From Zoogloea ramigera (GTDB taxonomy: Bacteria; Pseudomonadota; Gammaproteobacteria; Burkholderiales; Rhodocyclaceae): a DNA stretch of 64,000 nucleotides. The DNA is taken from the NCBI RefSeq assembly GCF_006539865.1, contig NZ_BJNV01000002.1:1-64000 (forward strand), given 5' to 3'. Below are positions 1 to 64,000 of this stretch, in pieces. A program made the position numbers and the translations under genes. The stretch's first letter is position 1. The number at the start of each line of letters is the position of its first letter. A model generated the notes under the pieces. That model was not told where the DNA came from and made no database searches. It was given only the letters and a program-made list of their open reading frames with translations.

Positions 1-186
1 GGGCGGGCGGGTGTCGACGGGCGGCGCGGTGGGGCGGGGCGCGAGGCGGGCCTGCAGCGTGGTGCTGCGGGGCGGGGCGTCTGGCGGCTCGAGATCGAGC
101 AGCAGCAGGGCCAGGTGGAAAACCAGCGACAGGGCGAGCGCCGCGGCGAGCGTTCGCGACCGCGGGGCGGACGAAGGGTGGAGCAT
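1..186 (-). CDS. N-terminal fragment of a membrane-anchored TonB/DUF3108-like protein
   Basis: A minus-strand reading frame starts at an ATG whose complement lies at 184-186 and runs off the left edge, so only about 62 residues are visible. The translation begins MLHPSSAPRSRTLAAALALS, continues with one hydrophobic segment (about residues 13-30), then becomes rich in Pro, Ala and Arg. A short cytoplasmic start, a single membrane anchor and a proline-rich linker are typical of TonB-like proteins and of the DUF3108 proteins of Rhodocyclales. The body of the protein is outside the window, so the family is inferred. It is divergent from the gene starting at 342. Confidence 0.5.
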   Translation of the reverse strand, partial: MLHPSSAPRSRTLAAALALSLVFHLALLLLDLEPPDAPPRSTTLQARLAPRPTAPPVDTRPP

Positions 187-341
187 CGGCGCGATTTTAG
201 ACGCTGGCCCGGCGGGGCGGGCAGCTTTTTGGCGGGGGCGCTTGCGCGGGTACTGCCGTGCATCGGGCGAAGACAGGGCTACAATAGGCGCCGTTTTTAT
301 TCCCTGGCCACACGTCCGCCGGACGCCGGGTGGCCTGCCTG

Positions 342-1646
342 ATGGATATAGTTCTGATTCTGCTGCTGATTCTTCTCAACGGCGTCTTCGCGATGTCCGA
401 GATCGCCGTTGTTTCTTCCCGCAAGTCCAGGCTGCAGAACCTGGCCGACGACGGGAGCCTGGGGGCCGAGGCGGCGCTCAGGCTGCATCAGGAGCCGGCG
501 AGCTTTTTGTCGACGATCCAGGTCGGCATCACGCTGGTGGGCATTCTGAATGGTGCGGTCGGCGAGGCCGCCATCGCCGACCCGCTGGCCGAGTGGTTTG
601 CCCAGATCCCGCTGCTGGCGCCCTACGCGCGGGGCGTGGCGCTGACGATCACGGTGGTCGTCCTCACGTATTTCTCGGTGGTGGTGGGCGAGCTGGTGCC
701 CAAGCGCCTGGCGCTGCTGGCGCCGGAGGGCATCGCAGCGCTGATGGCGCGGCCGATGATGATCCTGGCGCGCGTCACCCACCCGCTGGTGGTGATCCTG
801 TCGGGTTCGTGCTCGGCGCTGCTGCGCCTGCTGGGCGCCCGCCGCAAGGAAGAGCCGCCGGTGACCGACGACGAGATCAAGGTGCTGATGGAGCAGGGCG
901 CCGAGGCCGGCGTCTTCCACGAGAGCGAGCAGGAGATCGTCTCCAACGTGCTGCGCCTCGACGAGCAGCGCATCTCGGCGATCATGACCCCGCGCCGCGA
1001 CATGTTCATCATCGACCTCGACGAGGGCGAAGAGGTGGTGTGGCAGCGCCTGGTGGAGACCTCGTTCTCGCGCCTGGTGGTGTGCCGCGACGGGCTGGAG
1101 CACGTGCTCGGCGTGCTCCAGACGGGCGATCTGCTCAAAAAGGCGCTTCCTGGCCACGGCGTCACGCTGGACGATCTCGAGGCCCTGCTGCGCCCGCCGC
1201 TGTATGTGCCCGAGTCGGTGACCACCACCCAGCTGCTTGAAAGCTTCCGCCGCGCGCGTCTGCAGTTTGCGCTGATCGTCGACGAATACGGCGAGGTGCA
1301 GGGCCTGGTGACCCTCACCGACGTGCTGGCGGCCATCGTCGGCGAGCTGTCGGTGCCCGAGGCCCCCGAAGATCGCGACATGCTGCAGCGCGAGGACGGC
1401 TCGTGGCTGGTGGATGGCGACGTGGGCATCGAGCGGCTGAAGTCGGTGCTCGACATCGGCGACGACCTGCCCGGCGAGGAGGAGCACTCCTTCAACACCG
1501 TCGGCGGCCTGATAATGCACGTGCTCGGGCGCATCCCCGCGCCCACCGATCACTTCGAGGCCGGCGGCTGGCGCTTCGAGGTGCTCGACATGGACCGCAA
1601 CCGGGTCGACAAGGTGCTGCTCTCGCAGGTGACGCCGGCCGCCTGA
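342..1646 (+). CDS. CNNM/CorC-type membrane protein with CBS pair (hemolysin-family)
   Basis: About 434 residues. The N-terminal part (about 1-190) is the hydrophobic CNNM/DUF21 domain, opening MDIVLILLLILLNGVFAMSE, followed by a cytoplasmic CBS-domain pair (about 200-330; TPRRDMFIIDL and the LIVDEYGEVQGLVT stretch) and a C-terminal CorC_HlyC domain. Relatives are implicated in Mg/Co resistance or efflux; the old hemolysin label comes from TlyC and is not evidence of toxicity. A GTG four codons upstream (330) is in frame, but the conserved start is the ATG at 342. Substrate is not deducible. It stands alone, converging with the lipoprotein gene that follows. Confidence 0.9.
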   Translation: MDIVLILLLILLNGVFAMSEIAVVSSRKSRLQNLADDGSLGAEAALRLHQEPASFLSTIQVGITLVGILNGAVGEAAIADPLAEWFAQIPLLAPYARGVALTITVVVLTYFSVVVGELVPKRLALLAPEGIAALMARPMMILARVTHPLVVILSGSCSALLRLLGARRKEEPPVTDDEIKVLMEQGAEAGVFHESEQEIVSNVLRLDEQRISAIMTPRRDMFIIDLDEGEEVVWQRLVETSFSRLVVCRDGLEHVLGVLQTGDLLKKALPGHGVTLDDLEALLRPPLYVPESVTTTQLLESFRRARLQFALIVDEYGEVQGLVTLTDVLAAIVGELSVPEAPEDRDMLQREDGSWLVDGDVGIERLKSVLDIGDDLPGEEEHSFNTVGGLIMHVLGRIPAPTDHFEAGGWRFEVLDMDRNRVDKVLLSQVTPAA

Positions 1647-1659
1647 CCCCGCGCGGCGG

Positions 1660-2202
1660 CTAGCGCCCGCACCACTCGCGCCGGTCGCCGCGGCCGAAGG
1701 GCAGCGACTGCCGCTCGGTGAGGCTGATGGTGGTGCGCACCTTGCCGCTGGTGGCGTCGAAGAGCACGCTGAAGCGGGCCGGCTCGGCCCAGTCGTCGCA
1801 GTAGCGCCACTCCCACACCAGCTCGTCCCGCGCCTTGAAGTAGATCGTCCAGCCCGGATACGACGGGCCCAGGACGCGCAGCACCTCGTCCTGGCTCATG
1901 CCGGCCTGGATGCGGGCGAAGTAGCGGGGCTGCATCACGTTGTCGATGCTCACGAGGCGCCCGCCGGCGTCGGTGCGGGCCATCCAGGTGTGCACGCCCA
2001 TCGGGCCCCGGGGGTAGGCCAGCTGCTCGCCGCCGTCGGTTTCGCGCCAGCGCATGGCCGGGGTGCCGAGGCTGCGCTGCAGGTCGGCGAGGGTGCTGAC
2101 GCCGGGCTCGAGGGGCGGGCCGCCGAACTGGGCGCAGGCGCCCAGCGCGAGGGCGGCGAGGCTGGTGAGGAGGGGTTTGAGGCCGTGAGCCAATGGGTTC
2201 AT
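1660..2202 (-). CDS. BamE/SmpA-like outer-membrane lipoprotein
   Basis: 180 residues. The signal peptide ends in a lipobox (LALGAC, Cys at about residue 22), so the protein should be lipidated and anchored in an envelope membrane. After it come the segments STLADLQRSLGTP and GMSQDEVLRVLGPS, each resembling the 'G.s..ev...lG.P' turn of SmpA/OmlA/BamE folds. A single-domain BamE has one such turn, so this may be a duplicated or divergent relative rather than the BamE of the Bam complex. The gene is monocistronic: it converges with the CBS protein (14-bp gap) and is divergent from the sulfate operon. Confidence 0.7.
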   Translation of the reverse strand: MNPLAHGLKPLLTSLAALALGACAQFGGPPLEPGVSTLADLQRSLGTPAMRWRETDGGEQLAYPRGPMGVHTWMARTDAGGRLVSIDNVMQPRYFARIQAGMSQDEVLRVLGPSYPGWTIYFKARDELVWEWRYCDDWAEPARFSVLFDATSGKVRTTISLTERQSLPFGRGDRREWCGR

Positions 2203-2341
2203 GGTGCGCTCCGATGGGATCTGCCGGTGCCTGTTGGCGTTCTTACTTCCAAAAAGTAATAAGCAAAGCCTTTTTTATTCGTTTGGGTGGGGGTTCGGCT
2301 TTTCTATACTCGCGTTTCTCGACTTTCAATGGAGAATCGCC

Positions 2342-3355
2342 ATGTCCCCGTCCCGTCTCTTCGTGCGCCCCGTCGTGGCTGCCCTGGCCGCCGTGAGCCT
2401 GCTGTCTGCCGGTGGCGCACAGGCCGATACTACGCTCCTCAACGTCTCCTATGACGTGGCCCGCGAGCTCTACAAGGAGATCAACCCGGCCTTCGTCGCC
2501 CACTGGCAGCGTACCGCCGGCGAGAAGCTGACGATCAACCAGAGCCACGGTGGTTCGAGCAAGCAGATCCAGTCGGTGATCGCCGGCCTCGAGGCCGACG
2601 TGGTGACCATGAACCAGGCCGCCGACCTGGACGTGCTGGCCAAGAGCGGCCTCACCGGCGCCGACTGGCGCAAGGCTTTCCCCAACGCGGCGGCGCCCTA
2701 CACCTCGGCAACCATCTTCCTGGTCCGCAAGGGCAACCCGAAGGGCATCAAGGACTGGGACGATCTGGCCCGCGCCGGCGTGCAGGTGGTGATCCCCAAC
2801 CCCAAGACCTCCGGCAACGGCCGCTACACCTACCTCGCAGCCTGGGGCTACGCGCTGTCGAAGGGTGGCAACGACGCCAAGGCGCAGGAGTTCGTCGGCA
2901 AGCTGTTCGGCAACGTGCCGGTGTTCGACGGTGGCGGCCGCGGCGCGACCACCACCTTCACCCAGCGCGGCATCGGTGACGTGCTGGTCACCTTCGAGAA
3001 CGAGGCGGTGCTGATCGACAGCGAAGTGGGCGGCGACAAGTTCGACGTGGTCTATCCGTCGCTGTCCATCGACGCCTCGGCGCCGGTGGCGATCGTGAAC
3101 AAGGTGGTGGACAAGCGGGGTACCCGCAAGCAGGCCACCGCCTACCTCAACTTCCTGTATTCGCCCGAGGGCCAGGAGATCATCGCCAAGCATTACTTCC
3201 GCCCGCGTGACCCGGCGGTGGCCAAGAAGTACGCGGCCCGCTTCCCGGCGATCCGCACCTTCACGGTCGAAGAAAAGTTCGGCAGCTGGGAAGCCGTCCA
3301 GAAGACCCACTTCGCCGACGGTGGCGTGTACGACCAGATCACGGTGAAACGTTGA
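2342..3355 (+). CDS. sbp: periplasmic sulfate-binding protein (first copy)
   Basis: 337 residues. A Sec signal peptide (to about residue 27, ending GGAQA) precedes a mature part with the Sbp/CysP hallmarks [31 protein letters not shown] and YSPEGQEI. It delivers sulfate or thiosulfate to the permease encoded next. The start is the ATG at 2342 preceded by GGAGAATCGCC; upstream in-frame codons lie in a non-conserved AT-rich leader. The stop overlaps the cysT start by one base. The upstream stretch at 2250-2285 is unusually AT-rich and holds an AATAA/TTATT dyad, as CysB-type sites often do, but no site can be fixed by eye. A paralogue lies at 31842-32861. Confidence 0.95.
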
Positions 3356-4188
3356 TGGCTTCCCGCAGCAATCGCGTGTTGCCGGGCTTCGGCCTGTCGC
3401 TCGGCTACACGCTGGTCTATCTGTCGCTGATCGTGCTGATCCCGCTGGCGGCGGTGTTCGTCAAGAGCAGCAGCCTGGGCTTCGAGCAGTTCTGGAACGT
3501 GGTCACCGCCCCGACTGTGGTGGCCTCCTACAAGCTGTCGTTCGGGGCCTCGCTGCTGGCGGCGTCGATCAACGCGGTGTTCGGGCTGATGCTGGCCTGG
3601 GCGCTGGTGCGTTATTCCTTCCCCGGCAAGCGGCTGGTGGATGCGCTGGTGGATCTGCCCTTCGCGCTGCCCACCGCGGTGGCGGGCATCGCGCTGACCG
3701 CGCTCTACGCGCCCAACGGCTGGGTCGGCCAGCACCTCGAGCCGCTTGGCATCAAGGTCGCCTTCACGCCGCTGGGCGTGCTGGTGGCGCTGATCTTCAT
3801 CGGCCTGCCTTTCGTGGTGCGCACCGTGCAGCCCATCCTCGAAGACCTCGATACCGAGTACGAGGAGGCTGCCGTGAGCCTGGGCGCCAACCGCTGGCAG
3901 GCCTTCCGCCACGTGGTTTTCCCGACGCTGATGCCGGCGCTGCTCACCGGTTTTGCGATGGCCTTCGCCCGTGCGGTGGGTGAATACGGGTCGGTGATCT
4001 TCATTGCCGGCAACATCCCGATGGTTTCCGAGATCACCCCGCTGATGATCATCACCAAGCTCGAACAATACGACTACGCCGGAGCGACCGCGATCGCGGT
4101 GGTCATGCTGGTCTTCTCGTTCACGCTGCTGCTCGCCATCAACGGCCTGCAGGCGTGGACCGCCAAACGTACCGGGAGGGAACGCTGA
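3355..4188 (+). CDS. cysT: sulfate ABC transporter permease CysT
   Basis: 277 residues, an inner-membrane permease with about six hydrophobic segments. The EAA loop that docks on the ATPase is visible near residues 175-190 ([20 protein letters not shown]). The ATG overlaps the sbp stop (TGATG), which implies translational coupling. A TTG one codon earlier is a less likely start. It forms the heterodimeric channel with CysW for ATP-driven sulfate/thiosulfate import. Confidence 0.95.
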
Positions 4189-5090
4189 TGTCGGGCGCTG
4201 CTGCAGTTCTCAAGGCCTCATCCGGCAACGCTGGTGGCCGCTCCACCCGCTACGAGGCCAACGCCGCCACGCGGGAGCCGGCGTGGGTCAAGTGGTCCAT
4301 CCTCGGCGTCTCGCTCACCTTCTTTGCGGTGTTCCTGCTGATGCCGCTGGTGGCGGTGTTCGTCGAGGCCTTCCGCAAGGGCTGGGACACCTACCTCGCG
4401 GCCCTCATCGAGCCGGACGCCCTCTCGGCGATCAAGCTGACTCTCATCGCGGCCTTGATCTCGGTGCCCCTCAACCTCGTTTTCGGCGTGGCCGCGGCGT
4501 GGTCGATCACCAAGTTCGACTTCCCCGGCAAGCACCTGCTGATCACCTTCATCGACCTGCCGTTTTCGGTCTCGCCGGTGGTGGCGGGCCTGATCTACGT
4601 GCTGGTCTTCGGCGCCCAGGGCTGGTTCGGGCCGTGGCTGTCGGACCACGACGTGAAGATCATCTTCGCGGTGCCGGGCATCGTGCTGGCGACGGTCTTC
4701 GTCACCTTCCCCTTCGTCGCCCGTGAGCTGATCCCGCTGATGGAGGCCCAGGGCAAGGACGAGGAAGAAGCCGCGGTGGTGCTCGGCGCGCGGGGCTGGC
4801 AGACCTTCTGGCACGTGACCCTGCCCAATGTGAAGTGGGGCCTGCTCTACGGGGTGATCCTGTGTAACGCCCGGGCGATGGGCGAGTTCGGCGCGGTGAG
4901 CGTGGTGTCGGGCCATATCCGCGGCCTCACCAACACCATGCCGCTGCACGTCGAGATCCTCTACAACGAATACCAGTTCGCCGCCGCCTTTGCCGTGGCC
5001 TCGGTGCTGGCGCTCTTGGCGCTGGTAACCCTGGCGGTGAAGGTGTGGGTCGAGAAGCGCGCCGGTGCCGCCGGCGCCCGCGAAGAATGA
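4188..5090 (+). CDS. cysW: sulfate ABC transporter permease CysW
   Basis: 300 residues. About 40 hydrophilic residues come before the first membrane segment; then the usual permease core with the EAA-type loop [20 protein letters not shown] and the conserved [14 protein letters not shown] stretch. It is the second half of the sulfate channel. Start is the ATG at 4188, overlapping the cysT stop by one base, with GGGAGGGAA as ribosome-binding site inside cysT. An in-frame ATG at 4155 lies well inside cysT and is not needed. Confidence 0.95.
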
Positions 5091-5103
5091 GGTTGAAGCA
5101 AAA

Positions 5104-6212
<1,109 letters not shown>

Positions 6213-6213
<1 letters not shown>

Positions 6214-7157
6214 TGAACTTCCAGCAACTCCGCATCGTGCACGAGACGGTGCGCCGCAACTTCAACCTGACCGAGGTGGCGGCGGCGCTGTTCACCTCCC
6301 AGTCGGGCGTCTCCAAGCACATCAAGGACCTCGAGGACGAGCTCGGGCTGGAGCTCTTCGTGCGCAAGGGCAAGCGCCTGCTGGGCCTCACCGAGCCGGG
6401 CGAGGAGCTGGCGGTGGTGGTGGACCGGATGCTGATGGACGCCCGCAACATCAAGGGCATCGCCGCCCAGTTCAGCAACAAGGACCACGGCCAGCTCACC
6501 ATCGCCACCACCCACACCCAGGCCCGCTACGCGCTGCCGCGGGTGGTGACGCGCTTCAAGCAGGCTTATCCCAAGGTGCATCTGGTGCTCCACCAGGCCA
6601 GCCCCAACGAGATCGCCACCATGCTGCAGGACGGCCGCGCCGACATCGGCATCGCCACCGAGACCCTGGCCGAGATCAGCGATTGCGTCTCCTTCGGCTT
6701 CTACGGCTGGCACCACTCCGTGATCGTGCCCGCCGGCCACCCCCTCGAGGGCGTGACGCCGCTGACCCTCGAGGCCATCGCCGAGCATCCGCTGATCACC
6801 TACCACCAGGGCTTCACCGGCCGCACCCGCATCGACGAGACCTTCGCCGACGCCGGCCTCGCCCCCGACATCGTGATGTCGGCCCTCGATGCGGACGTGA
6901 TCAAGGCCTACGTGGAGCTCGGCCTCGGCATCGGCATCGTCGCCTCGATGGCCTTCGACCCGGAGCGCGACCGCAACCTGAGCATGCTGCCGAGCGACCA
7001 CCTGTTCGGCGAGAACCTGGCCCGCATCGCGGTGCGCAAGGGGCACTTCCTGCGCGGCTTCGCCTACCGGTTCATCGAGCTGTGCTCGCCGGCGCTCGGC
7101 GAGTCCGTGGTGCGGGCGGCGCTGCGGCCGGAGACGGAGCGGGAAGCGGTGTTCTGA
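6213..7157 (+). CDS. cysB: CysB-family LysR-type regulator of sulfate assimilation
   Basis: 314 residues. The N-terminal winged helix-turn-helix reads AAALFTSQSGVSKHIKDLED (about 23-42), the wording typical of CysB/Cbl rather than general LysR proteins. The effector-binding loop TTHTQARY spans residues 99-106, putting Thr100, Thr102 and Gln103 where CysB places its ligand contacts. The ATG overlaps the cysA stop, so the regulator is the last gene of the operon it probably controls. Members activate sulfur-assimilation genes with N-acetylserine or O-acetylserine as inducer. Whether this copy is the cell's main CysB or a Cbl-like paralogue cannot be told here. Confidence 0.9.
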
Positions 7158-7481
7158 TCGGCGAGTAGGCGTTGTGGCGCGCGGCCGGGCGCCCGCGGCC
7201 CTTCGTGGCCCCTAGCTGGCCCTTGGCTGGCCGGGTCGGGGCCAATCCAGGCCCCGATGCGGGACGGGCAAGTTCCCGTAAACCGCAACCGCCTTCCGCC
7301 CCGCGAGCCTTGACGTAGGCTCCCCAGGCGGACGCGACGCCGCGCTGGTCAGCGCAAGAATGGCCCGGCGCTGACATCAAACCGTCTAACTCTTCTGCTC
7401 CAATACCTTGAGCCCTGTAGGCCCCCGATGTTGCCGAAGGGCGCTGCCGGCGGCGCTTCCACGGGGCGCAGCGGGTGTCCG
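7158..7481. other. intergenic region without a recognised element
   Basis: GC-rich spacer after the cys operon. No T-tract terminator, tRNA or convincing reading frame was seen. The rest of the gap to 7662 is the duplicated leader described next. Confidence 0.4.
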
Positions 7482-7582
7482 TGGCATTTCGGGCGCCGGA
7501 CACCAATCTTTTCACATGCGGCCGGGCGGCGAGTGACTAAGCTCACGGCTCGATCAACAAATCGGGAAGCAGCGTCCCGCGG
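7482..7582 (+). repeat. duplicated leader of pstS-like gene 1 (copy A)
   Basis: This stretch recurs at 8823-8921 upstream of the second PstS-like gene. Shared blocks are GGCATTTC at the left, the exact 15-mer CACCAATCTTTTCAC (7501-7515), then GGCGAGTGACTAAGCTCACG and GGCTCGATCAAC, ending at CGTCCCGCGG. Conservation of non-coding DNA ahead of paralogous genes suggests it carries the promoter and regulatory site, or that the duplication is recent. Confidence 0.8.
7533..7546. promoter_or_regulatory. CRP/Vfr-like palindrome, copy A
   Basis: GTGA-CTAAGC-TCAC matches the inner part of the CRP-family consensus TGTGA-N6-TCACA. It lies about 117 bp before the gene start and is identical in the second leader. 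Binding by a CRP-family protein is an inference. Confidence 0.4.
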
Positions 7583-7662
7583 GCTCTTCGCCGGCGCGCA
7601 TTTCCGGATCAACCATTGCAGAGAGAAGGCGGTGCGCCGCTGGCGTGCTGCCAATGGGAGCT

Positions 7663-8733
7663 ATGAAAAGAAGCCTTTCGAAGGGCGTCCTCGGCCTGTG
7701 CCTGGGCGCTGCCATGGTCGGCCAGCCTGCCCGCGCGGCGGACGACATCACTGGCGCCGGCTCGTCGGCCGCCGCGCCGGCCTACCGGATCTGGGGCCAG
7801 GAATACCGGAAGGCCGGCGGCGAGGCCCTTGAGTACGACCCGGTCGGCTCCGGAGCGGGCATGGCGCGCATCAAGCAGCGTCAGGCCGACTTTGGCGCGT
7901 CGGATGTGATCGCCCCGCAGGCGGCCCTCGCCAAGGACGGGCTGGTGATGTTCCCGACCGTGGTGTCGGGGATCGTCCCGGTGGTGAACCTGCGCAAGGG
8001 CGGGGCACCGCTCAAGCTGAGCGGAGAGGTGCTGGCGCGGATCTTCCTGGGCGAGATCAGCCACTGGCAGGCTCCCGAGATCGTGGCCCTCAACCCGGGC
8101 GTGAGCCTGCCGAACGAGGCCATCCGCGTGGTGTGCCGGAGCGACGGCTCCGGCTCGACGCACCATTTCTCCGATTACCTGAGCAAGGTCAGCCCGGCCT
8201 GGAAGGCGAGCTTCGGCGTGGCCAGCAAGCACCCGTGGCCGGAGGGCTTCATCGCCGTCAAGGGCAGCGGGGAGGTCTCGAAGACGGTCCGCAGCACGCC
8301 GGGGGCCATCGGTTACATCGATTACAGCTACGTGGTCGAGGACCACCTGACCCCGGTTCAGCTGAAGACGGCCAGCGGGCGGTATCTCAGCGCCTCGCCC
8401 GAGAGCTTCCGCAGCGCGGTGGTGGGCAGCCGCTGGTTCTCCCACGGGGATTTCTCGGAGGGCCTGATCCAGATGCCCGGCGAGGGTGCGTGGCCGATCA
8501 CCATGGGCACCTATGTGGCGCTGCCGAAGGTGGCCGCCGATACGGCGCGGACCGCCCGCGCGCTGCGTTTCTTCGTGTGGGCCTACGGCCGCGGCGACGC
8601 GCTGGCCCGCCAGGCGAAGTTCGTGCCGCTGCCCGAGAAGGTGCAGGCCAGCGCGTTCCGGGAGCTTTCGAGCGTGGTGGGGAAGAACGGCGAGCCGATC
8701 GGCATGAGTGCGGTGAGCGTGCTCGTCAGGTAA
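7663..8733 (+). CDS. PstS-like periplasmic phosphate-binding protein, copy 1
   Basis: 356 residues with a Sec signal peptide ending near PARA. PstS hallmarks are present in order: GAGSSAAAPAYRIW, the loop YDPVGSGAGMARIKQ, DFGASD, and the oxyanion segment RSDGSGSTHHFSDYL. The start is the ATG at 7663 with GGGAG six bases upstream; an earlier in-frame ATG (7645) is less well placed. No pstC, pstA, pstB or phoU is nearby, so it either serves a permease elsewhere or has a sensing or scavenging role. The neighbour at 8993 is a close paralogue. Confidence 0.85.
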   Translation: MKRSLSKGVLGLCLGAAMVGQPARAADDITGAGSSAAAPAYRIWGQEYRKAGGEALEYDPVGSGAGMARIKQRQADFGASDVIAPQAALAKDGLVMFPTVVSGIVPVVNLRKGGAPLKLSGEVLARIFLGEISHWQAPEIVALNPGVSLPNEAIRVVCRSDGSGSTHHFSDYLSKVSPAWKASFGVASKHPWPEGFIAVKGSGEVSKTVRSTPGAIGYIDYSYVVEDHLTPVQLKTASGRYLSASPESFRSAVVGSRWFSHGDFSEGLIQMPGEGAWPITMGTYVALPKVAADTARTARALRFFVWAYGRGDALARQAKFVPLPEKVQASAFRELSSVVGKNGEPIGMSAVSVLVR

Positions 8734-8822
8734 GCCCCCACGCCAGCCTTTGCCGCCGCAGTCAACCGGGCCCCGCGGGGGCTGCGCGGCCGGAATGGGA
8801 ACCAGGCCCGGCCCGCGGCCAT

Positions 8823-8921
8823 GGCATTTCAAATGCCGGCACCAATCTTTTCACGGGGGGGCGGGCGGCGAGTGACTAAGCTCACGGCTCGATCAACGAA
8901 CCGACAGGCGACGTCCCGCGG
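8823..8921 (+). repeat. duplicated leader of pstS-like gene 2 (copy B)
   Basis: Second copy of the 7482-7582 leader. The 15-mer CACCAATCTTTTCAC is at 8840-8854. The left edge here is a perfect small palindrome (GGCATTTCAAATGCC) that is broken in copy A. Confidence 0.8.
8872..8885. promoter_or_regulatory. CRP/Vfr-like palindrome, copy B
   Basis: GTGA-CTAAGC-TCAC, identical to the copy at 7533-7546 and about 108 bp before the second gene, so both genes would share control. Confidence 0.4.
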
Positions 8922-8992
8922 CCGGCCCGTCGCGCCGCATTCCCGCGCGAGCCTTGGCAGGCAGAAGACGGGGCGTCCCATCGCAGGAAACC

Positions 8993-10054
8993 ATGAACAT
9001 AAGTCTTTCGAAGCGTGCCATTGGCCTGGGCCTGGGCGCCATGCTGACCTGCCAGTTTGCCGCGGCCGCGGACGGCATCGGTGGGGCGGGCTCGTCTGCC
9101 GCCGCGCCGGTCTACCGGACCTGGGCCCAGGAATACCGGAAGGCTGGCGGTGAAGCGCTGGAGTACGATCCGGTCGGCTCCGGCGCGGGCCTCGCGCGCA
9201 TCAAGCAGCGTCAGACCGATTTTGGCGCCGTCGATGTGATGGTCCCCAGGAACGAGCTGGCCCGCGACGGGCTGGTGATGTTTCCGACCGCGGTGTCCGC
9301 CATCGTGCCGGTCGTGAACCTGCGCAAGGGCGGGGCGCCGCTGAAGCTGAGCGGCGAGGTGCTGGCCCGGATCTTCCTCGGCGAGATTACCGCCTGGAAT
9401 GCCCCCGAGATCGCCGCCCTGAATCCGGGGCTGTCCTTGCCCAACGAGCCGATCCGCGTGGTGTGCCGCAGCGATGTCTCCGGGACCACCCATCATTTCT
9501 CCGACTACCTGAGCAAGGTCAGCCCGGCCTGGAAGGCGCGCTTCGGCGTGGTGGGGAGGCCCGCGTGGCCGGCAGGTTTCATCGCAGTCAAAGGCAGTTC
9601 GGAGGTGTCCCGGGCTGTCCGAAGCACGCAGGGGGCCATCGGCTACATCGACTACGGTTATGTCGTCGAGGATGCCCTGACGCCGGTTCAGCTCGCCGCG
9701 GCGAACGGCCGCTATGTCGGCGCTTCGCCGGCAAGCTTTCGCAATGCCGTGGTGAGCAGCCGCTGGTTCACCCACGGCGATTTCTCGGATAGCCTCACCC
9801 AGATGCCCGGCGAGGGCGCCTGGCCGATCACGATGGGCACCTATGCGGTGGTCCCGAAGGTGGCCGGCGAACCGGAGCGTGCGGCGCGGACGCTGCGTTT
9901 CTTTTTATGGGCTTACGATCACGGCGATGCGCTGGCGCGGCAGGCCAGGTTCTCCCCGCTGCCGGAGAAGGTCCAGGCCAGCGCCTTCCGCGAGCTCTCA
10001 AGCGTGATCGGCAGGAACGGCGAGCCGATCGGCCTGAACGCGCTGGTCAGATGA
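8993..10054 (+). CDS. PstS-like periplasmic phosphate-binding protein, copy 2
   Basis: 353 residues, collinear with copy 1 over its whole length and clearly a tandem duplicate. Signal peptide is MNISLSKRAIGLGLGAMLTC onward; the start at 8993 has AGGAAA just upstream. Binding motifs are kept with small changes: DFGASD is DFGAVD and RSDGSGSTHH is RSDVSGTTHH, so the Ser next to the binding Asp and one glycine of the oxyanion loop differ. That could shift affinity or ligand between the two copies. The gene converges with the small minus-strand gene after a gap of 8 bp. Confidence 0.85.
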   Translation: MNISLSKRAIGLGLGAMLTCQFAAAADGIGGAGSSAAAPVYRTWAQEYRKAGGEALEYDPVGSGAGLARIKQRQTDFGAVDVMVPRNELARDGLVMFPTAVSAIVPVVNLRKGGAPLKLSGEVLARIFLGEITAWNAPEIAALNPGLSLPNEPIRVVCRSDVSGTTHHFSDYLSKVSPAWKARFGVVGRPAWPAGFIAVKGSSEVSRAVRSTQGAIGYIDYGYVVEDALTPVQLAAANGRYVGASPASFRNAVVSSRWFTHGDFSDSLTQMPGEGAWPITMGTYAVVPKVAGEPERAARTLRFFLWAYDHGDALARQARFSPLPEKVQASAFRELSSVIGRNGEPIGLNALVR

Positions 10055-10062
10055 GGCTGGGC

Positions 10063-10536
10063 TCAGCGCCGGCCCTTGCCGCCGCGCCAGGGGCTGCGGC
10101 GGGTGTCTTCTTCTTCGACCTTGGGCTTGGGCATCAGCAGGTTCTTGCCGGGCTCCTTGGCGGCGGCGCGCTGGGCGAGCACCGCGGTGTCCACCTGGGC
10201 CTGGCCCAGATGCACGCTCTGGAAATTGGCCGGGCCGTCGAAGGCGGCGAGCTTGCCGCGCAGGTGGGTGACGAGGCCGGCGGTGTCGGTTCTTTTGGGC
10301 AGCCCGACCATCAGCTGCTGGCCCGCGGCGGTGAGCGAGAAGCGGTCGTCCTCGACCTGCACCAGGCCGTGGGCGGTGAGGCGCCGGATGGTGTCGATCA
10401 GCCGGCTGGTGCCGGGCACGGCCTCCAGCAGCGGCTCGAAGCCGGCCATGATCTCGACGAGCTCCGCCGGGCGGCGCTTGGAGGCGAGCGTGGTGGCAAG
10501 AAGAAAGAGGGCGTCGGTGTCGGAGATCGGGTGCAT
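10063..10536 (-). CDS. small protein of unknown function, winged-helix-like
   Basis: 157 residues starting MHPISDTDALFLLATTLASK. The first 90 residues look alpha-helical and pass through RLIDTIRRLTAHGLVQVEDD and FSLTAAGQQLM, which reads like the recognition helix and wing of a winged-helix domain (compare 'G.v......y.LT..G' in MarR/PadR proteins). The end is charged and low-complexity (PKPKVEEEDTRRSPWRGGKG). No family is recognised with confidence. A 68-bp gap separates it from the upstream diguanylate cyclase gene on the same strand. Confidence 0.6.
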   Translation of the reverse strand: MHPISDTDALFLLATTLASKRRPAELVEIMAGFEPLLEAVPGTSRLIDTIRRLTAHGLVQVEDDRFSLTAAGQQLMVGLPKRTDTAGLVTHLRGKLAAFDGPANFQSVHLGQAQVDTAVLAQRAAAKEPGKNLLMPKPKVEEEDTRRSPWRGGKGRR

Positions 10537-10604
10537 GGCTGGCGTGCTGGCGGGCGGTTGCGCGGGGCCATGAGTGTACGCGTTTTCGGGCGCGGCTGCC
10601 GCGC

Positions 10605-12335
10605 TCACTGTGCGGCGAAGCGGATCTGGTTGCGCCCGGCCGCCTTGGCCTGGTACATCGCCCCGTCGGCGAGCTTGAGGATGGCCTCCATGTTGCTCTC
10701 TTCGGGCGGGAACAGGGTCACGCCCAGGCTCGCCGAGCACCGATGCTCCACTGTCCGGGCGGGCCCGCCGTCGTCGCCGAGCGCCAGGCTGTAAGGCCGG
10801 GCGAGGGCGTCGCGGATGCGCTCCGCAACCTCGACGACATAAGCGCGGGTGGTGGCGTGGTCGGGAGCCACGTTGACCAGCAGCGCGACGAACTCGTCGC
10901 CGCCCAGGCGGGCCACGGTGTCTTCCTCGCGCAGGCAGTGGGCGAGGCGCCGGGCGGCCTCCTGCAGCAGCAGATCGCCGGCGCGGTGGCCATGCCGGTC
11001 GTTGACCGGCTTGAAGTTGTCGAGATCGAGGTAGATCACCGCGCCGTGCCGCCCGCTGCGGCGGCTTTGCGCCACGGCCTGGGCCAGGCGGTCGAAGAAC
11101 AGGCGGCGGTTGGGCAGGCCGGTGAGGGCGTCGTAGAACGCCAGCTGGTGGATCTTGGCCTCGTAGAGCTTGCGGTCGGTGATGTCGCGAATCGAGGCCA
11201 GCAGGGTCGGCTCGCCGTCGAGGTCCATGGCGCTCAGGACGACATCGACGGGGACTTCGGCGCCGTTGTCGTGGCGCCGCTGCACCCACTCGAAACGGAG
11301 ATGCCCCAGGCGCGAGGCGCTCGCCATGTGCTCCCCGGCGAGCTCTTCGGAGGTCTTGCCGCAGGGCTGCACGGCGGGGGCGAAGTCCCAGGGATGGAGC
11401 TCGCGCAAGGCGTCCCGGCTGGTCACGCCCAGCATGTCGAGGAGGGCCTGGTTGCCGTCGATGATCCGGCCTTGCCGGAGCACCGCCACCGCATCGTGGC
11501 TGGCTTCGAAGAGGGTGCGGAAACGCGCCTCCGAACGCAGCGTGGCGGCCTGGGCGTCCTTGAGTTCGGTGATGTCCGAGGCGAAGCCGAGCAGGCAGTC
11601 GGGCTGTTCGGGCCGGCGCAGCAGCAGCTTCTTCAGCCAGAAGTGGCGCAGCCTCCCGTCGGCGGTCGGCATGAGCACCTCGGTGGTCTGCTTCTCGCCG
11701 CGGGCAAACACCAACTCGTCGGATGCCCGCACGTGCTGGACGACTTCGGGGGGCAGCAGCTCGCTGTCCTGCATCCCCAGGAGCTCCTCCGGCGTGCGCC
11801 GAAACAGCGCGGCGGCGGCGCGGTTGGTGTAGGTGTAGCGGTGGTCCTGGCCCTTGGTGTAAATGTAGCCATCCACGCTGTCGAGGATCGCATCGAGGAA
11901 CTGCTGGTTCTCCTTGAGGGCCTGCTCGAAGTGCTCGCTCTCGGTGATGTCGATGGAGACCCCCGACAGGCCGACGATTTCGCCTTGCGGCCCGACGATG
12001 GGCGTCTTGATGGTCAGGTAGCGATGCCGCGCGCCGCTCTTCTTGAAGAAGCGGGTCTCCCGCTGCTGCGTGCTCTGCCCGGAGGCAAGAACCTTTGCGT
12101 CATGCTCGTGGAGCAGGGTGGCGGTGTCGGCGTCGAAGAACTCATCGGCCGTGTGGCCCACCACGTTTTCGAGGGGCGCACCCACCAGCTCGCAGAAGTG
12201 CTGGTTGGCGTAGGTGTAGCGGTAGCGGTCGTCCTTGCTGAAGATCAGGGCGCCGACGTTGTCGAGGGCGGCCCGGAGGGCGTCCAGTTCACCCTGGGGT
12301 GAACGATTGTTGCGCCCCATGTCGCGGCAAGCCAT
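10605..12335 (-). CDS. diguanylate cyclase with three PAS domains
   Basis: 576 residues, no membrane segment. Three PAS/PAC units lie at about 15-135 (YTYANQHFCELVG), 140-265 (YTYTNRAAAALFR) and 275-395, then a GGDEF domain from about 405. The catalytic motif is intact (ARLGGDEFVALL), the substrate segment DALTGLPNRRLFFDRL is present, and the inhibitory I-site RxxD (REED) sits five residues before GGDEF, so product feedback is expected. It should make cyclic di-GMP in response to a soluble or redox cue. The start MACRDMGRNN is preceded by GAGGGGG. It is alone on the minus strand, divergent from hflX. Confidence 0.93.
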   Translation of the reverse strand: MACRDMGRNNRSPQGELDALRAALDNVGALIFSKDDRYRYTYANQHFCELVGAPLENVVGHTADEFFDADTATLLHEHDAKVLASGQSTQQRETRFFKKSGARHRYLTIKTPIVGPQGEIVGLSGVSIDITESEHFEQALKENQQFLDAILDSVDGYIYTKGQDHRYTYTNRAAAALFRRTPEELLGMQDSELLPPEVVQHVRASDELVFARGEKQTTEVLMPTADGRLRHFWLKKLLLRRPEQPDCLLGFASDITELKDAQAATLRSEARFRTLFEASHDAVAVLRQGRIIDGNQALLDMLGVTSRDALRELHPWDFAPAVQPCGKTSEELAGEHMASASRLGHLRFEWVQRRHDNGAEVPVDVVLSAMDLDGEPTLLASIRDITDRKLYEAKIHQLAFYDALTGLPNRRLFFDRLAQAVAQSRRSGRHGAVIYLDLDNFKPVNDRHGHRAGDLLLQEAARRLAHCLREEDTVARLGGDEFVALLVNVAPDHATTRAYVVEVAERIRDALARPYSLALGDDGGPARTVEHRCSASLGVTLFPPEESNMEAILKLADGAMYQAKAAGRNQIRFAAQ

Positions 12336-12716
12336 GACAGCCCCCTCTTCGCAAGAAGATCGGAATTGAAAAATTTGTTATTTATTCCCTGAAGCTATTC
12401 TAGTACAAGACGTGGTGCCCCCCTTGACGTATCGCGTCCGGTAACAGCCCTTCAGCGCTGGGGCTCCGCATTCCGGTGTATGCGAAGTGGCTTGGGCTGG
12501 CGTGGCCTGCTCCTTGGATGTCTTTCTGTGGCGCGGGTTGGCTGCGATGATCCAGCATGAAAATGGCGCGTGTTTGCGATAAATGTCATATTCGCGATAT
12601 CCGGCGCCCACGCCCGAAGGCGCTGCGCTCGCCGTCCCGATGCGAGCCCGGTGGGGGTGTTTCGCCCCGCTGCGGGTACTATCCGTGTTCAACCACTCAA
12701 AAGAAGCCGATTGCCG
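12336..12716. other. divergent intergenic region, diguanylate cyclase/hflX
   Basis: 381 bp between divergent genes. It is AT-rich at 12362-12402 (probable promoter side for the minus-strand gene). No hairpin, tRNA or small gene could be supported. Confidence 0.4.
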
Positions 12717-14069
12717 ATGCAAAGTGAAGTCAAAGAGAAGCCCATGTGCGCCGTCGTGGCGGCGGTGCAACTGCCCAACGTGAGCGACGGAGAGTTCGAA
12801 TCCTCGCTCGCCGAGCTGCGGGAGCTCGCCAAGACGCTGGGCTTCGAGGTCGTCCACAGCTTCATCCAGAAGCGCGCCGGCTTCGACACCACCGGCTACC
12901 TCGGAGCCGGCAAGCGGGACGAGATCCGCCGCTTCGTGCTCAACGAGCCCGCCATGGAGGATTTCGAGGGCTTCGAGCAGGTGCAGGCGGCGCTCGGCGG
13001 GCGGCCCATCGAGGCCATCCTGGTCGACCACGAGATTTCGCCCACCCAGGCCCGCAACCTCGAGGTGGAGGCCGGCTGCCCGGTGATGGACCGCACCATG
13101 GTCATCCTCGAGATCTTCCACCGCAACGCCCGCTCCCGCGCGGCCCGCGCCCAGGTGGAGATCGCCCGGCTCGGCTACATGGCGCCGCGCCTGCGTGAGA
13201 TGGCCAAGCTGGCCGGGCCCCAGGGCCGCCAGCGCAGCGGGGTGGGCGGCCGCGGTGCGGGCGAATCCCACACCGAGCTCGACCGGCGCAAGATCCGCGA
13301 CCGCATCGCCGAGCTGCAGCTCGAGATCACCGCGATGGAGCTCGAGCGCAAGACCCAGCGCGCTCGCCGCCAGGGCCGCCAGGGCCTCGCCGCGGTGGCG
13401 CTGGTGGGCTACACCAACGCCGGCAAGTCCACGCTGATGCGCGCCCTCACCGGCAGCGAGGTGCTGGTGGCCAACAAGCTCTTCGCCACGCTGGATACCA
13501 CGGTGCGCGTGCTCTACCCCGAGAGCGTGCCCCGCGTGCTGGTGAGCGACACGGTGGGCTTCATCAAGAACCTGCCCCATGGCCTGGTGGCCTCGTTCAA
13601 GTCCACCCTCGACGAGGCCCTCGACGCGGCGCTGCTGCTCCACGTGATCGACGCCAGCGACCCCGGCTTCGAGCGCCAGCTGCAGGTGACCGACGAGGTG
13701 CTGGCCGAGATCGGCGCCGACGAGGTGCCGCGCCTCCGCGTCTTCAACAAGATCGACCACGTGGGCGACGCCACCGCCCAGGCCGAGCGCGAGGCGGACC
13801 TGCGCGCCCTCTACCCCGGCTGCGTGGTAATGAGCGCTCGCCGCCCCGACGACGTGGCGGCGCTGCACCAGCTGATCGTGGCGCGCTTCCAGCAGGACTT
13901 CATCGAGGCCGAGCTGTTTCTGGCCTGGTCGGCCCAGCAGCTGCGCGGCGAGGTGTTCGCCAACTGCGAAGTGCTCGAAGAGCGCGCCGACGAGGAGGGC
14001 GCCTTCTTCCGCGTGCGCGGCGGCCGCGACACCTTGGAAGCCCTGCGCGCGCAGATCGCCCGGGCTTGA
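12717..14069 (+). CDS. hflX: GTPase HflX
   Basis: 450 residues. The N-terminal nucleotide-binding-like domain has [11 protein letters not shown] and [14 protein letters not shown]; a charged coiled linker with the glycine-rich [10 protein letters not shown] motif follows; the GTPase domain has G1 GYTNAGKS (about 231-238), G3 DTVGF and G4 NKID. HflX binds the large ribosomal subunit and splits stalled or heat-stressed ribosomes. In many proteobacteria hflX follows hfq; here it is alone, so it may be a second, relocated copy. The start at 12717 (MQSEVKEK) is favoured; the longer open frame upstream is not conserved-looking. Confidence 0.9.
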
Positions 14070-14226
14070 GCTTGGCGCGGGGGTGGGCTGGGCCCACCCG
14101 GCGCCGGGGTGGCCGGCTTTGCCTTTACCTGGTGAAAGCAGCAGCTACTATCAGACGAGGGCCACCCGGCCGGCCAGGCCGACGGGCGGGTTCATGCCGC
14201 GGTTCCAACTCTCCGGGAGAAGCTCC

Positions 14227-14826
14227 ATGTCCAAAGTCCTCGTCCTGTATTACTCCACCTACGGCCACATCGAAACCATGGCCGAGGCGGTGGCCGAAGG
14301 CGCCCGCGCCACCGGCGCGACGGTCGATCTGAAGCGGGTGCCCGAGACGGTGCCCGAGGCAATCGCCGGGCCGGCCCACTTCAAGCTCGACCAGGCCGCG
14401 CCGGTGGCGGCCGTGGCAGACCTGGAGCACTACGACGCGATCATCGTCGGCTGCCCGACCCGCTTTGGCCGCCTGCCCTCGCAGATGGCCAGCTTCTTCG
14501 ACCAGGCGGGCGGGCTGTGGGCGCGGGGCGCGCTCAACGGCAAGGTGGGCGGCGCCTTCACGTCCACCGCCACCCAGCACGGCGGCCAGGAGATCACGCT
14601 GTTCTCGGTGATCACCAACCTGCTGCACTTCGGGCTGATCATCGTCGGCCTGCCCTACAGCTTCCAGGGGCAGACGACCATAGACGAGATCGTCGGCGGC
14701 AGCCCCTACGGCGCCACCACCATCGCCGGCGGCCAGGGCCAGCGCCAGCCGAGCGCCATCGAGCTGGACGGTGCGCGCTACCAGGGCCGGCTCATAGCGG
14801 AGACGGCCAACAAGCTGTTCGGGTAA
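14227..14826 (+). CDS. wrbA: NAD(P)H:quinone oxidoreductase WrbA
   Basis: 199 residues, the family's usual length. The flavodoxin fold has the FMN phosphate loop [12 protein letters not shown] near residues 8-19, [11 protein letters not shown] near 79-89 and the WrbA-specific THGG-like loop (ATQHGGQE). It reduces quinones by two electrons and so limits redox cycling. Start is the ATG at 14227 with GGGAGA upstream. It converges on azoR, another flavin quinone/azo reductase, with two hairpins between them. Confidence 0.95.
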
Positions 14827-14849
14827 GGCCGGGCCGGCATACAAGACAA

Positions 14850-14874
14850 ACGGGCCCAGCGGGCCCGTGTTTTT
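14850..14874 (+). terminator. intrinsic terminator of wrbA
   Basis: Perfect stem ACGGGCCC/GGGCCCGT with a three-base loop, followed by GTTTTT, 24 bp after the wrbA stop. Confidence 0.85.
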
Positions 14875-14889
14875 GCGGCAAATGCAGCA

Positions 14890-14924
14890 ACCCGGGCCGG
14901 CGGCAATCGCCCGGCCCGGGTTTT
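14890..14924. terminator. second hairpin between convergent wrbA and azoR
   Basis: An 11-bp perfect stem (ACCCGGGCCGG / CCGGCCCGGGT) with a 10-base loop, followed by TTTT on the plus strand. On the minus strand the T-tract is poor, so it serves wrbA better, but it may stop transcription from both sides. Confidence 0.6.
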
Positions 14925-14941
14925 CAGGCCATTCAGCCCGT

Positions 14942-15541
14942 TCAGGCCACCACGGCACCGATCGCGGCTTCGGCTGCGGCGAAGGCCTTGTCGGCGCTCT
15001 CGGGGCCCATCGCCAGGCCTTCGGCGTAGATGAATTCCACGTCGGTCATGCCCAGGAAGCCCAGCACGCCCTTGAGGTAGGGCACTTGCGAATCGGCCGG
15101 GGTGTCGCGGTAGATGCCGCCGCGGGCCAGCGCCACGTATACCTTCTTGCCCTTGAGCAGGCCTTCGGGGCCGTTCTCGGTGTAGCGGAAGGTGACGCCG
15201 GCCCGGGCGATGGCGTCGATCCAGGTTTTCAGCTGCACCGGCACGCCGAAGTTGTACATCGGCACGCCCAGCACGATCGCGTCGGCGGACTGCACCTGGG
15301 CGATCAGCGCGTCGTCGAGGGCGACGCGGGCGGCCTGCTCGGGCGTGCGCTGCTCGGCGGGGGTGAACAGCGCGCCGAGGGCGGCTTCGTCGAGCACCGG
15401 GTGCGGGTTGGCGGCGAGGTCGCGCAGCTCGACCACGGCGGCCGGGTTGGCGGCCTTCAGGCGGGCGGTGATGGCGTCTGCCAGGCGGGTCGAGTTGGCG
15501 CCGGCGGAGCGGGCACTGCTGTTGATCTGCAGGATCTTCAT
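14942..15541 (-). CDS. azoR: FMN-dependent NADH-azoreductase
   Basis: 199 residues. Flavodoxin-like fold with the AzoR start [20 protein letters not shown], the flavin-contacting loop [16 protein letters not shown] near residues 94-109 and the ALARGGIY segment. It reduces azo dyes and quinones with NADH. It is last in a minus-strand operon yceI-yceI-pirin-azoR with gaps of 30, 56 and 23 bp. Confidence 0.95.
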
Positions 15542-15564
15542 GGGGTTCTCTCCAGGGTGTGGGG

Positions 15565-16284
15565 TCAGAAATCGGGGAGTTCGTTGGGGCGCAGGTCGAA
15601 GACCAGCACTTCGGCTTTCTCGCCCTGGCTGAATTCGATGCGCTCCGCATTACGCAGGCGGGCGCCGTCGCCGGCCTGCATGGGTTGGCCATTCACCACC
15701 AGCCTGCCCTGGGCCAGATGCACATAGGCGTGGCGGCCCGGGGGTAGGGTGAGGGTGTGCTGCTCGGCGCCGTCGAACAGCCCGGCATACACGCGGGCGT
15801 CCTGGTACACGCCCAGCGAGCCGTCGGTGCCGTCCGGCGAGATGATCAGGCAGAGGCGCCCACGCTTGTCGGCGGCACTGAAATGCCGCTGCTGGTAGCG
15901 CGGCTCGACGCCCTGGCGGTCGGGCACGATCCAGATCTGCAGAAAGTGCACCGGCGCGCGGTTGGAGGCGTTGAACTCGCTGTGGCGGATGCCCGTGCCG
16001 GCGCTCATCATCTGCACGTCGCCGGGGCGGATCACCGAGCCGGTGCCCATCGAATCCTCGTGGGCGAGGGCGCCGTCGAGCACGTACGAGAAGATCTCCA
16101 TGTCCCGGTGCGGGTGGGTGCCGAAGCCCTGGCCGGGGGCGACCAGGTCGTCGTTGATCACCAGCAGGTCGGAGAAGCCCACCTGTTTCGGGTCGTGGTA
16201 GTGGCCGAACGAGAACGTGTGGCGGGAATCGAGCCAGCCGAATTGTGCGTTGCCGCGCTCGGCGGCGGGTCTCAGTTCAAACAT
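15565..16284 (-). CDS. pirin-family bicupin protein
   Basis: 239 residues. The N-terminal cupin carries [18 protein letters not shown] (metal-site His at about 57, 59 and the following Glu) and [10 protein letters not shown] with a further His. The C-terminal cupin has [13 protein letters not shown]. Pirins of this YhhW type can act as quercetin dioxygenases; the physiological substrate is usually unknown. Co-transcription with azoR and two lipocalin-like proteins points to quinone or xenobiotic handling. Confidence 0.9.
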
Positions 16285-16340
16285 GGAGCCTCCTTTTTGG
16301 TGTTGCCGGGCACTGCCGCGGGGGCTGTGCCCGCGGGCGA

Positions 16341-16907
16341 TCAGCCCTTGATCGCTTCGAGGGAGATCGTGATGGTCACGTCGTCGCCCACGTGGGGGGC
16401 GTACTTGCCGGCGTTGAACTCGCTGCGCTTCACCACCACGCTGGCGTCGGCGCCGATGGCGTCCTTCTTGAGCATCGGGTGGGGCATCGCCACGAAGTTG
16501 TTCACCTTCAGGGTCACCGGCTTGGTGACGCCCTTGAAGGTCAGGTCACCGGTGATCGACACCGGCTTGTCGCCCTTGAAGACCACCTTGGTGGATTTGA
16601 AGGTGGCGGTCGGGTACTTGGCGGTGTCGAGGAAGTCTTCGCCCTGGATGTGCTCGTTGAAGGTGTCGTAGCCGGTGTCCACCGACTTGGTGTCGATCAC
16701 CACGTCCACCGAGCCGGTCTTGGCGGCCTTGTCGAGCACCACGGTGCCGGTGGTCTTGTTGAACTTGGACAGCTGGGTCGACATGCCGAAGTGGCTGTAC
16801 GAGAAGCGCGCAAAGGTGTGGGTGCTGTCCACGTTGTAGGTTTCCGGCGCGGCGAAGGCCGGGGCGGCGAGGGTGAGGGCGGCGATGAGGGTGGCGATTT
16901 TTTTCAT
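16341..16907 (-). CDS. YceI-family periplasmic lipid-binding protein (1)
   Basis: 188 residues with a cleavable signal peptide (ending APAFA). YceI fold hallmarks: YNVDSTHTFARFSYSHFG at the start of the mature protein, DFLDTAKYPTATFKST, and a repeating alternating-hydrophobic beta pattern. Relatives form an extended lipocalin-like barrel that holds polyisoprenoids such as ubiquinone precursors. It lies directly behind a second yceI gene in the same operon. Confidence 0.93.
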   Translation of the reverse strand: MKKIATLIAALTLAAPAFAAPETYNVDSTHTFARFSYSHFGMSTQLSKFNKTTGTVVLDKAAKTGSVDVVIDTKSVDTGYDTFNEHIQGEDFLDTAKYPTATFKSTKVVFKGDKPVSITGDLTFKGVTKPVTLKVNNFVAMPHPMLKKDAIGADASVVVKRSEFNAGKYAPHVGDDVTITISLEAIKG

Positions 16908-16937
16908 GGAGGACTCCTGTTGGGGGGTGTTGCGGGA

Positions 16938-17501
16938 TTACTTGCCGGAGGCGGCGATACGGAACTTGATCTGGATGTCGTTGGCGACGATGTCGAAGGC
17001 GGCCCACGGCCCTTCGCCGATGGTGAAGTCACCGCGGCGGATGGTGAGGCTGCCGTCGAACACGCCGGTATTGCCCTGGGGCGTGAAGGTGGCGGGCACC
17101 ACCACGTTGTGGGTCTTGCCCTTGATCGTCAGGGTGCCGGCCACTTCATAGCGGTTGGCGCCCAGGCTCTTGACTGCGGTCGACACGAAGCGTGCGGTCG
17201 GGAAAGCCTTGGTGTTGAACCACTGCTTGCCGGCCACTTCGGAATCGGCCTCGGCGGTGCCGGTGTCGATGCTGGCCAGGTCCACGTCGATGGTGGCCTT
17301 GGCGTTGGCCGGCTGGGCCGGGTCGAAGCTGAGCTGGCTCGCAAACTTCTTGAACTTGCCGTCCATCGCCACGCCCATCTGCTTGTAGCCAAAGCCGATA
17401 CGGCTCTTGTCGGCCTGAACCTGGTTGTATTCGATGGCGTGGGCTGCCGGGGCGAGGGCGGCACCGAGGGCGAGAGCAAGGGCGAGGGCGGGGCGTTTCA
17501 T
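16938..17501 (-). CDS. YceI-family periplasmic lipid-binding protein (2)
   Basis: 187 residues, signal peptide MKRPALALALALGAALAP to about residue 22. Mature part keeps the YceI pattern (SRIGFGYKQMGVAMDGKFKK, WFNTKAFPTARFVST). It is first in the four-gene operon. The start is the ATG at 17499-17501, preceded by GAGAACC; an upstream in-frame codon would run into the divergent promoter region. Similar to but distinct from the next gene, so probably an old duplication. Confidence 0.92.
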   Translation of the reverse strand: MKRPALALALALGAALAPAAHAIEYNQVQADKSRIGFGYKQMGVAMDGKFKKFASQLSFDPAQPANAKATIDVDLASIDTGTAEADSEVAGKQWFNTKAFPTARFVSTAVKSLGANRYEVAGTLTIKGKTHNVVVPATFTPQGNTGVFDGSLTIRRGDFTIGEGPWAAFDIVANDIQIKFRIAASGK

Positions 17502-17620
17502 GGCAGGTTCTCCGTGTGGCTGCGATGCGCTGTGGGCACCGGCGATGGATGAACTGTAAACGTCCTTGCCTGCGCTAAATAGACGACAATAAAGAACGAA
17601 CTGTTTGCACAGAGGCAACA

Positions 17621-18514
17621 ATGAATCAACTCGATGCAATGCGCACCTTCATGCGGGTGGCCGAGCTGGGCAGCTTTGCCGCGGTGGCCAACCAGCTCGG
17701 CACCGTGCGCTCGGTGGTCACCCGGCAGGTTGCGGCGCTGGAGGAGCACCTGGGCGTCAAGCTCATGGTGCGCAGCACGCGCAGCCTCACGCTCACCTCG
17801 GCGGGCGCCGCCTACCTCGACAAATGCCGGGCCATCCTCGACATGGTCGACGCCGCCGAAGCCGAGCTGATGGAGGAGCGCGCCACCCCGCGGGGCAAGC
17901 TGCGGGTGAGCCTGCCCCTCAGCTACGGCCTCAAGCGGCTGGCTCCGCTGATGCTGGCGTTCTCGCAGCTCTACCCCGAGATCCAGCTGGCGATGGACTT
18001 TACCGACCGGCGGATCAACCTCATCGAAGAGGGCGTCGACCTCTCGGTGCGCGTCACCGGCCGCCTCGAGCCCGGCGACATCGTGCGCAAGCTCGGCACC
18101 AGCCAGCTGCTGGCGCTCGCCTCGCCCGGCTACCTGGCCCTCCGCGGCCGCCCGCAGCACCCGTCCGAGCTCATGCGGCACGCCTGCATCGGCTACGCCC
18201 CCCACGGCAGCGGCCGCCCGTGGGTTTTCATGGTGGATGGGCGGCTCGAGAGCTTTGCGCTGTCGTTCCGGCTGCAGGCCAACAACGGCGATGTGCTCGC
18301 CGAGGCCGCCGCCCAGGGCATGGGCATCACGATCCAGCCCGACTTCATCGCCGCCGACTACCTGGCAGCGGGCCGGCTCGAGACGCTGCTCGACGCCTTC
18401 GCCCCGCCGCCCCTGGGCGTTTACGCGGTGCTCCCGAGCAACCGCTACATGCCCCACGCGGTGCGGCTGCTGATCGAGTTTTTGTCGGAGAGGCTGGGGG
18501 CGGGGGAGGGCTGA
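17621..18514 (+). CDS. LysR-type transcriptional regulator, divergent from the yceI operon
   Basis: 297 residues. The helix-turn-helix is AAVANQLGTVRSVVTRQVAA (about 20-39), followed by the linker helix and a type 2 periplasmic-binding effector domain. The closing RxxxP-type core LPSNRYMPHAVRLLIEFLSE is typical of CrgA/AaeR-like members. Its start is 119 bp from the start of the divergent yceI-yceI-pirin-azoR operon, the classic arrangement for a LysR protein that controls its neighbour. A quinone or aromatic inducer is a reasonable guess. Confidence 0.92.
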   Translation: MNQLDAMRTFMRVAELGSFAAVANQLGTVRSVVTRQVAALEEHLGVKLMVRSTRSLTLTSAGAAYLDKCRAILDMVDAAEAELMEERATPRGKLRVSLPLSYGLKRLAPLMLAFSQLYPEIQLAMDFTDRRINLIEEGVDLSVRVTGRLEPGDIVRKLGTSQLLALASPGYLALRGRPQHPSELMRHACIGYAPHGSGRPWVFMVDGRLESFALSFRLQANNGDVLAEAAAQGMGITIQPDFIAADYLAAGRLETLLDAFAPPPLGVYAVLPSNRYMPHAVRLLIEFLSERLGAGEG

Positions 18515-18598
18515 GGCCGCTTGGCGATGTCGACGAGCGGGCCACCGAGGTTGGTCTGGCGGGTGGGCTCGCCGATCACGGCGGCAGCCAACGCAGGC

Positions 18599-18630
18599 GT
18601 AGGTCGGGTTAGCGCAGCGTAACCCGACAC
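18599..18630 (+). repeat. REP-like palindromic element, copy left of the island
   Basis: Palindrome built on GTCGGGTTA-GCGCAGCG-TAACCCGAC with flanking GTAG. A nearly identical copy lies in opposite orientation at 26001-26032. The two bracket the accessory island. Confidence 0.75.
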
Positions 18631-18768
18631 CCCACGACCGGCAGGCCGACAACGGCACCGATTTCAAACGGTCGCAATCTGATAGATTGCGCGGCTTGCG
18701 ATTGAAACCGTCTTGATACTGGGCGAATCCCATCAGCCAGAGTGCTGCCATGACTGCCCGAACCTCGG

Positions 18769-18900
18769 GTGTTCGTGGGCCGGATTGCCGAACATCCGGG
18801 CGTCACGCGTGGTTCGATCCACCGTAAAAATCAGACGGCACACCGCGCCGGACGGTTGTGGCGGTTCAAAGTGTCCAAGGTGGATCAGTGGGCGCGCTAA
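18769..18900 (+). pseudogene. remnant of an excisionase-family helix-turn-helix gene
   Basis: A 43-codon frame from GTG reads VFVGRIAEHPGVTRGSIHRK and then AHRAGRLWRFKVSKVDQWAR before TAA. Intact excisionase/MerR-like HTH proteins read roughly 'eIAehLGvsrdsIYrWi..kgLPAHRvGRLWRFk.sevDeWvr', so the segment between the two helices is shortened and the start is lost (a stop lies six codons upstream). Such small HTH genes often precede restriction-modification genes. Identification is by eye. Confidence 0.6.
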
Positions 18901-18985
18901 TGGGGCAAACGAGGTTGTTGGTAACGGTCCGGCCTCGTCCAATGATTGATGGCGTGGCCAAGAAATAGAACAGGAAAAGAACGAG

Positions 18986-21900
18986 ATGCTCACTCAAGAT
19001 AATTTGGCCGATCTGCTGCACGCCCTCAGTTTCGAGAAAAAGGGGGTGATTCACCGTAAGGCGATCGGCGCTGCGGTTTTGGAAGTGAACTTCAAGACAA
19101 AGGAGATCACTTATCCCGAAGCCGCGGGCCTGGTCATCAATGAGCGCCAGACCTGCAACTTCGAAGCCAACGAAAATTTTGTTGTGCTCGAATGCGTCCA
19201 CCGTCTGCTGGAGAAGGGCTACAAACCTGAGCACATCGAACTGGAGCCCAAGTGGAAGGTGGGACGTGGCGCAAGCGGTGGCCGTGCAGACATTCTGATC
19301 AAGGACAACGATGGCCGCCCACTGCTGATCATCGAATGCAAAACGGCGGGAGGCGAGTTCAAGCGTGCGTGGAACAAGACTCAGCAGGATGGTGACCAAT
19401 TATTCAGCTACGCACAGCAGATCAGCGAAACCCAATTTCTGTGCCTGTATACCTCGGATCTGGATGCTGGTGCGGCCAGTTACACCAGTCACATCATCGC
19501 GCACCGCGACAACGAAAAATATCTGGCGGATAACCCGCTGCTCAAAAGCTTCAGATCGGTAACTGATGTGAAAGAGCGTCACGCTGTCTGGCGTGACACG
19601 TACAAGCTCGATTACACGACCAAGGGCATTTTCGAAGAAAACATTCAGCCCTACCACATCGGCAAAGACAAATATTCACTAGCTGACTTGCACGCCATCT
19701 CTGCCCGCGACCAGCAGAAGAAATACCACGAGTTTGCCACTATCCTGCGCCAGCACAATGTGTCGGGACGCGAGAACGCCTTCGACAAGCTGGTCAATCT
19801 GTTTCTGTGCAAGTTGGTGGATGAAATCGAGAACCCATCCGACTTGAAGTTTTACTGGAAGGGTGTTGCCTACGACACCCATTTTGACCTGATGGACCGC
19901 CTGCAGCAGTTGTACCAAGCGGGGATGGGAAAGTTTCTCGGGGAAGACATCACCTACATCAACCAGGGCGACGTCAACAACGCACTTCGATTCATCAAGC
20001 AGAACCCGGATGCCACGCAGCGCGCGGTATGGAATCTGTTCATTCAGCAGAAATTTTTCACCAACAACGATTTTTCGTTGATCGACGTCCACAACGAAAA
20101 GCTGTTCTACCAGAACGCCGAGGTGCTGCTGAAGATCCTGCAGATGTGGCAGGACATTCGCCTGACCGACCCGCACGGCCATAACCAGTTTCTGGGCGAT
20201 ATGTTCGAGGGCTTCCTCGATCAGGGCGTCAAGCAGAGCGAGGGGCAGTTTTTCACCCCCATGCCGATCTGCCGCTTCATCATGATGAGCCTGCCGCTGG
20301 CCTCACTCGTCCGGCGCAGCGTCACACCGCCCAAAGCCATCGATTACGCCTGCGGCGCAGGACACTTTCTTACCGAGCTGGCCTTGCAGCTCAAGCCCTT
20401 GGTGGAAACGCATCAGCCCGCAGCGGACCTTGCGGCGTATCACAAGGCCCTGTACGGCATCGAGAAGGAATATCGCCTCTCCAAGGTCGCCAAGGTATCG
20501 GCCTTCATGTACGGCCAGCAGGGTATCAACATTTGCTACGGCGACGGGCTGATCAACCAGCATGAGGCATTCCCGGACATCAAAGACGGAACCTTTGATC
20601 TGTTGGTCGCCAACCCGCCCTACAGCGTGCGCGGCTTTCTGGAAACGTTGCCGGAAGAGGAACGCAAGGCCTATACCCTGACCGAGACCATCAACGACTT
20701 CGAAACCTCCAACAGCATCGAAACCTTTTTCATCGAGCGCGCTAAGCAGTTGCTGCGCGCCGACGGCGTGGCCGCGATCATCCTACCGTCCAGTATCTTG
20801 TCCAACGGTGGCAGCGCCTACATTCGCACCCGTGAAATCCTGATCCAGTATTTCGACATCGTGGCCATTGCCGAATTCGGTAGCGGCACCTTCGGCAAGA
20901 CGGGCACCAACACCGTTACCCTGTTCCTGCGCCGCAAGAAAACCGCGCCGGACACTGCCGCGCACTACCGTGAACGCGTGGAAGAATGGTTCAAGGGCTG
21001 CGATGCCAGCAAGCGCAAGCAGGTCATCTACAAGGACGAGCACCTGATCGCCCGCTATGCCGCCCATATCAATGTGCCGTTGGATGATTACAAAACCCTG
21101 CTCAAGGGCGATCCGGAGGGTAGCTGGACCAAGCATCTGGAGGCCATCTACCTCGAAAAATTCAACACCAGCACCGAGGTCACCAATCTCTACAAGGCAA
21201 AATGGTTCAAGGCTTTGCCCCCGGCAGAGCAGGACGTCGAGATCAACAGACGCTACCTTGTCTTTGTCCAAACCATCGAACGCGACAAGCTCTATCACTT
21301 CGTGATGGCCTGCGATCAGCCCAATCCGGTGCTGATCATTCGCAGCCCGACCGAGACCAAGGCCATCAAGCAATTCCTCGGCTACGACTGGAGCTCGGCC
21401 AAGGGTGACGAGGGCATCAAGCTCATCAAGGATGCCCACGGGCGGCACCTCACACCGCTTTATGACGAGACCAATCGGGACAATACCGGGAAGCTCAATT
21501 TTCGCATTGCGGCGAATTTCAACGGAACGTTGGCGGCCATTCCAGCGGCGTTGGAGGGCGTGGCGCGGACGGCTCCTTTGGTGGAAATGCTGGACTTTTC
21601 TCGCCCTGTTTTTGAAAAGCAGATTTCTGTCACACCACAGGTGTCTGTTGCTTTGGTTTCAAAGTGGCCTGCCGAACGTCTTGGATCACTTGCCGAAGTC
21701 ATACCAGGTCAATCACCCGAATCTACCCATTACAACGACCAGAAAAAAGGACTGCCGTTTTATCAAGGCAAGAAAGACTTCGGCATAACAGAACTGCTTC
21801 CCCCGACCACTTGGACAACTCAAGTTACCAAGGAAGCAGTCAAGGGCGACATCTTGATGAGCGTCCGGGCTCCGGTGGGAGATGTGAACTTCTGCCCCCT

Positions 21901-22783
21901 AGATAAGATTTGTATCGGCAGAGGTCTGGCCGCGATTCGGCCAGGAGACAGGATCGACTCGAGATTCCTGTTTGAATTCATTGCTTGCAATAAAGAACTC
22001 TTCAAGGGGAAACAAGGAGCGACTTTCGAATCAATATCTGCGACTGATCTCCGTGAGAAAAAACTGCCGCTGCCGCCCAAGGAGGTCCAAATTGCGGCTG
22101 CCAAAGATTGTGTTGCCGTAGATGCAGATCGAAATGCATCAGAGGCTAGGATGGTGTCTGCAGAGAATGATCTCGTCAACGCTATAGCTGCCATTTATTC
22201 GTCCTCAGCACCAAGGGTGGAGATCGACAAAATCGCTACCAACGTTCATTACGGCCTAAACGAAGCCATGAACGAGGGCGGTGTCGGTTACAAGATTTTT
22301 CGCATGAACGAGATCATCCGTGGTCGGATGGTGGACAACGGCAGCATGAAGTGCGCCGACATCAGCGCCGAGGAGTTTGCCAAGTACAAGCTCAACAAGG
22401 GTGACCTGCTTTTCAACCGCACCAATAGCATCGAGCATGTGGGCAAGACCGGGCTGTTTGATCTGGATGGAGACTATTGCTTTGCCTCTTACCTCGTGCG
22501 CGTGGTGCCCGACACCGGGAAGGTGCTGCCGAAATTCCTGGAAAAGATGATGAATTCGTCAGCCTTCCAAACTGAGGCCAAGGGCAAGGCCTCCAAGTCC
22601 ATTAATCAGGCCAACATAAACGCGACGATAATGCGCAATATCAAGGTGCCCGTTCCTTCTTTGCCTGAGCAGAAAAAGTTCGTCGCCGAAATCGAGGCGC
22701 TGGAAAAGCAGATTGCCGAAGCCCAAGCGGTGATCGACGGCGCTGCCGCCCGCAAGCAGGCCATCCTGCAGAAGTACCTGTGA
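18986..22783 (+). CDS. single-chain restriction-modification protein (AloI-like type IIB/IIG)
   Basis: 1265 residues in one chain. The N-terminal nuclease domain has a PD-(D/E)XK-like core: Asp102 in GGRADILIKD and Glu117-Cys-Lys119 in LLIIECKT. A helical connector leads to an HsdM-type adenine methyltransferase with motif I DYACGAGHFL (about 452-461) and motif IV NPPY (543-546). Two HsdS-like target-recognition domains follow, beginning near residues 893 (WPAERLGSLAEVIPG) and 1076, each ending in a coiled spacer (PSLPEQKKFVAEIEALEKQI). Nuclease, methylase and two recognition domains without a helicase match AloI/CjeI-type enzymes, which cut on both sides of a bipartite site. GC is lower than in flanking genes, as expected for acquired DNA. 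Confidence 0.88.
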   Translation: MLTQDNLADLLHALSFEKKGVIHRKAIGAAVLEVNFKTKEITYPEAAGLVINERQTCNFEANENFVVLECVHRLLEKGYKPEHIELEPKWKVGRGASGGRADILIKDNDGRPLLIIECKTAGGEFKRAWNKTQQDGDQLFSYAQQISETQFLCLYTSDLDAGAASYTSHIIAHRDNEKYLADNPLLKSFRSVTDVKERHAVWRDTYKLDYTTKGIFEENIQPYHIGKDKYSLADLHAISARDQQKKYHEFATILRQHNVSGRENAFDKLVNLFLCKLVDEIENPSDLKFYWKGVAYDTHFDLMDRLQQLYQAGMGKFLGEDITYINQGDVNNALRFIKQNPDATQRAVWNLFIQQKFFTNNDFSLIDVHNEKLFYQNAEVLLKILQMWQDIRLTDPHGHNQFLGDMFEGFLDQGVKQSEGQFFTPMPICRFIMMSLPLASLVRRSVTPPKAIDYACGAGHFLTELALQLKPLVETHQPAADLAAYHKALYGIEKEYRLSKVAKVSAFMYGQQGINICYGDGLINQHEAFPDIKDGTFDLLVANPPYSVRGFLETLPEEERKAYTLTETINDFETSNSIETFFIERAKQLLRADGVAAIILPSSILSNGGSAYIRTREILIQYFDIVAIAEFGSGTFGKTGTNTVTLFLRRKKTAPDTAAHYRERVEEWFKGCDASKRKQVIYKDEHLIARYAAHINVPLDDYKTLLKGDPEGSWTKHLEAIYLEKFNTSTEVTNLYKAKWFKALPPAEQDVEINRRYLVFVQTIERDKLYHFVMACDQPNPVLIIRSPTETKAIKQFLGYDWSSAKGDEGIKLIKDAHGRHLTPLYDETNRDNTGKLNFRIAANFNGTLAAIPAALEGVARTAPLVEMLDFSRPVFEKQISVTPQVSVALVSKWPAERLGSLAEVIPGQSPESTHYNDQKKGLPFYQGKKDFGITELLPPTTWTTQVTKEAVKGDILMSVRAPVGDVNFCPLDKICIGRGLAAIRPGDRIDSRFLFEFIACNKELFKGKQGATFESISATDLREKKLPLPPKEVQIAAAKDCVAVDADRNASEARMVSAENDLVNAIAAIYSSSAPRVEIDKIATNVHYGLNEAMNEGGVGYKIFRMNEIIRGRMVDNGSMKCADISAEEFAKYKLNKGDLLFNRTNSIEHVGKTGLFDLDGDYCFASYLVRVVPDTGKVLPKFLEKMMNSSAFQTEAKGKASKSINQANINATIMRNIKVPVPSLPEQKKFVAEIEALEKQIAEAQAVIDGAAARKQAILQKYL

Positions 22784-22790
22784 GTAAGAG

Positions 22791-22812
22791 GTAAGTCCGA
22801 ATTCCTGTGTAA
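22791..22812 (+). repeat. 22-bp direct repeat left of the ATPase-DUF4276 pair
   Basis: Starts GTAAGTCCGAATTCC and ends TGTGTAA. It matches 24835-24856 at 18 of 22 positions in the same orientation. The two copies sit just outside the two-gene module. Confidence 0.55.
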
Positions 22813-22865
22813 ACTGAATCGCCCCGGTGTTTCTGTATCGCATGTTCTCGATGAAGGATGTTTGA

Positions 22866-24059
22866 ATGACCGCCATAACGCCACCCGATAAAACCAACCG
22901 GATTTGCTCGGTCACCATCGAAGGCTTTCGCAGCCTGAAGAACATCCGCAACCTGGAGCTGCCGCAGCTGACCGTGCTTATCGGGGCCAACGGTGCCGGC
23001 AAGTCCACGTTGATCCGCTTCTTCGAGATGCTGGGCTGGATGCTGAAGGCGAAGAACCTGCAGGAATTCGTGCTGCGCCACGGGGGAGGCGATGACCAGT
23101 TTTTCATGGGCGCGCGCAAGACACCGCGCATCCATGCCGAGTTGTGTCTGGAGACAGCATCCGGCCACAACGACTATCGGTTTGATCTGGCCCATGTCTC
23201 GGCCGGCGATACGGTCATGGTAATGAACGAGGCGATCCGCTTTGCACCAGGCCATATTCAGAATGAGGCGACATGGACAGAAATTGACGCGGTGGGCAAG
23301 GAGTCCGGCCTGCTCGACTGGACGACCAAGACCAAGACTGCCCAAACCATCGTCAGCCTGCTGCGGCAATGTTCCACCTATCAGTTCCACGATACCTCCA
23401 TCAACGCGGCCATTCACAACCGCTGGGATGTCACCGAGTCGTTCCGCCTGCGCTCCGACGGCGGCAACCTCGCGGCCGTGCTGCTGGGCCTGCGTAATAG
23501 CGACCGCAAACGCTACGAGCTGGTCGTGAAGCAGATTGGCCGTGTGCTGCCGACGTTCAAGGACTTTGTGCTGGAAGAAGAGGCCGGCAAGGTGCTGTTG
23601 CGTTGGGTGGGCCGTCAAAGCGACAAGGTCTTCGGCTCGCACCTCACGTCGGATGGGTCGCTGCGGCTGTTTTGCCTTTTGACCTTGCTGAACCTGCCGC
23701 CCGACCGGCTGCCCGACGTGATGTTCTTCGACGAGCCCGAGCTGGGCCTGCACCCCCATGCCATCACCCTGGTGGCCGAGATGTTCAAGCGCTTGTCGAA
23801 GAAGCGCCAGATCTTCATCGCCACGCAGTCGCCCTATCTGGTGGACTGCTTCGAGCTGGAAAACATCATCGTGGCCACCGCCAACAACGGCGAAACGGTG
23901 TTGCGCAACCTGCCGCGCGAGCACTACCAGCGCTGGCTGGACGAGGAGTATCAGCTCTCCGAGATTTGGTTGCAGCAAGCCACTGGCGGCGTGGCCTGGT
24001 TGGGTGACAAGCAGGCTGTCAAGCGGGTCGGGGCCCTGGATGCGGGGCGGGCCGAATGA
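22866..24059 (+). CDS. AAA/ABC-type ATPase of a two-gene defence-like module
   Basis: 397 residues of the AAA_21/RecF-SMC-like ABC ATPase group. Walker A GANGAGKST spans about residues 40-48 and the protein opens with the usual 'I.GFRSLKNI' strand. A degenerate signature region (SDGSLRLFCLLTLL), Walker B MFFDEPELGLHP and the switch segment IFIATQSPYLVD follow. There is no nuclease domain in this chain. The stop overlaps the next gene by ATGA, so the two are translationally coupled. OLD, PARIS and RloA-type phage-defence ATPases look like this. Confidence 0.85.
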   Translation: MTAITPPDKTNRICSVTIEGFRSLKNIRNLELPQLTVLIGANGAGKSTLIRFFEMLGWMLKAKNLQEFVLRHGGGDDQFFMGARKTPRIHAELCLETASGHNDYRFDLAHVSAGDTVMVMNEAIRFAPGHIQNEATWTEIDAVGKESGLLDWTTKTKTAQTIVSLLRQCSTYQFHDTSINAAIHNRWDVTESFRLRSDGGNLAAVLLGLRNSDRKRYELVVKQIGRVLPTFKDFVLEEEAGKVLLRWVGRQSDKVFGSHLTSDGSLRLFCLLTLLNLPPDRLPDVMFFDEPELGLHPHAITLVAEMFKRLSKKRQIFIATQSPYLVDCFELENIIVATANNGETVLRNLPREHYQRWLDEEYQLSEIWLQQATGGVAWLGDKQAVKRVGALDAGRAE

Positions 24060-24706
24060 TCCGGATTTGTGTCATCTGCGAAGGCCCCACCGAGGTGGAT
24101 TTCGTCAACCGCTGCCTGGAGCCCTATCTGCGGCCCAGCGGCGTCAGCGTCTACGGAACCGTGCTGAGCGCCCGGTCGGGGCGGCATCGTGGCGGGCGTG
24201 TCACCGTGGATCGGCTGGCCCACAAGATCTCACTGCACTACGGCGAGGCCGACCGCGTCTCCACGCTGGTGGACTTCTACGGTTTTCAAGACCGCGCCGG
24301 CCGTACCCGAGCCCAACTGGAAGCCGACATTGCCGCTGCCGCGCGGGCCATCACCACGGGCTACGACCCCCGCTATGTGCTGCCCTATGTGCAGATGCAT
24401 GAATTCGAGGGCCTGCTGTTCACCAACCCCGCAGACTTTGAATGGGCAGAAGACGGCTGGAGCGAAGACGTGAAAGCCGCGTTGATGGCGGTGGCGCAGG
24501 CGTTCCCGAACCCGGAGGACATCAACGACAGCCCGGAGACTGCGCCGTCCAAGCGCATTCTGAAAATCTTTCCCGACGGTACATATTCAAAGCCCGAACA
24601 CGGCCCATTGATCGCCGAGGCGACGGGCATCGCCGCCATTCGGGCCAAGTGCCCGGCCTTCAACGAGTGGGTAGAGAGACTTCAAGCCTGGGGAGGCGCA
24701 GCCTGA
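24056..24706 (+). CDS. DUF4276-family protein, Toprim-like effector partner
   Basis: 216 residues. The start MIRICVICEGPTEVDFVNRC contains the acidic EGxTE motif (Glu9, Glu13) that corresponds to the Toprim catalytic Glu. The DUF4276 signatures LVDFYGFQDR and YVQMHEFEGLLF follow. I believe this family belongs to the Toprim-like group, which would make it a metal-dependent nuclease or nicking subunit. Pairing with an ABC-type ATPase is the split arrangement of OLD-like defence systems. It overlaps the ATPase gene by 4 bp. Confidence 0.8.
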   Translation: MIRICVICEGPTEVDFVNRCLEPYLRPSGVSVYGTVLSARSGRHRGGRVTVDRLAHKISLHYGEADRVSTLVDFYGFQDRAGRTRAQLEADIAAAARAITTGYDPRYVLPYVQMHEFEGLLFTNPADFEWAEDGWSEDVKAALMAVAQAFPNPEDINDSPETAPSKRILKIFPDGTYSKPEHGPLIAEATGIAAIRAKCPAFNEWVERLQAWGGAA

Positions 24707-24707
24707 T

Positions 24708-24838
24708 ATGGCAACCAAAAAACAGGCTGGCCGAGTGGCTGCCAAAAGCGCAGCTTCCAGCAGGAGCTAGTCCTCAACCGGCTGGGTGCTGTGCCTTTTT
24801 CAGGGCAATACGCTGGCGGCACTCAAGTAGTGGGGTAA
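24708..24838 (+). pseudogene. truncated, frameshifted start of a further island gene
   Basis: The ATG at 24708 opens MATKKQAGRVAAKSAASSRS and stops. In another frame the text continues FQQELVLNRLGAVPFSG to TAA at 24836-24838. The 'QQELVLNR' wording resembles the first residues of large helicase-type proteins found in defence islands, so this looks like the first 40 codons of such a gene with a frameshift and the rest deleted. The break coincides with the 24835 repeat. Confidence 0.4.
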
Positions 24839-24856
24839 GTCTGAGTTTCTGTGCAA
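24835..24856 (+). repeat. 22-bp direct repeat right of the ATPase-DUF4276 pair
   Basis: Partner of 22791-22812 (18 of 22 identical, both ending CTGTG-Y-AA). It lies where the truncated gene stops, consistent with a deletion or insertion scar. Confidence 0.55.
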
Positions 24857-24908
24857 CGCTCCGCGTCGCAAGTTATCGCCAACACCACCCGGTATCAATG
24901 CGGCCCGC

Positions 24909-24944
24909 AAAAAAACTGGCGCCCCCTCGGGCGCCAGTTTTTTT
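24909..24944. terminator. bidirectional intrinsic terminator
   Basis: A-tract, stem ACTGGCGCC/GGCGCCAGT with a short loop, then a run of T. It serves the island genes on the plus strand and the small minus-strand gene that converges on it. Confidence 0.85.
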
Positions 24945-25001
24945 ATCCAACTCCACAACGCCGGCCACATCACCCGCCTTGCAGATCTGCACATCAACAC
25001 C

Positions 25002-25376
25002 TCACGCGCCGTTCCCGTCCGGCTTGCTTTGCCGCTTCGGGGGCTTGCGCTCGGAGGCTTTCTTGAGGCCGATGGAGGCGACTTCGTTGGAGTCGTTGCC
25101 GAACTGGGCGCGGACCTGGTTCTTGACGCTCTTGACGCGATCATGGCGCTCGTTCTGGAGGGCGAGGGTTTCGTCGCGGGCGGCGGCGTAGCTGTTGGCG
25201 AGGTGGAATTCGCGCTCTTCGGCGGCGGCTACGCGGGTCTGGAGATCGGTGAGGGCGGCGAGGGTGTCGGCGGGGTTGCTGGGGGCGTAGCCTTCGATCA
25301 CTTTGAGTGCGGTGATGCAGTCGAGGTCGGCTTGCAGGACTTCGGCGGACAGGCGACGATTAACGGCGTTGGGCAT
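25002..25376 (-). CDS. small charged helical protein of unknown function
   Basis: 124 residues beginning MPNAVNRRLSAEVLQADLDC. Residues 40-85 have strong heptad character (LAALTDLQTRVAAAEERE), suggesting a coiled coil. The C-terminal 35 residues are basic and polar, with the segment VASIGLKKASERKPPKR. The ribosome-binding site GGAGGA is excellent. No known domain is recognised. Its 5' side faces the 21-bp repeat array, which may therefore be its leader. Confidence 0.6.
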   Translation of the reverse strand: MPNAVNRRLSAEVLQADLDCITALKVIEGYAPSNPADTLAALTDLQTRVAAAEEREFHLANSYAAARDETLALQNERHDRVKSVKNQVRAQFGNDSNEVASIGLKKASERKPPKRQSKPDGNGA

Positions 25377-25533
25377 GGTTCCTCCGGTGGTGGGGTGGTT
25401 CAGGGTTTATTTGTTGTGACTAAAGATACTCCTTCGGCAAGGTGGTGCGCAATAGCAAAATTGAGTACGGGAAGGCCATGGGCATGGTGGGCCCTGTGTG
25501 CTTCGGGGGGGCGGGCGTTTGGGCCTGAGTGGA

Positions 25534-25974
25534 GCGGGTGAACGCCGTGATGGTGGGTGCATTTGCTTCCGTGAAGGGTGCACATCCTTCGAGGGCGGGT
25601 GTACTTGCCTTGGTGGTGGGTGCACTTCCTTGTGCGGTGCCTGCCAATGCTGTTGTGAAGCGTGCACTTCCTTCATGCAGGCATCGCAAGGCTGTTGTGA
25701 GCCGTCACACCATGATGTGCACGGGTGTACTTTGAGTTGTGACGGCTCACAACAGCCTTGCGATAGTTGCCATTCGAATGTGCAGGCATGTAATCAAGGG
25801 AAAAAACTATCGCAATCGTGTTGTCAGGCGTCACAACACGATTGTGATAGTTGCCATTCGAATTTACAGGCGTGTAATTGAGGGAAAAAGCTATCGCATT
25901 CGAGTTGTGAAGCGTCACAACAGGATTGTTATAGTTGCCATTCGAATGTGCAGGCTTGCAGGCAAGGAAAAAAC
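25534..25974. repeat. 21-bp-periodic, hairpin-rich repeat array 1
   Basis: Counted from 25555 the DNA divides into twenty successive 21-base units, with a degenerate one before. Units at 25765, 25849 and 25933 are near-identical (AGTTGCCATTCGAAT start), giving an 84-bp (4 x 21) higher-order repeat. Neighbouring units are often reverse complements of each other, so the array folds into many alternative hairpins. Two plus-strand frames stay open through most of it only because 21 is a multiple of three; their cysteine-rich or basic products look like by-products. From 25377 to 25533 nothing else was seen. Confidence 0.85.
25683..25764. repeat. 27-bp perfect inverted repeat inside array 1
   Basis: Left arm 25683-25709 and right arm 25738-25764 are exact reverse complements around a 28-base loop. 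Each arm spans parts of two 21-bp units. Confidence 0.9.
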
Positions 25975-26000
25975 TATCGTCGATGGCTGTGCGGGGGGTG

Positions 26001-26032
26001 TGTCGGGTTACGCTGCGCTAACCACGACCTAC
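26001..26032 (-). repeat. REP-like palindromic element, copy right of the island
   Basis: Reverse-oriented copy of 18599-18630. Read on the minus strand it starts GTAGGTCGTGGTTAGCGCAG, with one base changed and one inserted relative to the left copy. Confidence 0.75.
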
Positions 26033-26065
26033 GTGGGGGGAGGTGGGCGATGGGGCTGCGCCAGC

Positions 26066-26097
26066 AAAAACCCCCGGACACCTTGCGGAGCCGGGGG
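26066..26097 (-). terminator. terminator of the encapsulin operon
   Basis: On the minus strand, 25 bases after the desulfurase stop, stem CCCCCGG/CCGGGGG with a 13-base loop is followed by TTTTT. Confidence 0.85.
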
Positions 26098-26122
26098 CGG
26101 GTGGGTTTGCTAAAACTGCCGC

Positions 26123-28033
26123 TCAGCGGGCCTTGCGCCCTGTGTTGCCGGCGAGGCGTTTGAGCACGGCGACGAGGGTGTCGACTTCTTCGCAGGTGTT
26201 GTAGAACGCCAGCGAGGGCCGCACGGTGGCTTCCTGCCCGAAGCGGCGCAGGATGGGTTGGGCGCAGTGGTGGCCGGAGCGCACCGCGATGCCTTCTTCG
26301 TTGAGAGCCTTGCCGACTTCCTCCGGCCGGTAGCCATCGAGTACAAACGACAGCACGCTGGCTTTGTCCTGCGCGGTGCCGATCAGCTTGAGGCCGGGCA
26401 CCGTGAGGAGGCCGCGGGTAGCGTACACCAGCAGGTCGTGCTCATAGCGGGCAATGTTCTCCAGGCCGATGCGTTCCACGTAGTCCAGCGCCGCACCCAG
26501 GCCCACGGCGTCGGCGATGTTGCCGGTGCCGGCTTCGAAGCGGGTCGGGGCGCCGTGGTAGACGGTCTTCTCGAAGGTGACGTCGGCAATCATATTGCCG
26601 CCGCCCTGCCACGGGGGCATGGCCTCCAGGATGTCGCGCTTGCCGTACACCACGCCGATGCCGGTGGGGCCGAAGATCTTGTGGCCCGAGAACACGAAGA
26701 AGTCCGCGTCGATGTCCTGCACATTGACCCGCATGTGCGACACCGACTGGGCGCCATCGACCACCGCCACCGCGCCGAAGCGGTGGGCCTCGGCCACGAT
26801 CTCCTTCACCGGCACCACGGTGCCGAGGGCGTTGGAAACCTGGGTCACCGAGACGATCCTGGTGCGGCTGGTGAGCAGCTTGCGGTATTCACCAAGCAGC
26901 ACCTGGCCGCTGTCGTCCACCGGGATCACCTTGATCTTCGCCCCCTTGGCCGCGGCGAGCTGCTGCCAGGGCACGATGTTGGCGTGGTGCTCCAGGTGGG
27001 AGACGATGATCTCGTCCCCTTCGCCCACGTTCTGCGCGCCCCAGGTCTTGGCGATCAGGTTGATGCCTTCGGTGGTGCCGCGCACAAAGATGATCTCCTC
27101 GGTCTGCGCGGCGCCCAGAAAGCGGGCCACCTTGTTGCGCGCGCCCTCGTAGGCATCCGTGGCGCGGGCGGCGAGTTCGTGGGCGGCCCGGTGGATGTTG
27201 GAGTTCTCGTGCTGGTAAAAATACGCCAGCCGGTCGATGACGGCCTGAGGCTTGTGGGTGGTGGCGGCGTTGTCGAACCAGATCAGCGGCCGGCCATTGA
27301 CCCGCTCCTGCAGGATGGGGAAATCCCGCCGCACGGCCTGCACGTCGAAGGCCGGGCGGGGGCTTTGGCCGATGGCGGGGGCGGCTTCTTCCTGGCTGGG
27401 GGCGAGGAAGTAGAAGGCCGGTGCACCGGGTGCCGCCGGGGCGTGCTCCCGCTTGCCGCCGTCGAGCCCGGCGAGCAGGGCGCGCAGCTCGGTGTCGCCT
27501 GGCAGGCCGAAGGAGCGGGCGGTGACCCGGTCTTCCGGCACGTCCGGGCTGGCGTCCTTGTGGGACGGCAGCGCGGTGGGCGCTGTTGAAGCGGTTGACG
27601 CTGTGGAGGGGTAGGCGCTGGCCTCGCCCAGGAAGTAATAGGGCGAGGACGGCGCGCTCGGGCCCCGCGGGGGCTCGGGCGATTCCACCCGCGGCAGTGC
27701 GGCGGCATAGGCCTCGGGCACGCCGTACACCGGGTTGGCGGCGCGGCCGGTGCCGGTGGCGGCGTCGACAGCTTCGTCGGGGGCCGCGGCCGGGCGGGCC
27801 GGCGCCGGGGCGAGGGCGGGTGCGCGGTTGGCCAGGGCCAGCTCGGTCTGCGGCGGCTGGGGTGGGGCGCCAAAGGGCAGGCGCGCGTCGTGGCTGCCGC
27901 TGGGCAGGGCGGCGAAGAACTCGCCGGCCAGCTGCGCTAGCAGCGTCACGTCGGGCAGGCCCGCCGGTGCGCCGCCGAGGCCGCTGAGGCCGGCGAGGCC
28001 GTCACTTGTAGGTGTCGAGGGCACTGTAGTCAT
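26123..28033 (-). CDS. encapsulin-cargo cysteine desulfurase (SufS-like) with N-terminal targeting domain
   Basis: 636 residues. The last 410 are a SufS/CsdA-type class V PLP enzyme: substrate segment FDNAATTHKPQAV, PLP Lys452 in FSGHKIFGPTG and catalytic Cys590 in RSGHHCAQP. It converts cysteine to alanine and an enzyme persulfide. The first 225 residues are not part of normal SufS: low-complexity, Pro/Ala-rich, with a hydrophobic helix LPDVTLLAQLAGEFFAALP (about 26-44) and two similar aromatic motifs, PYYFLGEA and AFYFLAPS. Such extensions load the enzyme into family 2A encapsulin shells. The ATG at 28031-28033 lies inside the end of the shell gene (32-bp overlap), so the two are translationally linked. 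Confidence 0.93.
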   Translation of the reverse strand: MTTVPSTPTSDGLAGLSGLGGAPAGLPDVTLLAQLAGEFFAALPSGSHDARLPFGAPPQPPQTELALANRAPALAPAPARPAAAPDEAVDAATGTGRAANPVYGVPEAYAAALPRVESPEPPRGPSAPSSPYYFLGEASAYPSTASTASTAPTALPSHKDASPDVPEDRVTARSFGLPGDTELRALLAGLDGGKREHAPAAPGAPAFYFLAPSQEEAAPAIGQSPRPAFDVQAVRRDFPILQERVNGRPLIWFDNAATTHKPQAVIDRLAYFYQHENSNIHRAAHELAARATDAYEGARNKVARFLGAAQTEEIIFVRGTTEGINLIAKTWGAQNVGEGDEIIVSHLEHHANIVPWQQLAAAKGAKIKVIPVDDSGQVLLGEYRKLLTSRTRIVSVTQVSNALGTVVPVKEIVAEAHRFGAVAVVDGAQSVSHMRVNVQDIDADFFVFSGHKIFGPTGIGVVYGKRDILEAMPPWQGGGNMIADVTFEKTVYHGAPTRFEAGTGNIADAVGLGAALDYVERIGLENIARYEHDLLVYATRGLLTVPGLKLIGTAQDKASVLSFVLDGYRPEEVGKALNEEGIAVRSGHHCAQPILRRFGQEATVRPSLAFYNTCEEVDTLVAVLKRLAGNTGRKAR

Positions 28034-28940
28034 GGTACTTGCCGACCTCCACGTCATCGAGCACAGCCAGCGCATCTTCGGTGTGCACCACCAGAGAGCA
28101 GTAGAGGGAAATCAGGTAGGACGCGATGGCGTTGCGGCTGATGCCCATGAAGCGTACCGACAGGCCCGGGCCCTGCTCGCCGGCCACGCCGGGCTGGAAC
28201 AGGCCGGTGACGCCCTGGCGCTTTTCGCCGACGCGCATCAGCAGGATCTTGGTCTTGCCGTCTTCCACCGGCACCTTGTCGGAGGGCACCAGCGGGATGC
28301 CGCGCCAGGTGAGGAACTGCGAGCCGAACAGCGACACGGTGGGGGGCGGCACGCCGCGGCGGGTGCATTCGCGGCCAAAGGCGGCAATGCCCAGCGGGTG
28401 GGTGAGGAAGAAGGCGGGTTCCTTCCACACCTTGGTGAGCAGGTCGTCGAGGTCGTCGGGGGTGGGCGCGCCGGTGAGGGTGGAGATGCGCTGCTCGTCG
28501 GCCACGTTGGCCAGCAGGCCGTAGTCGGGGTTGTTGATGAGCTCGGATTCCTGGCGCTCCTTGACCGTCTCGACGGTGAGGCGCAGCTGCTCCTTGATCT
28601 GGTCGTGGGGGCTGCTGTAGAGGTCGGAGATGCGGGTGTGCACGTCGAGCACGGTGGTGACCGCGTTGAGGAAGTATTCCCGCGGCTGGTCTTCGTAATC
28701 GACAAAGATCTCCGGTAGGTCGCCTTCGTCTTCGCGCTGGGAGCAGCTGACGCGCACGTCCTGGGGGTTCTTGACCGTGTTGAGCCGGTAGATGCCGGCC
28801 TCGACCGGCAGCCATTGCAAAAAGTGCACCAGCCAGCGCGGCGAGATCGTGGAGAGCTGGGGGACGGTCTTGGTGGCGTTGGCCAGCTGACGCGCAGCGG
28901 CATCGCCCAGTGCGTGATGCACCCTGTTTTCTACTGCCAT
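28002..28940 (-). CDS. srpI: family 2A encapsulin shell protein (SrpI-type)
   Basis: 312 residues, no signal peptide. Recognisable SrpI wording includes TKTVPQLSTISPRWLVHFLQ near the start, the E-loop-like region IFVDYEDQPREYFLNAVTTV, and PAFFLTHPLGIAAFGRECTR. The fold is HK97-like and family 2A subunits assemble into a roughly 25-nm icosahedral shell. Work on relatives in cyanobacteria and Acinetobacter links them to sulfur starvation and storage of elemental sulfur with a desulfurase cargo. RBS GGAG precedes the ATG. A REP pair separates it from the upstream serine acetyltransferase gene. Not a prophage capsid: no phage genes are near. Confidence 0.95.
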   Translation of the reverse strand: MAVENRVHHALGDAAARQLANATKTVPQLSTISPRWLVHFLQWLPVEAGIYRLNTVKNPQDVRVSCSQREDEGDLPEIFVDYEDQPREYFLNAVTTVLDVHTRISDLYSSPHDQIKEQLRLTVETVKERQESELINNPDYGLLANVADEQRISTLTGAPTPDDLDDLLTKVWKEPAFFLTHPLGIAAFGRECTRRGVPPPTVSLFGSQFLTWRGIPLVPSDKVPVEDGKTKILLMRVGEKRQGVTGLFQPGVAGEQGPGLSVRFMGISRNAIASYLISLYCSLVVHTEDALAVLDDVEVGKYHDYSALDTYK

Positions 28941-29043
28941 GACTTACTCCTTGTTCCTGCCTGGGCAGGTGTGGTTGAAACCTGAAACCCATGGCGCCGT
29001 TGCCGGTGCCGGTCGGGTTTTGCGAAACACGTATCCGCCTTGT

Positions 29044-29130
29044 GTAGGGGCGACTTCAGTCGCCTTCAGCCGGTTGAACCGGGGTAGATCCTTCAATGTG
29101 GCCTCCGCGGGCGACTGAAGTCGCACCTAC
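29044..29130. repeat. REPIN-like pair between serine acetyltransferase and encapsulin genes
   Basis: Two inverted copies, 29044-29064 (GTAGGGGCGACTTCAGTCGC) and 29110-29130, each itself palindromic around GCGACT-TCAGTCGC. The same word occurs once more at 33029-33050. Its place inside the operon could form a strong RNA hairpin that sets different levels for upstream and downstream genes. Confidence 0.8.
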
Positions 29131-29182
29131 AGGGGGGTGTGCCGGTTGGGGGCGTTATCACGGGGGGGCGCGGGACGACTCC

Positions 29183-30202
29183 TTATATGTAGGCTCCGTC
29201 GCCGGCGGCGGGCTCCTGTTGCAGGCCGGCCTGGGTGACGTGGCTGCCCGGCGGCAGGCTGCGGGTGAGCCACACGTTGCCGCCGACGCTGGAGCCGCGG
29301 CCGACGGTGATGCGCCCGAGCACGGTGGCGCCGGCGTAGATCACCACGTCGTCCTCGATGATCGGGTGGCGGGGCAGGCCCTTCTCGAGGCTGCCGTCGG
29401 CACCCACCGGGAAGCGCTTGGCGCCGAGGGTGACGGCCTGGTAGAGGCGCACCCGGGCGCCGATCACCGCGGTTTCGCCGATCACCACGCCGGTGCCGTG
29501 GTCGATGAAGAAGCTGGGGCCGATCTGCGCGCCGGGGTGGATGTCGATACCGGTGGCCGAGTGGGCCAGCTCGGCGACGATGCGGGCGATCAGCGGCACG
29601 CCCAGGCGGTAGAGCTGGTGGGCGAGGCGGTGGTGGATCACTGCGTGGATGCCGGGGTAGCACAGCACCACCTCGTCCACGCTGCCGGCGGCGGGGTCGC
29701 CCCGGTAGGCGGCTTCGACGTCGCTGTCGAGGAGTTCGCGGATCGCCGGCAGGGCGGCGGCAAACTCGCGCACGATGCGGGCGGCGGCGTCGGGGCCGGC
29801 GTCCACATCCGGGCGGCCGTGGCGTTGCTGGTAGTCGAGCTCCAGCGCCACTTGTTCGGCGAGGCCGTTGAGGGCGGCGTCGAGGGTGTGGCCAACGTAG
29901 AAGTCTTCGTTCTCCTGGCGCAGCTCGGCGGGGCCGAGGCGCATCGGAAAGAGCGCGCCGCACAGGCCGGCCACCACGTTGCGCAGGGCCTCGCGGGAGG
30001 GCAGCTCGCGGCCGCCCCATTCCCGCTGGCGCTGCTGGGAGAGGCGCCAGCGCTCGCGCACGCTGCGCAGGCCGCTGACGACGGCCTCCAGGTTCCACGA
30101 GGCCGTGGCCACGGCGGCGGCGGGGTGCAGCCGGGTGACGGGGGCCGGCGTGGCGTCGCCGGGGGCGGGGCGTTCGGGCTTGCTGAGGGCAGCGGTGCTC
30201 AT
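29183..30202 (-). CDS. serine O-acetyltransferase (SrpH/EpsC-type)
   Basis: 339 residues. The N-terminal 170 form the helical half of the serine acetyltransferase fold, lengthened compared with E. coli CysE (273). The left-handed beta-helix half has hexapeptide repeats with the catalytic and CoA segments IDIHPGAQIGPSFFIDHG, GVVIGETAVIG and GGNVWLTR. It makes O-acetylserine, the carbon acceptor for sulfide in cysteine synthesis and precursor of the CysB inducer. The start is 3 bp after the rhodanese stop. SrpH beside SrpI is the arrangement of the sulfur-regulated srp genes of cyanobacteria. Confidence 0.93.
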   Translation of the reverse strand: MSTAALSKPERPAPGDATPAPVTRLHPAAAVATASWNLEAVVSGLRSVRERWRLSQQRQREWGGRELPSREALRNVVAGLCGALFPMRLGPAELRQENEDFYVGHTLDAALNGLAEQVALELDYQQRHGRPDVDAGPDAAARIVREFAAALPAIRELLDSDVEAAYRGDPAAGSVDEVVLCYPGIHAVIHHRLAHQLYRLGVPLIARIVAELAHSATGIDIHPGAQIGPSFFIDHGTGVVIGETAVIGARVRLYQAVTLGAKRFPVGADGSLEKGLPRHPIIEDDVVIYAGATVLGRITVGRGSSVGGNVWLTRSLPPGSHVTQAGLQQEPAAGDGAYI

Positions 30203-30205
30203 GGC

Positions 30206-30721
30206 TCAGTCCTGCACCCAGGGCAGGCCGTGGAAGCGCCAGCCATCCAGGCCGCCGCGGCGGGTGTCGGCATCGAGTTCGCCCTCGAAGCCTTCGAGCA
30301 CATTGAAGACGGCGCTGAAGCCGGCCCGGGCGGCGGCTTCGGCAGCGGCCGCCGAGCGCTTGCCGCTGCGGCACAGCAGCAGCACCACCGCGTCCTTGCC
30401 CACCTTGGCCTCCAGCTCCTTCACGAAGCGCGGGTTGCGGGTCATGCCGGTGCCGGTGGCCCAGGCCACATGGACGCTGCCCGGCACATGGCCGACAAAC
30501 TTGCGTTCTTCGTTGGTGCGCACATCGACGAGCACGGCAGCGCCGGCGCTGAACAGCGTCCAGGCGTCGTTGGGCGCGAGGCCGCCGGCGTAGGGCAGGC
30601 CGGCGTCGCGGGCGGTGCGGCAGGCGTTGTCCAGGAGGCTGTCGAGGAGGGCGTCGTCCGGCTGGGCGTGGGCGGCCTGAAAGCGGGGCTGAAGGGCTTC
30701 GGTGGGCTGAGAGGCGAGCAT
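30206..30721 (-). CDS. rhodanese-domain sulfurtransferase
   Basis: 171 residues. A single rhodanese domain occupies about 50-170: VLVDVRTNEERKFVGHVPGS, then the active loop LCRSGKRSA with Cys117, and closing NVLEGFEGELD. The 45-residue N-terminal part is helical and not a second rhodanese. It probably moves sulfane sulfur to or from the encapsulated desulfurase. The start is the ATG at 30719-30721, with GGAG six bases upstream; a GTG four codons earlier is also in frame. First gene of the encapsulin operon. Confidence 0.92.
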   Translation of the reverse strand: MLASQPTEALQPRFQAAHAQPDDALLDSLLDNACRTARDAGLPYAGGLAPNDAWTLFSAGAAVLVDVRTNEERKFVGHVPGSVHVAWATGTGMTRNPRFVKELEAKVGKDAVVLLLCRSGKRSAAAAEAAARAGFSAVFNVLEGFEGELDADTRRGGLDGWRFHGLPWVQD

Positions 30722-31152
30722 GATGTTCTCCACGGGTTTGGCTGGCGGGCGCTCGGCTGCGCCCTGTCCGGTGGAGAAACATTAACGGCCCGCCCGCCGC
30801 TGACGAACCAATAAGAATTCAGATCGATTGCAGGCGGGATCTGATAAGCATTGCAGGATTGGTGGGGAGCGTCTGCGCAGGCGCGAAGGCAGGCGTATGC
30901 GGGTCGGCGTGTTGCAGGGGCGGCCGCGGCCGCACGCAACAGTTGATGAGACCAGGAGTCCTTGTCTGCCCCCACGGGTGGCCTGGCGAGACAGGCACGC
31001 CCGCCCAGCAAGGTTCCCCCCTGCCAAGGGGGGACAGGGGGGGCTGCCGCTGCGAGGGCGCGAAGCAACTTGCGGGGCTCGGATTGGGCGAGTCCGCGCT
31101 CACTCTCCACCAAACCCCTCCCCGACCCTCCCCTTGTCAGGGGAGGGAGACG
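30722..31152. other. leader region of the encapsulin operon, with hairpin repeats
   Basis: 431 bp between two minus-strand genes. The part near the rhodanese gene (30800-30850) is AT-richer and should hold the operon promoter. At 31016-31033 C6/G6 arms form a hairpin. At 31126-31147 CCCTCCCC-TTGTCA-GGGGAGGG is a common REP-like hairpin. No reading frame here is supported. Confidence 0.5.
30803..30811 (-). promoter_or_regulatory. TTGGTTCGT element upstream of the encapsulin operon
   Basis: On the minus strand TTGGTTCGT lies about 82 bp before the rhodanese start in an AT-rich setting (ATTCTTATTGGTTCGT). The same nonamer stands 56 bp before the second sbp gene. Candidate shared control site, possibly CysB-dependent. 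Confidence 0.3.
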
Positions 31153-31839
31153 TCAGCTGCCGCGCGGGTCGAACAGGCGGCCGTCGTTGCGGGTGCCGTG
31201 GCGCAGGCGGGCGAGGGCGCCGTGACGGCCGCGGCGGTTGTGGGGCGCTTCGTCGAGGGGGCCTAGGGGCAGATTGTCGCTGGCGGCCTGCAGGGCTTGC
31301 AGGCGTTCGAGGCCGTCGGGCCAGGGGCCGTGGCCGGAGTCGGTGTTGATGTGGCCGGCGGGGCCGATCTGGTCGAGCCGGCTGCCCCAGCAGTCGGCCC
31401 AGTAGGCCGCCGACGAGAGGCGCACCCACGGGTCGTTGGTGCTGGCGACGACGATGCTGGGGGCGCCAAGGGGCGTGCGGGGGATCCAGCGGGCCAGGCT
31501 CTCCTGTTCGGGGTGGGCGTTGCTGTCGCGCAGGCCCGCGAGGCTGAAGCGTTCGGGGTCGGCGGGGGCGACCAGCATCAGGCCGGCGACGCGTTCGGGC
31601 CGGTCTGCGGCGGCGACCACCGAGGCGAGGCAGCCGAAGCTGTGCGCCACCACCCACACCGGGCCCGGCGCGCGGTCGATGGCGTCGCGCACGGCGCCGG
31701 CCCAGCGCGCCAGCACGGGGGCTTCCCAGTCGATGCCGATGACCCGCCGGGCGTCCGGCAGGCGGGCCTCGAACCAGCTCTGCCAGTGGGTCGGGCCGCT
31801 GCCGTGGAAGCCGGGGATGATGAGGGTGGTGTGCTGCAT
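31153..31839 (-). CDS. RBBP9/YdeN-family alpha/beta hydrolase
   Basis: 228 residues. Starts MQHTTLIIPGFHGSGPTHWQ; nucleophile Ser in VAHSFGCLAS (about residue 67), acid in ASTNDPWV and His in DSGHGPWPDG, completing a serine-hydrolase triad in RBBP9/YdeN order. The last 30 residues are basic and extend past the usual end. The start is 2 bp downstream of the sbp stop on the same strand, so it is likely co-transcribed with the second sulfate-binding protein. Substrate unknown. Confidence 0.85.
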   Translation of the reverse strand: MQHTTLIIPGFHGSGPTHWQSWFEARLPDARRVIGIDWEAPVLARWAGAVRDAIDRAPGPVWVVAHSFGCLASVVAAADRPERVAGLMLVAPADPERFSLAGLRDSNAHPEQESLARWIPRTPLGAPSIVVASTNDPWVRLSSAAYWADCWGSRLDQIGPAGHINTDSGHGPWPDGLERLQALQAASDNLPLGPLDEAPHNRRGRHGALARLRHGTRNDGRLFDPRGS

Positions 31840-31841
31840 GA

Positions 31842-32861
31842 TCAGCGCCGGTTGATCTCGTCGAACAGGCCGCCGTCGGCAAAGTGGGTCTTCTGGGCGT
31901 TGGCCCAGCCGCCGAAGACTTCGTCGATGGTGAACAGCTTCACCGGGGCAAACTGTTTGGCGTATTTGGCGGCGATCTTGGCGTCGCGCGGGCGGTAGTA
32001 GTTGTCGCCGGCGAGGGTCTGGCCTTCGGGGGAGTACAGGTATTCGAGGTAGGCGGTGGCCACCTTGCGGGTGCCGCGCTTGTCCACCACCTTGTCGACC
32101 ACCGCCACGGGCGGCTCGGCGAGGATGGACAGCGAGGGCGTGACCAGCTCGAACTTGTCCGGGCCGAGCTCCTTGAGGGCCAGGTAGGCTTCGTTCTCCC
32201 AGGCGATCAGCACGTCGCCGATGCCGCGCTCGACGAAGGTGGTGGTGGAGCCGCGGGCACCCGAGTCGAGCACCTTGACGTTGCCGAAGATCTTCTTGAC
32301 GAAGTCCTCGGCGGTGGCGTCGTTGCCGCCCGGCTGCTTGAGGGCGTAGCCCCAGGCGGCCAGGTAGTTCCAGCGGGCGCCGCCGGAGGTCTTGGGGTTG
32401 GGGGTGATCACATCGATGCCGGGCTTGGCCAGGTCGTTCCAGTCGCGGATCTTTTTGGGGTTGCCCTTGCGCACCAGGAACACGATGGTCGAGGTGTAGG
32501 GGGCGGCGTTGTGGGGCAGGCGCTTCTGCCAGTCGGCGGGGATCAGCTTGCCCTTTTCGTGGAGGGCGTCCACGTCGTAGGCGAGGGCCAGCGTGACCAC
32601 GTCGGCCTCAAGGCCGTCGATCACCGAGCGGGCCTGCTTGCCGGAGCCGCCGTGGGACTGCTTGATGGTGACCACCTCGTTGTTGCGGTTCTTCCAGTAT
32701 TTGGCGAAGGCGGCGTTGTAGTCCTGGTAGAGCTCGCGGGTCGGGTCGTAGGAGACGTTGAGCAGGGTCACGTCGGCGAGGGCCTGGCCGGCGATGCCGA
32801 GGGACAGGATGGCAGCGAGCAGGCCGCGGGCGAAGCGCGGCGTGGAGGGCTTGGAGCGCAT
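31842..32861 (-). CDS. sbp: periplasmic sulfate-binding protein (second copy)
   Basis: 339 residues. Signal peptide to about residue 28 (GIAGQALA), then [31 protein letters not shown] and YSPEGQTL, collinear with the protein at 2342-3355 but clearly diverged. It has no permease genes of its own and may feed CysTW. Start is the ATG at 32859-32861 with GGAAG upstream. Its position downstream of the encapsulin genes adds to the sulfur theme. Confidence 0.93.
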
Positions 32862-32916
32862 GGTTTCTTCCTTGGTTTGAGTGGATGGGGCGAGTCTAGG
32901 GACATCGCCCAGCGCC

Positions 32917-32925
32917 ACGAACCAA
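32917..32925 (-). promoter_or_regulatory. TTGGTTCGT element upstream of sbp copy 2
   Basis: Same nonamer as at 30803-30811, in a similar T-rich context (TTTTTCTTGGTTCGT on the minus strand), 56 bp before the start. Confidence 0.3.
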
Positions 32926-33028
32926 GAAAAATGACGAAGCTAATCGGGAATCGTGAAATGGCGGCGCGGGCGGCGGGCGGGGTAAGCTCACGCCGGCCCG
33001 GCGGGCTTCCCCTGCGGGGGCGACTTGC

Positions 33029-33050
33029 AGGGGCGACTTCAGTCGCCCCT
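33029..33050. repeat. REP-like palindrome
   Basis: Near-perfect palindrome AGGGGCGACT-TC-AGTCGCCCCT, third copy of the word in the 29044-29130 pair, between two divergent genes. Confidence 0.75.
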
Positions 33051-33099
33051 ACAATCATCGCTTTAAAGATCGCCGCTGCCACGACAACCGGACCCTCCC

Positions 33100-33642
33100 A
33101 TGCCTGCTCCTGCCACCAATCCCCCCACCCGACGCCCCCGCTGGCAGCGCTGGTTGATCGACGCTGCGCTGATCGCGCTGGTGTTTGCCGCCGTGCAGCT
33201 GTGGCAGACCCGCCACGTGCCCGCCGGCCCCGCGCCGGCCTTTGCCGGGCTGCTGGCGGCGGGCGGGCAGGGCAGCCTCGCCGCCTGGCGTGCCGCCCAC
33301 CCGGGCGGGCCGGTGGCGGTTTACTTCTGGGCCGACTGGTGCCCGATCTGCAAGGCCCAGCAGGGCAGCATCAGCGGCCTCGCCGAGGGCTGGCCGGTGC
33401 TCACGGTGGCGATGCAGTCCGGCGACCCGGCAGACGTCGCCAAGGTGCTCGCCGAGCGCGGGCTGCACTGGCCGACGGTGGTGGACGAGGACGGCGCCAT
33501 CACCGCCCGCTACGGCCTCGCCGGGGTGCCGGCGCTGGCGGTGATCGACGCCGACGGGCAGCTGCGCTCGGTGGCGGTGGGCTACACGACGGCCCTGGGA
33601 ATGCACCTGCGCCTGTGGTGGGCGAAGGTGGTGACGGGGTGA
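33100..33642 (+). CDS. membrane-anchored thioredoxin-like protein (ScsD/TlpA-type)
   Basis: 180 residues. One N-terminal membrane anchor (WLIDAALIALVFAAVQLW) places the thioredoxin domain in the periplasm. The active site is CPIC in WADWCPICKAQ (Cys at about 81 and 84), and the cis-Pro region GVPALAVID is present. The CPIC dipeptide and overall length fit ScsD-like or TlpA-like reductants rather than DsbA oxidants. Monocistronic; its partner is not in the window. Confidence 0.85.
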   Translation: MPAPATNPPTRRPRWQRWLIDAALIALVFAAVQLWQTRHVPAGPAPAFAGLLAAGGQGSLAAWRAAHPGGPVAVYFWADWCPICKAQQGSISGLAEGWPVLTVAMQSGDPADVAKVLAERGLHWPTVVDEDGAITARYGLAGVPALAVIDADGQLRSVAVGYTTALGMHLRLWWAKVVTG

Positions 33643-33666
33643 GCGGGAGTGTTTCTGGTTTGTAAA

Positions 33667-33680
33667 GTGATCTAAATCAA
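33667..33680 (+). promoter_or_regulatory. FNR/Anr-like box
   Basis: GTGAT-CTAA-ATCAA matches 9 of 10 consensus bases of TTGAT-N4-ATCAA. It lies about 320 bp before the hybrid kinase start in an AT-rich leader, so control by oxygen is plausible but the transcription start is unknown. Confidence 0.45.
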
Positions 33681-33737
33681 GATGTCGCCGCTCTGTGGTG
33701 GGCAGCAAAGATTTTCTGTACGGCATAAAAGATTTTT

Positions 33738-33778
33738 TTGAGAAACTGGGTTTCACTTCGTGAAAATACGTTTCTCAA
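33738..33778. promoter_or_regulatory. nested palindrome in the hybrid-kinase leader
   Basis: Outer arms TTGAGAAAC and GTTTCTCAA enclose inner arms TTTCAC and GTGAAA. The 41-bp double dyad is either a protein-binding operator or an RNA cruciform. The remaining leader (to 34001) shows no other element. Confidence 0.5.
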
Positions 33779-34001
33779 TTCATCGATGCTCTCCAGCCCG
33801 ACGCAGCGTTTTTTCGGCAGCGAGGCCGGGCCTTCGGTGCACACATTAATACCCGTCTGGGTACAAGGTTCGCCCCAGGAGACCGGGCGCCGCTCGAAGC
33901 CTGGCCATTGGTCAGGCAGCGATGGGCGCGTTTCCGGGGCGTCCTTCGCCCGGCCCGGGCCGCTTCATCGTGCCGGCCTGGGCTGGACGGGAGTTTTCTG
34001 G

Positions 34002-37000
34002 ATGCAATCACGCGTGAGCACGACTCGCTCCGCGACCGGCGGTTTCCGGTTCCGCTGCGCTCGATATGCGAGGGGCCTCGCCGTGGTCGCCTTCGCGGTC
34101 TTGCTGTTCCCGCAGCTCGCGCCGGCTGCCGGGGGCGCAGCCACTCCCCCTGGCGGTGAGGGCGGCACGGGGCGCCCGGCGATGGCCCAGGGCGCTGAGC
34201 ACAAGAGCGTGCTGATCCTTTCCGGGACACAGTACGGCCTGCCTGTGTCGGATGCCGTTAACGCCGGTGCGGTGGCTGCGCTCAAGGAAAAGGGTGTCAG
34301 TGTCAATGACATCTACGTCGAATCCCTGGACATCGTCCGCGCCCCCGATGCGCACCGGCGTGCCGTGCTGGCGAGCCTGCTGAAGGACAAGCTGGCGACT
34401 AAGAATGTGGCCCTCGTGATCGCCGCCAACCAGTGGGGGCTGGATTTTCTGGCCCGGGAGGGCAACGAGCTCGCGCCGCCCGACACACCTGTGGTGGCGA
34501 CCTTCATCACGACCGCCGCCGTGCCCTGGCAAGGTACGCCGCGCCCCATCCTCGACCTCTCCGACCGGGCCGACGTTGCGGGCACGATCCGCTATGGGCT
34601 GGACCTCTTTCCGCGCACGCGGCGGCTGGTGACCGTGTTCGGTGCGGACGACCGGCAAGCGCCCACTTCCGTGCAGGTCGCCGATGCGCTGGCGGCGCTG
34701 CCCGGCAGGCTGGAGGTCGAGAACACGGCGGCCCTGTCCCACGATGAGATGCTGCAGCGCGTTGCCGCCTTGCCCGCCGACAGCCTTGTCCTGCTGGGGA
34801 CTTATTTCCGGGACCGGACAGGGCGCAGCTTCATTCCGGCCGAGGTCGCCGCCGAGATCGCCAGGCGGGCCAATGCGCCGGTGATGGCCCTTTACGATGC
34901 CCACATCCGGGAGGGGCTCGTCGGCGGGGCCGTGGTGACGTCCGCCGCGATCGGCCGGCGTGCCGGCGAGATCGGCTTCGAGATCCTGAGCGGTGCGCGC
35001 GACCTCCAGGCGGGTGTCGGCAAGCTGGCGCTGCCACCGCAGCCCCTGTTCGACTGGTCGCAATTGCAGCGCTGGGGGGCCGACCCGGCGAAACTCCCGG
35101 CGGACACCGTGTTCCTGAACCGCCCGCGCACGCTGTGGAGCGAATACCGGGACACCGTCATCGGCGCGTCGGCCGTCATGCTGGCCTTGTTGGCCCTGGC
35201 CGTCGCGCTGGCTGTCCAGAACCGCCGCTGCAGGCGGGTCGAGGGCAGGCTGCGCCTTCAATCGCTGGTGCTGGATCAGATTCAGGACCAGGTCATGGTC
35301 TCCGACCTCGAAGGGCGTGTGACTTACGTGAACCGGGCCGCCACGATGCACCGGGCGCAGGGCAGTGAGGCCCTTCTCGGGCGGACCGTCGCGTCCTTCA
35401 ACGACCAACCGGAGGCGCCGGCGACGCACGCCGGGATTATCGAGGAGACACGACGAACGGGTGGATGGCGTGGCCGGGTGGTCAGCGCGCGGGCGGACGG
35501 CGCCCAGAGGCTGCTCGATCTCCGGACCACGCTCGTCACCGACGAGACGGGCAAGCCGGTTGCAACGGTTGGGGTGGGGACCGACATTTCCGATCGAACG
35601 CAGGTCGAGCAGACGCTCCACGACAGCGAGGAGCGCCTGCGCCGGGCCCAGGAGGGCGCCCACGTGGGCGTGTGGGACTGGGACCTGAAGACCGGCCAGA
35701 TTTACTTCTCGCCCGAATCTGCGCGACTCCTCGGTTTGCCCGCCGAGGGGGTGTTTGCCAACGAGGCATGGCGCGCCCGGGTGTTCGAAGAGGATCTGGC
35801 CGCGGTCGATGCGCGGGTGATGGAGGCGATCGCCCAGGGCGATTTGCTGGAGGTGGAGTTCCGTGTCTGCGTCGGCCCGGATGAAACGCGCTGGCTGTTG
35901 TCGAAGGGCAAGGCCCAGTTCGACGGCGCCGGCCAGGCGGTGCGGCTGCTGGGCATCAATCTCGACATCACCGAGCGCAAGCAGGCGGAGGCGGCACTCG
36001 ACACCTACCGCCAGCAGCTCGAGGCGATGGTCGAGGCGCGCACCGCCGAGCTGGTCGAAGCCACCCGCAAGGCCGAAGGTGCCAACGTGGCCAAGAGCAC
36101 CTTCCTGGCCAACATGAGCCACGAGATCCGTACGCCGCTCAACGCCATCGTCGGCATGTCTCACCTGATCCGGCGCGCCGGGCTGGCGCCGGAGCAGACG
36201 CTGCGGATGGAGAAGCTCGAGGCCGCCGCCGGGCACCTGCTGGCGATCATCAACGCGATCCTCGACCTCTCCAAGATCGACGCCGGCAAGTTTGTGCTCG
36301 AGGAGATCCCGCTGCGCGTCGAGTCGGTCGTCTCGAACGTGGTGTCGATGCTCGACGACCGCGCCCAGGCCAAGGGGCTGCGCCTGGTTAGCGTGGTGGA
36401 CCGGATGCCGCGCAACCTTGTCGGCGACCCCACCCGGCTGCAGCAGGCCCTGCTCAACTACGCCAACAATGCGATCAAGTTCACCGAGGTCGGCTTCGTC
36501 ACACTGAGCGCCCGGATCGTCGACGAGGACGCGGACAGCGTGCTGGCGCGTTTCGAGGTCGAGGACACCGGCAGCGGGATCGAGCCGAGCGTCATCGCCA
36601 GGCTCTTCTCGGCCTTCGAGCAGGCGGACAGCTCGACCACCCGCAAGTCGGGCGGCACCGGGCTGGGGCTGGCGATCACCAAAAAGCTGGCCGAGCTGAT
36701 GGGCGGCGACGCGGGCGTGCGGAGCGTCCCGGGGGTGGGCAGCACCTTCTGGTTCACCGCCCGCATCCGGAAGGGCGAGGTTGCGGCGCCCGGCGACGAC
36801 GAGTCGAACGCAAAAGCCGCGGCGGCGATCCTCAGCCGCGACCATGCGGGCACCCGTGTCCTGGTGGTCGAAGACAACGATATCAACCGCGAGGTCGCCC
36901 AGGCCGTCCTCAAGGACGTTGGCCTCGTCGTCGACCTGGCCGAGGATGGCCTGCAGGGCGTGGCGATGGCAGATGCCGACGCCTACAAGCTGGTGCTGAT

Positions 37001-37238
37001 GGACATGCAGATGCCCAACATGGACGGGCTGGACGCCTCGCGGGAGATTCGCAAGCGGTGGTCCAAGGAGCGCCTGCCCATCATCGCAATGACCGCCAAC
37101 GCCTTCAGCGAGGACAAGGCCCGCTGTTACGAGGCGGGCATGAACGACTTCGTCAGCAAGCCGGTGGTCCCCGACGACCTCTACGCCGTGCTGCTGAGCT
37201 GGCTGGAAAAGGCTTCCGGGGCGGCGAAGGCGGGCTGA
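34002..37238 (+). CDS. hybrid sensor histidine kinase with periplasmic ABC-type binding domain
   Basis: 1078 residues. Order: signal peptide or anchor (to about 45), periplasmic domain of the ABC_sub_bind (PF04392-like) type (about 65-360; [19 protein letters not shown]), membrane segment (about 385-405), two PAS domains (about 420-680), coiled HisKA with His707 in [13 protein letters not shown], HATPase with N-box and G-boxes ([23 protein letters not shown]), and a receiver domain with phospho-acceptor Asp1001 in [14 protein letters not shown] small molecule, perhaps an amino acid or aromatic acid, would be sensed in the periplasm. No output regulator is adjacent. Start chosen at 34002 (GGGAG upstream); the open frame upstream to 33738 covers the palindromic leader. 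Confidence 0.9.
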
Positions 37239-37524
37239 ACGGCCAGACTGCCGCTGTCGGGGCTGGCAGCCGTTGGTCCACGCCCTGTCGATCGCCCTGG
37301 TCGGGTGGGCGGGCAGCCCGCCATCTCTACCCTTTACGGCTTCACCGGCGCTGGCCGTGATCGCCGCCGACAGGCCACCGTGCCCGGCCCGGACCCGCCC
37401 AAGGCGAGCCAAAGCTTCGGAATAAATTGAGGGTTCCTAAGAAAGATACGGATTTAATGAATAGGTAGATCGCGCTAAGGTATTGTCCATGCAGCATTTT
37501 TGCTGTGGCTTAGAGGAGCATCAG

Positions 37525-37833
37525 ATGCGAGTTCAAATCCAGGTCATCGGCCTTCAGGGGGCTGCAAAGCTGCGCCGTTTCGCCGCGCAGAAGCTTGACG
37601 TCGCGCTTGCCTGTTTCCCGGATGGAATCGAGGCGGCCTCGGTCCGCCTGCGCGACATCAACGGCGCCGATCGCGGCGGTGTCGACAAGCTGTGCCGCGT
37701 CGTGCTCACCCTGAGAGGCGATGCCGTGCTCGTCATCGAAGAGCTGGGCAGCAACATCCTTCAGGCCATCGAGCGCGCCGCCGAGCGCTTGCGCCTGCGC
37801 GTTTCACGCCAGCTGTCGCGGGCCCACACCTGA
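37525..37833 (+). CDS. HPF/RaiA-like ribosome-associated protein
   Basis: 102 residues. Pattern fits the ribosome hibernation factor fold: MRVQIQVIGLQGAAKLRRFA, then ASVRLRDINGADRGGVDKLC, VVLTLRGDAVLVIEELGSNI and a final amphipathic helix (LQAIERAAERLRLRV). Short HPF and YfiA are of this size. The start at 37525 has GAGGAG eight bases upstream. It precedes genes for a cation antiporter and a P-type ATPase, an arrangement suggesting a stress cluster. The family call is by pattern. Confidence 0.7.
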   Translation: MRVQIQVIGLQGAAKLRRFAAQKLDVALACFPDGIEAASVRLRDINGADRGGVDKLCRVVLTLRGDAVLVIEELGSNILQAIERAAERLRLRVSRQLSRAHT

Positions 37834-38032
37834 GTATCAGTGCATCGGGGCTTCCCCGCCGGCGGCCTCGTTGATCTTGCTTAGGCAACGCGGTGCGCGC
37901 CGCAGCTGGGCATAGCCCCGCTTGTTTGCCCTGCCGCCGTCCAACCGCCGCGTGAGAATGCCATGACGCCGCCGCTCCCGCCCGCAGGCTGCCTTTACCG
38001 GCAAGCCGGAGCGGCCGACCGAAGCTGAAGCC

Positions 38033-38968
38033 ATGAGCATCGCCCTTGATGATCTGTTTGCCGTGCTCGCTGCGGTCGTTCTGGCCGTGGTGGGCGGCGA
38101 GGCTTTCCTCAAGTCCATTCTTGGGGCCGCCATTCACCTGCGGGTGCCCAAGCGGGTGGTGGCGGTGACCCTGGCGGCCTTCGCCACGTCCAGCCCCGAA
38201 CTCACCGTCTCCAGCGTCGCCGCCCTCGCCGGCCAGCCGCAGATCGGCCTCGGCGACGCGCTGGGCAGCAATGTGGTCAATATCGCCCTGATCTTCGGTC
38301 TGGCGCTGCTGTATGGGGCGGTACCCACCAGCCGTGGCGATTTCGGGCGCGATTACTACCTCGCCCTGGCGGTGCCCGTGCTCACCCTGGTGTTCGCCGT
38401 CGACGGGCAGATCGCGCGCGCGGAGGCGCTGCTGCTGATCGTGGCCTTCGCCGTCTGGCTGGCCGTGACCCTCCGTCAGGCCCTGCGCGAGCGCGACGCG
38501 CCGGCGGCGCTCGACGCCGGCGAGATGTCGGCGGTGCGCAGCCTCATCCTCGGCACGGCCGGCCTCGCGGCGCTGATCGGCGCCGGCCGCCTGTTTGTCG
38601 GCGGGGCGACGGGCATCGCCTCGGCCTTTGCTGTCGACACCTATGTGGTCGGCGTGGTGCTGGTGGCGATCGGCACCTCGCTGCCCGAGCTCGTCACCGT
38701 GCTCCTGTCACGCCTGCGCGGCCATGACGACGTGGGCGTGGGCACCCTGATCGGCAGCAACCTCTTCAACGGGCTGGCGATCGTCGGCGTCGCCGGCGTC
38801 ATCCATCCCATCTCCGCACCGCTGACCGAAGTGGCCCTCACCCTGGCCTGCGGCATCGCCGCGCTGCTGTTGCTGCGCCCCGACCGGGGCGGCCTCATCG
38901 GGCGCGGTCGGGGCGTCCTGCTGCTGATGCTGTATGCCGGCTTCGTCTGGCTGACGCTCACTTCCTGA
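38033..38968 (+). CDS. calcium/sodium antiporter (CaCA, YrbG-like)
   Basis: 311 residues with about ten hydrophobic segments. Two inverted alpha repeats carry the ion-binding motifs: FATSSPELTVSSVAAL...GDALGSNVVNIAL in the first half and AIGTSLPELVTVLLS...GTLIGSNLFNGLAI in the second. It exchanges Ca or another divalent cation for Na or H across the inner membrane. It is 14 bp upstream of the P-type ATPase gene, so the two probably form an operon for calcium export. Confidence 0.9.
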   Translation: MSIALDDLFAVLAAVVLAVVGGEAFLKSILGAAIHLRVPKRVVAVTLAAFATSSPELTVSSVAALAGQPQIGLGDALGSNVVNIALIFGLALLYGAVPTSRGDFGRDYYLALAVPVLTLVFAVDGQIARAEALLLIVAFAVWLAVTLRQALRERDAPAALDAGEMSAVRSLILGTAGLAALIGAGRLFVGGATGIASAFAVDTYVVGVVLVAIGTSLPELVTVLLSRLRGHDDVGVGTLIGSNLFNGLAIVGVAGVIHPISAPLTEVALTLACGIAALLLLRPDRGGLIGRGRGVLLLMLYAGFVWLTLTS

Positions 38969-38982
38969 ACCCGGAAAACATC

Positions 38983-41646
38983 ATGAACCGCGCCCCGGAC
39001 ACCGCCTGGCACGCCCTCAGCCCCGACGAGGTCACCCGCCGGTTCGAGCTCGACGCCGCCCACGGCCTGATCGCCGACGAGGCCAGCCGGCGGCTCGATG
39101 CCCACGGCCCCAACCGGCTCGCCGAAAGGCGCCCGCGGCCGGCGTGGCTCAAGTTCTTCGACCAGTTCCGCAGCGTGCTGATCCTCATCCTGCTCGGTGC
39201 GGCGGTGCTGGCCGGGGCCATCGGCAACCTCAAGGACGCCGGGGTGATCGCGGTGGTGGTGCTGCTCAACGCCAGCCTCGGCTTCCTGCAGGAGCACCGC
39301 GCCGAGGCGGCGCTGGCGGCCCTCAAGAAGATGCTGGCGCCCTCCGCCCGGGTGCGCCGCGACGGCGAGGTGCAGCAGATCGAGGCCGCCGCGCTCGTCC
39401 CCGGCGACCTGCTGCTGCTCGAGGCCGGCGACCGCATTCCGGCGGATGCGCGGGTGCTGTCGGCCCACAGCGCCGAGGTGGCCGAGGCTGCCCTCACCGG
39501 CGAATCCCATGCCGTGGCCAAGCAGCCCCACGCCGTGGCCGAGCACGCGGTGCTGGCCGAGCGCCACGGCATGGTGTTCATGAACACGGTGGTGACCCGC
39601 GGCCGCATCGAGGCCGTCGTCACCGCCACCGGGATGGGCACCGAGATGGGCCGGCTGGCCGGCCTGCTGGCCGAGACCGCCGAGGGCGAGACGCCCCTGC
39701 AGCGCCAGCTCGACGGCCTCGGCAAGCGGCTGGCGCTGATCGCCTGCGGCGTGGTGGCGGTGATGTTCGGCATGGGCGTGCTGCGCGGCGAACCCCTGGC
39801 CCAGACCGCGATGACCGCCATCGCCCTGGCCGTGGCGGCGATCCCGGAGGGCCTGCCGGCGGTGGTCACCGTCACCCTGGCCCTCGGCATGCACCGCATG
39901 GCCCGCCGCCACGCCATCGTCAAGAAGCTCGCGGCGGTCGAGACGCTGGGCTGCACCACCGTCATCTGCTCCGACAAGACCGGCACCCTCACCCTCAACC
40001 AGATGACCGCCCGGGCGCTCGTCTGCAAGGGCCGGCACCACGCGGTGAGCGGCGAGGGCTACGGCAGCGAGGGCGCCATCGCCGGCGCCGGCGACCTGCG
40101 CGAGGTGCTGCTGCCGGCCGCCCTGTGCGTGGACGCGCGCATCCGCGACGGCGAGCTGATCGGCGACCCCACCGAGGGGGCGCTGCTGGCGCTGGCCGCC
40201 AAGGCCGGGCTCGACGCCGCCCGGCTGCAGGCGCAGCTGCCGCGGATCGCCGAGATCCCCTTCGATTCGGCCACCAAGTTCATGGCCACCTTCCACCACG
40301 ACGGCGATCAGGTGCGGCTGTGCGTGAAGGGCGCGCCGGATGTGCTCCTCGGGCTGGCCGGCCAGTGCCTGACCGACGCCGGGCCGCAGCCCCTCGACGC
40401 GGCCTTGCGCGCGCGCCTCGCGGCCGACAACGAGGCCCTCGCCGCCCAGGCCCTGCGCGTGCTGGCGGTGGGCGGGCGGCTGATCCCCGCCGGCCGGTTC
40501 GACCCCGCCGGCGACCTGCTGCCCTGGGTGCAGGGCATCACCCTCCACGCCCTCGTCGGCATCATCGACCCGCCCCGTGCCGAGGCCCGTGAGGCCATCG
40601 CCCGCTGCCACGCCGCCGGCATCGAGGTGAAGATGATCACCGGCGACCACCGCGTCACCGCCGCGGCCATCGCGCGGGAGCTCGGCCTCGCCGGCGAGAC
40701 CCACGAGGGCCGCGAGCTCGACGGCCTCGCCCCCGACGACATCGCCGCGCTGGTGGAGAAGAGCGCCGTCTTCGCCCGCGTCGCCCCCGAGCACAAATTG
40801 CGCATCGTCGAGGCCCTGCAGGGGCGCGGCCACGTGGTGGCGATGACCGGCGACGGGGTGAACGACGCGCCGGCCCTGAAGGCCGCCGACATCGGCGTGG
40901 CGATGGGCATCACCGGCACCGAGGTCACCAAGGAGGCCGCCACCCTGGTGCTCACCGACGACAACTTTTCGTCCATCGTGCGGGCGGTGGAGGAGGGGCG
41001 CACCCTCTACGAGAACATCATCAAGTTCGTGCGCTTCCAGCTGTCCACCAACATCGGCGCCATCCTCACGGTGCTGGCCGCGCCCTTCCTGGGTTTCGCG
41101 ACGCCCTTCACGGCGATCCAGATCCTGTGGGTGAACATCATCATGGACGGCCCGCCGGCCATGACCCTCGGCGTCGAGCCGGGCCGCGTCGGCATCATGG
41201 ACGAGCCCCCGCGCAGCAAGACCGCCGCCATCCTGTCGGCCCAGCGCCTGTGGCGCGTCGGCCTTTACGGCGTCACGATGGCCGTCGGCACCCTGGCCGC
41301 CTACGCCTGGGCCCTGCAGGGCGGCGACGCCACCCGCGCCGGCACCCTGGCCTTCACCACCTTCGTGCTGTTCCAGTTCTTCAACATCTTCAACGCCCGC
41401 GCCGAACATGGCAGCGCCTTCAACGCCCAGTTCTTCAGCAACGGCAAACTCTGGCTGTCCCTCGCCGGCGTGCTCGGCCTGCAGGTGGTCGCCGTGCATT
41501 GGCCCCCGGCCCAGGCCATCTTCGACACCGTCGCCCTCAGCCCGCTCGAATGGAGCGTCGCCATCGCCATCGCCTCCACCACCCTCGTGCTGGACGAAGC
41601 GCGCAAGCTGCTGATGTGCTTGTTCCGGAGGGTGAGCCGGGGCTGA
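38983..41646 (+). CDS. P-type cation-transporting ATPase (SERCA/PMCA-like, type II)
   Basis: 887 residues. N-terminal cation_ATPase_N (WHALSPDEVTRRFELDAAHG), actuator domain with LTGES, M4 with AAIPEGLPAVVTV, phosphorylation site CSDKTGTLT with Asp331, nucleotide-binding KGAPDVLL, hinge TGDGVNDAPALKAADIGVAM, and M6 NIIMDGPPAMTLGVEP. The PEGLP and MDG motifs fit Ca-type pumps rather than Na/K pumps. It probably exports Ca using ATP, with the antiporter gene just upstream. Confidence 0.93.
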   Translation: MNRAPDTAWHALSPDEVTRRFELDAAHGLIADEASRRLDAHGPNRLAERRPRPAWLKFFDQFRSVLILILLGAAVLAGAIGNLKDAGVIAVVVLLNASLGFLQEHRAEAALAALKKMLAPSARVRRDGEVQQIEAAALVPGDLLLLEAGDRIPADARVLSAHSAEVAEAALTGESHAVAKQPHAVAEHAVLAERHGMVFMNTVVTRGRIEAVVTATGMGTEMGRLAGLLAETAEGETPLQRQLDGLGKRLALIACGVVAVMFGMGVLRGEPLAQTAMTAIALAVAAIPEGLPAVVTVTLALGMHRMARRHAIVKKLAAVETLGCTTVICSDKTGTLTLNQMTARALVCKGRHHAVSGEGYGSEGAIAGAGDLREVLLPAALCVDARIRDGELIGDPTEGALLALAAKAGLDAARLQAQLPRIAEIPFDSATKFMATFHHDGDQVRLCVKGAPDVLLGLAGQCLTDAGPQPLDAALRARLAADNEALAAQALRVLAVGGRLIPAGRFDPAGDLLPWVQGITLHALVGIIDPPRAEAREAIARCHAAGIEVKMITGDHRVTAAAIARELGLAGETHEGRELDGLAPDDIAALVEKSAVFARVAPEHKLRIVEALQGRGHVVAMTGDGVNDAPALKAADIGVAMGITGTEVTKEAATLVLTDDNFSSIVRAVEEGRTLYENIIKFVRFQLSTNIGAILTVLAAPFLGFATPFTAIQILWVNIIMDGPPAMTLGVEPGRVGIMDEPPRSKTAAILSAQRLWRVGLYGVTMAVGTLAAYAWALQGGDATRAGTLAFTTFVLFQFFNIFNARAEHGSAFNAQFFSNGKLWLSLAGVLGLQVVAVHWPPAQAIFDTVALSPLEWSVAIAIASTTLVLDEARKLLMCLFRRVSRG

Positions 41647-41714
41647 CGCAGCCGGCGGGCGCTAGCGATTCCCCTGGCAGTGCGCCGGCAACCGCTGTGG
41701 GTGGTGGTGTTTAG

Positions 41715-42029
41715 GTGAAAAACACTGGCGCTCTGGCTTGCGGTAAGGATGTTATGGAAAACATCGTTGTTTTTCGGTGAAGGATTTAGTTTTACGGCGA
41801 AAAACAAAATCTTTCTGTGAAAAAACTCAATTGTTCGGGCTGTAGATTGAGTTGTCGGAGCTGTAGATTGAATTGTTCGGGCTGTCGATAGAGTTTCACG
41901 CCGAAAAACTCAATCGTCAGGCCTGTCGATGACGATGTTTGGGCAAACAACAACGTTGTCGGCGCTGTCGATGACGTTGCAGGCGGGAAAACAGTGTTGT
42001 TCGGGGTGGTGGTGATGTTGTCGGTGCGA
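41715..42029. repeat. 21-bp-periodic, hairpin-rich repeat array 2
   Basis: About fifteen degenerate units of 21 bases (slipping by one base near 41904-41925). Units at 41841, 41862 and 41883 start TGTAGATTGA / TGTAGATTGA / TGTCGATAGA. AAAAACTCAAT occurs at 41821 and again 83 bases later. Adjacent units form inverted pairs such as ACTCAAT...ATTGAGT and GAAAAC...GTTTTTC. Layout matches array 1 at 25534-25974 although the words differ. It starts 68 bp after the ATPase stop and precedes the integron fragment. Confidence 0.75.
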
Positions 42030-42349
42030 CGGGGCGGCGTGTGCGGCGGGTGGGGAGAGTTTGAGGCGGTGTGGGCTGCGGGACGGGGGCGAAGGACTGC
42101 GGCGGAAAGCTTGATGGCGGGGGTGCTCAATGTGGGGCTGCGGGGGGATGAGCGGATGGTGTGGCGTGTTATGTTGTGGGGGTATGATTCGGGGGAGTCG
42201 TGGGAGTGGTGGGGCGGAGTTCGGCCAAGATCGGACGGTCGCCGCCCGATCCAGATAACGGCCATTCGGGCGAGGTGGTAGGCTGTTAGCCTGCGCGCCA
42301 CATGGATCGAATCATCCTACTATGCCGTCGGCTGCTGCTTTCCCTGCCG
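42030..42349. other. non-coding stretch where an integrase gene would be expected
   Basis: In class 1 integrons intI lies divergently beside attI. Here neither strand gives a tyrosine-recombinase reading frame; the only long frame is low-complexity antisense to the array. A weak hairpin TAACGGCC/GGCTGTTA lies at 42256-42288. No promoter is claimed. Confidence 0.5.
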
Positions 42350-42460
42350 TGTTATTTTGCATTGTGCTTAGTTTGCGTTTTTGAACAATAACTTGCCGGC
42401 CGTGTTATCCGGCATTCCGATGTTACGCGGCAGAACTGTCGCCCTAAAACAAAGTTAGCC
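42350..42460 (+). other. attI1-like integron recombination site
   Basis: The segment 42419-42460 matches, from memory, the class 1 integron attI1 end at 37 of 42 positions, including GTCGCCCTAAAACAAAGTTA and the core GTTAGCC at 42454-42460. Upstream are repeats of one word, TGTTATTTTGCA (42350), TGTTATCCGGCA (42403) and TGTTACGCGGCA (42421), which may be the accessory integrase-binding repeats (DR1/DR2). Strand exchange would occur between G42454 and T42455. Confidence 0.85.
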
Positions 42461-42476
42461 AGCAAAGGAATCGCCT

Positions 42477-42929
42477 ATGGATGTCAATTTGATCACTGCA
42501 GTTTCAGCGGCCGCAGGGGCTGTTTTATCTGGCGTTGCTACGACAATAGCGATCATCGTTGCCTACAAAGTGCATCAGAACCAGAAATTACTTTCTCAAC
42601 GGCAACTACTCCTTCCTTTGTGGGACTACATGGCAACGTTAAGCAAAATTGACTCAAACACTCCGGTTACTCCGGATGTAATCAAGGTCGTCAATACGCT
42701 TGAGTTAGTGGCCCTTTGCTGTGAGGGTGGAATGATTGATGAAAAAGTTATACGACGAACATTCAAAGATCAATTCATCGTGCACTACGACGATGTCAAG
42801 AGATGTCGCTCAATTCCAGGGCTTTCAGTTGATGGTGAGGGGCTGCTCAAACAAAACAGGGCAGCCACTGAGTTTTACAACTCGCTTGAGAGTGAAAGAC
42901 TGTCGCAGGATCGTGTTCAACGTGCTTAA
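42477..42929 (+). CDS. cassette-encoded single-pass membrane protein of unknown function
   Basis: 150 residues. One hydrophobic segment at about 5-29 (LITAVSAAAGAVLSGVATTI) anchors a cytoplasmic, mostly helical part that contains VALCCEGGMIDEKVIRRTFK. The layout (short anchor then helical domain) resembles DUF4760-type proteins, but I do not recognise it firmly. First gene of cassette 1, 23 bases after the recombination point with AAAGGAA upstream. Base composition is far more AT-rich than the chromosome around it. Confidence 0.65.
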   Translation: MDVNLITAVSAAAGAVLSGVATTIAIIVAYKVHQNQKLLSQRQLLLPLWDYMATLSKIDSNTPVTPDVIKVVNTLELVALCCEGGMIDEKVIRRTFKDQFIVHYDDVKRCRSIPGLSVDGEGLLKQNRAATEFYNSLESERLSQDRVQRA

Positions 42930-42944
42930 TCAATAGGAAATCAT

Positions 42945-43184
42945 ATGAATGAAAAAACCGTAGTCCAAACTGTTCGTGAGTTTGCAAAGAGTGGCGATCA
43001 AAGATTCAAGAAGTCCTTCTCTGTGTCGGGAAACTCGGATGAAATTATTACCGTCACAATCGAGCGTACCCGGCGAGTTCTGGCAACAGAGAGCCTTTCG
43101 TTTGAGGCCCGTGCCAATACAATCTCAGCCCTCCCATCAGGTGCGCCCTGCGGTTGTTGCGGGGGCTCAGGGAAAGCTGGCTAA
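42945..43184 (+). CDS. cassette-encoded small hypothetical protein
   Basis: 79 residues, starting MNEKTVVQTVREFAKSGDQR, 15 bp after the preceding gene. The C-terminal end is small and glycine/cysteine-rich (GAPCGCCGGSGKAG). The TAA stop lies inside the attC inner core (GGCTAAC), common in cassettes. No domain recognised. Confidence 0.55.
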   Translation: MNEKTVVQTVREFAKSGDQRFKKSFSVSGNSDEIITVTIERTRRVLATESLSFEARANTISALPSGAPCGCCGGSGKAG

Positions 43185-43247
43185 CCCATCATTCCACCGG
43201 ACCTTGCGCATAAAGCCGCGCAAGGCCGGTGAATTCAAACGTTATGC
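43179..43247 (+). other. attC site of cassette 1
   Basis: 69-base imperfect palindrome from GGCTAAC to GTTATGC. Arms around CCACCGGACCTTGCG and CGCAAGGCCGGTGAA pair with the usual unpaired bases. The bottom strand would fold into the hairpin used by the integrase. Confidence 0.9.
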
Positions 43248-44186
43248 CACTCACACCCTACAGCAAGGAAAAAATTCGAATGAATAAGCCACTTACGCAC
43301 GAACAGTTGGTTCAAGAAATCAGCAAAAAAATTACACGAATGCGTTCATATACACCAAAAGTTGGTGTTTTTGGAAATTCTGGAGTTGGAAAATCAAGCC
43401 TTTGCAACGCAATCTTTGGAAAAGAAGTAGCAAAAATAAGTGACGTTGAAGCTTGCACAAGAAAACCCCAAGAAATTCTGATTGGATCAGAAAATAGCGG
43501 AATCGTTCTTGTAGATGTTCCTGGTATCGGTGAGGATCCGACCCATCAAAAAGAATACACCGCTCTTTACAAGAGCTTGGCTCCAGAACTTGATTTGGTT
43601 CTATGGACTATAAAAGCCGATGATAGAAACTACGCATCAGCTCTGGATGCTTACAAGGAAGTATTTGGTGCTAATGAAAAATCACCACCTATTTTATTTG
43701 TGGTCACACAAACAGATAAAACTAACGACATCGAAGACTGGGATCATCAAGAATACAAGCCCGGCGGATCACAGAATGGAAATATTGCCATCAAGGAAAA
43801 TGACATCTCCAAGAGATTCGGCGTTAGTACAAATCAAATAATCTCTGTCGCTGTCTCTAAAAAAGGAAGAGCATACAACCTAAGAGAACTCGTTGAACTC
43901 GTTGTGGAGGCGCTCCCAAACGAAAAAAAGTTCTCTTTCACTCGCGAAGCAAAACAAGAAAACGTAAGCGAGGAGGCAAGAAAAGGCGCTGAAAAAGGAA
44001 TCTGGGACTCTGTTAAGGAGTTTGCCGGAGAAGCATGGGATACAGTTAAAGACAAGGTGGTTGATGTCATTATTGCTTCTGCTCCAAAAATAATCTCCTC
44101 TATTGGACGCTGGATCAAGAGTTGGTTTTAAGCATAACAATTCAATCCAGCCGACGCCCGCAAGCGGGCGCGGCTGATTTCAAGCG
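43242..44186 (+). mobile_element. integron gene cassette 2
   Basis: Starts TTATGC and ends at the G of GTTGAAC. Its attC inner site GCATAAC (44132-44138) is the exact reverse complement of the core GTTATGC at its left end, confirming the boundary. One gene fills it. Confidence 0.9.
43280..44131 (+). CDS. cassette-encoded Era/YfjP-like small GTPase
   Basis: 283 residues. G1 GNSGVGKSS (about 31-39), G2-like Thr in ACTRKPQ, G3 DVPGIGE and G4 TQTDK define a TrmE-Era-EngA-YfjP type GTPase. The C-terminal 70 residues contain a charged segment and a hydrophobic amphipathic end (VVDVIIASAPKIISSIGRWI) that could bind a membrane. The start MNKPLTHEQ is chosen because AGGAAAA precedes it; in-frame ATGs at 43229 (in the previous attC) and 43244 are less likely. 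The gene is strongly AT-rich. Relatives occur in prophages and defence-rich loci; function here unknown. Confidence 0.75.
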   Translation: MNKPLTHEQLVQEISKKITRMRSYTPKVGVFGNSGVGKSSLCNAIFGKEVAKISDVEACTRKPQEILIGSENSGIVLVDVPGIGEDPTHQKEYTALYKSLAPELDLVLWTIKADDRNYASALDAYKEVFGANEKSPPILFVVTQTDKTNDIEDWDHQEYKPGGSQNGNIAIKENDISKRFGVSTNQIISVAVSKKGRAYNLRELVELVVEALPNEKKFSFTREAKQENVSEEARKGAEKGIWDSVKEFAGEAWDTVKDKVVDVIIASAPKIISSIGRWIKSWF

Positions 44187-44192
44187 TTGAAC
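44132..44192 (+). other. attC site of cassette 2
   Basis: 61-base site, GCATAAC to GTTGAAC, with arms CAGCCGACGCCCGC and GCGGGCGCGGCTG. The text is strikingly like the attC of aadA cassettes. No further cassette follows before the sodB terminator. Confidence 0.92.
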
Positions 44193-44293
44193 GACAGCTT
44201 TCCTCAAGGCTCAACGGCCGCCTTGGGTCGATAACAGACATCCCAAACATAAAGCCATAGCATCCCCTTCACCCCAAAACCGCCCCACGCACC

Positions 44294-44325
44294 AAAAAAA
44301 GGGAGCCTCTCGGCTCCCTTTTTTA
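44294..44325 (-). terminator. terminator of sodB
   Basis: AAAAAAAGGGAGCC-TCTC-GGCTCCCTTTTTT, a symmetric stem with A and T tracts, so it can also end transcription from the cassettes. Confidence 0.88.
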
Positions 44326-44398
44326 TTCCAGCCCTCTGGCCCCGCATCACGTCAGGGACGCGACCTCACGGGGCCTTCACGCCGAAAGTCGGCGCCGC

Positions 44399-44983
44399 TT
44401 ACGCGAAGTTGGCGGCGGCGAAGTCCCAGTTGGCGAGGCTGTTCAGGAAGGTCTCGACGAACTTCGGGCGCAGGTTGCGGTAGTCGATGTAGTAGGCGTG
44501 TTCCCACACGTCGATGCACAGCAGGGCCTTGTCGCCGGTGGTCAGCGGGGTGCCGGCGGCGCCCATGTTGACGATGTCGACGGAGCCGTCGGCCTTCTTG
44601 ACCAGCCAGGTCCAGCCAGAGCCGAAGTTGCCCACGGCGGAGGCCTGGAAGGCCTTCTTGAACTCGTCGAAGGAGCCCCACTTGGCGTTGATGGCGTCGG
44701 CCAGGGCGCCGGTGGGCGCGCCGCCGCCGTTCGGCTTCATGCAGCTCCAGAAGAAGGTGTGGTTCCAGACCTGGGCCGCGTTGTTGTAAACGCCGCCAGC
44801 CGGAGCCTTCTTGACGATCTCTTCGAGGGACAGGGCTTCGTACTCGGTGCCCGGGATCAGGTTGTTGAGGTTGACCACGTAGGCGTTGTGGTGCTTGCCG
44901 TGGTGGAACTCAAGGGTCTCTTCGGAAATGAAGGGAGCCAGGGCGTTCTTGGCGTAGGGCAGTTCGGGCAGGGTATGAGCCAT
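44399..44983 (-). CDS. sodB: superoxide dismutase [Fe]
   Basis: 194 residues, cytoplasmic. Metal ligands His27 (FHHGKHH), His75 (WNHTFFW), Asp158 and His162 (DVWEHAYY) are all in place. AQVWNHTFFW and GSGWTWLV with the Gln at residue 71 fit the Fe form. Converts superoxide to oxygen and hydrogen peroxide. RBS GGAGAACAAG precedes the ATG; its own promoter and terminator make it monocistronic. Confidence 0.97.
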   Translation of the reverse strand: MAHTLPELPYAKNALAPFISEETLEFHHGKHHNAYVVNLNNLIPGTEYEALSLEEIVKKAPAGGVYNNAAQVWNHTFFWSCMKPNGGGAPTGALADAINAKWGSFDEFKKAFQASAVGNFGSGWTWLVKKADGSVDIVNMGAAGTPLTTGDKALLCIDVWEHAYYIDYRNLRPKFVETFLNSLANWDFAAANFA

Positions 44984-45031
44984 CTTGTTCTCCGGGGTTG
45001 TTGGTTATGAAGCGGGCTTGTGTGTCCGACG

Positions 45032-45061
45032 ATTTTAGTCGGGTTTTGTGTGCCTGCACAA
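45032..45061 (-). promoter_or_regulatory. sigma-70-type promoter of sodB
   Basis: On the minus strand TTGTGC (-35) and TAAAAT (-10) are 18 bp apart, about 50 bp before the sodB start. Confidence 0.55.
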
Positions 45062-45110
45062 TCCGCGGCGGCCGGCGGATTGAATCGGGCTGGCCGGGCG
45101 CGGCTTGTGG

Positions 45111-46496
45111 TTAGTCATTGTGCGGGTTCACCGTGGCGTCCACGCTGCCCTGGTGAAGCTCGACGTGGATGCCATCGCCCGGGGACAGCGTGCCGGCGTC
45201 GCGCACGATTTCGCCGGCGGCGTTGCGGGTGATGCTGTAGCCGCGGGCGAGCACGCCGCGCGGGTCGAGGTGGGCGAGGTGCTGGGCGAGGGCGTCGAGG
45301 CGGCTGCGGCGGCGCTCGAGCAGGTTGCTGCCGGCGCGCTCGAGGCGCTGGGCGAGGGCGTCGAGGCGGGCCCGCCGCTGGGCGAGATCAGGCTTGCGGG
45401 CGGCGAGACGCAGGCCGAGGGCGCCCACCCGGGCCTCCCCGGCGGCGAGCTGGCGCGCCATGCGGGCGTGGAGCGCCTGCGTCAGGGTTTCGAGGCGCAG
45501 GCCGGCCTGCACGAGGCGCTGGCGCGGGTGGGTGAGCCGGGCGGCGACGCGGTCGAGGCGCTGGGCTGCGGTCTCAACGCGACGCTGCATGGCGCGCGTG
45601 AGGCGGGCGTCCAGCAGGGCCAGCTTGTCGTGGAGCTCGACGAAGCCGGCGCTGGCCAGCTCGGCGGCGGCGGTGGGGGTGGCGGCGCGCAGGTCGGCGG
45701 CGAAGTCGGCGATGCTCACGTCGGTCTCGTGGCCGACGCCCACCACCACCGGCAGCGGGCAGGCGCGGATGGCGCGGGCGACGGCTTCGCTGTTGAAGGC
45801 TGCGAGGTCTTCGAGGCTGCCGCCGCCGCGCACCAGGAGCAGCACATCGGTGCCGTCACGGGCGGCGCTGCGGCCAGCCCGCCGGATGGCCGCAGCGATC
45901 TGGGCCGGCGCGCCGTCGCCCTGCACTGGCGTGGGGTAGAGGGTGATCGGCACGTGGGCCGCCCGGCGGGCGAGCGCCGCGGTCACGTCGCGCCAGGCGG
46001 CGGCCTGGGCCGAGCTGACCACCGCGATGCCGCGCGGAAAACGCGGCAGTGCCCGCTTGGCGGCCGGCTCGAAGAGCCCCTCGGCCTCGAGGCGGGCCTT
46101 GAGGCGCAAAAAGGCTTCGTAGAGGTTGCCGACCCCCGCGTGGCGGACGGCCTCGACATTCAGCTGGTAGTCGCCGCGGGGCTCGAACAGGCTCACCAGC
46201 GCCCGCACCTCGACCTGCATCCCGTGCTCCAGGCGGAAGGGCAGGAGCTGCGCGCGGTTGCGCCACATGGTGCACCGCACCTGGGCCTGCTCGTCCTTCA
46301 GCGTGAAATAAACATGGCCGGAGGCGGCGCGGGTGAGGGTGGATACCTCACCGGCTATCCACATCAGCGGGAAGCTTTCTTCGAGCACATTGCGGGCGGC
46401 CCGGTTGAGCCAGGACACGGAGACGACCTCGCCGGGCTTGACTTCGGCAGAATTTCGGGGGGTGTTCATGGGGCTGGATTCTACCGGAATCCACAT
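45111..46496 (-). CDS. xseA: exodeoxyribonuclease VII large subunit
   Basis: About 461 residues. N-terminal OB fold (VVSVSWLNRAARNVLEESFP through FTLKDEQAQVRCTMW), central catalytic domain with IAVVSSAQAAAWRDV, VRGGGSLEDLAAFN and GVGHETDVSIADF, and a long C-terminal coiled coil with many Arg. With XseB it degrades single-stranded DNA to oligonucleotides. Start uncertain: the ATG at 46496 has a good GGAAGG, whereas MNTPRNSAEV nine codons in (46469) fits homologue length. xseB is not adjacent. Confidence 0.93.
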   Translation of the reverse strand: MWIPVESSPMNTPRNSAEVKPGEVVSVSWLNRAARNVLEESFPLMWIAGEVSTLTRAASGHVYFTLKDEQAQVRCTMWRNRAQLLPFRLEHGMQVEVRALVSLFEPRGDYQLNVEAVRHAGVGNLYEAFLRLKARLEAEGLFEPAAKRALPRFPRGIAVVSSAQAAAWRDVTAALARRAAHVPITLYPTPVQGDGAPAQIAAAIRRAGRSAARDGTDVLLLVRGGGSLEDLAAFNSEAVARAIRACPLPVVVGVGHETDVSIADFAADLRAATPTAAAELASAGFVELHDKLALLDARLTRAMQRRVETAAQRLDRVAARLTHPRQRLVQAGLRLETLTQALHARMARQLAAGEARVGALGLRLAARKPDLAQRRARLDALAQRLERAGSNLLERRRSRLDALAQHLAHLDPRGVLARGYSITRNAAGEIVRDAGTLSPGDGIHVELHQGSVDATVNPHND

Positions 46497-46653
46497 CTTC
46501 GCCTTCCGGGTGCAAAAAAATCCCGTTGCCGGGCTTGACTTGGGTGGAAACAGTTAAGTCTTTGATTTGTATGGGATGTTGCCGTAGCCTATTTTTTGAC
46601 CCGAGTAGGAAAAACCCTTGCTGGGCGCGGGTTTAGGGCGTTCGATCAACAGC

Positions 46654-46686
46654 AATCCACAAAGTTATCCACAGATTTTGTGGATT
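46654..46686. promoter_or_regulatory. DnaA-box cluster upstream of exbB
   Basis: A perfect DnaA box TTATCCACA (46665-46673) lies inside the inverted repeat AATCCACAAA-N13-TTTGTGGATT, whose arms are themselves near-matches to the box. It sits between divergent xseA and exbB, so DnaA may regulate one or both. Nothing else here looks like an origin. Confidence 0.5.
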
Positions 46687-46767
46687 GTCGTGAAGCGCTC
46701 GCTGGTTGCCCTGCGCCGTGGGGCGGGTTACATTCTCGGGCTTCATACGATTCGCAGGAGTGTTCGC

Positions 46768-47373
46768 GTGTTCGCCATCATTCAGGCCGCCGGCTGGCCG
46801 ATCTGGCCCTTGTTGTTTGCTTCCATCGTCGCGGTGGCCCTGATCATCGAGCGGCTCATCACCCTGCGCCGCAGCAAGATCCTCCCCGAGGGCTTGCTCG
46901 AAAAGGTCGTCGGCGAACTGCGCACCTCCGGCGCCACCCCCGAGATGGTCAACCGCGTCGCGCTGTCGTCGCCGCTGGGCCGCGTGCTGGCCGCCGGCCT
47001 GCGCAACGTGCGCAGCCCCCGCGAGGTGATGAAGGAGTCCATCGAGGAAACCGGCCGCGCCGTGGTGCACGACCTGGAGCGCTTCCTCACCACCCTCGGC
47101 ACCATCGCCTCGATCAGCCCGCTGATGGGCCTTTTTGGCACCGTGGTGGGCATGATCGAGATCTTCGGCTCCCAGACGCCGGGCGGCTCCAACCCCCAGC
47201 AGCTCGCCCACGGCATCTCCATCGCCCTCTACAACACCGGCTTCGGCCTGGTGATCGCGATGCCCAGCATGATCTTCTGGCGCCATTTCAGGGCCACCGT
47301 GGATGGCCTCGTCGTCGAGATGGAGCAGCAGGCCATCCGCCTCGTGGAAGTGGTCCACGGCGACCGTCGCTGA
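46768..47373 (+). CDS. exbB: ExbB/TolQ/MotA-family proton channel protein
   Basis: 201 residues. Three membrane segments: about 8-28 (WPIWPLLFASIVAVALIIER), 105-130 (ISPLMGLFGTVVGMIEIF) and 150-170 (LYNTGFGLVIAMPSMIFW), with the usual cytoplasmic loop between the first two. The GTG at 46768 is preferred, with CAGGAG upstream; earlier in-frame codons would add 50 non-conserved residues. With ExbD it turns proton flow into force for TonB or a TonB-like partner. Begins the exbB-exbD-lpxK-trm112-kdsB cluster. Confidence 0.92.
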   Translation: MFAIIQAAGWPIWPLLFASIVAVALIIERLITLRRSKILPEGLLEKVVGELRTSGATPEMVNRVALSSPLGRVLAAGLRNVRSPREVMKESIEETGRAVVHDLERFLTTLGTIASISPLMGLFGTVVGMIEIFGSQTPGGSNPQQLAHGISIALYNTGFGLVIAMPSMIFWRHFRATVDGLVVEMEQQAIRLVEVVHGDRR

Positions 47374-47383
47374 GGCGCCCGCC

Positions 47384-47806
47384 ATGAACTTCGGCCGTGG
47401 CCGCTCCCGCGAGGAGCCCGAGATCAACCTGATCCCGATGATCGACGTGCTGCTGGTGATCATCATCTTCCTGATGCTCACCACCACCTATTCGCGCTTT
47501 GCCGGGCTGGAGATCAACCTGCCCACCGCCGACGCCCAGGCCAGCAACGCCAAAACCGTGGAGGTCAACGTGGCCGTCACGGCGGCTGGCGACGTGGTCA
47601 TCAACAAGCGACCGGTGAATGGCTCCGGCCAGCCGGCCATTGTGGCGGCCCTGCAGGCGGCGGTGCCGCCCGACGCCAAGGATCCGGTGGTTATCATCAA
47701 CGCCGACGCCAAGGCGGCCCACCAGCGCGTCATCGACGTGATGCAGGCGGCCCAGCAAGCCGGGTTGGTGCATATCTCCTTCGCCACCCAGGCGGCCCAG
47801 CAGTAA
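47384..47806 (+). CDS. exbD: ExbD/TolR-family proton channel protein
   Basis: 140 residues. Short cytoplasmic tail (MNFGRGRSREEPEINLIPMI), one membrane helix with the essential Asp (MIDVLLVIIIFLM), then the periplasmic domain that binds peptidoglycan or TonB. The start follows the exbB stop by 10 bp. Confidence 0.93.
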   Translation: MNFGRGRSREEPEINLIPMIDVLLVIIIFLMLTTTYSRFAGLEINLPTADAQASNAKTVEVNVAVTAAGDVVINKRPVNGSGQPAIVAALQAAVPPDAKDPVVIINADAKAAHQRVIDVMQAAQQAGLVHISFATQAAQQ

Positions 47807-47824
47807 CGCGTCCGCGCGTCCATC

Positions 47825-48835
47825 ATGCCGCGCAGCGCCCCCGGATTCTGGCTAGGCCGTGGGCTTGCGGCGTACTGCCTGCTTCCCCTCTCATTGCTTT
47901 TTGCGTTCCTCGCCGGCCTGCGTCGCCGGCTGTTCGCGCTCGGCGTACTCAAGGCGGAGCGCCTGCCGGTGCCGGTGATCGTGGTCGGCAACATCGCCGT
48001 CGGCGGCAGCGGCAAGACGCCTATCGCCCTGTGGCTGGCCGACACGCTGCGCGCCCGCGGGCACCGGCCGGGCATCGTCAGCCGGGGTTACGGTGGCTCC
48101 GTCGAAGGCACCGCGGAGGTGCCGCCCGGTGGCGATCCGGCGCGCTACGGCGACGAGCCGGTGCTGATGGCGGCGCTGTCGGGTTGCCCGGTGTGGGTGG
48201 GCCGCGACCGCCCGGCGGCGGGGCGCAGCTTGCTGGCGGCGCACCCCGAGGTGGATGTGATCATCGCCGACGACGGCCTGCAGCATTACCGCCTGGCCCG
48301 CGACGTGGAGATCATCGTGGTGGACGAGGCGACCCTCGGCAACCGCTTCCGCCTGCCCGCCGGCCCGCTGCGCGAAGGCGTCGGCCGGCTCGCCGAAGCC
48401 ACCGTGGTGCTGGCTCAGGGCGGGCTTTCGCCTCGCCTGCGCGCCGCAATGGGGTGTGCGCCGGTGTTCGGCTTCGAACTTGCCGGCGTGGCCTTCGAGC
48501 GGGTCGGTGCCCGCAGCGAGCGACGGCTGCCGGCGGATTTCCGCGGCCGGCGCGTGCACGCGATGGCCGGCATCGGCCGGCCGGAGCGCTTCTTCGGGCA
48601 GCTCGAAGCAATGGGGCTGGTGATCGAGCGACGGCCGTTTGCCGATCACCACGCCTTCACGCCCGCCGATGTGGCCGTGCCCGATGGCGATGTGCTTCTG
48701 ATGACCGAGAAGGATGCGGTAAAATGCGCGCCTTTCGCCCCGGCTGAAAGCTGGGTGTGGCCGGTTCGGGCGCAGCTTGCGCCGGAAGCCGCAGAACTGA
48801 TTGTGGAGAAGCTCGATGGACCCCCGACTGCTTGA
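47825..48835 (+). CDS. lpxK: tetraacyldisaccharide 4'-kinase
   Basis: 336 residues. Membrane-associated N terminus, Walker A GGSGKTP (about 60-66), GIVSRGYGG, and [12 protein letters not shown] near 148-159. Phosphorylates the lipid A disaccharide precursor at the 4' position. Placement after exbBD and before kdsB matches many betaproteobacteria. Its last 20 bases overlap the next gene. Confidence 0.96.
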
Positions 48836-49004
48836 AATCCTCGTTTGCCCGATCACCAAGGGCCCCCTCGACTTCCACAAGGACAAGCAGGAGCTGTGGA
48901 GCGTGAGCGCGCGCCTGGCCTATCCGATCCGCGACGGCATCCCGGTGATGCTCGAAGAGGAAGCTCGCCCGCTCACCGAAGAAGAACTCGCCCAGGCGCG
49001 CTGA
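48816..49004 (+). CDS. Trm112/YcaR-family small protein
   Basis: 62 residues: [20 protein letters not shown], then [20 protein letters not shown]. Usual length and wording for the family between lpxK and kdsB. Only one Cys (Cys11) remains, so no zinc ribbon is possible. Function in bacteria is not settled; the eukaryotic relative is a methyltransferase partner. Starts inside lpxK, GTGGAG upstream. Confidence 0.92.
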
Positions 49005-49005
49005 G

Positions 49006-50479
<1,474 letters not shown>

Positions 50480-50501
50480 TCAGGCCGCAAGCAGGTTCGC
50501 A

Positions 50502-50536
50502 GGGCCGGCCGCCAACGCGCCGGCCCTTTTGTTTTT
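50502..50536 (+). terminator. terminator of adk
   Basis: Stem GGGCCGGC/GCCGGCCC with a 9-base loop, then TTTTGTTTTT. Confidence 0.88.
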
Positions 50537-50571
50537 GCAGGGTTCATTGGAGTGCGCAGCGCGCTGCCGTC

Positions 50572-51822
50572 ATGACAGGAAATCTTCTATACGCCCAGTC
50601 CGGCGGGGTGACGGCGGTCATCAACGCCTCGGCGGCCGGTGTCATCGCCGAGGCGCGCCTGCAGCCCGAGCGCATCGGGCGTGTGCTGGCGGCCCGCAAC
50701 GGCATCCTCGGGGTGCTGCGCGAGACCCTGGTCGATACCGCCAGCCTCCTCGACCCCGATCTGCGCCGCCTGCGGGCGACGCCCGGCGGGGCCTTCGGCT
50801 CCTGCCGCTTCGATCTCGACCCCGAAGAGAGCAACCCGGCCCAGTACGCGCGCCTGTTCGCGGTGCTGGCGGCCCACGACGTGCGCTACTTTCTTTACAA
50901 CGGCGGCAACGGCTCGATGGAAACCTGCCGCCAGGTGCAGGCCGCCGCCGACGCGCGGGGCTATGCGCTGATCGTGGTGGGCGTGCCGAAGACCGTCGAC
51001 AACGACATCGTCGGCACCGACTGCTGCCCCGGCTATGGCTCGGCAGCCAAATACCTCGCCACCTCGGTGCGCGAGGTGGGCCTCGACCTTGCCGCGATGA
51101 CCACCAACGCCGGCCGGGCCTTCGTGCTCGAGGTGATGGGGCGCAACGCCGGCTGGCTGGCCGCCGCCTGCGGGCTGGCCGCCGAAGACGACAGCGCGGC
51201 GCCGCACCTGATCCTGCTCCCGGAGGTGCCCTTCGACGAGGCGCGCTTTCTCGAGCGGGTCCGCGACACCGTCGCCCGCTGGGGCCATTGCTCCGTCGTG
51301 GTGGCCGAGGGGCTGCGTCGGGACGACGGGCAGATCCTGTCGATGCAGGACCGTAGCCAGAAGGGTTACGTCCAGCTCGGCGGCGCCGGCGAGGTGGTGG
51401 CCGAGCTGATCCACCGCAGCCTGGGCTACAAGGTGCATTACGCGGTGGCCGACTACCTGCAGCGCTCCGCCCGCCACCTGGCCTCCAAGACCGACACCGC
51501 CCAGGCCTTTGCGGTGGGCAAGGCGGCGGTGCGCCGGGCGCTCGCCGGGCAGCCGGGCGTGGTGGGCATGAAGCGCCTCTCCGACGTGCCCTACCGCTGG
51601 CGCACCAACCTGCTGCCCTTCGAGGCGGTGGCCAACCTCGAACGAAAGCTTCCGCCGGAGTTCATCGCCGCAGACGGATTCGGCGTCACCGAGGCTTTCC
51701 GCCGCTGGTGCCGCCCTTTGATCAGCGGTGAGGATCTGCCCGCCTTCCGCGACGGGCTCCCCGATTACCTGCGCCTGCAGCTCCCGCTGTTGCCGCCGGC
51801 GCTGCCTGCCTATGGGGCCTAG
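50572..51822 (+). CDS. pfp: 6-phosphofructokinase (PFP-like)
   Basis: 416 residues. Substrate loop KTVDND (140-145) with Asp143 as base, MGRNAGWLAA and the fructose-6-phosphate segment are present. The donor signature is mixed: residue 114 in GGNGS (111-115) is Gly, as in ATP enzymes, but Lys140 in VPKTVDND is typical of pyrophosphate-dependent ones, and the usual Asp of GGDG is Asn113. Length and neighbourhood (after adk) match the 'pfp' genes of Rhodocyclales. Phosphoryl donor cannot be decided by eye. Confidence 0.88.
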   Translation: MTGNLLYAQSGGVTAVINASAAGVIAEARLQPERIGRVLAARNGILGVLRETLVDTASLLDPDLRRLRATPGGAFGSCRFDLDPEESNPAQYARLFAVLAAHDVRYFLYNGGNGSMETCRQVQAAADARGYALIVVGVPKTVDNDIVGTDCCPGYGSAAKYLATSVREVGLDLAAMTTNAGRAFVLEVMGRNAGWLAAACGLAAEDDSAAPHLILLPEVPFDEARFLERVRDTVARWGHCSVVVAEGLRRDDGQILSMQDRSQKGYVQLGGAGEVVAELIHRSLGYKVHYAVADYLQRSARHLASKTDTAQAFAVGKAAVRRALAGQPGVVGMKRLSDVPYRWRTNLLPFEAVANLERKLPPEFIAADGFGVTEAFRRWCRPLISGEDLPAFRDGLPDYLRLQLPLLPPALPAYGA

Positions 51823-53518
51823 CGCCAGACGGCTGGCCGCGCTGGCCGGCCTGCTGCTGGCCGGCCTGTGCGCCGCCGAGCTACCGCCGCCCCCCGAGGC
51901 GGCGACGGCCTACCTTCCCCAGCCGCCGGCGCAGGGCCGGCGCTTCATGGCGGTCACGGCCAACCCCCACGCCACCGCGGTGGCGCTCGAGATGCTGCGG
52001 GCCGGTGGCTCGGCGGTGGACGCGGCGATCGCCGCCCAGATGGTCCTCGGCCTCGTCGAGCCTCAGTCCTCGGGCCTCGGTGGTGGCGGGTTGATGCTCT
52101 TCTTCGACGCCCGCCGCAAGCGCCTCGACGCCTGGGACGGCCGTGAGACGGCACCCCTCACGGCCTCCGCCGGGCAGCTGAGCGACAGCGCAGGCAGGCG
52201 TCTCGACTTTGCCCGCGCGGTGCGCGACCCCCGCGCCGTCGGCACGCCGGGTTTGCTGGCGATGCTCGGCCTGGCTCACCGCGAGGCCGGCCGGCTGCCC
52301 TGGGCGCGGCTTTTCGAGCCGGCGATCCGCCTGGCCGAAGAGGGCTTCGCGGTGTCGCCGCGCCTGCACGGCCTGCTGGCCCTCGAGGGGCGCTTCGCCG
52401 ATCCGGCGGCCCAGGCGCTGTTCTTCGATGCCGACGGGCGGCCGTGGCCGGTGGGCTACACGCTGCGCAACCCGGCCCTGGCGCGCAGCCTGCGCCTCGT
52501 TGCCGCCGAGGGCCCGCGCGTGCTGCATCGGGGCGAACTCGCCGGGCGCGTGCGGGACGCGGTGCGCGGTGATCTGCCCGCCGACGAAGCCGACCGGCGC
52601 GGCCTGCTCGGCTATCCCGATCTCGCCCGCTATCAGCCGCTCCGGCGGGAAGCCCTGTGCCGGCCCTACCGGGGCTACCGGGTGTGTGGCTTTCCACCGC
52701 CGAGTTCGGGGGGCTCGACGGTACTCGCCACCCTGGGCATCTGGCGCCAGCTGCCGGCCGCGCCAGTGGGCTCGGTGGAATTCATCCATCGCTTCGCCGA
52801 AGCTGGGCGGCTGGCCTACGCCGACCGCGCGGCCTGCGTGGGTGATCCGATGGCGGCGCCGGTGCCAGTCGGGGCGATGCTCGACGAGCACTACCTGACC
52901 CGCCGGGCCGCGGCGATCGGCGCCCGGGCTGGCCCCCTGCGGCGGGCTGCGGGCCTGTGCGGCGAAGGGGGCGAGGCAGAGGGGGAGAGGCCGTCCACCA
53001 GTCACCTGTCGATCGTCGATGCCTTCGGCAACGCGGTGGCGCTCACGTCGTCGATCGAGGATGCCTTCGGCAACCGGCGCATGGCGGGGGGCTTCTTCCT
53101 CAACAACCAGCTCACCGATTTCTCGGAGACAGGGCCCAACCTGACCGCGCCGGGCAAGCGGCCACGCAGCTCGATGGCGCCGACGCTGGTGTTCGACCGC
53201 CAGGGGCTTTATGCGGTGCTAGGCTCGCCGGGGGGCAGCCAGATCCCCAACTTCGTCTCCCAGGCCTTGATCGGCCTCCTGGACGAGCGGATGGACGCGG
53301 TGGAGGTGGTCGCTCAAGCCCGGGTGGGCAGCCGTAACGGGCCACTGGAGGTGGAACAGGGGCGGCTGGCGCCGGCGGTGAGGGAGGCCCTCGAGGCCCG
53401 CGGCCATGGGCTGCGCGAGGTGGAGATGACCAGCGGCATCGCGCTGATCGTGCGCCAGGGGCGCGGCTGGGTGGGGGCCGCCGACCCGCGGCGGGAAGGC
53501 ACCGCCGGCGGCGATTGA
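51812..53518 (+). CDS. ggt: gamma-glutamyltransferase
   Basis: 568 residues, signal peptide at the N terminus (LAALAGLLLAGLCA). Large-subunit hallmarks ANPHATAVALEMLRAGGSAV and SSGLGGGGLMLFF; autoprocessing nucleophile Thr396 in RPSTSHLSIVD; small-subunit SSIEDAFGN and PRSSMAPTLVF with GSPGGSQIPNFV. It is cleaved into two chains and hydrolyses or transfers the gamma-glutamyl group of glutathione in the periplasm, returning cysteine-glycine. The start overlaps the pfp stop by 11 bp. Confidence 0.94.
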   Translation: MGPSARRLAALAGLLLAGLCAAELPPPPEAATAYLPQPPAQGRRFMAVTANPHATAVALEMLRAGGSAVDAAIAAQMVLGLVEPQSSGLGGGGLMLFFDARRKRLDAWDGRETAPLTASAGQLSDSAGRRLDFARAVRDPRAVGTPGLLAMLGLAHREAGRLPWARLFEPAIRLAEEGFAVSPRLHGLLALEGRFADPAAQALFFDADGRPWPVGYTLRNPALARSLRLVAAEGPRVLHRGELAGRVRDAVRGDLPADEADRRGLLGYPDLARYQPLRREALCRPYRGYRVCGFPPPSSGGSTVLATLGIWRQLPAAPVGSVEFIHRFAEAGRLAYADRAACVGDPMAAPVPVGAMLDEHYLTRRAAAIGARAGPLRRAAGLCGEGGEAEGERPSTSHLSIVDAFGNAVALTSSIEDAFGNRRMAGGFFLNNQLTDFSETGPNLTAPGKRPRSSMAPTLVFDRQGLYAVLGSPGGSQIPNFVSQALIGLLDERMDAVEVVAQARVGSRNGPLEVEQGRLAPAVREALEARGHGLREVEMTSGIALIVRQGRGWVGAADPRREGTAGGD

Positions 53519-53547
53519 GCTCGCCACCGGCGCCGGGTTTCAGGCCT

Positions 53548-54177
53548 TCAGGCCGGGACGGCCGGGTTGAGGCTGTAGGTGCCGGTGAGGCTGGCCTGGG
53601 CCAGGACGTGGCCGGCGATCGCTTCGCGCACCTGCTGGCCGGTGAAGGTGCCTTCCACTGGCACGCGCGGGATGTCGAGGGCGAACAGCGTGAATACGTA
53701 GCGGTGGCGGATGCTGTCGTTCCACGGCGGGCAGGGGCCGTCGTAGCCGAAGTAGTTGCCCTTCATCTGCGTGTCGCCGGCAAACCAGCCGGTGTAGTCG
53801 TTGATGCCGTGGCGGCTGCCGCCGGGGCCGTCGGGGCCAGGCTTGCCGTTTGGGGTAACGGCACACGAGTGACTGCCAGGGGCAATGGCGGTGGTGGAGG
53901 CGGGCAGGTCGACCAGCACCCAGTGGAAGAAATCCACCCGCGGCAGCTCGGCGGGCACGCTGCGGCCCTCCTGGTTCACGTCGTCGCCGCGGCTGGGCAC
54001 GTCGGGGTCGTGGCAGATCAGCGCAAACGACTGGGTGCCGGCGGGGGCGCCGGCCCAGGCGAGCTGCGGGTTGAGGTTGGTGCTGAGGGCCACGTGGCCC
54101 TCCCGGGCCGGCACGCAGAAGGCGAACTCGCCCGGAATCACGGCGCCGTCCTTGAAGCTCTCACTGCTCAGTTGCAT
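53548..54177 (-). CDS. YbhB/YbcL-family PEBP protein
   Basis: 209 residues. Phosphatidylethanolamine-binding protein fold: LNPQLAWAGAPAGTQSFALI, ICHDPDVPSR with the anion-pocket Asp-Pro-Asp, DFFHWVLVDLPAS and YFGYDGPCPPWND. No signal peptide. About 30-40 residues longer than E. coli YbhB, the extra part being in the loop after DVPSR. Function in bacteria unknown. Confidence 0.9.
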   Translation of the reverse strand: MQLSSESFKDGAVIPGEFAFCVPAREGHVALSTNLNPQLAWAGAPAGTQSFALICHDPDVPSRGDDVNQEGRSVPAELPRVDFFHWVLVDLPASTTAIAPGSHSCAVTPNGKPGPDGPGGSRHGINDYTGWFAGDTQMKGNYFGYDGPCPPWNDSIRHRYVFTLFALDIPRVPVEGTFTGQQVREAIAGHVLAQASLTGTYSLNPAVPA

Positions 54178-54376
54178 GGTTTTCTCCTCCGGATGATGGG
54201 TAAATTCTAGCAGCCCGCCGGTGCTGCGCCGCGCGATAATGCCGGCTGTGAACTGACCGAGCAGAGAGCCGCTTCCACTCAGTCGGCCACCATCCTGTGT
54301 TCAGCCCCAAAGCAGAAAAACATCCACGAGGGGAGGGCAGGCGCAGCGGGGGCCCAAGTCACAGGAGACACCCAGT

Positions 54377-55717
54377 ATGCTGCGAGAGAACTGGAACGAC
54401 GCCGGCCCGGGCTTTCATCCGGTCAGTTCGTCGGACTACCTGCCCGCCGCCCAGTTGCGCGACCTCCAGTTGCGCCGCCTGAAGAGCATCGTCGGCCGTG
54501 CCTACGCGCATGTGCCCTTGTTTCGTGAGCGCATGGACGCGCGCGGCCTGACGCCGGCCAGCATCGAGTCGCTGGCTGATCTGGGGCGCCTGCCGTTCAC
54601 GGTGAAAGCCGATCTGCGCGACACCTATCCCTTTGGCCTCTTTGCCAGCCCGATGTCGGAGATCGTGCGGCTGCACGCCTCGAGCGGCACCACCGGCAAG
54701 CCGATCGTGGTGGCCTACACGGCCGAGGACATCCAGGTGTGGTCGTCGGTGATGCTGCGCACGTTTGCCGCGGCCGGCATCAGCCGGGGCGACATCGTGC
54801 AGAACGCCTTTGGCTACGGCCTGTTCACCGGCGGCCTCGGTGCCCACTACGGCCTCGAGGCGATCGGCGCGACGGTGGTGCCGGTATCGGGCGGCAACAC
54901 CGACCGGCAGGTGATGCTGCTGCGCGACTTTCGCGTCAATGCCATCTGCGCCACGCCGAGCTACTTTCTGCACCTCATCGAGCGGGCCGCCGAGCTCGGC
55001 ATCGACCTGCGCGACTTGCCGCTGCGGGCGGGGGTTTTCGGCGCCGAGCCATGGACACCGGAGATGCGCCAGCGCATCGAGGCGGACGCGGGCATCAAGG
55101 CCTTCGACATCTACGGGCTCTCCGAGATCATCGGCCCGGGCGTCGCCAGCGAATGCAGTGCCCAGAGCGGCCTGCATGTGTTCGAGGACCATTTTTACCC
55201 CGAGATCATCGACCCGGAAACCGGCGCGGTGCTGCCCGACGGCGAGGAGGGCGAGCTGGTGCTCACCACCCTGTCGAAGCGCGCGATGCCGATGATCCGC
55301 TACCGCACCCGCGACATCACCCGCCTGGTGGCCGAGCCCTGCGCCTGCGGCCGCACGCTCCGCCGCATGGAGCGCGTCGGCCGACGCAGCGACGACATGA
55401 TGATCATCCACGGCATCAACGTCTTCCCGTCCCAGATCGAGGCCGCGCTGCTGGCTGTCGAGGGCGCCTTGCCCCACTACCGCATCGTGCTGCGCCGCGA
55501 GCACGGGCTCGACCAGATGCACGTCGAGATCGAGGTCAGCCCGGAATTCTTCAGTGACCGGATCGGGGCGATGGAAGAGCTGCGCCGCCGCATCGCCCAT
55601 TCGATCCACAACGTCACCGGCCTCAACGTGGCGGTGCGCCTCGCCGAGCCCCATTCGCTGCCGCGCAGCGAAGGCAAGGCCAAGCGGGTGTGGGACGAAC
55701 GCCAGGACAGCCAGTGA
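54377..55717 (+). CDS. paaK: phenylacetate-CoA ligase
   Basis: 446 residues of the AMP-forming adenylase group. P-loop SSGTTGKPIV (about 101-110), FGYGLFTGGLG, GAEPWTPEMR, DIYGLSEIIGPG, MIRYRTRDITR and the hinge GRRSDDMMIIHGINVFPSQI. Activates phenylacetate to its CoA thioester. No other paa genes are here, so it could feed anaerobic or aerobic aryl-CoA routes elsewhere. Start MLRENWND; 11-bp gap to the ACT protein. Confidence 0.94.
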   Translation: MLRENWNDAGPGFHPVSSSDYLPAAQLRDLQLRRLKSIVGRAYAHVPLFRERMDARGLTPASIESLADLGRLPFTVKADLRDTYPFGLFASPMSEIVRLHASSGTTGKPIVVAYTAEDIQVWSSVMLRTFAAAGISRGDIVQNAFGYGLFTGGLGAHYGLEAIGATVVPVSGGNTDRQVMLLRDFRVNAICATPSYFLHLIERAAELGIDLRDLPLRAGVFGAEPWTPEMRQRIEADAGIKAFDIYGLSEIIGPGVASECSAQSGLHVFEDHFYPEIIDPETGAVLPDGEEGELVLTTLSKRAMPMIRYRTRDITRLVAEPCACGRTLRRMERVGRRSDDMMIIHGINVFPSQIEAALLAVEGALPHYRIVLRREHGLDQMHVEIEVSPEFFSDRIGAMEELRRRIAHSIHNVTGLNVAVRLAEPHSLPRSEGKAKRVWDERQDSQ

Positions 55718-55728
55718 GGACCGCCGCC

Positions 55729-56160
55729 ATGAAAATCAGCCAGCTCTCGACCTTCATCGAAAACCGCAGCGGCCGCCTGCGTGCCGCCTGCGAAGCCCTT
55801 GCCGCCAGCGGCATCAACATCCACACCCTGTGCCTCGCCGACAGCCGGGATTTCGGCATCCTGCGGCTGATCGTCGCCGACCCGCTGGCCGGCAAGGCGG
55901 CGCTGGAGGCGGCGGGCTACGTGGCGCAGCTCACCGACGTGCTGGCGGTCGAGGTTGCCGACAGCGCCGGCGGCCTCGCCCGGGTGCTCGCCACCACCGA
56001 CGAGGCGGGGCTGGACATCGAGTACATGTACGCCTTCAGCACCGCGCCCGGGCAGCAGGCGGTGGTCATCATCCGCTTCAGCGACCCGGACCGGGCGCTG
56101 GCCGAGCTGCAGCGGCGCGGCCTCAATGTGGTCGAGCCGGTGAAGTTGCTGCAGGGCTGA
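55729..56160 (+). CDS. tandem ACT-domain protein linked to paaK
   Basis: 143 residues with two ACT domains: ISQLSTFIENRSGRLRAACE and, in the second half, GLARVLATTDEAGLDIEYMY. ACT proteins bind small ligands, often amino acids. Close linkage behind paaK is common in proteobacteria and suggests a regulatory partner of the ligase. Confidence 0.88.
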   Translation: MKISQLSTFIENRSGRLRAACEALAASGINIHTLCLADSRDFGILRLIVADPLAGKAALEAAGYVAQLTDVLAVEVADSAGGLARVLATTDEAGLDIEYMYAFSTAPGQQAVVIIRFSDPDRALAELQRRGLNVVEPVKLLQG

Positions 56161-56178
56161 AGCCCCGTGCCGCTGGGC

Positions 56179-57717
56179 TCAGGTGGCGGCCCGGCGGCGG
56201 AAATCGCGCACCCGGAAGCCGAGGGCGAACAGGGTCGCAAAATACACCGCCATCCCGCCGATCACCAGCGCCGACAGGCGGGCCAGGCGTTCAAGGCCGG
56301 AGGCCTGCAGCCACAGGCTGTCGCTGCCCACGGTGAACCAAACGGCGACGCCCAGCACGCCCAGCGCCGCCAGCAGCTTGACGAAGAACAGCCCCCAGCC
56401 CGGCTGGGGCTGATACACGCCGCGCTTGCGCAGGCCGCGGTAGAGCATGCCGGCGTTGATGCACGAGGCGAGGCCGATCGACAGCGCCAGCCCAGCGTGC
56501 TGCAGCGGGCCGATGAAGACGAGGTTCATCAGCTGGGTTGCCGTCAGCGAGATCAGCGCGATCTTCACCGGCGTGCGGATGTCCTGGCGAGCGTAAAAGG
56601 CCGGCGCCAGCACCTTGACGAGGATCAGCCCGGCCAGGCCGACGCTGTAGGCGATCAGCGCCGTGCGGGTCTGGAACACGTCGTTGGCCGTGAAGGCGCC
56701 GTGGTGGAAGAGGGTGGCGATCAGCGGCACCGCCAGCAGCGCCAGGCCCAGTGCGGCGGGCAGGGTGATCATCAGCGTGAGGCGCAGGCCCCAGTCGAGC
56801 AGCGACGAGAACTCGGCCGGCTTCTCGTCGGCGTGCATCTTGGACAGGCTGGGCAGCAGGATCGTGCCGAGGGCCACGCCGAGCATGCCGGCCGGAAACT
56901 CCATCAGGCGGTCGGCGTAATACAGCCACGACACGCTGCCGCTGGGCAGGAAGGAGGCGAACACGGTGTTGATGAGCAGCGAGATCTGGCTCACCGACAC
57001 GCCGAGGATGGCCGGCGCCATCAGCTTGAGGATGCGCCGCACGCCCGGGTCGGAGAAATCCAGCGAGAAGCGCGGCAGCATGCCGATGTTGGCCAGCGGG
57101 CGCAGCTGCAGCAGCACCTGGGCCAGCCCGCCGATGAACACCGCCCAGCCCAGCGCCATCACCGGCGGGTCGAAGTAGGGCGCCGCCAGCAGCGCCATGG
57201 CGATGAACGACAGGTTGAGCAGCACCGGCGTGAAGGCCGGGATCGCGAAGCGGCTCCAGGTGTTGAGCACGCCACCGGCCAGCGCCACCAGCGACATGAA
57301 GAAGATGTACGGGAAGGTGATGCGGGTGAGCTGCACCGTCAGCTCGAACTTGCCGGCGTCGGCCGAGAAGCCCGGCGCGGTGGCGTAGATGATCAGCGGG
57401 GCGGCGATGGCGCCGAGGATGGAGACCAGCAGCACGACCAGCCCGAGGCCGCTCGCCACGTGGTTTACCAGCCGGTGGGTCTCCGCCTCGCCGCGCTTGT
57501 TTTTATACTCGGCCAGGATCGGCACGAAGGCCTGGGAGAAGGCCCCCTCGGCAAACATCCGGCGCAGCAGGTTGGGCAGCCGGAAGGCGACGAAGAAGGC
57601 GTCGGTCTCCACGCCGGCGCCGAAGGCCCGGGCCACCACGAAATCCCGCACGAAACCGAGGATGCGCGACAGCAGGGTCATGCCGCTGACCGTGGCGAGG
57701 GCGCGGAGGAGGTTCAT
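56179..57717 (-). CDS. murJ: lipid II flippase MurJ
   Basis: 512 residues and about 14 membrane helices (MVF family). Opens MNLLRALATVSGMTLLSRIL; conserved RDFVVARAFGAGVETDAFF, AEGAFSQAFVPILAEYK and FHHGAFTANDV. It moves lipid II to the periplasmic side for peptidoglycan synthesis. Start at MNLL (57717); an ATG three codons earlier is possible. Converges with the ACT gene, divergent from accA. Confidence 0.95.
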   Translation of the reverse strand: MNLLRALATVSGMTLLSRILGFVRDFVVARAFGAGVETDAFFVAFRLPNLLRRMFAEGAFSQAFVPILAEYKNKRGEAETHRLVNHVASGLGLVVLLVSILGAIAAPLIIYATAPGFSADAGKFELTVQLTRITFPYIFFMSLVALAGGVLNTWSRFAIPAFTPVLLNLSFIAMALLAAPYFDPPVMALGWAVFIGGLAQVLLQLRPLANIGMLPRFSLDFSDPGVRRILKLMAPAILGVSVSQISLLINTVFASFLPSGSVSWLYYADRLMEFPAGMLGVALGTILLPSLSKMHADEKPAEFSSLLDWGLRLTLMITLPAALGLALLAVPLIATLFHHGAFTANDVFQTRTALIAYSVGLAGLILVKVLAPAFYARQDIRTPVKIALISLTATQLMNLVFIGPLQHAGLALSIGLASCINAGMLYRGLRKRGVYQPQPGWGLFFVKLLAALGVLGVAVWFTVGSDSLWLQASGLERLARLSALVIGGMAVYFATLFALGFRVRDFRRRAAT

Positions 57718-57757
57718 CGAGGCCATGGGGACGCTGCGGAGGGCAAAAAGGGGGTGA

Positions 57758-57786
57758 ACTTTAGCCCTCGTTGCGCTCTGCAGCAA
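57758..57786 (-). promoter_or_regulatory. sigma-70-type promoter of murJ
   Basis: Minus-strand TTGCTG and TAAAGT separated by 17 bp, about 40 bp before the murJ start. Confidence 0.5.
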
Positions 57787-57885
57787 TGCAATTTCCATGG
57801 GGCGCGTGAGGCTTTTCCGGGGCGGTGCGCGTCCCGGCGGGCGTTGGGGTAAAATGCGCAAAATTTTCACTAGTCTGGCCCCCCG

Positions 57886-58840
<955 letters not shown>

Positions 58841-58854
<14 letters not shown>

Positions 58855-60172
58855 GCTCGCCGGGCGTGTCGCCGGCAGCTGGCGGCAGCTTCCCCAACCG
58901 GCCCGGCGCGTTCGGGTCGGCCTGAGCGGCGGGCTCGACTCCACCGTTCTGCTTCATCTGCTGGCCAGCCTGCGCCAGACCCTTCCCCTTCAACTCTCCG
59001 CCGCCCACGTGCAGCACGGCCTCGTCGCGGGCTCGGCGGCCTGGGCAGACGACTGCCGGCGCCTGTGTGACGGCCTCGGCGTGCCGTTGGTGGTGTCCGC
59101 GGTGCAGGTGGATCGCCACCACCCGGGCGGGCTTGAGGCCGCTGCGCGGGATGCCCGGCGGGAGGCCCTGGCTGCCCTCGGCGACGAGGTGCTGGCCCTG
59201 GCCCACCACCGGGACGATCAGGCCGAGACCGTGCTGTTCCGGGCCATCCGCGGCGCCGGCGTGCGGGGCGCCGGTGGCATGAGGCCCGTTGTGGCGGCCG
59301 GCCCGGGGCCGCTCGTCTGGCGGCCGCTCCTCGACGTGCCGCGTTCGGCGCTCCTTGCCTACGCCCGCGCCCACTGTTTGGCGTGGGTCGATGACCCAAG
59401 TAACGCCGACAGCGGTTTTTCCCGCAACTTTCTCCGCAACGAAGTGCTGCCGCTGGTGGAATCCCGTTTCCCTGGCGCGGCGGCGGGGCTGGCCCGTATG
59501 GGCCGCCTGTGCGGCGAGGCCGCCGGCATGCTCGACGAGCTGGCCGCCCTCGACCTCACCGCGCTGCGCCTGCCCGGCAGCCAGCGCCTGGGGCGGGAGG
59601 CCACGCTGCGCCTGTCGTCGGCCCGGCTGCGCAATCTGTTGCGCTTCATGCTGCTTGAGGCTGGCGAGGCGATGCCCGACGAGGACCGGCTGCGGGAGAT
59701 CGAGCGCCAGTTGTGCAGCCCGGGGGCGGCGGAGGGCCTGTGCCTGCCGATTGGAAAGTCGGCCCTGTGCGTGTATCGCGAGGCCTGGTGGCTGGCGCCC
59801 GCCCGCCATGACGCCGCGCTGGTATCGCTGGCCTGGAGCCTCGAACCGAGCGTGCGGTGGGCGGGCGGCGTGGTGGAGTGGCGTGAGACGGTGGGTGAGG
59901 GCCTGGCGGCGGCTGCGCTCGCGGGCGGGGTGTGCGAGCTGCGCCGGCGGGCCGGGGGCGAGAGGATGCGCCTGCGCGCCGGTGGCCCGTCCCGGTCCCT
60001 CAAGAATTTGCTGCAGGAGGCCGGCGTGCCGCCCTGGCTGCGGGACAACCTGCCGCTGTTGTGGGTGGATGGCCGGTTGGCGTGGATCGCCGGGGTCGGT
60101 GTGGCGGCGGAGTTCCGCTGCCGCCCGGGGGAGTCGGGGGTGGTGCTGAACTGGTCGGTGCTGGCCGGTTGA
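58841..60172 (+). CDS. tilS: tRNA(Ile)-lysidine synthetase
   Basis: 443 residues. PP-loop SGGLDST at 29-35, [18 protein letters not shown] near 122-139, substrate segment [19 protein letters not shown], then the C-terminal TilS domain with [19 protein letters not shown]. Makes lysidine at C34 of the AUA-reading tRNA. The only start that includes the whole N terminus is TTG at 58841, inside accA, with AAGGAAA directly before; expression is therefore probably coupled and low. Confidence 0.93.
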
Positions 60173-60202
60173 GCGATTAAGGGCGCAGCGCCGGCCTGCT
60201 GC

Positions 60203-60808
60203 TCAGTCCCGGGGTTGTGCCAGCAGCTGGGCGAGCTCGACGGCGGAGCGGACGCCCATCTTTTCGAAGACCCGCGAGCGGTGCACCTCGACGGTGCGCA
60301 TCGAGATGTTGAGCTCGTCGGCGATGACCTTGTTGAACTTGCCGGCCAGCACCAGGCGCATTACCTCGTGCTCCCGCGGGGTGAGCTGGCTGATGCGGGT
60401 GGCGACGGTGGCCTGGCTGGCCTCGCTGGCCTGGCGGCGGGCGTCGGCGGCGAGGGCGCGGATCACCCGGTCAACCAGGGCGTTGTCATCCACTGGCTTC
60501 TCGAGGAAATCGAAGGCGCCTTTCTTGAGGGCGCCGACGGCCATCGGCACGTCGCCGTGGCCGGTGAGGAAGATCACCGGCAGGCTGTTGCCCTGTTCGC
60601 GCAGGGCCTCGAAGCACTCCAGCCCGCTCATCTCGCGCATCCGGATGTCGAGCACGATGCAGCCTCGCCAGTCGGGCTGCCAGGCTTCGAGGAAGGCCTC
60701 GGCGGATTCCCAGGCCCGGCAGGCGACCTGGCGGGTGCGGAACAGCCAGGTGAGGGCGTCACGGATGGCTTCGTCGTCGTCGACGATGTGGGCGAGGGCT
60801 TGGCTCAT
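60203..60808 (-). CDS. dctR: FixJ/DctR-type response regulator
   Basis: 201 residues. Receiver domain with acidic pocket DDDEA (10-14), phospho-acceptor Asp54 (IVLDIRM) and Lys in FLEKPVDD; LuxR-type helix-turn-helix at about 135-195 (LTPREHEVMRLVLAGKFNKV). Its ATG overlaps the kinase stop (ATGA). Two-component partner of the next gene, probably for C4-dicarboxylate or similar uptake via the divergent TRAP gene. Confidence 0.9.
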   Translation of the reverse strand: MSQALAHIVDDDEAIRDALTWLFRTRQVACRAWESAEAFLEAWQPDWRGCIVLDIRMREMSGLECFEALREQGNSLPVIFLTGHGDVPMAVGALKKGAFDFLEKPVDDNALVDRVIRALAADARRQASEASQATVATRISQLTPREHEVMRLVLAGKFNKVIADELNISMRTVEVHRSRVFEKMGVRSAVELAQLLAQPRD

Positions 60809-62784
60809 GGATGGGGCACGGGAAGCGTGAAGCGAAAGATCGTACCACCGTCCGGATTGGGCTCGAAGCTGAGGCGGCCTCGGTGCAGCTCGGCAATGGA
60901 GCGGCAGATGTTGAGGCCCATCCCCATGCCCTCTTCCTTGGTGGTGAAGAAGGGCGCAAAGAGCTTCTCGGCAACCTCCGGGTCGATGCCCCGCCCGCGG
61001 TCGGTGACCGAAAAGACCAGCATGCCGTCCTCGGCGCGGGTGGCCAGGTGGAGGCGACGTTCGCGCCGGGGCGTGTCGGCCATCGCGTCCATGCCGTTGC
61101 GGATGAGGTTGATCGCCACCTGTTCGATCATCACCGGGTCGGCCAGCACCGGCGGGAGGCCGTCGGCGAGGTCCACGTCGATGCCCACGCTGCGCCGGGC
61201 GGCGTCGGGTTCGACGAGGCCGACCGCCTCGCGGATCACCCCGTTGAGGTCGACGGTTTCGAACTTGGGCTCGCTGCGCCGCACGAAGGCGTGCACCCGC
61301 CGGATGATCTGGGCGGCACGCTGGGCCTGCTTGCCGATCTTCTGGAGCACGCCGGTGAGCTCGTCGGGGGCGATGCTGCCGTGTTCGAGCATGTTGAGGC
61401 AGCCGGTGTTGTAGCTCGAGATGGCGGCCAGGGGCTGGTTGAGCTCGTGGGCGAGGGTGGAGGCCATCTCGCCCATCGTGACAAGGCGGGCGGTGGCCTG
61501 CAGCCGCTCCTGCTGCTGGCGGGCGAGCTCCTGGGCGCGCTTCTGCTCGGTCACGTCGACCACCGAGCCCATCCAGCCGATGTGCCGGCCCTGGTCGTCG
61601 ATCAGCGGGGCTTCGATCAGGAGGGCGTCGAAGCGCTCGCCACTCTTGCGCATCAGGCGGACTTCCAGCCCCTGGGCCGGCGCGTTGCCGCCCAGGATCT
61701 GTTGATGGACCCCGCTGGTGTGTTCGATGGCCTCCGGCGCCCAGTAGGGCATCGGCGGCTGCATGCCGACCAGCTCTTCGGCGCTCCAGCCGACCATCCG
61801 GCAGAAGGCCGGGTTCACGTAGGTGATGCGGCCGTTCAGGTCGCGGGCGCGCATGCCGGTCTTGAGGGAGTCTTCCATCGCCTTGCGGAAGGCGTGCTCG
61901 CCGCTCAGGGCCTGCTCGGCCGCCTGGCGGCGCTGCATGTGGCGACGCAGCTGCCACAGGCTCCACACGATGGCGGCGGCGAGCACGCCGAGGGAGCCCA
62001 TCAGGAGCAGGGGAATCCAGCGCACTTCGCTCTTGTAGGCGGTGATGACGAGGTTGAGGCCGTGGCCGGGCGGCTCGAAGGGGATCTCGTAGGCGAGGGT
62101 GGCCAGCGGCGAAACCTTGGACTTGGCGGCGATCTCGACGCCCAGGTTGTTGGTCACCGAAACCCTGTAGCGCTCGGAGAACCACCAGGGCACCTGCCGG
62201 GCCAGCAGGGCGTTGAGGGAATACACGCCGACAACAGTGCCCAGGTGGCGCCCGCCTTCGAAGATAGGCTGGTGGACCTCGAACTGGGTCTGGTTTTCGA
62301 GGACGGCGTAGGACTCGCTATAAACCGGCCGGCCGAGGGAGCGCGCCAGACGGAAGGCCGCGGCGGAAGGAAAGGTGCCGGTGGTTTCCCCCACCATTTC
62401 ATGGTTGGTGAAGGGCGGCGCCGCGCCTTTAACCTTGCCGTCGGGGTCTAGCCAGAGCACCCGTACGATGCCGCTTTCCGGGTCGAGGGCGCGCTTGAGG
62501 CGGGCCTCGGTGGTCGTCCCGGCGGGGCTGTCAGCGAGCAGTTCGGGGCCGAGCTGGACGAGGAGGGCATTGTTGCGCTCGAACTGGAACGAGAAGTTCT
62601 GCTCCATCCACAGCACGTCGGTGATCAGGGTGGCGCGCTGCTCCTCGGCGTCTTCCCGGTGGATCAGCCACAGCAGCGCCGCCATCGCGGCGATGAAGAG
62701 GGCTACCGCGGCGTAGGGCAGGCTCCAGTACCAGCTGGGCGGCGGCGGTGTCGAGGATGCGGGCGGCAGGGCGGTGTGGGGCAC
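60805..62784 (-). CDS. dctS: DctS-type sensor histidine kinase
   Basis: 659 residues. Membrane helix at about 22-42, a periplasmic sensor region (to about 250) of CHASE/Cache-like pattern, second membrane helix near 255-275, PAS domain (about 300-410), HisKA with His446 in LAHELNQPLAAI, and HATPase (IEQVAINLIRNGMDAM, GRGIDPEV, GMGMGLNICRSI). LAHELNQPL is typical of the DctB/FixL/DctS group. Divergent from dctP. Confidence 0.9.
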   Translation of the reverse strand: MPHTALPPASSTPPPPSWYWSLPYAAVALFIAAMAALLWLIHREDAEEQRATLITDVLWMEQNFSFQFERNNALLVQLGPELLADSPAGTTTEARLKRALDPESGIVRVLWLDPDGKVKGAAPPFTNHEMVGETTGTFPSAAAFRLARSLGRPVYSESYAVLENQTQFEVHQPIFEGGRHLGTVVGVYSLNALLARQVPWWFSERYRVSVTNNLGVEIAAKSKVSPLATLAYEIPFEPPGHGLNLVITAYKSEVRWIPLLLMGSLGVLAAAIVWSLWQLRRHMQRRQAAEQALSGEHAFRKAMEDSLKTGMRARDLNGRITYVNPAFCRMVGWSAEELVGMQPPMPYWAPEAIEHTSGVHQQILGGNAPAQGLEVRLMRKSGERFDALLIEAPLIDDQGRHIGWMGSVVDVTEQKRAQELARQQQERLQATARLVTMGEMASTLAHELNQPLAAISSYNTGCLNMLEHGSIAPDELTGVLQKIGKQAQRAAQIIRRVHAFVRRSEPKFETVDLNGVIREAVGLVEPDAARRSVGIDVDLADGLPPVLADPVMIEQVAINLIRNGMDAMADTPRRERRLHLATRAEDGMLVFSVTDRGRGIDPEVAEKLFAPFFTTKEEGMGMGLNICRSIAELHRGRLSFEPNPDGGTIFRFTLPVPHP

Positions 62785-62970
62785 GGGTCGAGTCTCTCCT
62801 GGTCGTCGGCTGCATGGTGACGGAGAAGGCCGGCGCTGGCCTGAGGGCTTTCCACAATTGAGCGCCCGCCGCGCCAGAAGCTACTTTTCGGGCATCTGCC
62901 GGCTTGAGGTTTTGGGTCGGGGGAGTTCGGTTGGTCAAGCACGCAGCACCCAAATATAAAGGAGACTTCC

Positions 62971-63975
62971 ATGAAACTTCGTACCATTCTGTTCAGCCTC
63001 GCCGCCGTTGGCTTCTGCACCGGTGCCGCCGCCCAGGCGCCGATCGTGATCAAGTTCAGCCACGTGGTGGCCGCCGATACGCCGAAGGGCAAGGCCTCCG
63101 AGTTCTTCAAGAAGCGTGCGGAAGAGCTGAGCAAAGGCAAGGTGAAGGTGGAAGTCTATGCCAACAGCGCGCTCTACAAGGACAAGGAAGAGCTCGAGGC
63201 CCTGCAGCTGGGCGCCGTGCAGATGCTGGCGCCGTCGCTGGCCAAGTTCGGCCCGCTGGGGGTGAAGGAGTTCGAGGTCTTCGATCTGCCGTACATCTTC
63301 GACGATTACGCCGACCTGCACCGGGTCACCCAGGGGCCGGTGGGCGCCGGCATCCTGAAGAGGCTCGAGCCGAAGGGCATCGTCGGCCTGGCTTACTGGG
63401 ACAACGGCTTCAAGTCGTTCTCGGCTAACACGCCGATCCGCAGCCCGGCCGACCTGAAGGGCAAGAAGCTGCGCATCCAGTCGTCCAAGGTGCTCGAAGA
63501 GGAAGTCCGCACCATCGGCGGCCTGCCCCAGGTGATGGCCTTCTCCGAGGTGTACCAGGCGCTCCAGACCGGCGTGGTGGATGGCACCGAGAACCCCCAT
63601 TCCAACATGTACACCCAGAAGATGCACGAGGTGCAGAAGCACCTGACCGTGACCGACCACGGCTACCTGGGCTACGCGGTGATCGCCAACAAGAAGTTCT
63701 GGGACGGCCTGCCCGCCGACGTGCGCGGCAACCTGGAAACGGCGATGAAGGAAGCCACCACCTACGCCAACAAGATCGCCCAGGAAGAAAACGACAAGTC
63801 CCTCGAGGCGATCAAGAAGAGCGGCAAGACCCAGGTGTACGTGCCCACCAAGGACGAGAAGCTGGCCTTCAAGAAGGCGCTGGTGCCGGTCCACCAGAAG
63901 ATGGAAGGCCGCATCGGCAAGGGCCTGATCGAGTCGATCTACAAGGAAACCGGCTTCGACCCCGCGAAGCTGTAA
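62971..63975 (+). CDS. dctP: TRAP transporter substrate-binding protein DctP
   Basis: 334 residues. Signal peptide ends GAAAQ (about residue 22). DctP family motifs: IKFSHVVAADTPKGKASEFF, LRIQSSKVLEEEVRTIGG with the carboxylate-binding Arg, and QTGVVDGTENPHSNMYTQKM. Captures C4-dicarboxylates for the TRAP permease DctQM, expected just beyond the right edge. RBS AAAGGAG. No sigma-54 site was found in the 186-bp gap to dctS. Confidence 0.93.
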   Translation: MKLRTILFSLAAVGFCTGAAAQAPIVIKFSHVVAADTPKGKASEFFKKRAEELSKGKVKVEVYANSALYKDKEELEALQLGAVQMLAPSLAKFGPLGVKEFEVFDLPYIFDDYADLHRVTQGPVGAGILKRLEPKGIVGLAYWDNGFKSFSANTPIRSPADLKGKKLRIQSSKVLEEEVRTIGGLPQVMAFSEVYQALQTGVVDGTENPHSNMYTQKMHEVQKHLTVTDHGYLGYAVIANKKFWDGLPADVRGNLETAMKEATTYANKIAQEENDKSLEAIKKSGKTQVYVPTKDEKLAFKKALVPVHQKMEGRIGKGLIESIYKETGFDPAKL

Positions 63976-64000
63976 TTTCGTCCGCTCGAAGTTCCTTTTG

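Follow-up and report, generated by a model that had tools for sequence, protein, structure and literature searches.

The window analysed here is a stretch of 64,000 nucleotides from Zoogloea ramigera (positions 1 to 64,000 of contig NZ_BJNV01000002.1). Within it lies a compact unit that holds an attI1-like site and two gene cassettes, flanked by ORFs for a P-type ATPase and SOD, neither of which is a tni gene. The limits of the unit were set by a scan for termini, together with alignments of left modules and of right ends. Its parts are as follows:

42222..44230, plus strand: whole unit, 2009 bp, from CGGCCA (left) to GGGTCG (right); left boundary from 28 aligned copies
42222..42239, plus strand: left terminal half-site CGGCCAAGATCGGACGGT, at the same position in 30 unique full-length modules
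42222..42454, plus strand: conserved left module without intI, 233 bp to the attI crossover; 84% identical to the family consensus over its full length
42397..42454, plus strand: attI1-like recombination site, to the crossover G; mean conservation 0.88-0.95 across copies
42455..43241, plus strand: gene cassette 1, 787 bp, from the attI crossover to the attC1 crossover
42477..42929, plus strand: cassette 1 ORF, 150 aa, DUF4760 (Pfam PF15956, E 8.8e-8)
42945..43184, plus strand: second ORF of cassette 1, 79 aa, overlapping attC1 (from sequence)
43180..43247, plus strand: attC site 1 (covariance model 46.5 bits, E 1.6e-9; bottom-strand folding z -4.6)
43242..44186, plus strand: gene cassette 2, 945 bp
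43280..44131, plus strand: cassette 2 ORF, 283 aa, small GTPase (MMR_HSR1, Pfam E 1.8e-17)
44132..44192, plus strand: attC site 2 (covariance model 53.3 bits, E 3e-11; bottom-strand folding z -3.5)
44187..44230, plus strand: right conserved segment TTGAACGACAGC...GGGTCG, ending in an inverted half-site and common to class 1 integrons

The likeness to the class 1 attI1 site that had been noticed in a first-pass annotation is borne out. The 3' end of attI1 is identical to GATGTTACGCGGCAGAACTGTCGCCCTAAAACAAAGTTAGCC (42419-42460) at 37/42 bases, of which the final six, TTAGCC, are part of cassette 1 and lie outside attI. The match includes an exact 19-bp core, GTCGCCCTAAAACAAAGTT (42438-42456), which is the sole match in the 64 kb at up to three mismatches and is matched in none of 100 shuffles. 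Further upstream the likeness is lower; an alignment to attI1 scores 67 against 20±4 for shuffles. Both cassettes are also upheld by a covariance model trained on 26 attC sites, all from other genomes, which finds exactly two attC sites in the window. The complementary pairing between attC inner sites and the cores at the left ends of the cassettes is present in both cases (GGCTAAC/GTTAGCC and GCATAAC/GTTATGC). The GC content is 46% in the unit and 67% in the window.

The 79-aa ORF of cassette 1 has no match in a PADLOC search, and the GTPase of cassette 2 has a weak match to LeoA (E 2e-10). A GTPase 71% identical to the cassette 2 protein is encoded on the Aeromonas plasmid pY47-3 (L301 4024-4863), beside a ccdAB-type gene pair. 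A sigma-70 type promoter was sought on the plus strand of this module and not found in the 233 bp. Immediately left of the unit, positions 41831-41895 of the window contain 21-bp tandem repeats of degenerate sequence (TTGTTCGGGCTGTAGATTGAG) and show strong G skew.

The first-pass annotation had described an integrase-less integron fragment at 42350-44192. The integrase-less integron stands, and the extent was too small. The word fragment is probably wrong, because the left module is conserved in dozens of genomes and has a sharp left boundary. The missing integrase gene, at first a remark on the window, holds for the genome assembly, a draft of 207 contigs from which a plasmid may be missing: the top match to the integron integrase model TIGR02249 reaches 23 bits against a cut-off of 265. 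A PRK15417 probe had no match in this genome, a result of no diagnostic value. A search of the same genome with IntI1 returned no match, and the unit therefore falls outside class 1 as defined by an intI1 at least ~98% identical to clinical IntI1; its outer termini are nevertheless those of the class 1 core. Of the components of a complete integron, it has attI and attC-bearing cassettes and lacks intI. With at least two attC sites and no integrase it would be labelled a CALIN by software (PMC9024848, PMC8618304), from which it differs in that its attI platform is conserved, its ends are fixed, it recurs as one family and it is found on mobile plasmids.

A family of integrase-less modules

Relatives were gathered by searching public genomes with the attI core and then aligning the upstream sequence. 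The 28 unique left modules obtained in this way have ~233 bp in common, begin at a sharp boundary, CGGCCA, and contain no integrase. Their right limit is the attI crossover, beyond which the cassettes differ. The attI segment is among the best-conserved parts of the module, and the first six bases of the left half-site are 100% conserved in the 30 unique full-length modules. By our own tally of matches covering most of the module, scoring no more than two places in each genome, the full module is present in about 45/399 Rhodocyclaceae genomes. The 368 genomes searched from the rest of the class yielded no module; one of them has a 39-base match to the attI end only. Searches of phage records and of one viral-contig pattern gave short attI matches only, or none. 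A second copy in the Z. ramigera genome, on contig C9, consists of the same left module, other cassettes (with two attC sites) and the same right segment. Judged by sequence, the unit is one member of a widespread Zoogloea/Thauera-type family and not an isolated relic.

A cassette of the C9 copy (L005 6782-8646) encodes a metallo-hydrolase (PADLOC PDC-M48B, E 3e-130) beside a 252-aa protein without a Pfam match, and is a candidate phage-defence cassette.

Three Japanese plasmids also carry the module. The left modules of pYKBR041 and pMRCP1333 are 100% identical, and that of pN260-3 is at least 99% identical over 81% of the module length. Resistance genes on these plasmids include blaIMP-1 on pMRCP1333 and pN260-3, and aac(6')-31 on pYKBR041. 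No intI1 is listed in the PLSDB gene table for the stretches shown of these plasmids, and the table in the paper on pYKBR041 (PMC9499019) gives aac(6')-31, with no integron named for this plasmid. Integrase-less platforms are thus already present on blaIMP-1 plasmids, and screens keyed to intI1 would miss them.

It is rather probable that we are dealing with an integron platform of non-autonomous type, which receives cassettes through an IntI acting in trans, and which as a whole is a mobile module exchanged site-specifically. Such a platform would keep an attI1-type site and cassettes with no integrase gene of its own, and would gain cassettes at this attI by means of a class 1-like IntI supplied from elsewhere. 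It has to be set against the possibility that the unit is a degraded integron, now inert, whose integrase was lost by deletion. No integrase is found in the genome, as a loss would predict, and degradation is the usual interpretation of CALINs (PMC9024848). In addition, a short likeness between the left module and the intI1 start/Pc region, seen in pairwise alignment (43 against 26.7±4.4 in shuffles), could be a deletion remnant; however, a profile of the middle part of the module does not match any intI1 region significantly (best E 5.6). Decay is an unlikely explanation for a left module which dozens of genomes, and recent plasmids too, carry in the same integrase-less form and with the same ends, and in which attI is among the best-conserved parts.

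Recombination of cassettes by IntI in trans fits the presence of different cassettes behind identical modules, together with the good conservation of attI. The first cassette is aac(6')-31 on pYKBR041, whereas on pMRCP1333 qacF comes first, followed by aac(6')-31, a difference that could reflect the loss of one cassette instead of a gain. Several family genomes encode a full class 1-like integrase elsewhere, and in Thauera propionica this lies on the same contig as the platform. The TIGR02249 search exceeds its cut-off in 14/22 family genomes tested. As some platform-carrying genomes have no integron integrase above that cut-off, capture in trans may be rare or a thing of the past. Integrons of this kind would operate as dispersed platforms for which an enzyme of their own is unnecessary.

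Termini in common with class 1 integrons and Tn402

Class 1 integrons, both chromosomal betaproteobacterial and Tn402-borne, share with the unit the attI core, the attC-bearing cassettes, the CGGCCAnnAGCGG left terminus and the right segment TTGAACGACAGC...GGGTCG. They differ from it in carrying intI1 and its 3' flank, in place of which the unit has the 233-bp left module. The motif of the left half-site is found at their left end also: CGGCCAnnAGCGG lies beyond intI1 and GGGTCG follows the last cassette, Tn402 included. Of the 16 intI1-like loci examined, 12 have CGGCCAnnAGCGGAC, or a close variant of it, as the first bases past the 3' end of intI1. Outside the left terminus the flanks of Tn402-borne and chromosomal class 1 copies differ. 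On the other side, integrase-less and class 1 units have the right segment in common and their flanks diverge thereafter, with ACACCGGTAATCGG continuing in Tn402-borne copies. A class 1 integron that is 98% identical between two genomes loses this identity ~5 bp outside CGGCCA, and in Pigmentiphaga (L076) the right segment is joined directly to an empty attI1.

The same junctions are occupied by other modules in transposons. In pMRCP1333 and pYKBR041 a Tn402-like transposon holds the integrase-less module at the place usually taken by the intI1 module, and in pRSB223 an unrelated module is joined at GGGTCG to the same Tn402 right flank. A search for an empty transposon by joining the Tn402 flanks gave no contiguous record among the best 5000 matches. 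Since both termini are common to intI1-bearing integrons, and since integrase-less copies occur in Tn402-like transposons, attI likeness is not the sole basis of the link to class 1. The suggestion that the locus bears on where class 1 integrons came from holds good, and the initial observation, now confirmed, is of larger importance than was claimed for it.

Probable exchange of modules at a CGGCCA site

The closest available relative (G346) aligns with the Z. ramigera genome on both sides of the C9 unit, the flanks matching on the left through GGACTGCTGTCGGCCA and on the right from GGTCGATAGCGGTCATT. Between these flanks it encodes MerR, MerT and a CopZ-type protein in place of the integron. 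This mercury-resistance-type module is joined at CGGCCA and GGTCGATAGCGG, the same two points as the C9 unit, so that one chromosomal site holds different modules in sister genomes. This swap, at copy C9, is the only one found; where the window copy lies in Z. ramigera, next to the SOD gene, the gene content of the relative differs. Other modules with the same two ends hold a TIR/nSTAND1-WD40 protein or small hypothetical genes.

The two ends resemble each other as inverted half-sites. In seven modules the left and right half-sites are alike at 9.7/18 positions, compared with 5.2 in shuffles (p 2e-4). The consensus of the inverted half-sites is CGRCCMnnAGCnGCCG. The unit has inverted half-sites at both ends that are common to unrelated cargo, as expected of a module moved by a tyrosine recombinase. 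The left outer half-site of the window copy is weak, the site scoring 10.6 bits. Exact palindromic full sites with fewer than two mismatches were not seen in the fetched loci, where most best matches lie at unit junctions. The flanks of every complete copy were inspected and no target duplication was seen.

Taken together, these features suggest that the integrase-less platform sits at an exchange site where relatives carry other modules, a possible route to class 1 mobility. The platform would be a distinct mobile module with an inverted half-site at either end, these ends being the same as those of class 1 integrons, and modules of this type would be exchanged by conservative site-specific recombination, which leaves no target duplication. 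Inverted terminal similarity, many insertion sites and Tn402-like neighbours on plasmids might also be expected of a non-autonomous, MITE-like transposon, mobilised by a DDE transposase acting on terminal inverted repeats. This is very unlikely, however, in view of the missing target duplications and of the unrelated cargo (mer, nSTAND1-WD40, integrons) with the same ends. The sister genome, in which the very same site holds another module, also fits site-specific exchange better. A mobile integron unit whose enzyme comes from elsewhere has a precedent in the MITE-flanked Tn402-like integron (Gillings 2009, listed in PMC8618304), although there MITE-like structures flank the integron, whereas here the integron ends themselves carry the half-sites.

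The exchange enzyme would most plausibly be a small tyrosine recombinase (Phage_integrase) of 206 aa that is encoded in 80/399 genomes of the family. Its gene makes up a unit of its own, ~0.8 kb long, which carries the CGGCCA junction motif too. Two copies of this unit in one genome are 99.9% identical and have different neighbours. CGGCCA is found at its edges, downstream in 31/34 loci and upstream in 25/34, and beyond the edges the sequence is different in most genomes. The distance to a recombinase unit is at most 200 bp for nine integrase-less left ends, and also for a class 1 integron in one genome (G139); in pRSB223 the recombinase is found downstream of a clinical integron. The gene is absent from the Z. 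ramigera genome itself. That this recombinase moves the modules is the likeliest reading of this genetic linkage. The recombinase of pTha01 was also considered as mobiliser and was rejected, as it was not found at other copies.

A short, degenerate motif could also mean that modules are exchanged by homologous recombination between short dispersed repeats, the recombinase unit being a passenger that uses the same target; the 103-bp repeats starting with CGGCCA beside the motif on pRSB223 would suit such a process. Nevertheless, junctions agree to within a few bases over only ~20 bp of similarity, which is little for homologous recombination, and the recombinase is strongly associated with left ends, making this a decidedly unlikely account. 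The repeats on pRSB223 are in tandem, each starting CGGCCA (L242 8708-8914, minus strand), and similar repeats flank the left ends of integrons in L030, L095 and L219.

Site-specific exchange by a recombinase encoded outside the module would resemble the pdif (Xer) modules of Acinetobacter plasmids (PMC12907356), which are likewise bounded by inverted sites and exchanged without a recombinase of their own. The present modules differ in having a CGGCCA core site, another candidate recombinase and integrons as cargo. It is conceivable, and is put forward tentatively, that class 1 and integrase-less integrons alike are cargo of an undescribed Rhodocyclaceae module-exchange system, with a palindromic CGGCCA site and the 206-aa recombinase, and that this was the route by which the ancestral class 1 integron left the chromosome. 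Open-paper searches for the site or the recombinase in connection with integrons found no description of the system, a negative that does not establish absence. Reviews, in the portions available, describe the capture of a chromosomal class 1 integron by a Tn402-type transposon and give no mechanism there. Ends common to chromosomal, Tn402-borne and integrase-less integrons, together with the swap of a whole module at one site, provide a testable mechanism for that capture. If true, exchange at a site whose halves are visible at both Tn402 junctions would account for the exit of the ancestral class 1 integron from a betaproteobacterial chromosome.

Two further observations concern related loci. 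In L282, at 7699-12659, one module with these two ends is taken up by a TIR/nSTAND1-WD40 protein of 1526 aa, indicating that defence-type genes travel in such modules outside integrons. In Thauera propionica and one metagenome assembly, a further tyrosine recombinase, which has 33% identity to IntI1, is encoded near the attI core on the cassette side (L083 1562-2329; L112 880-1647).
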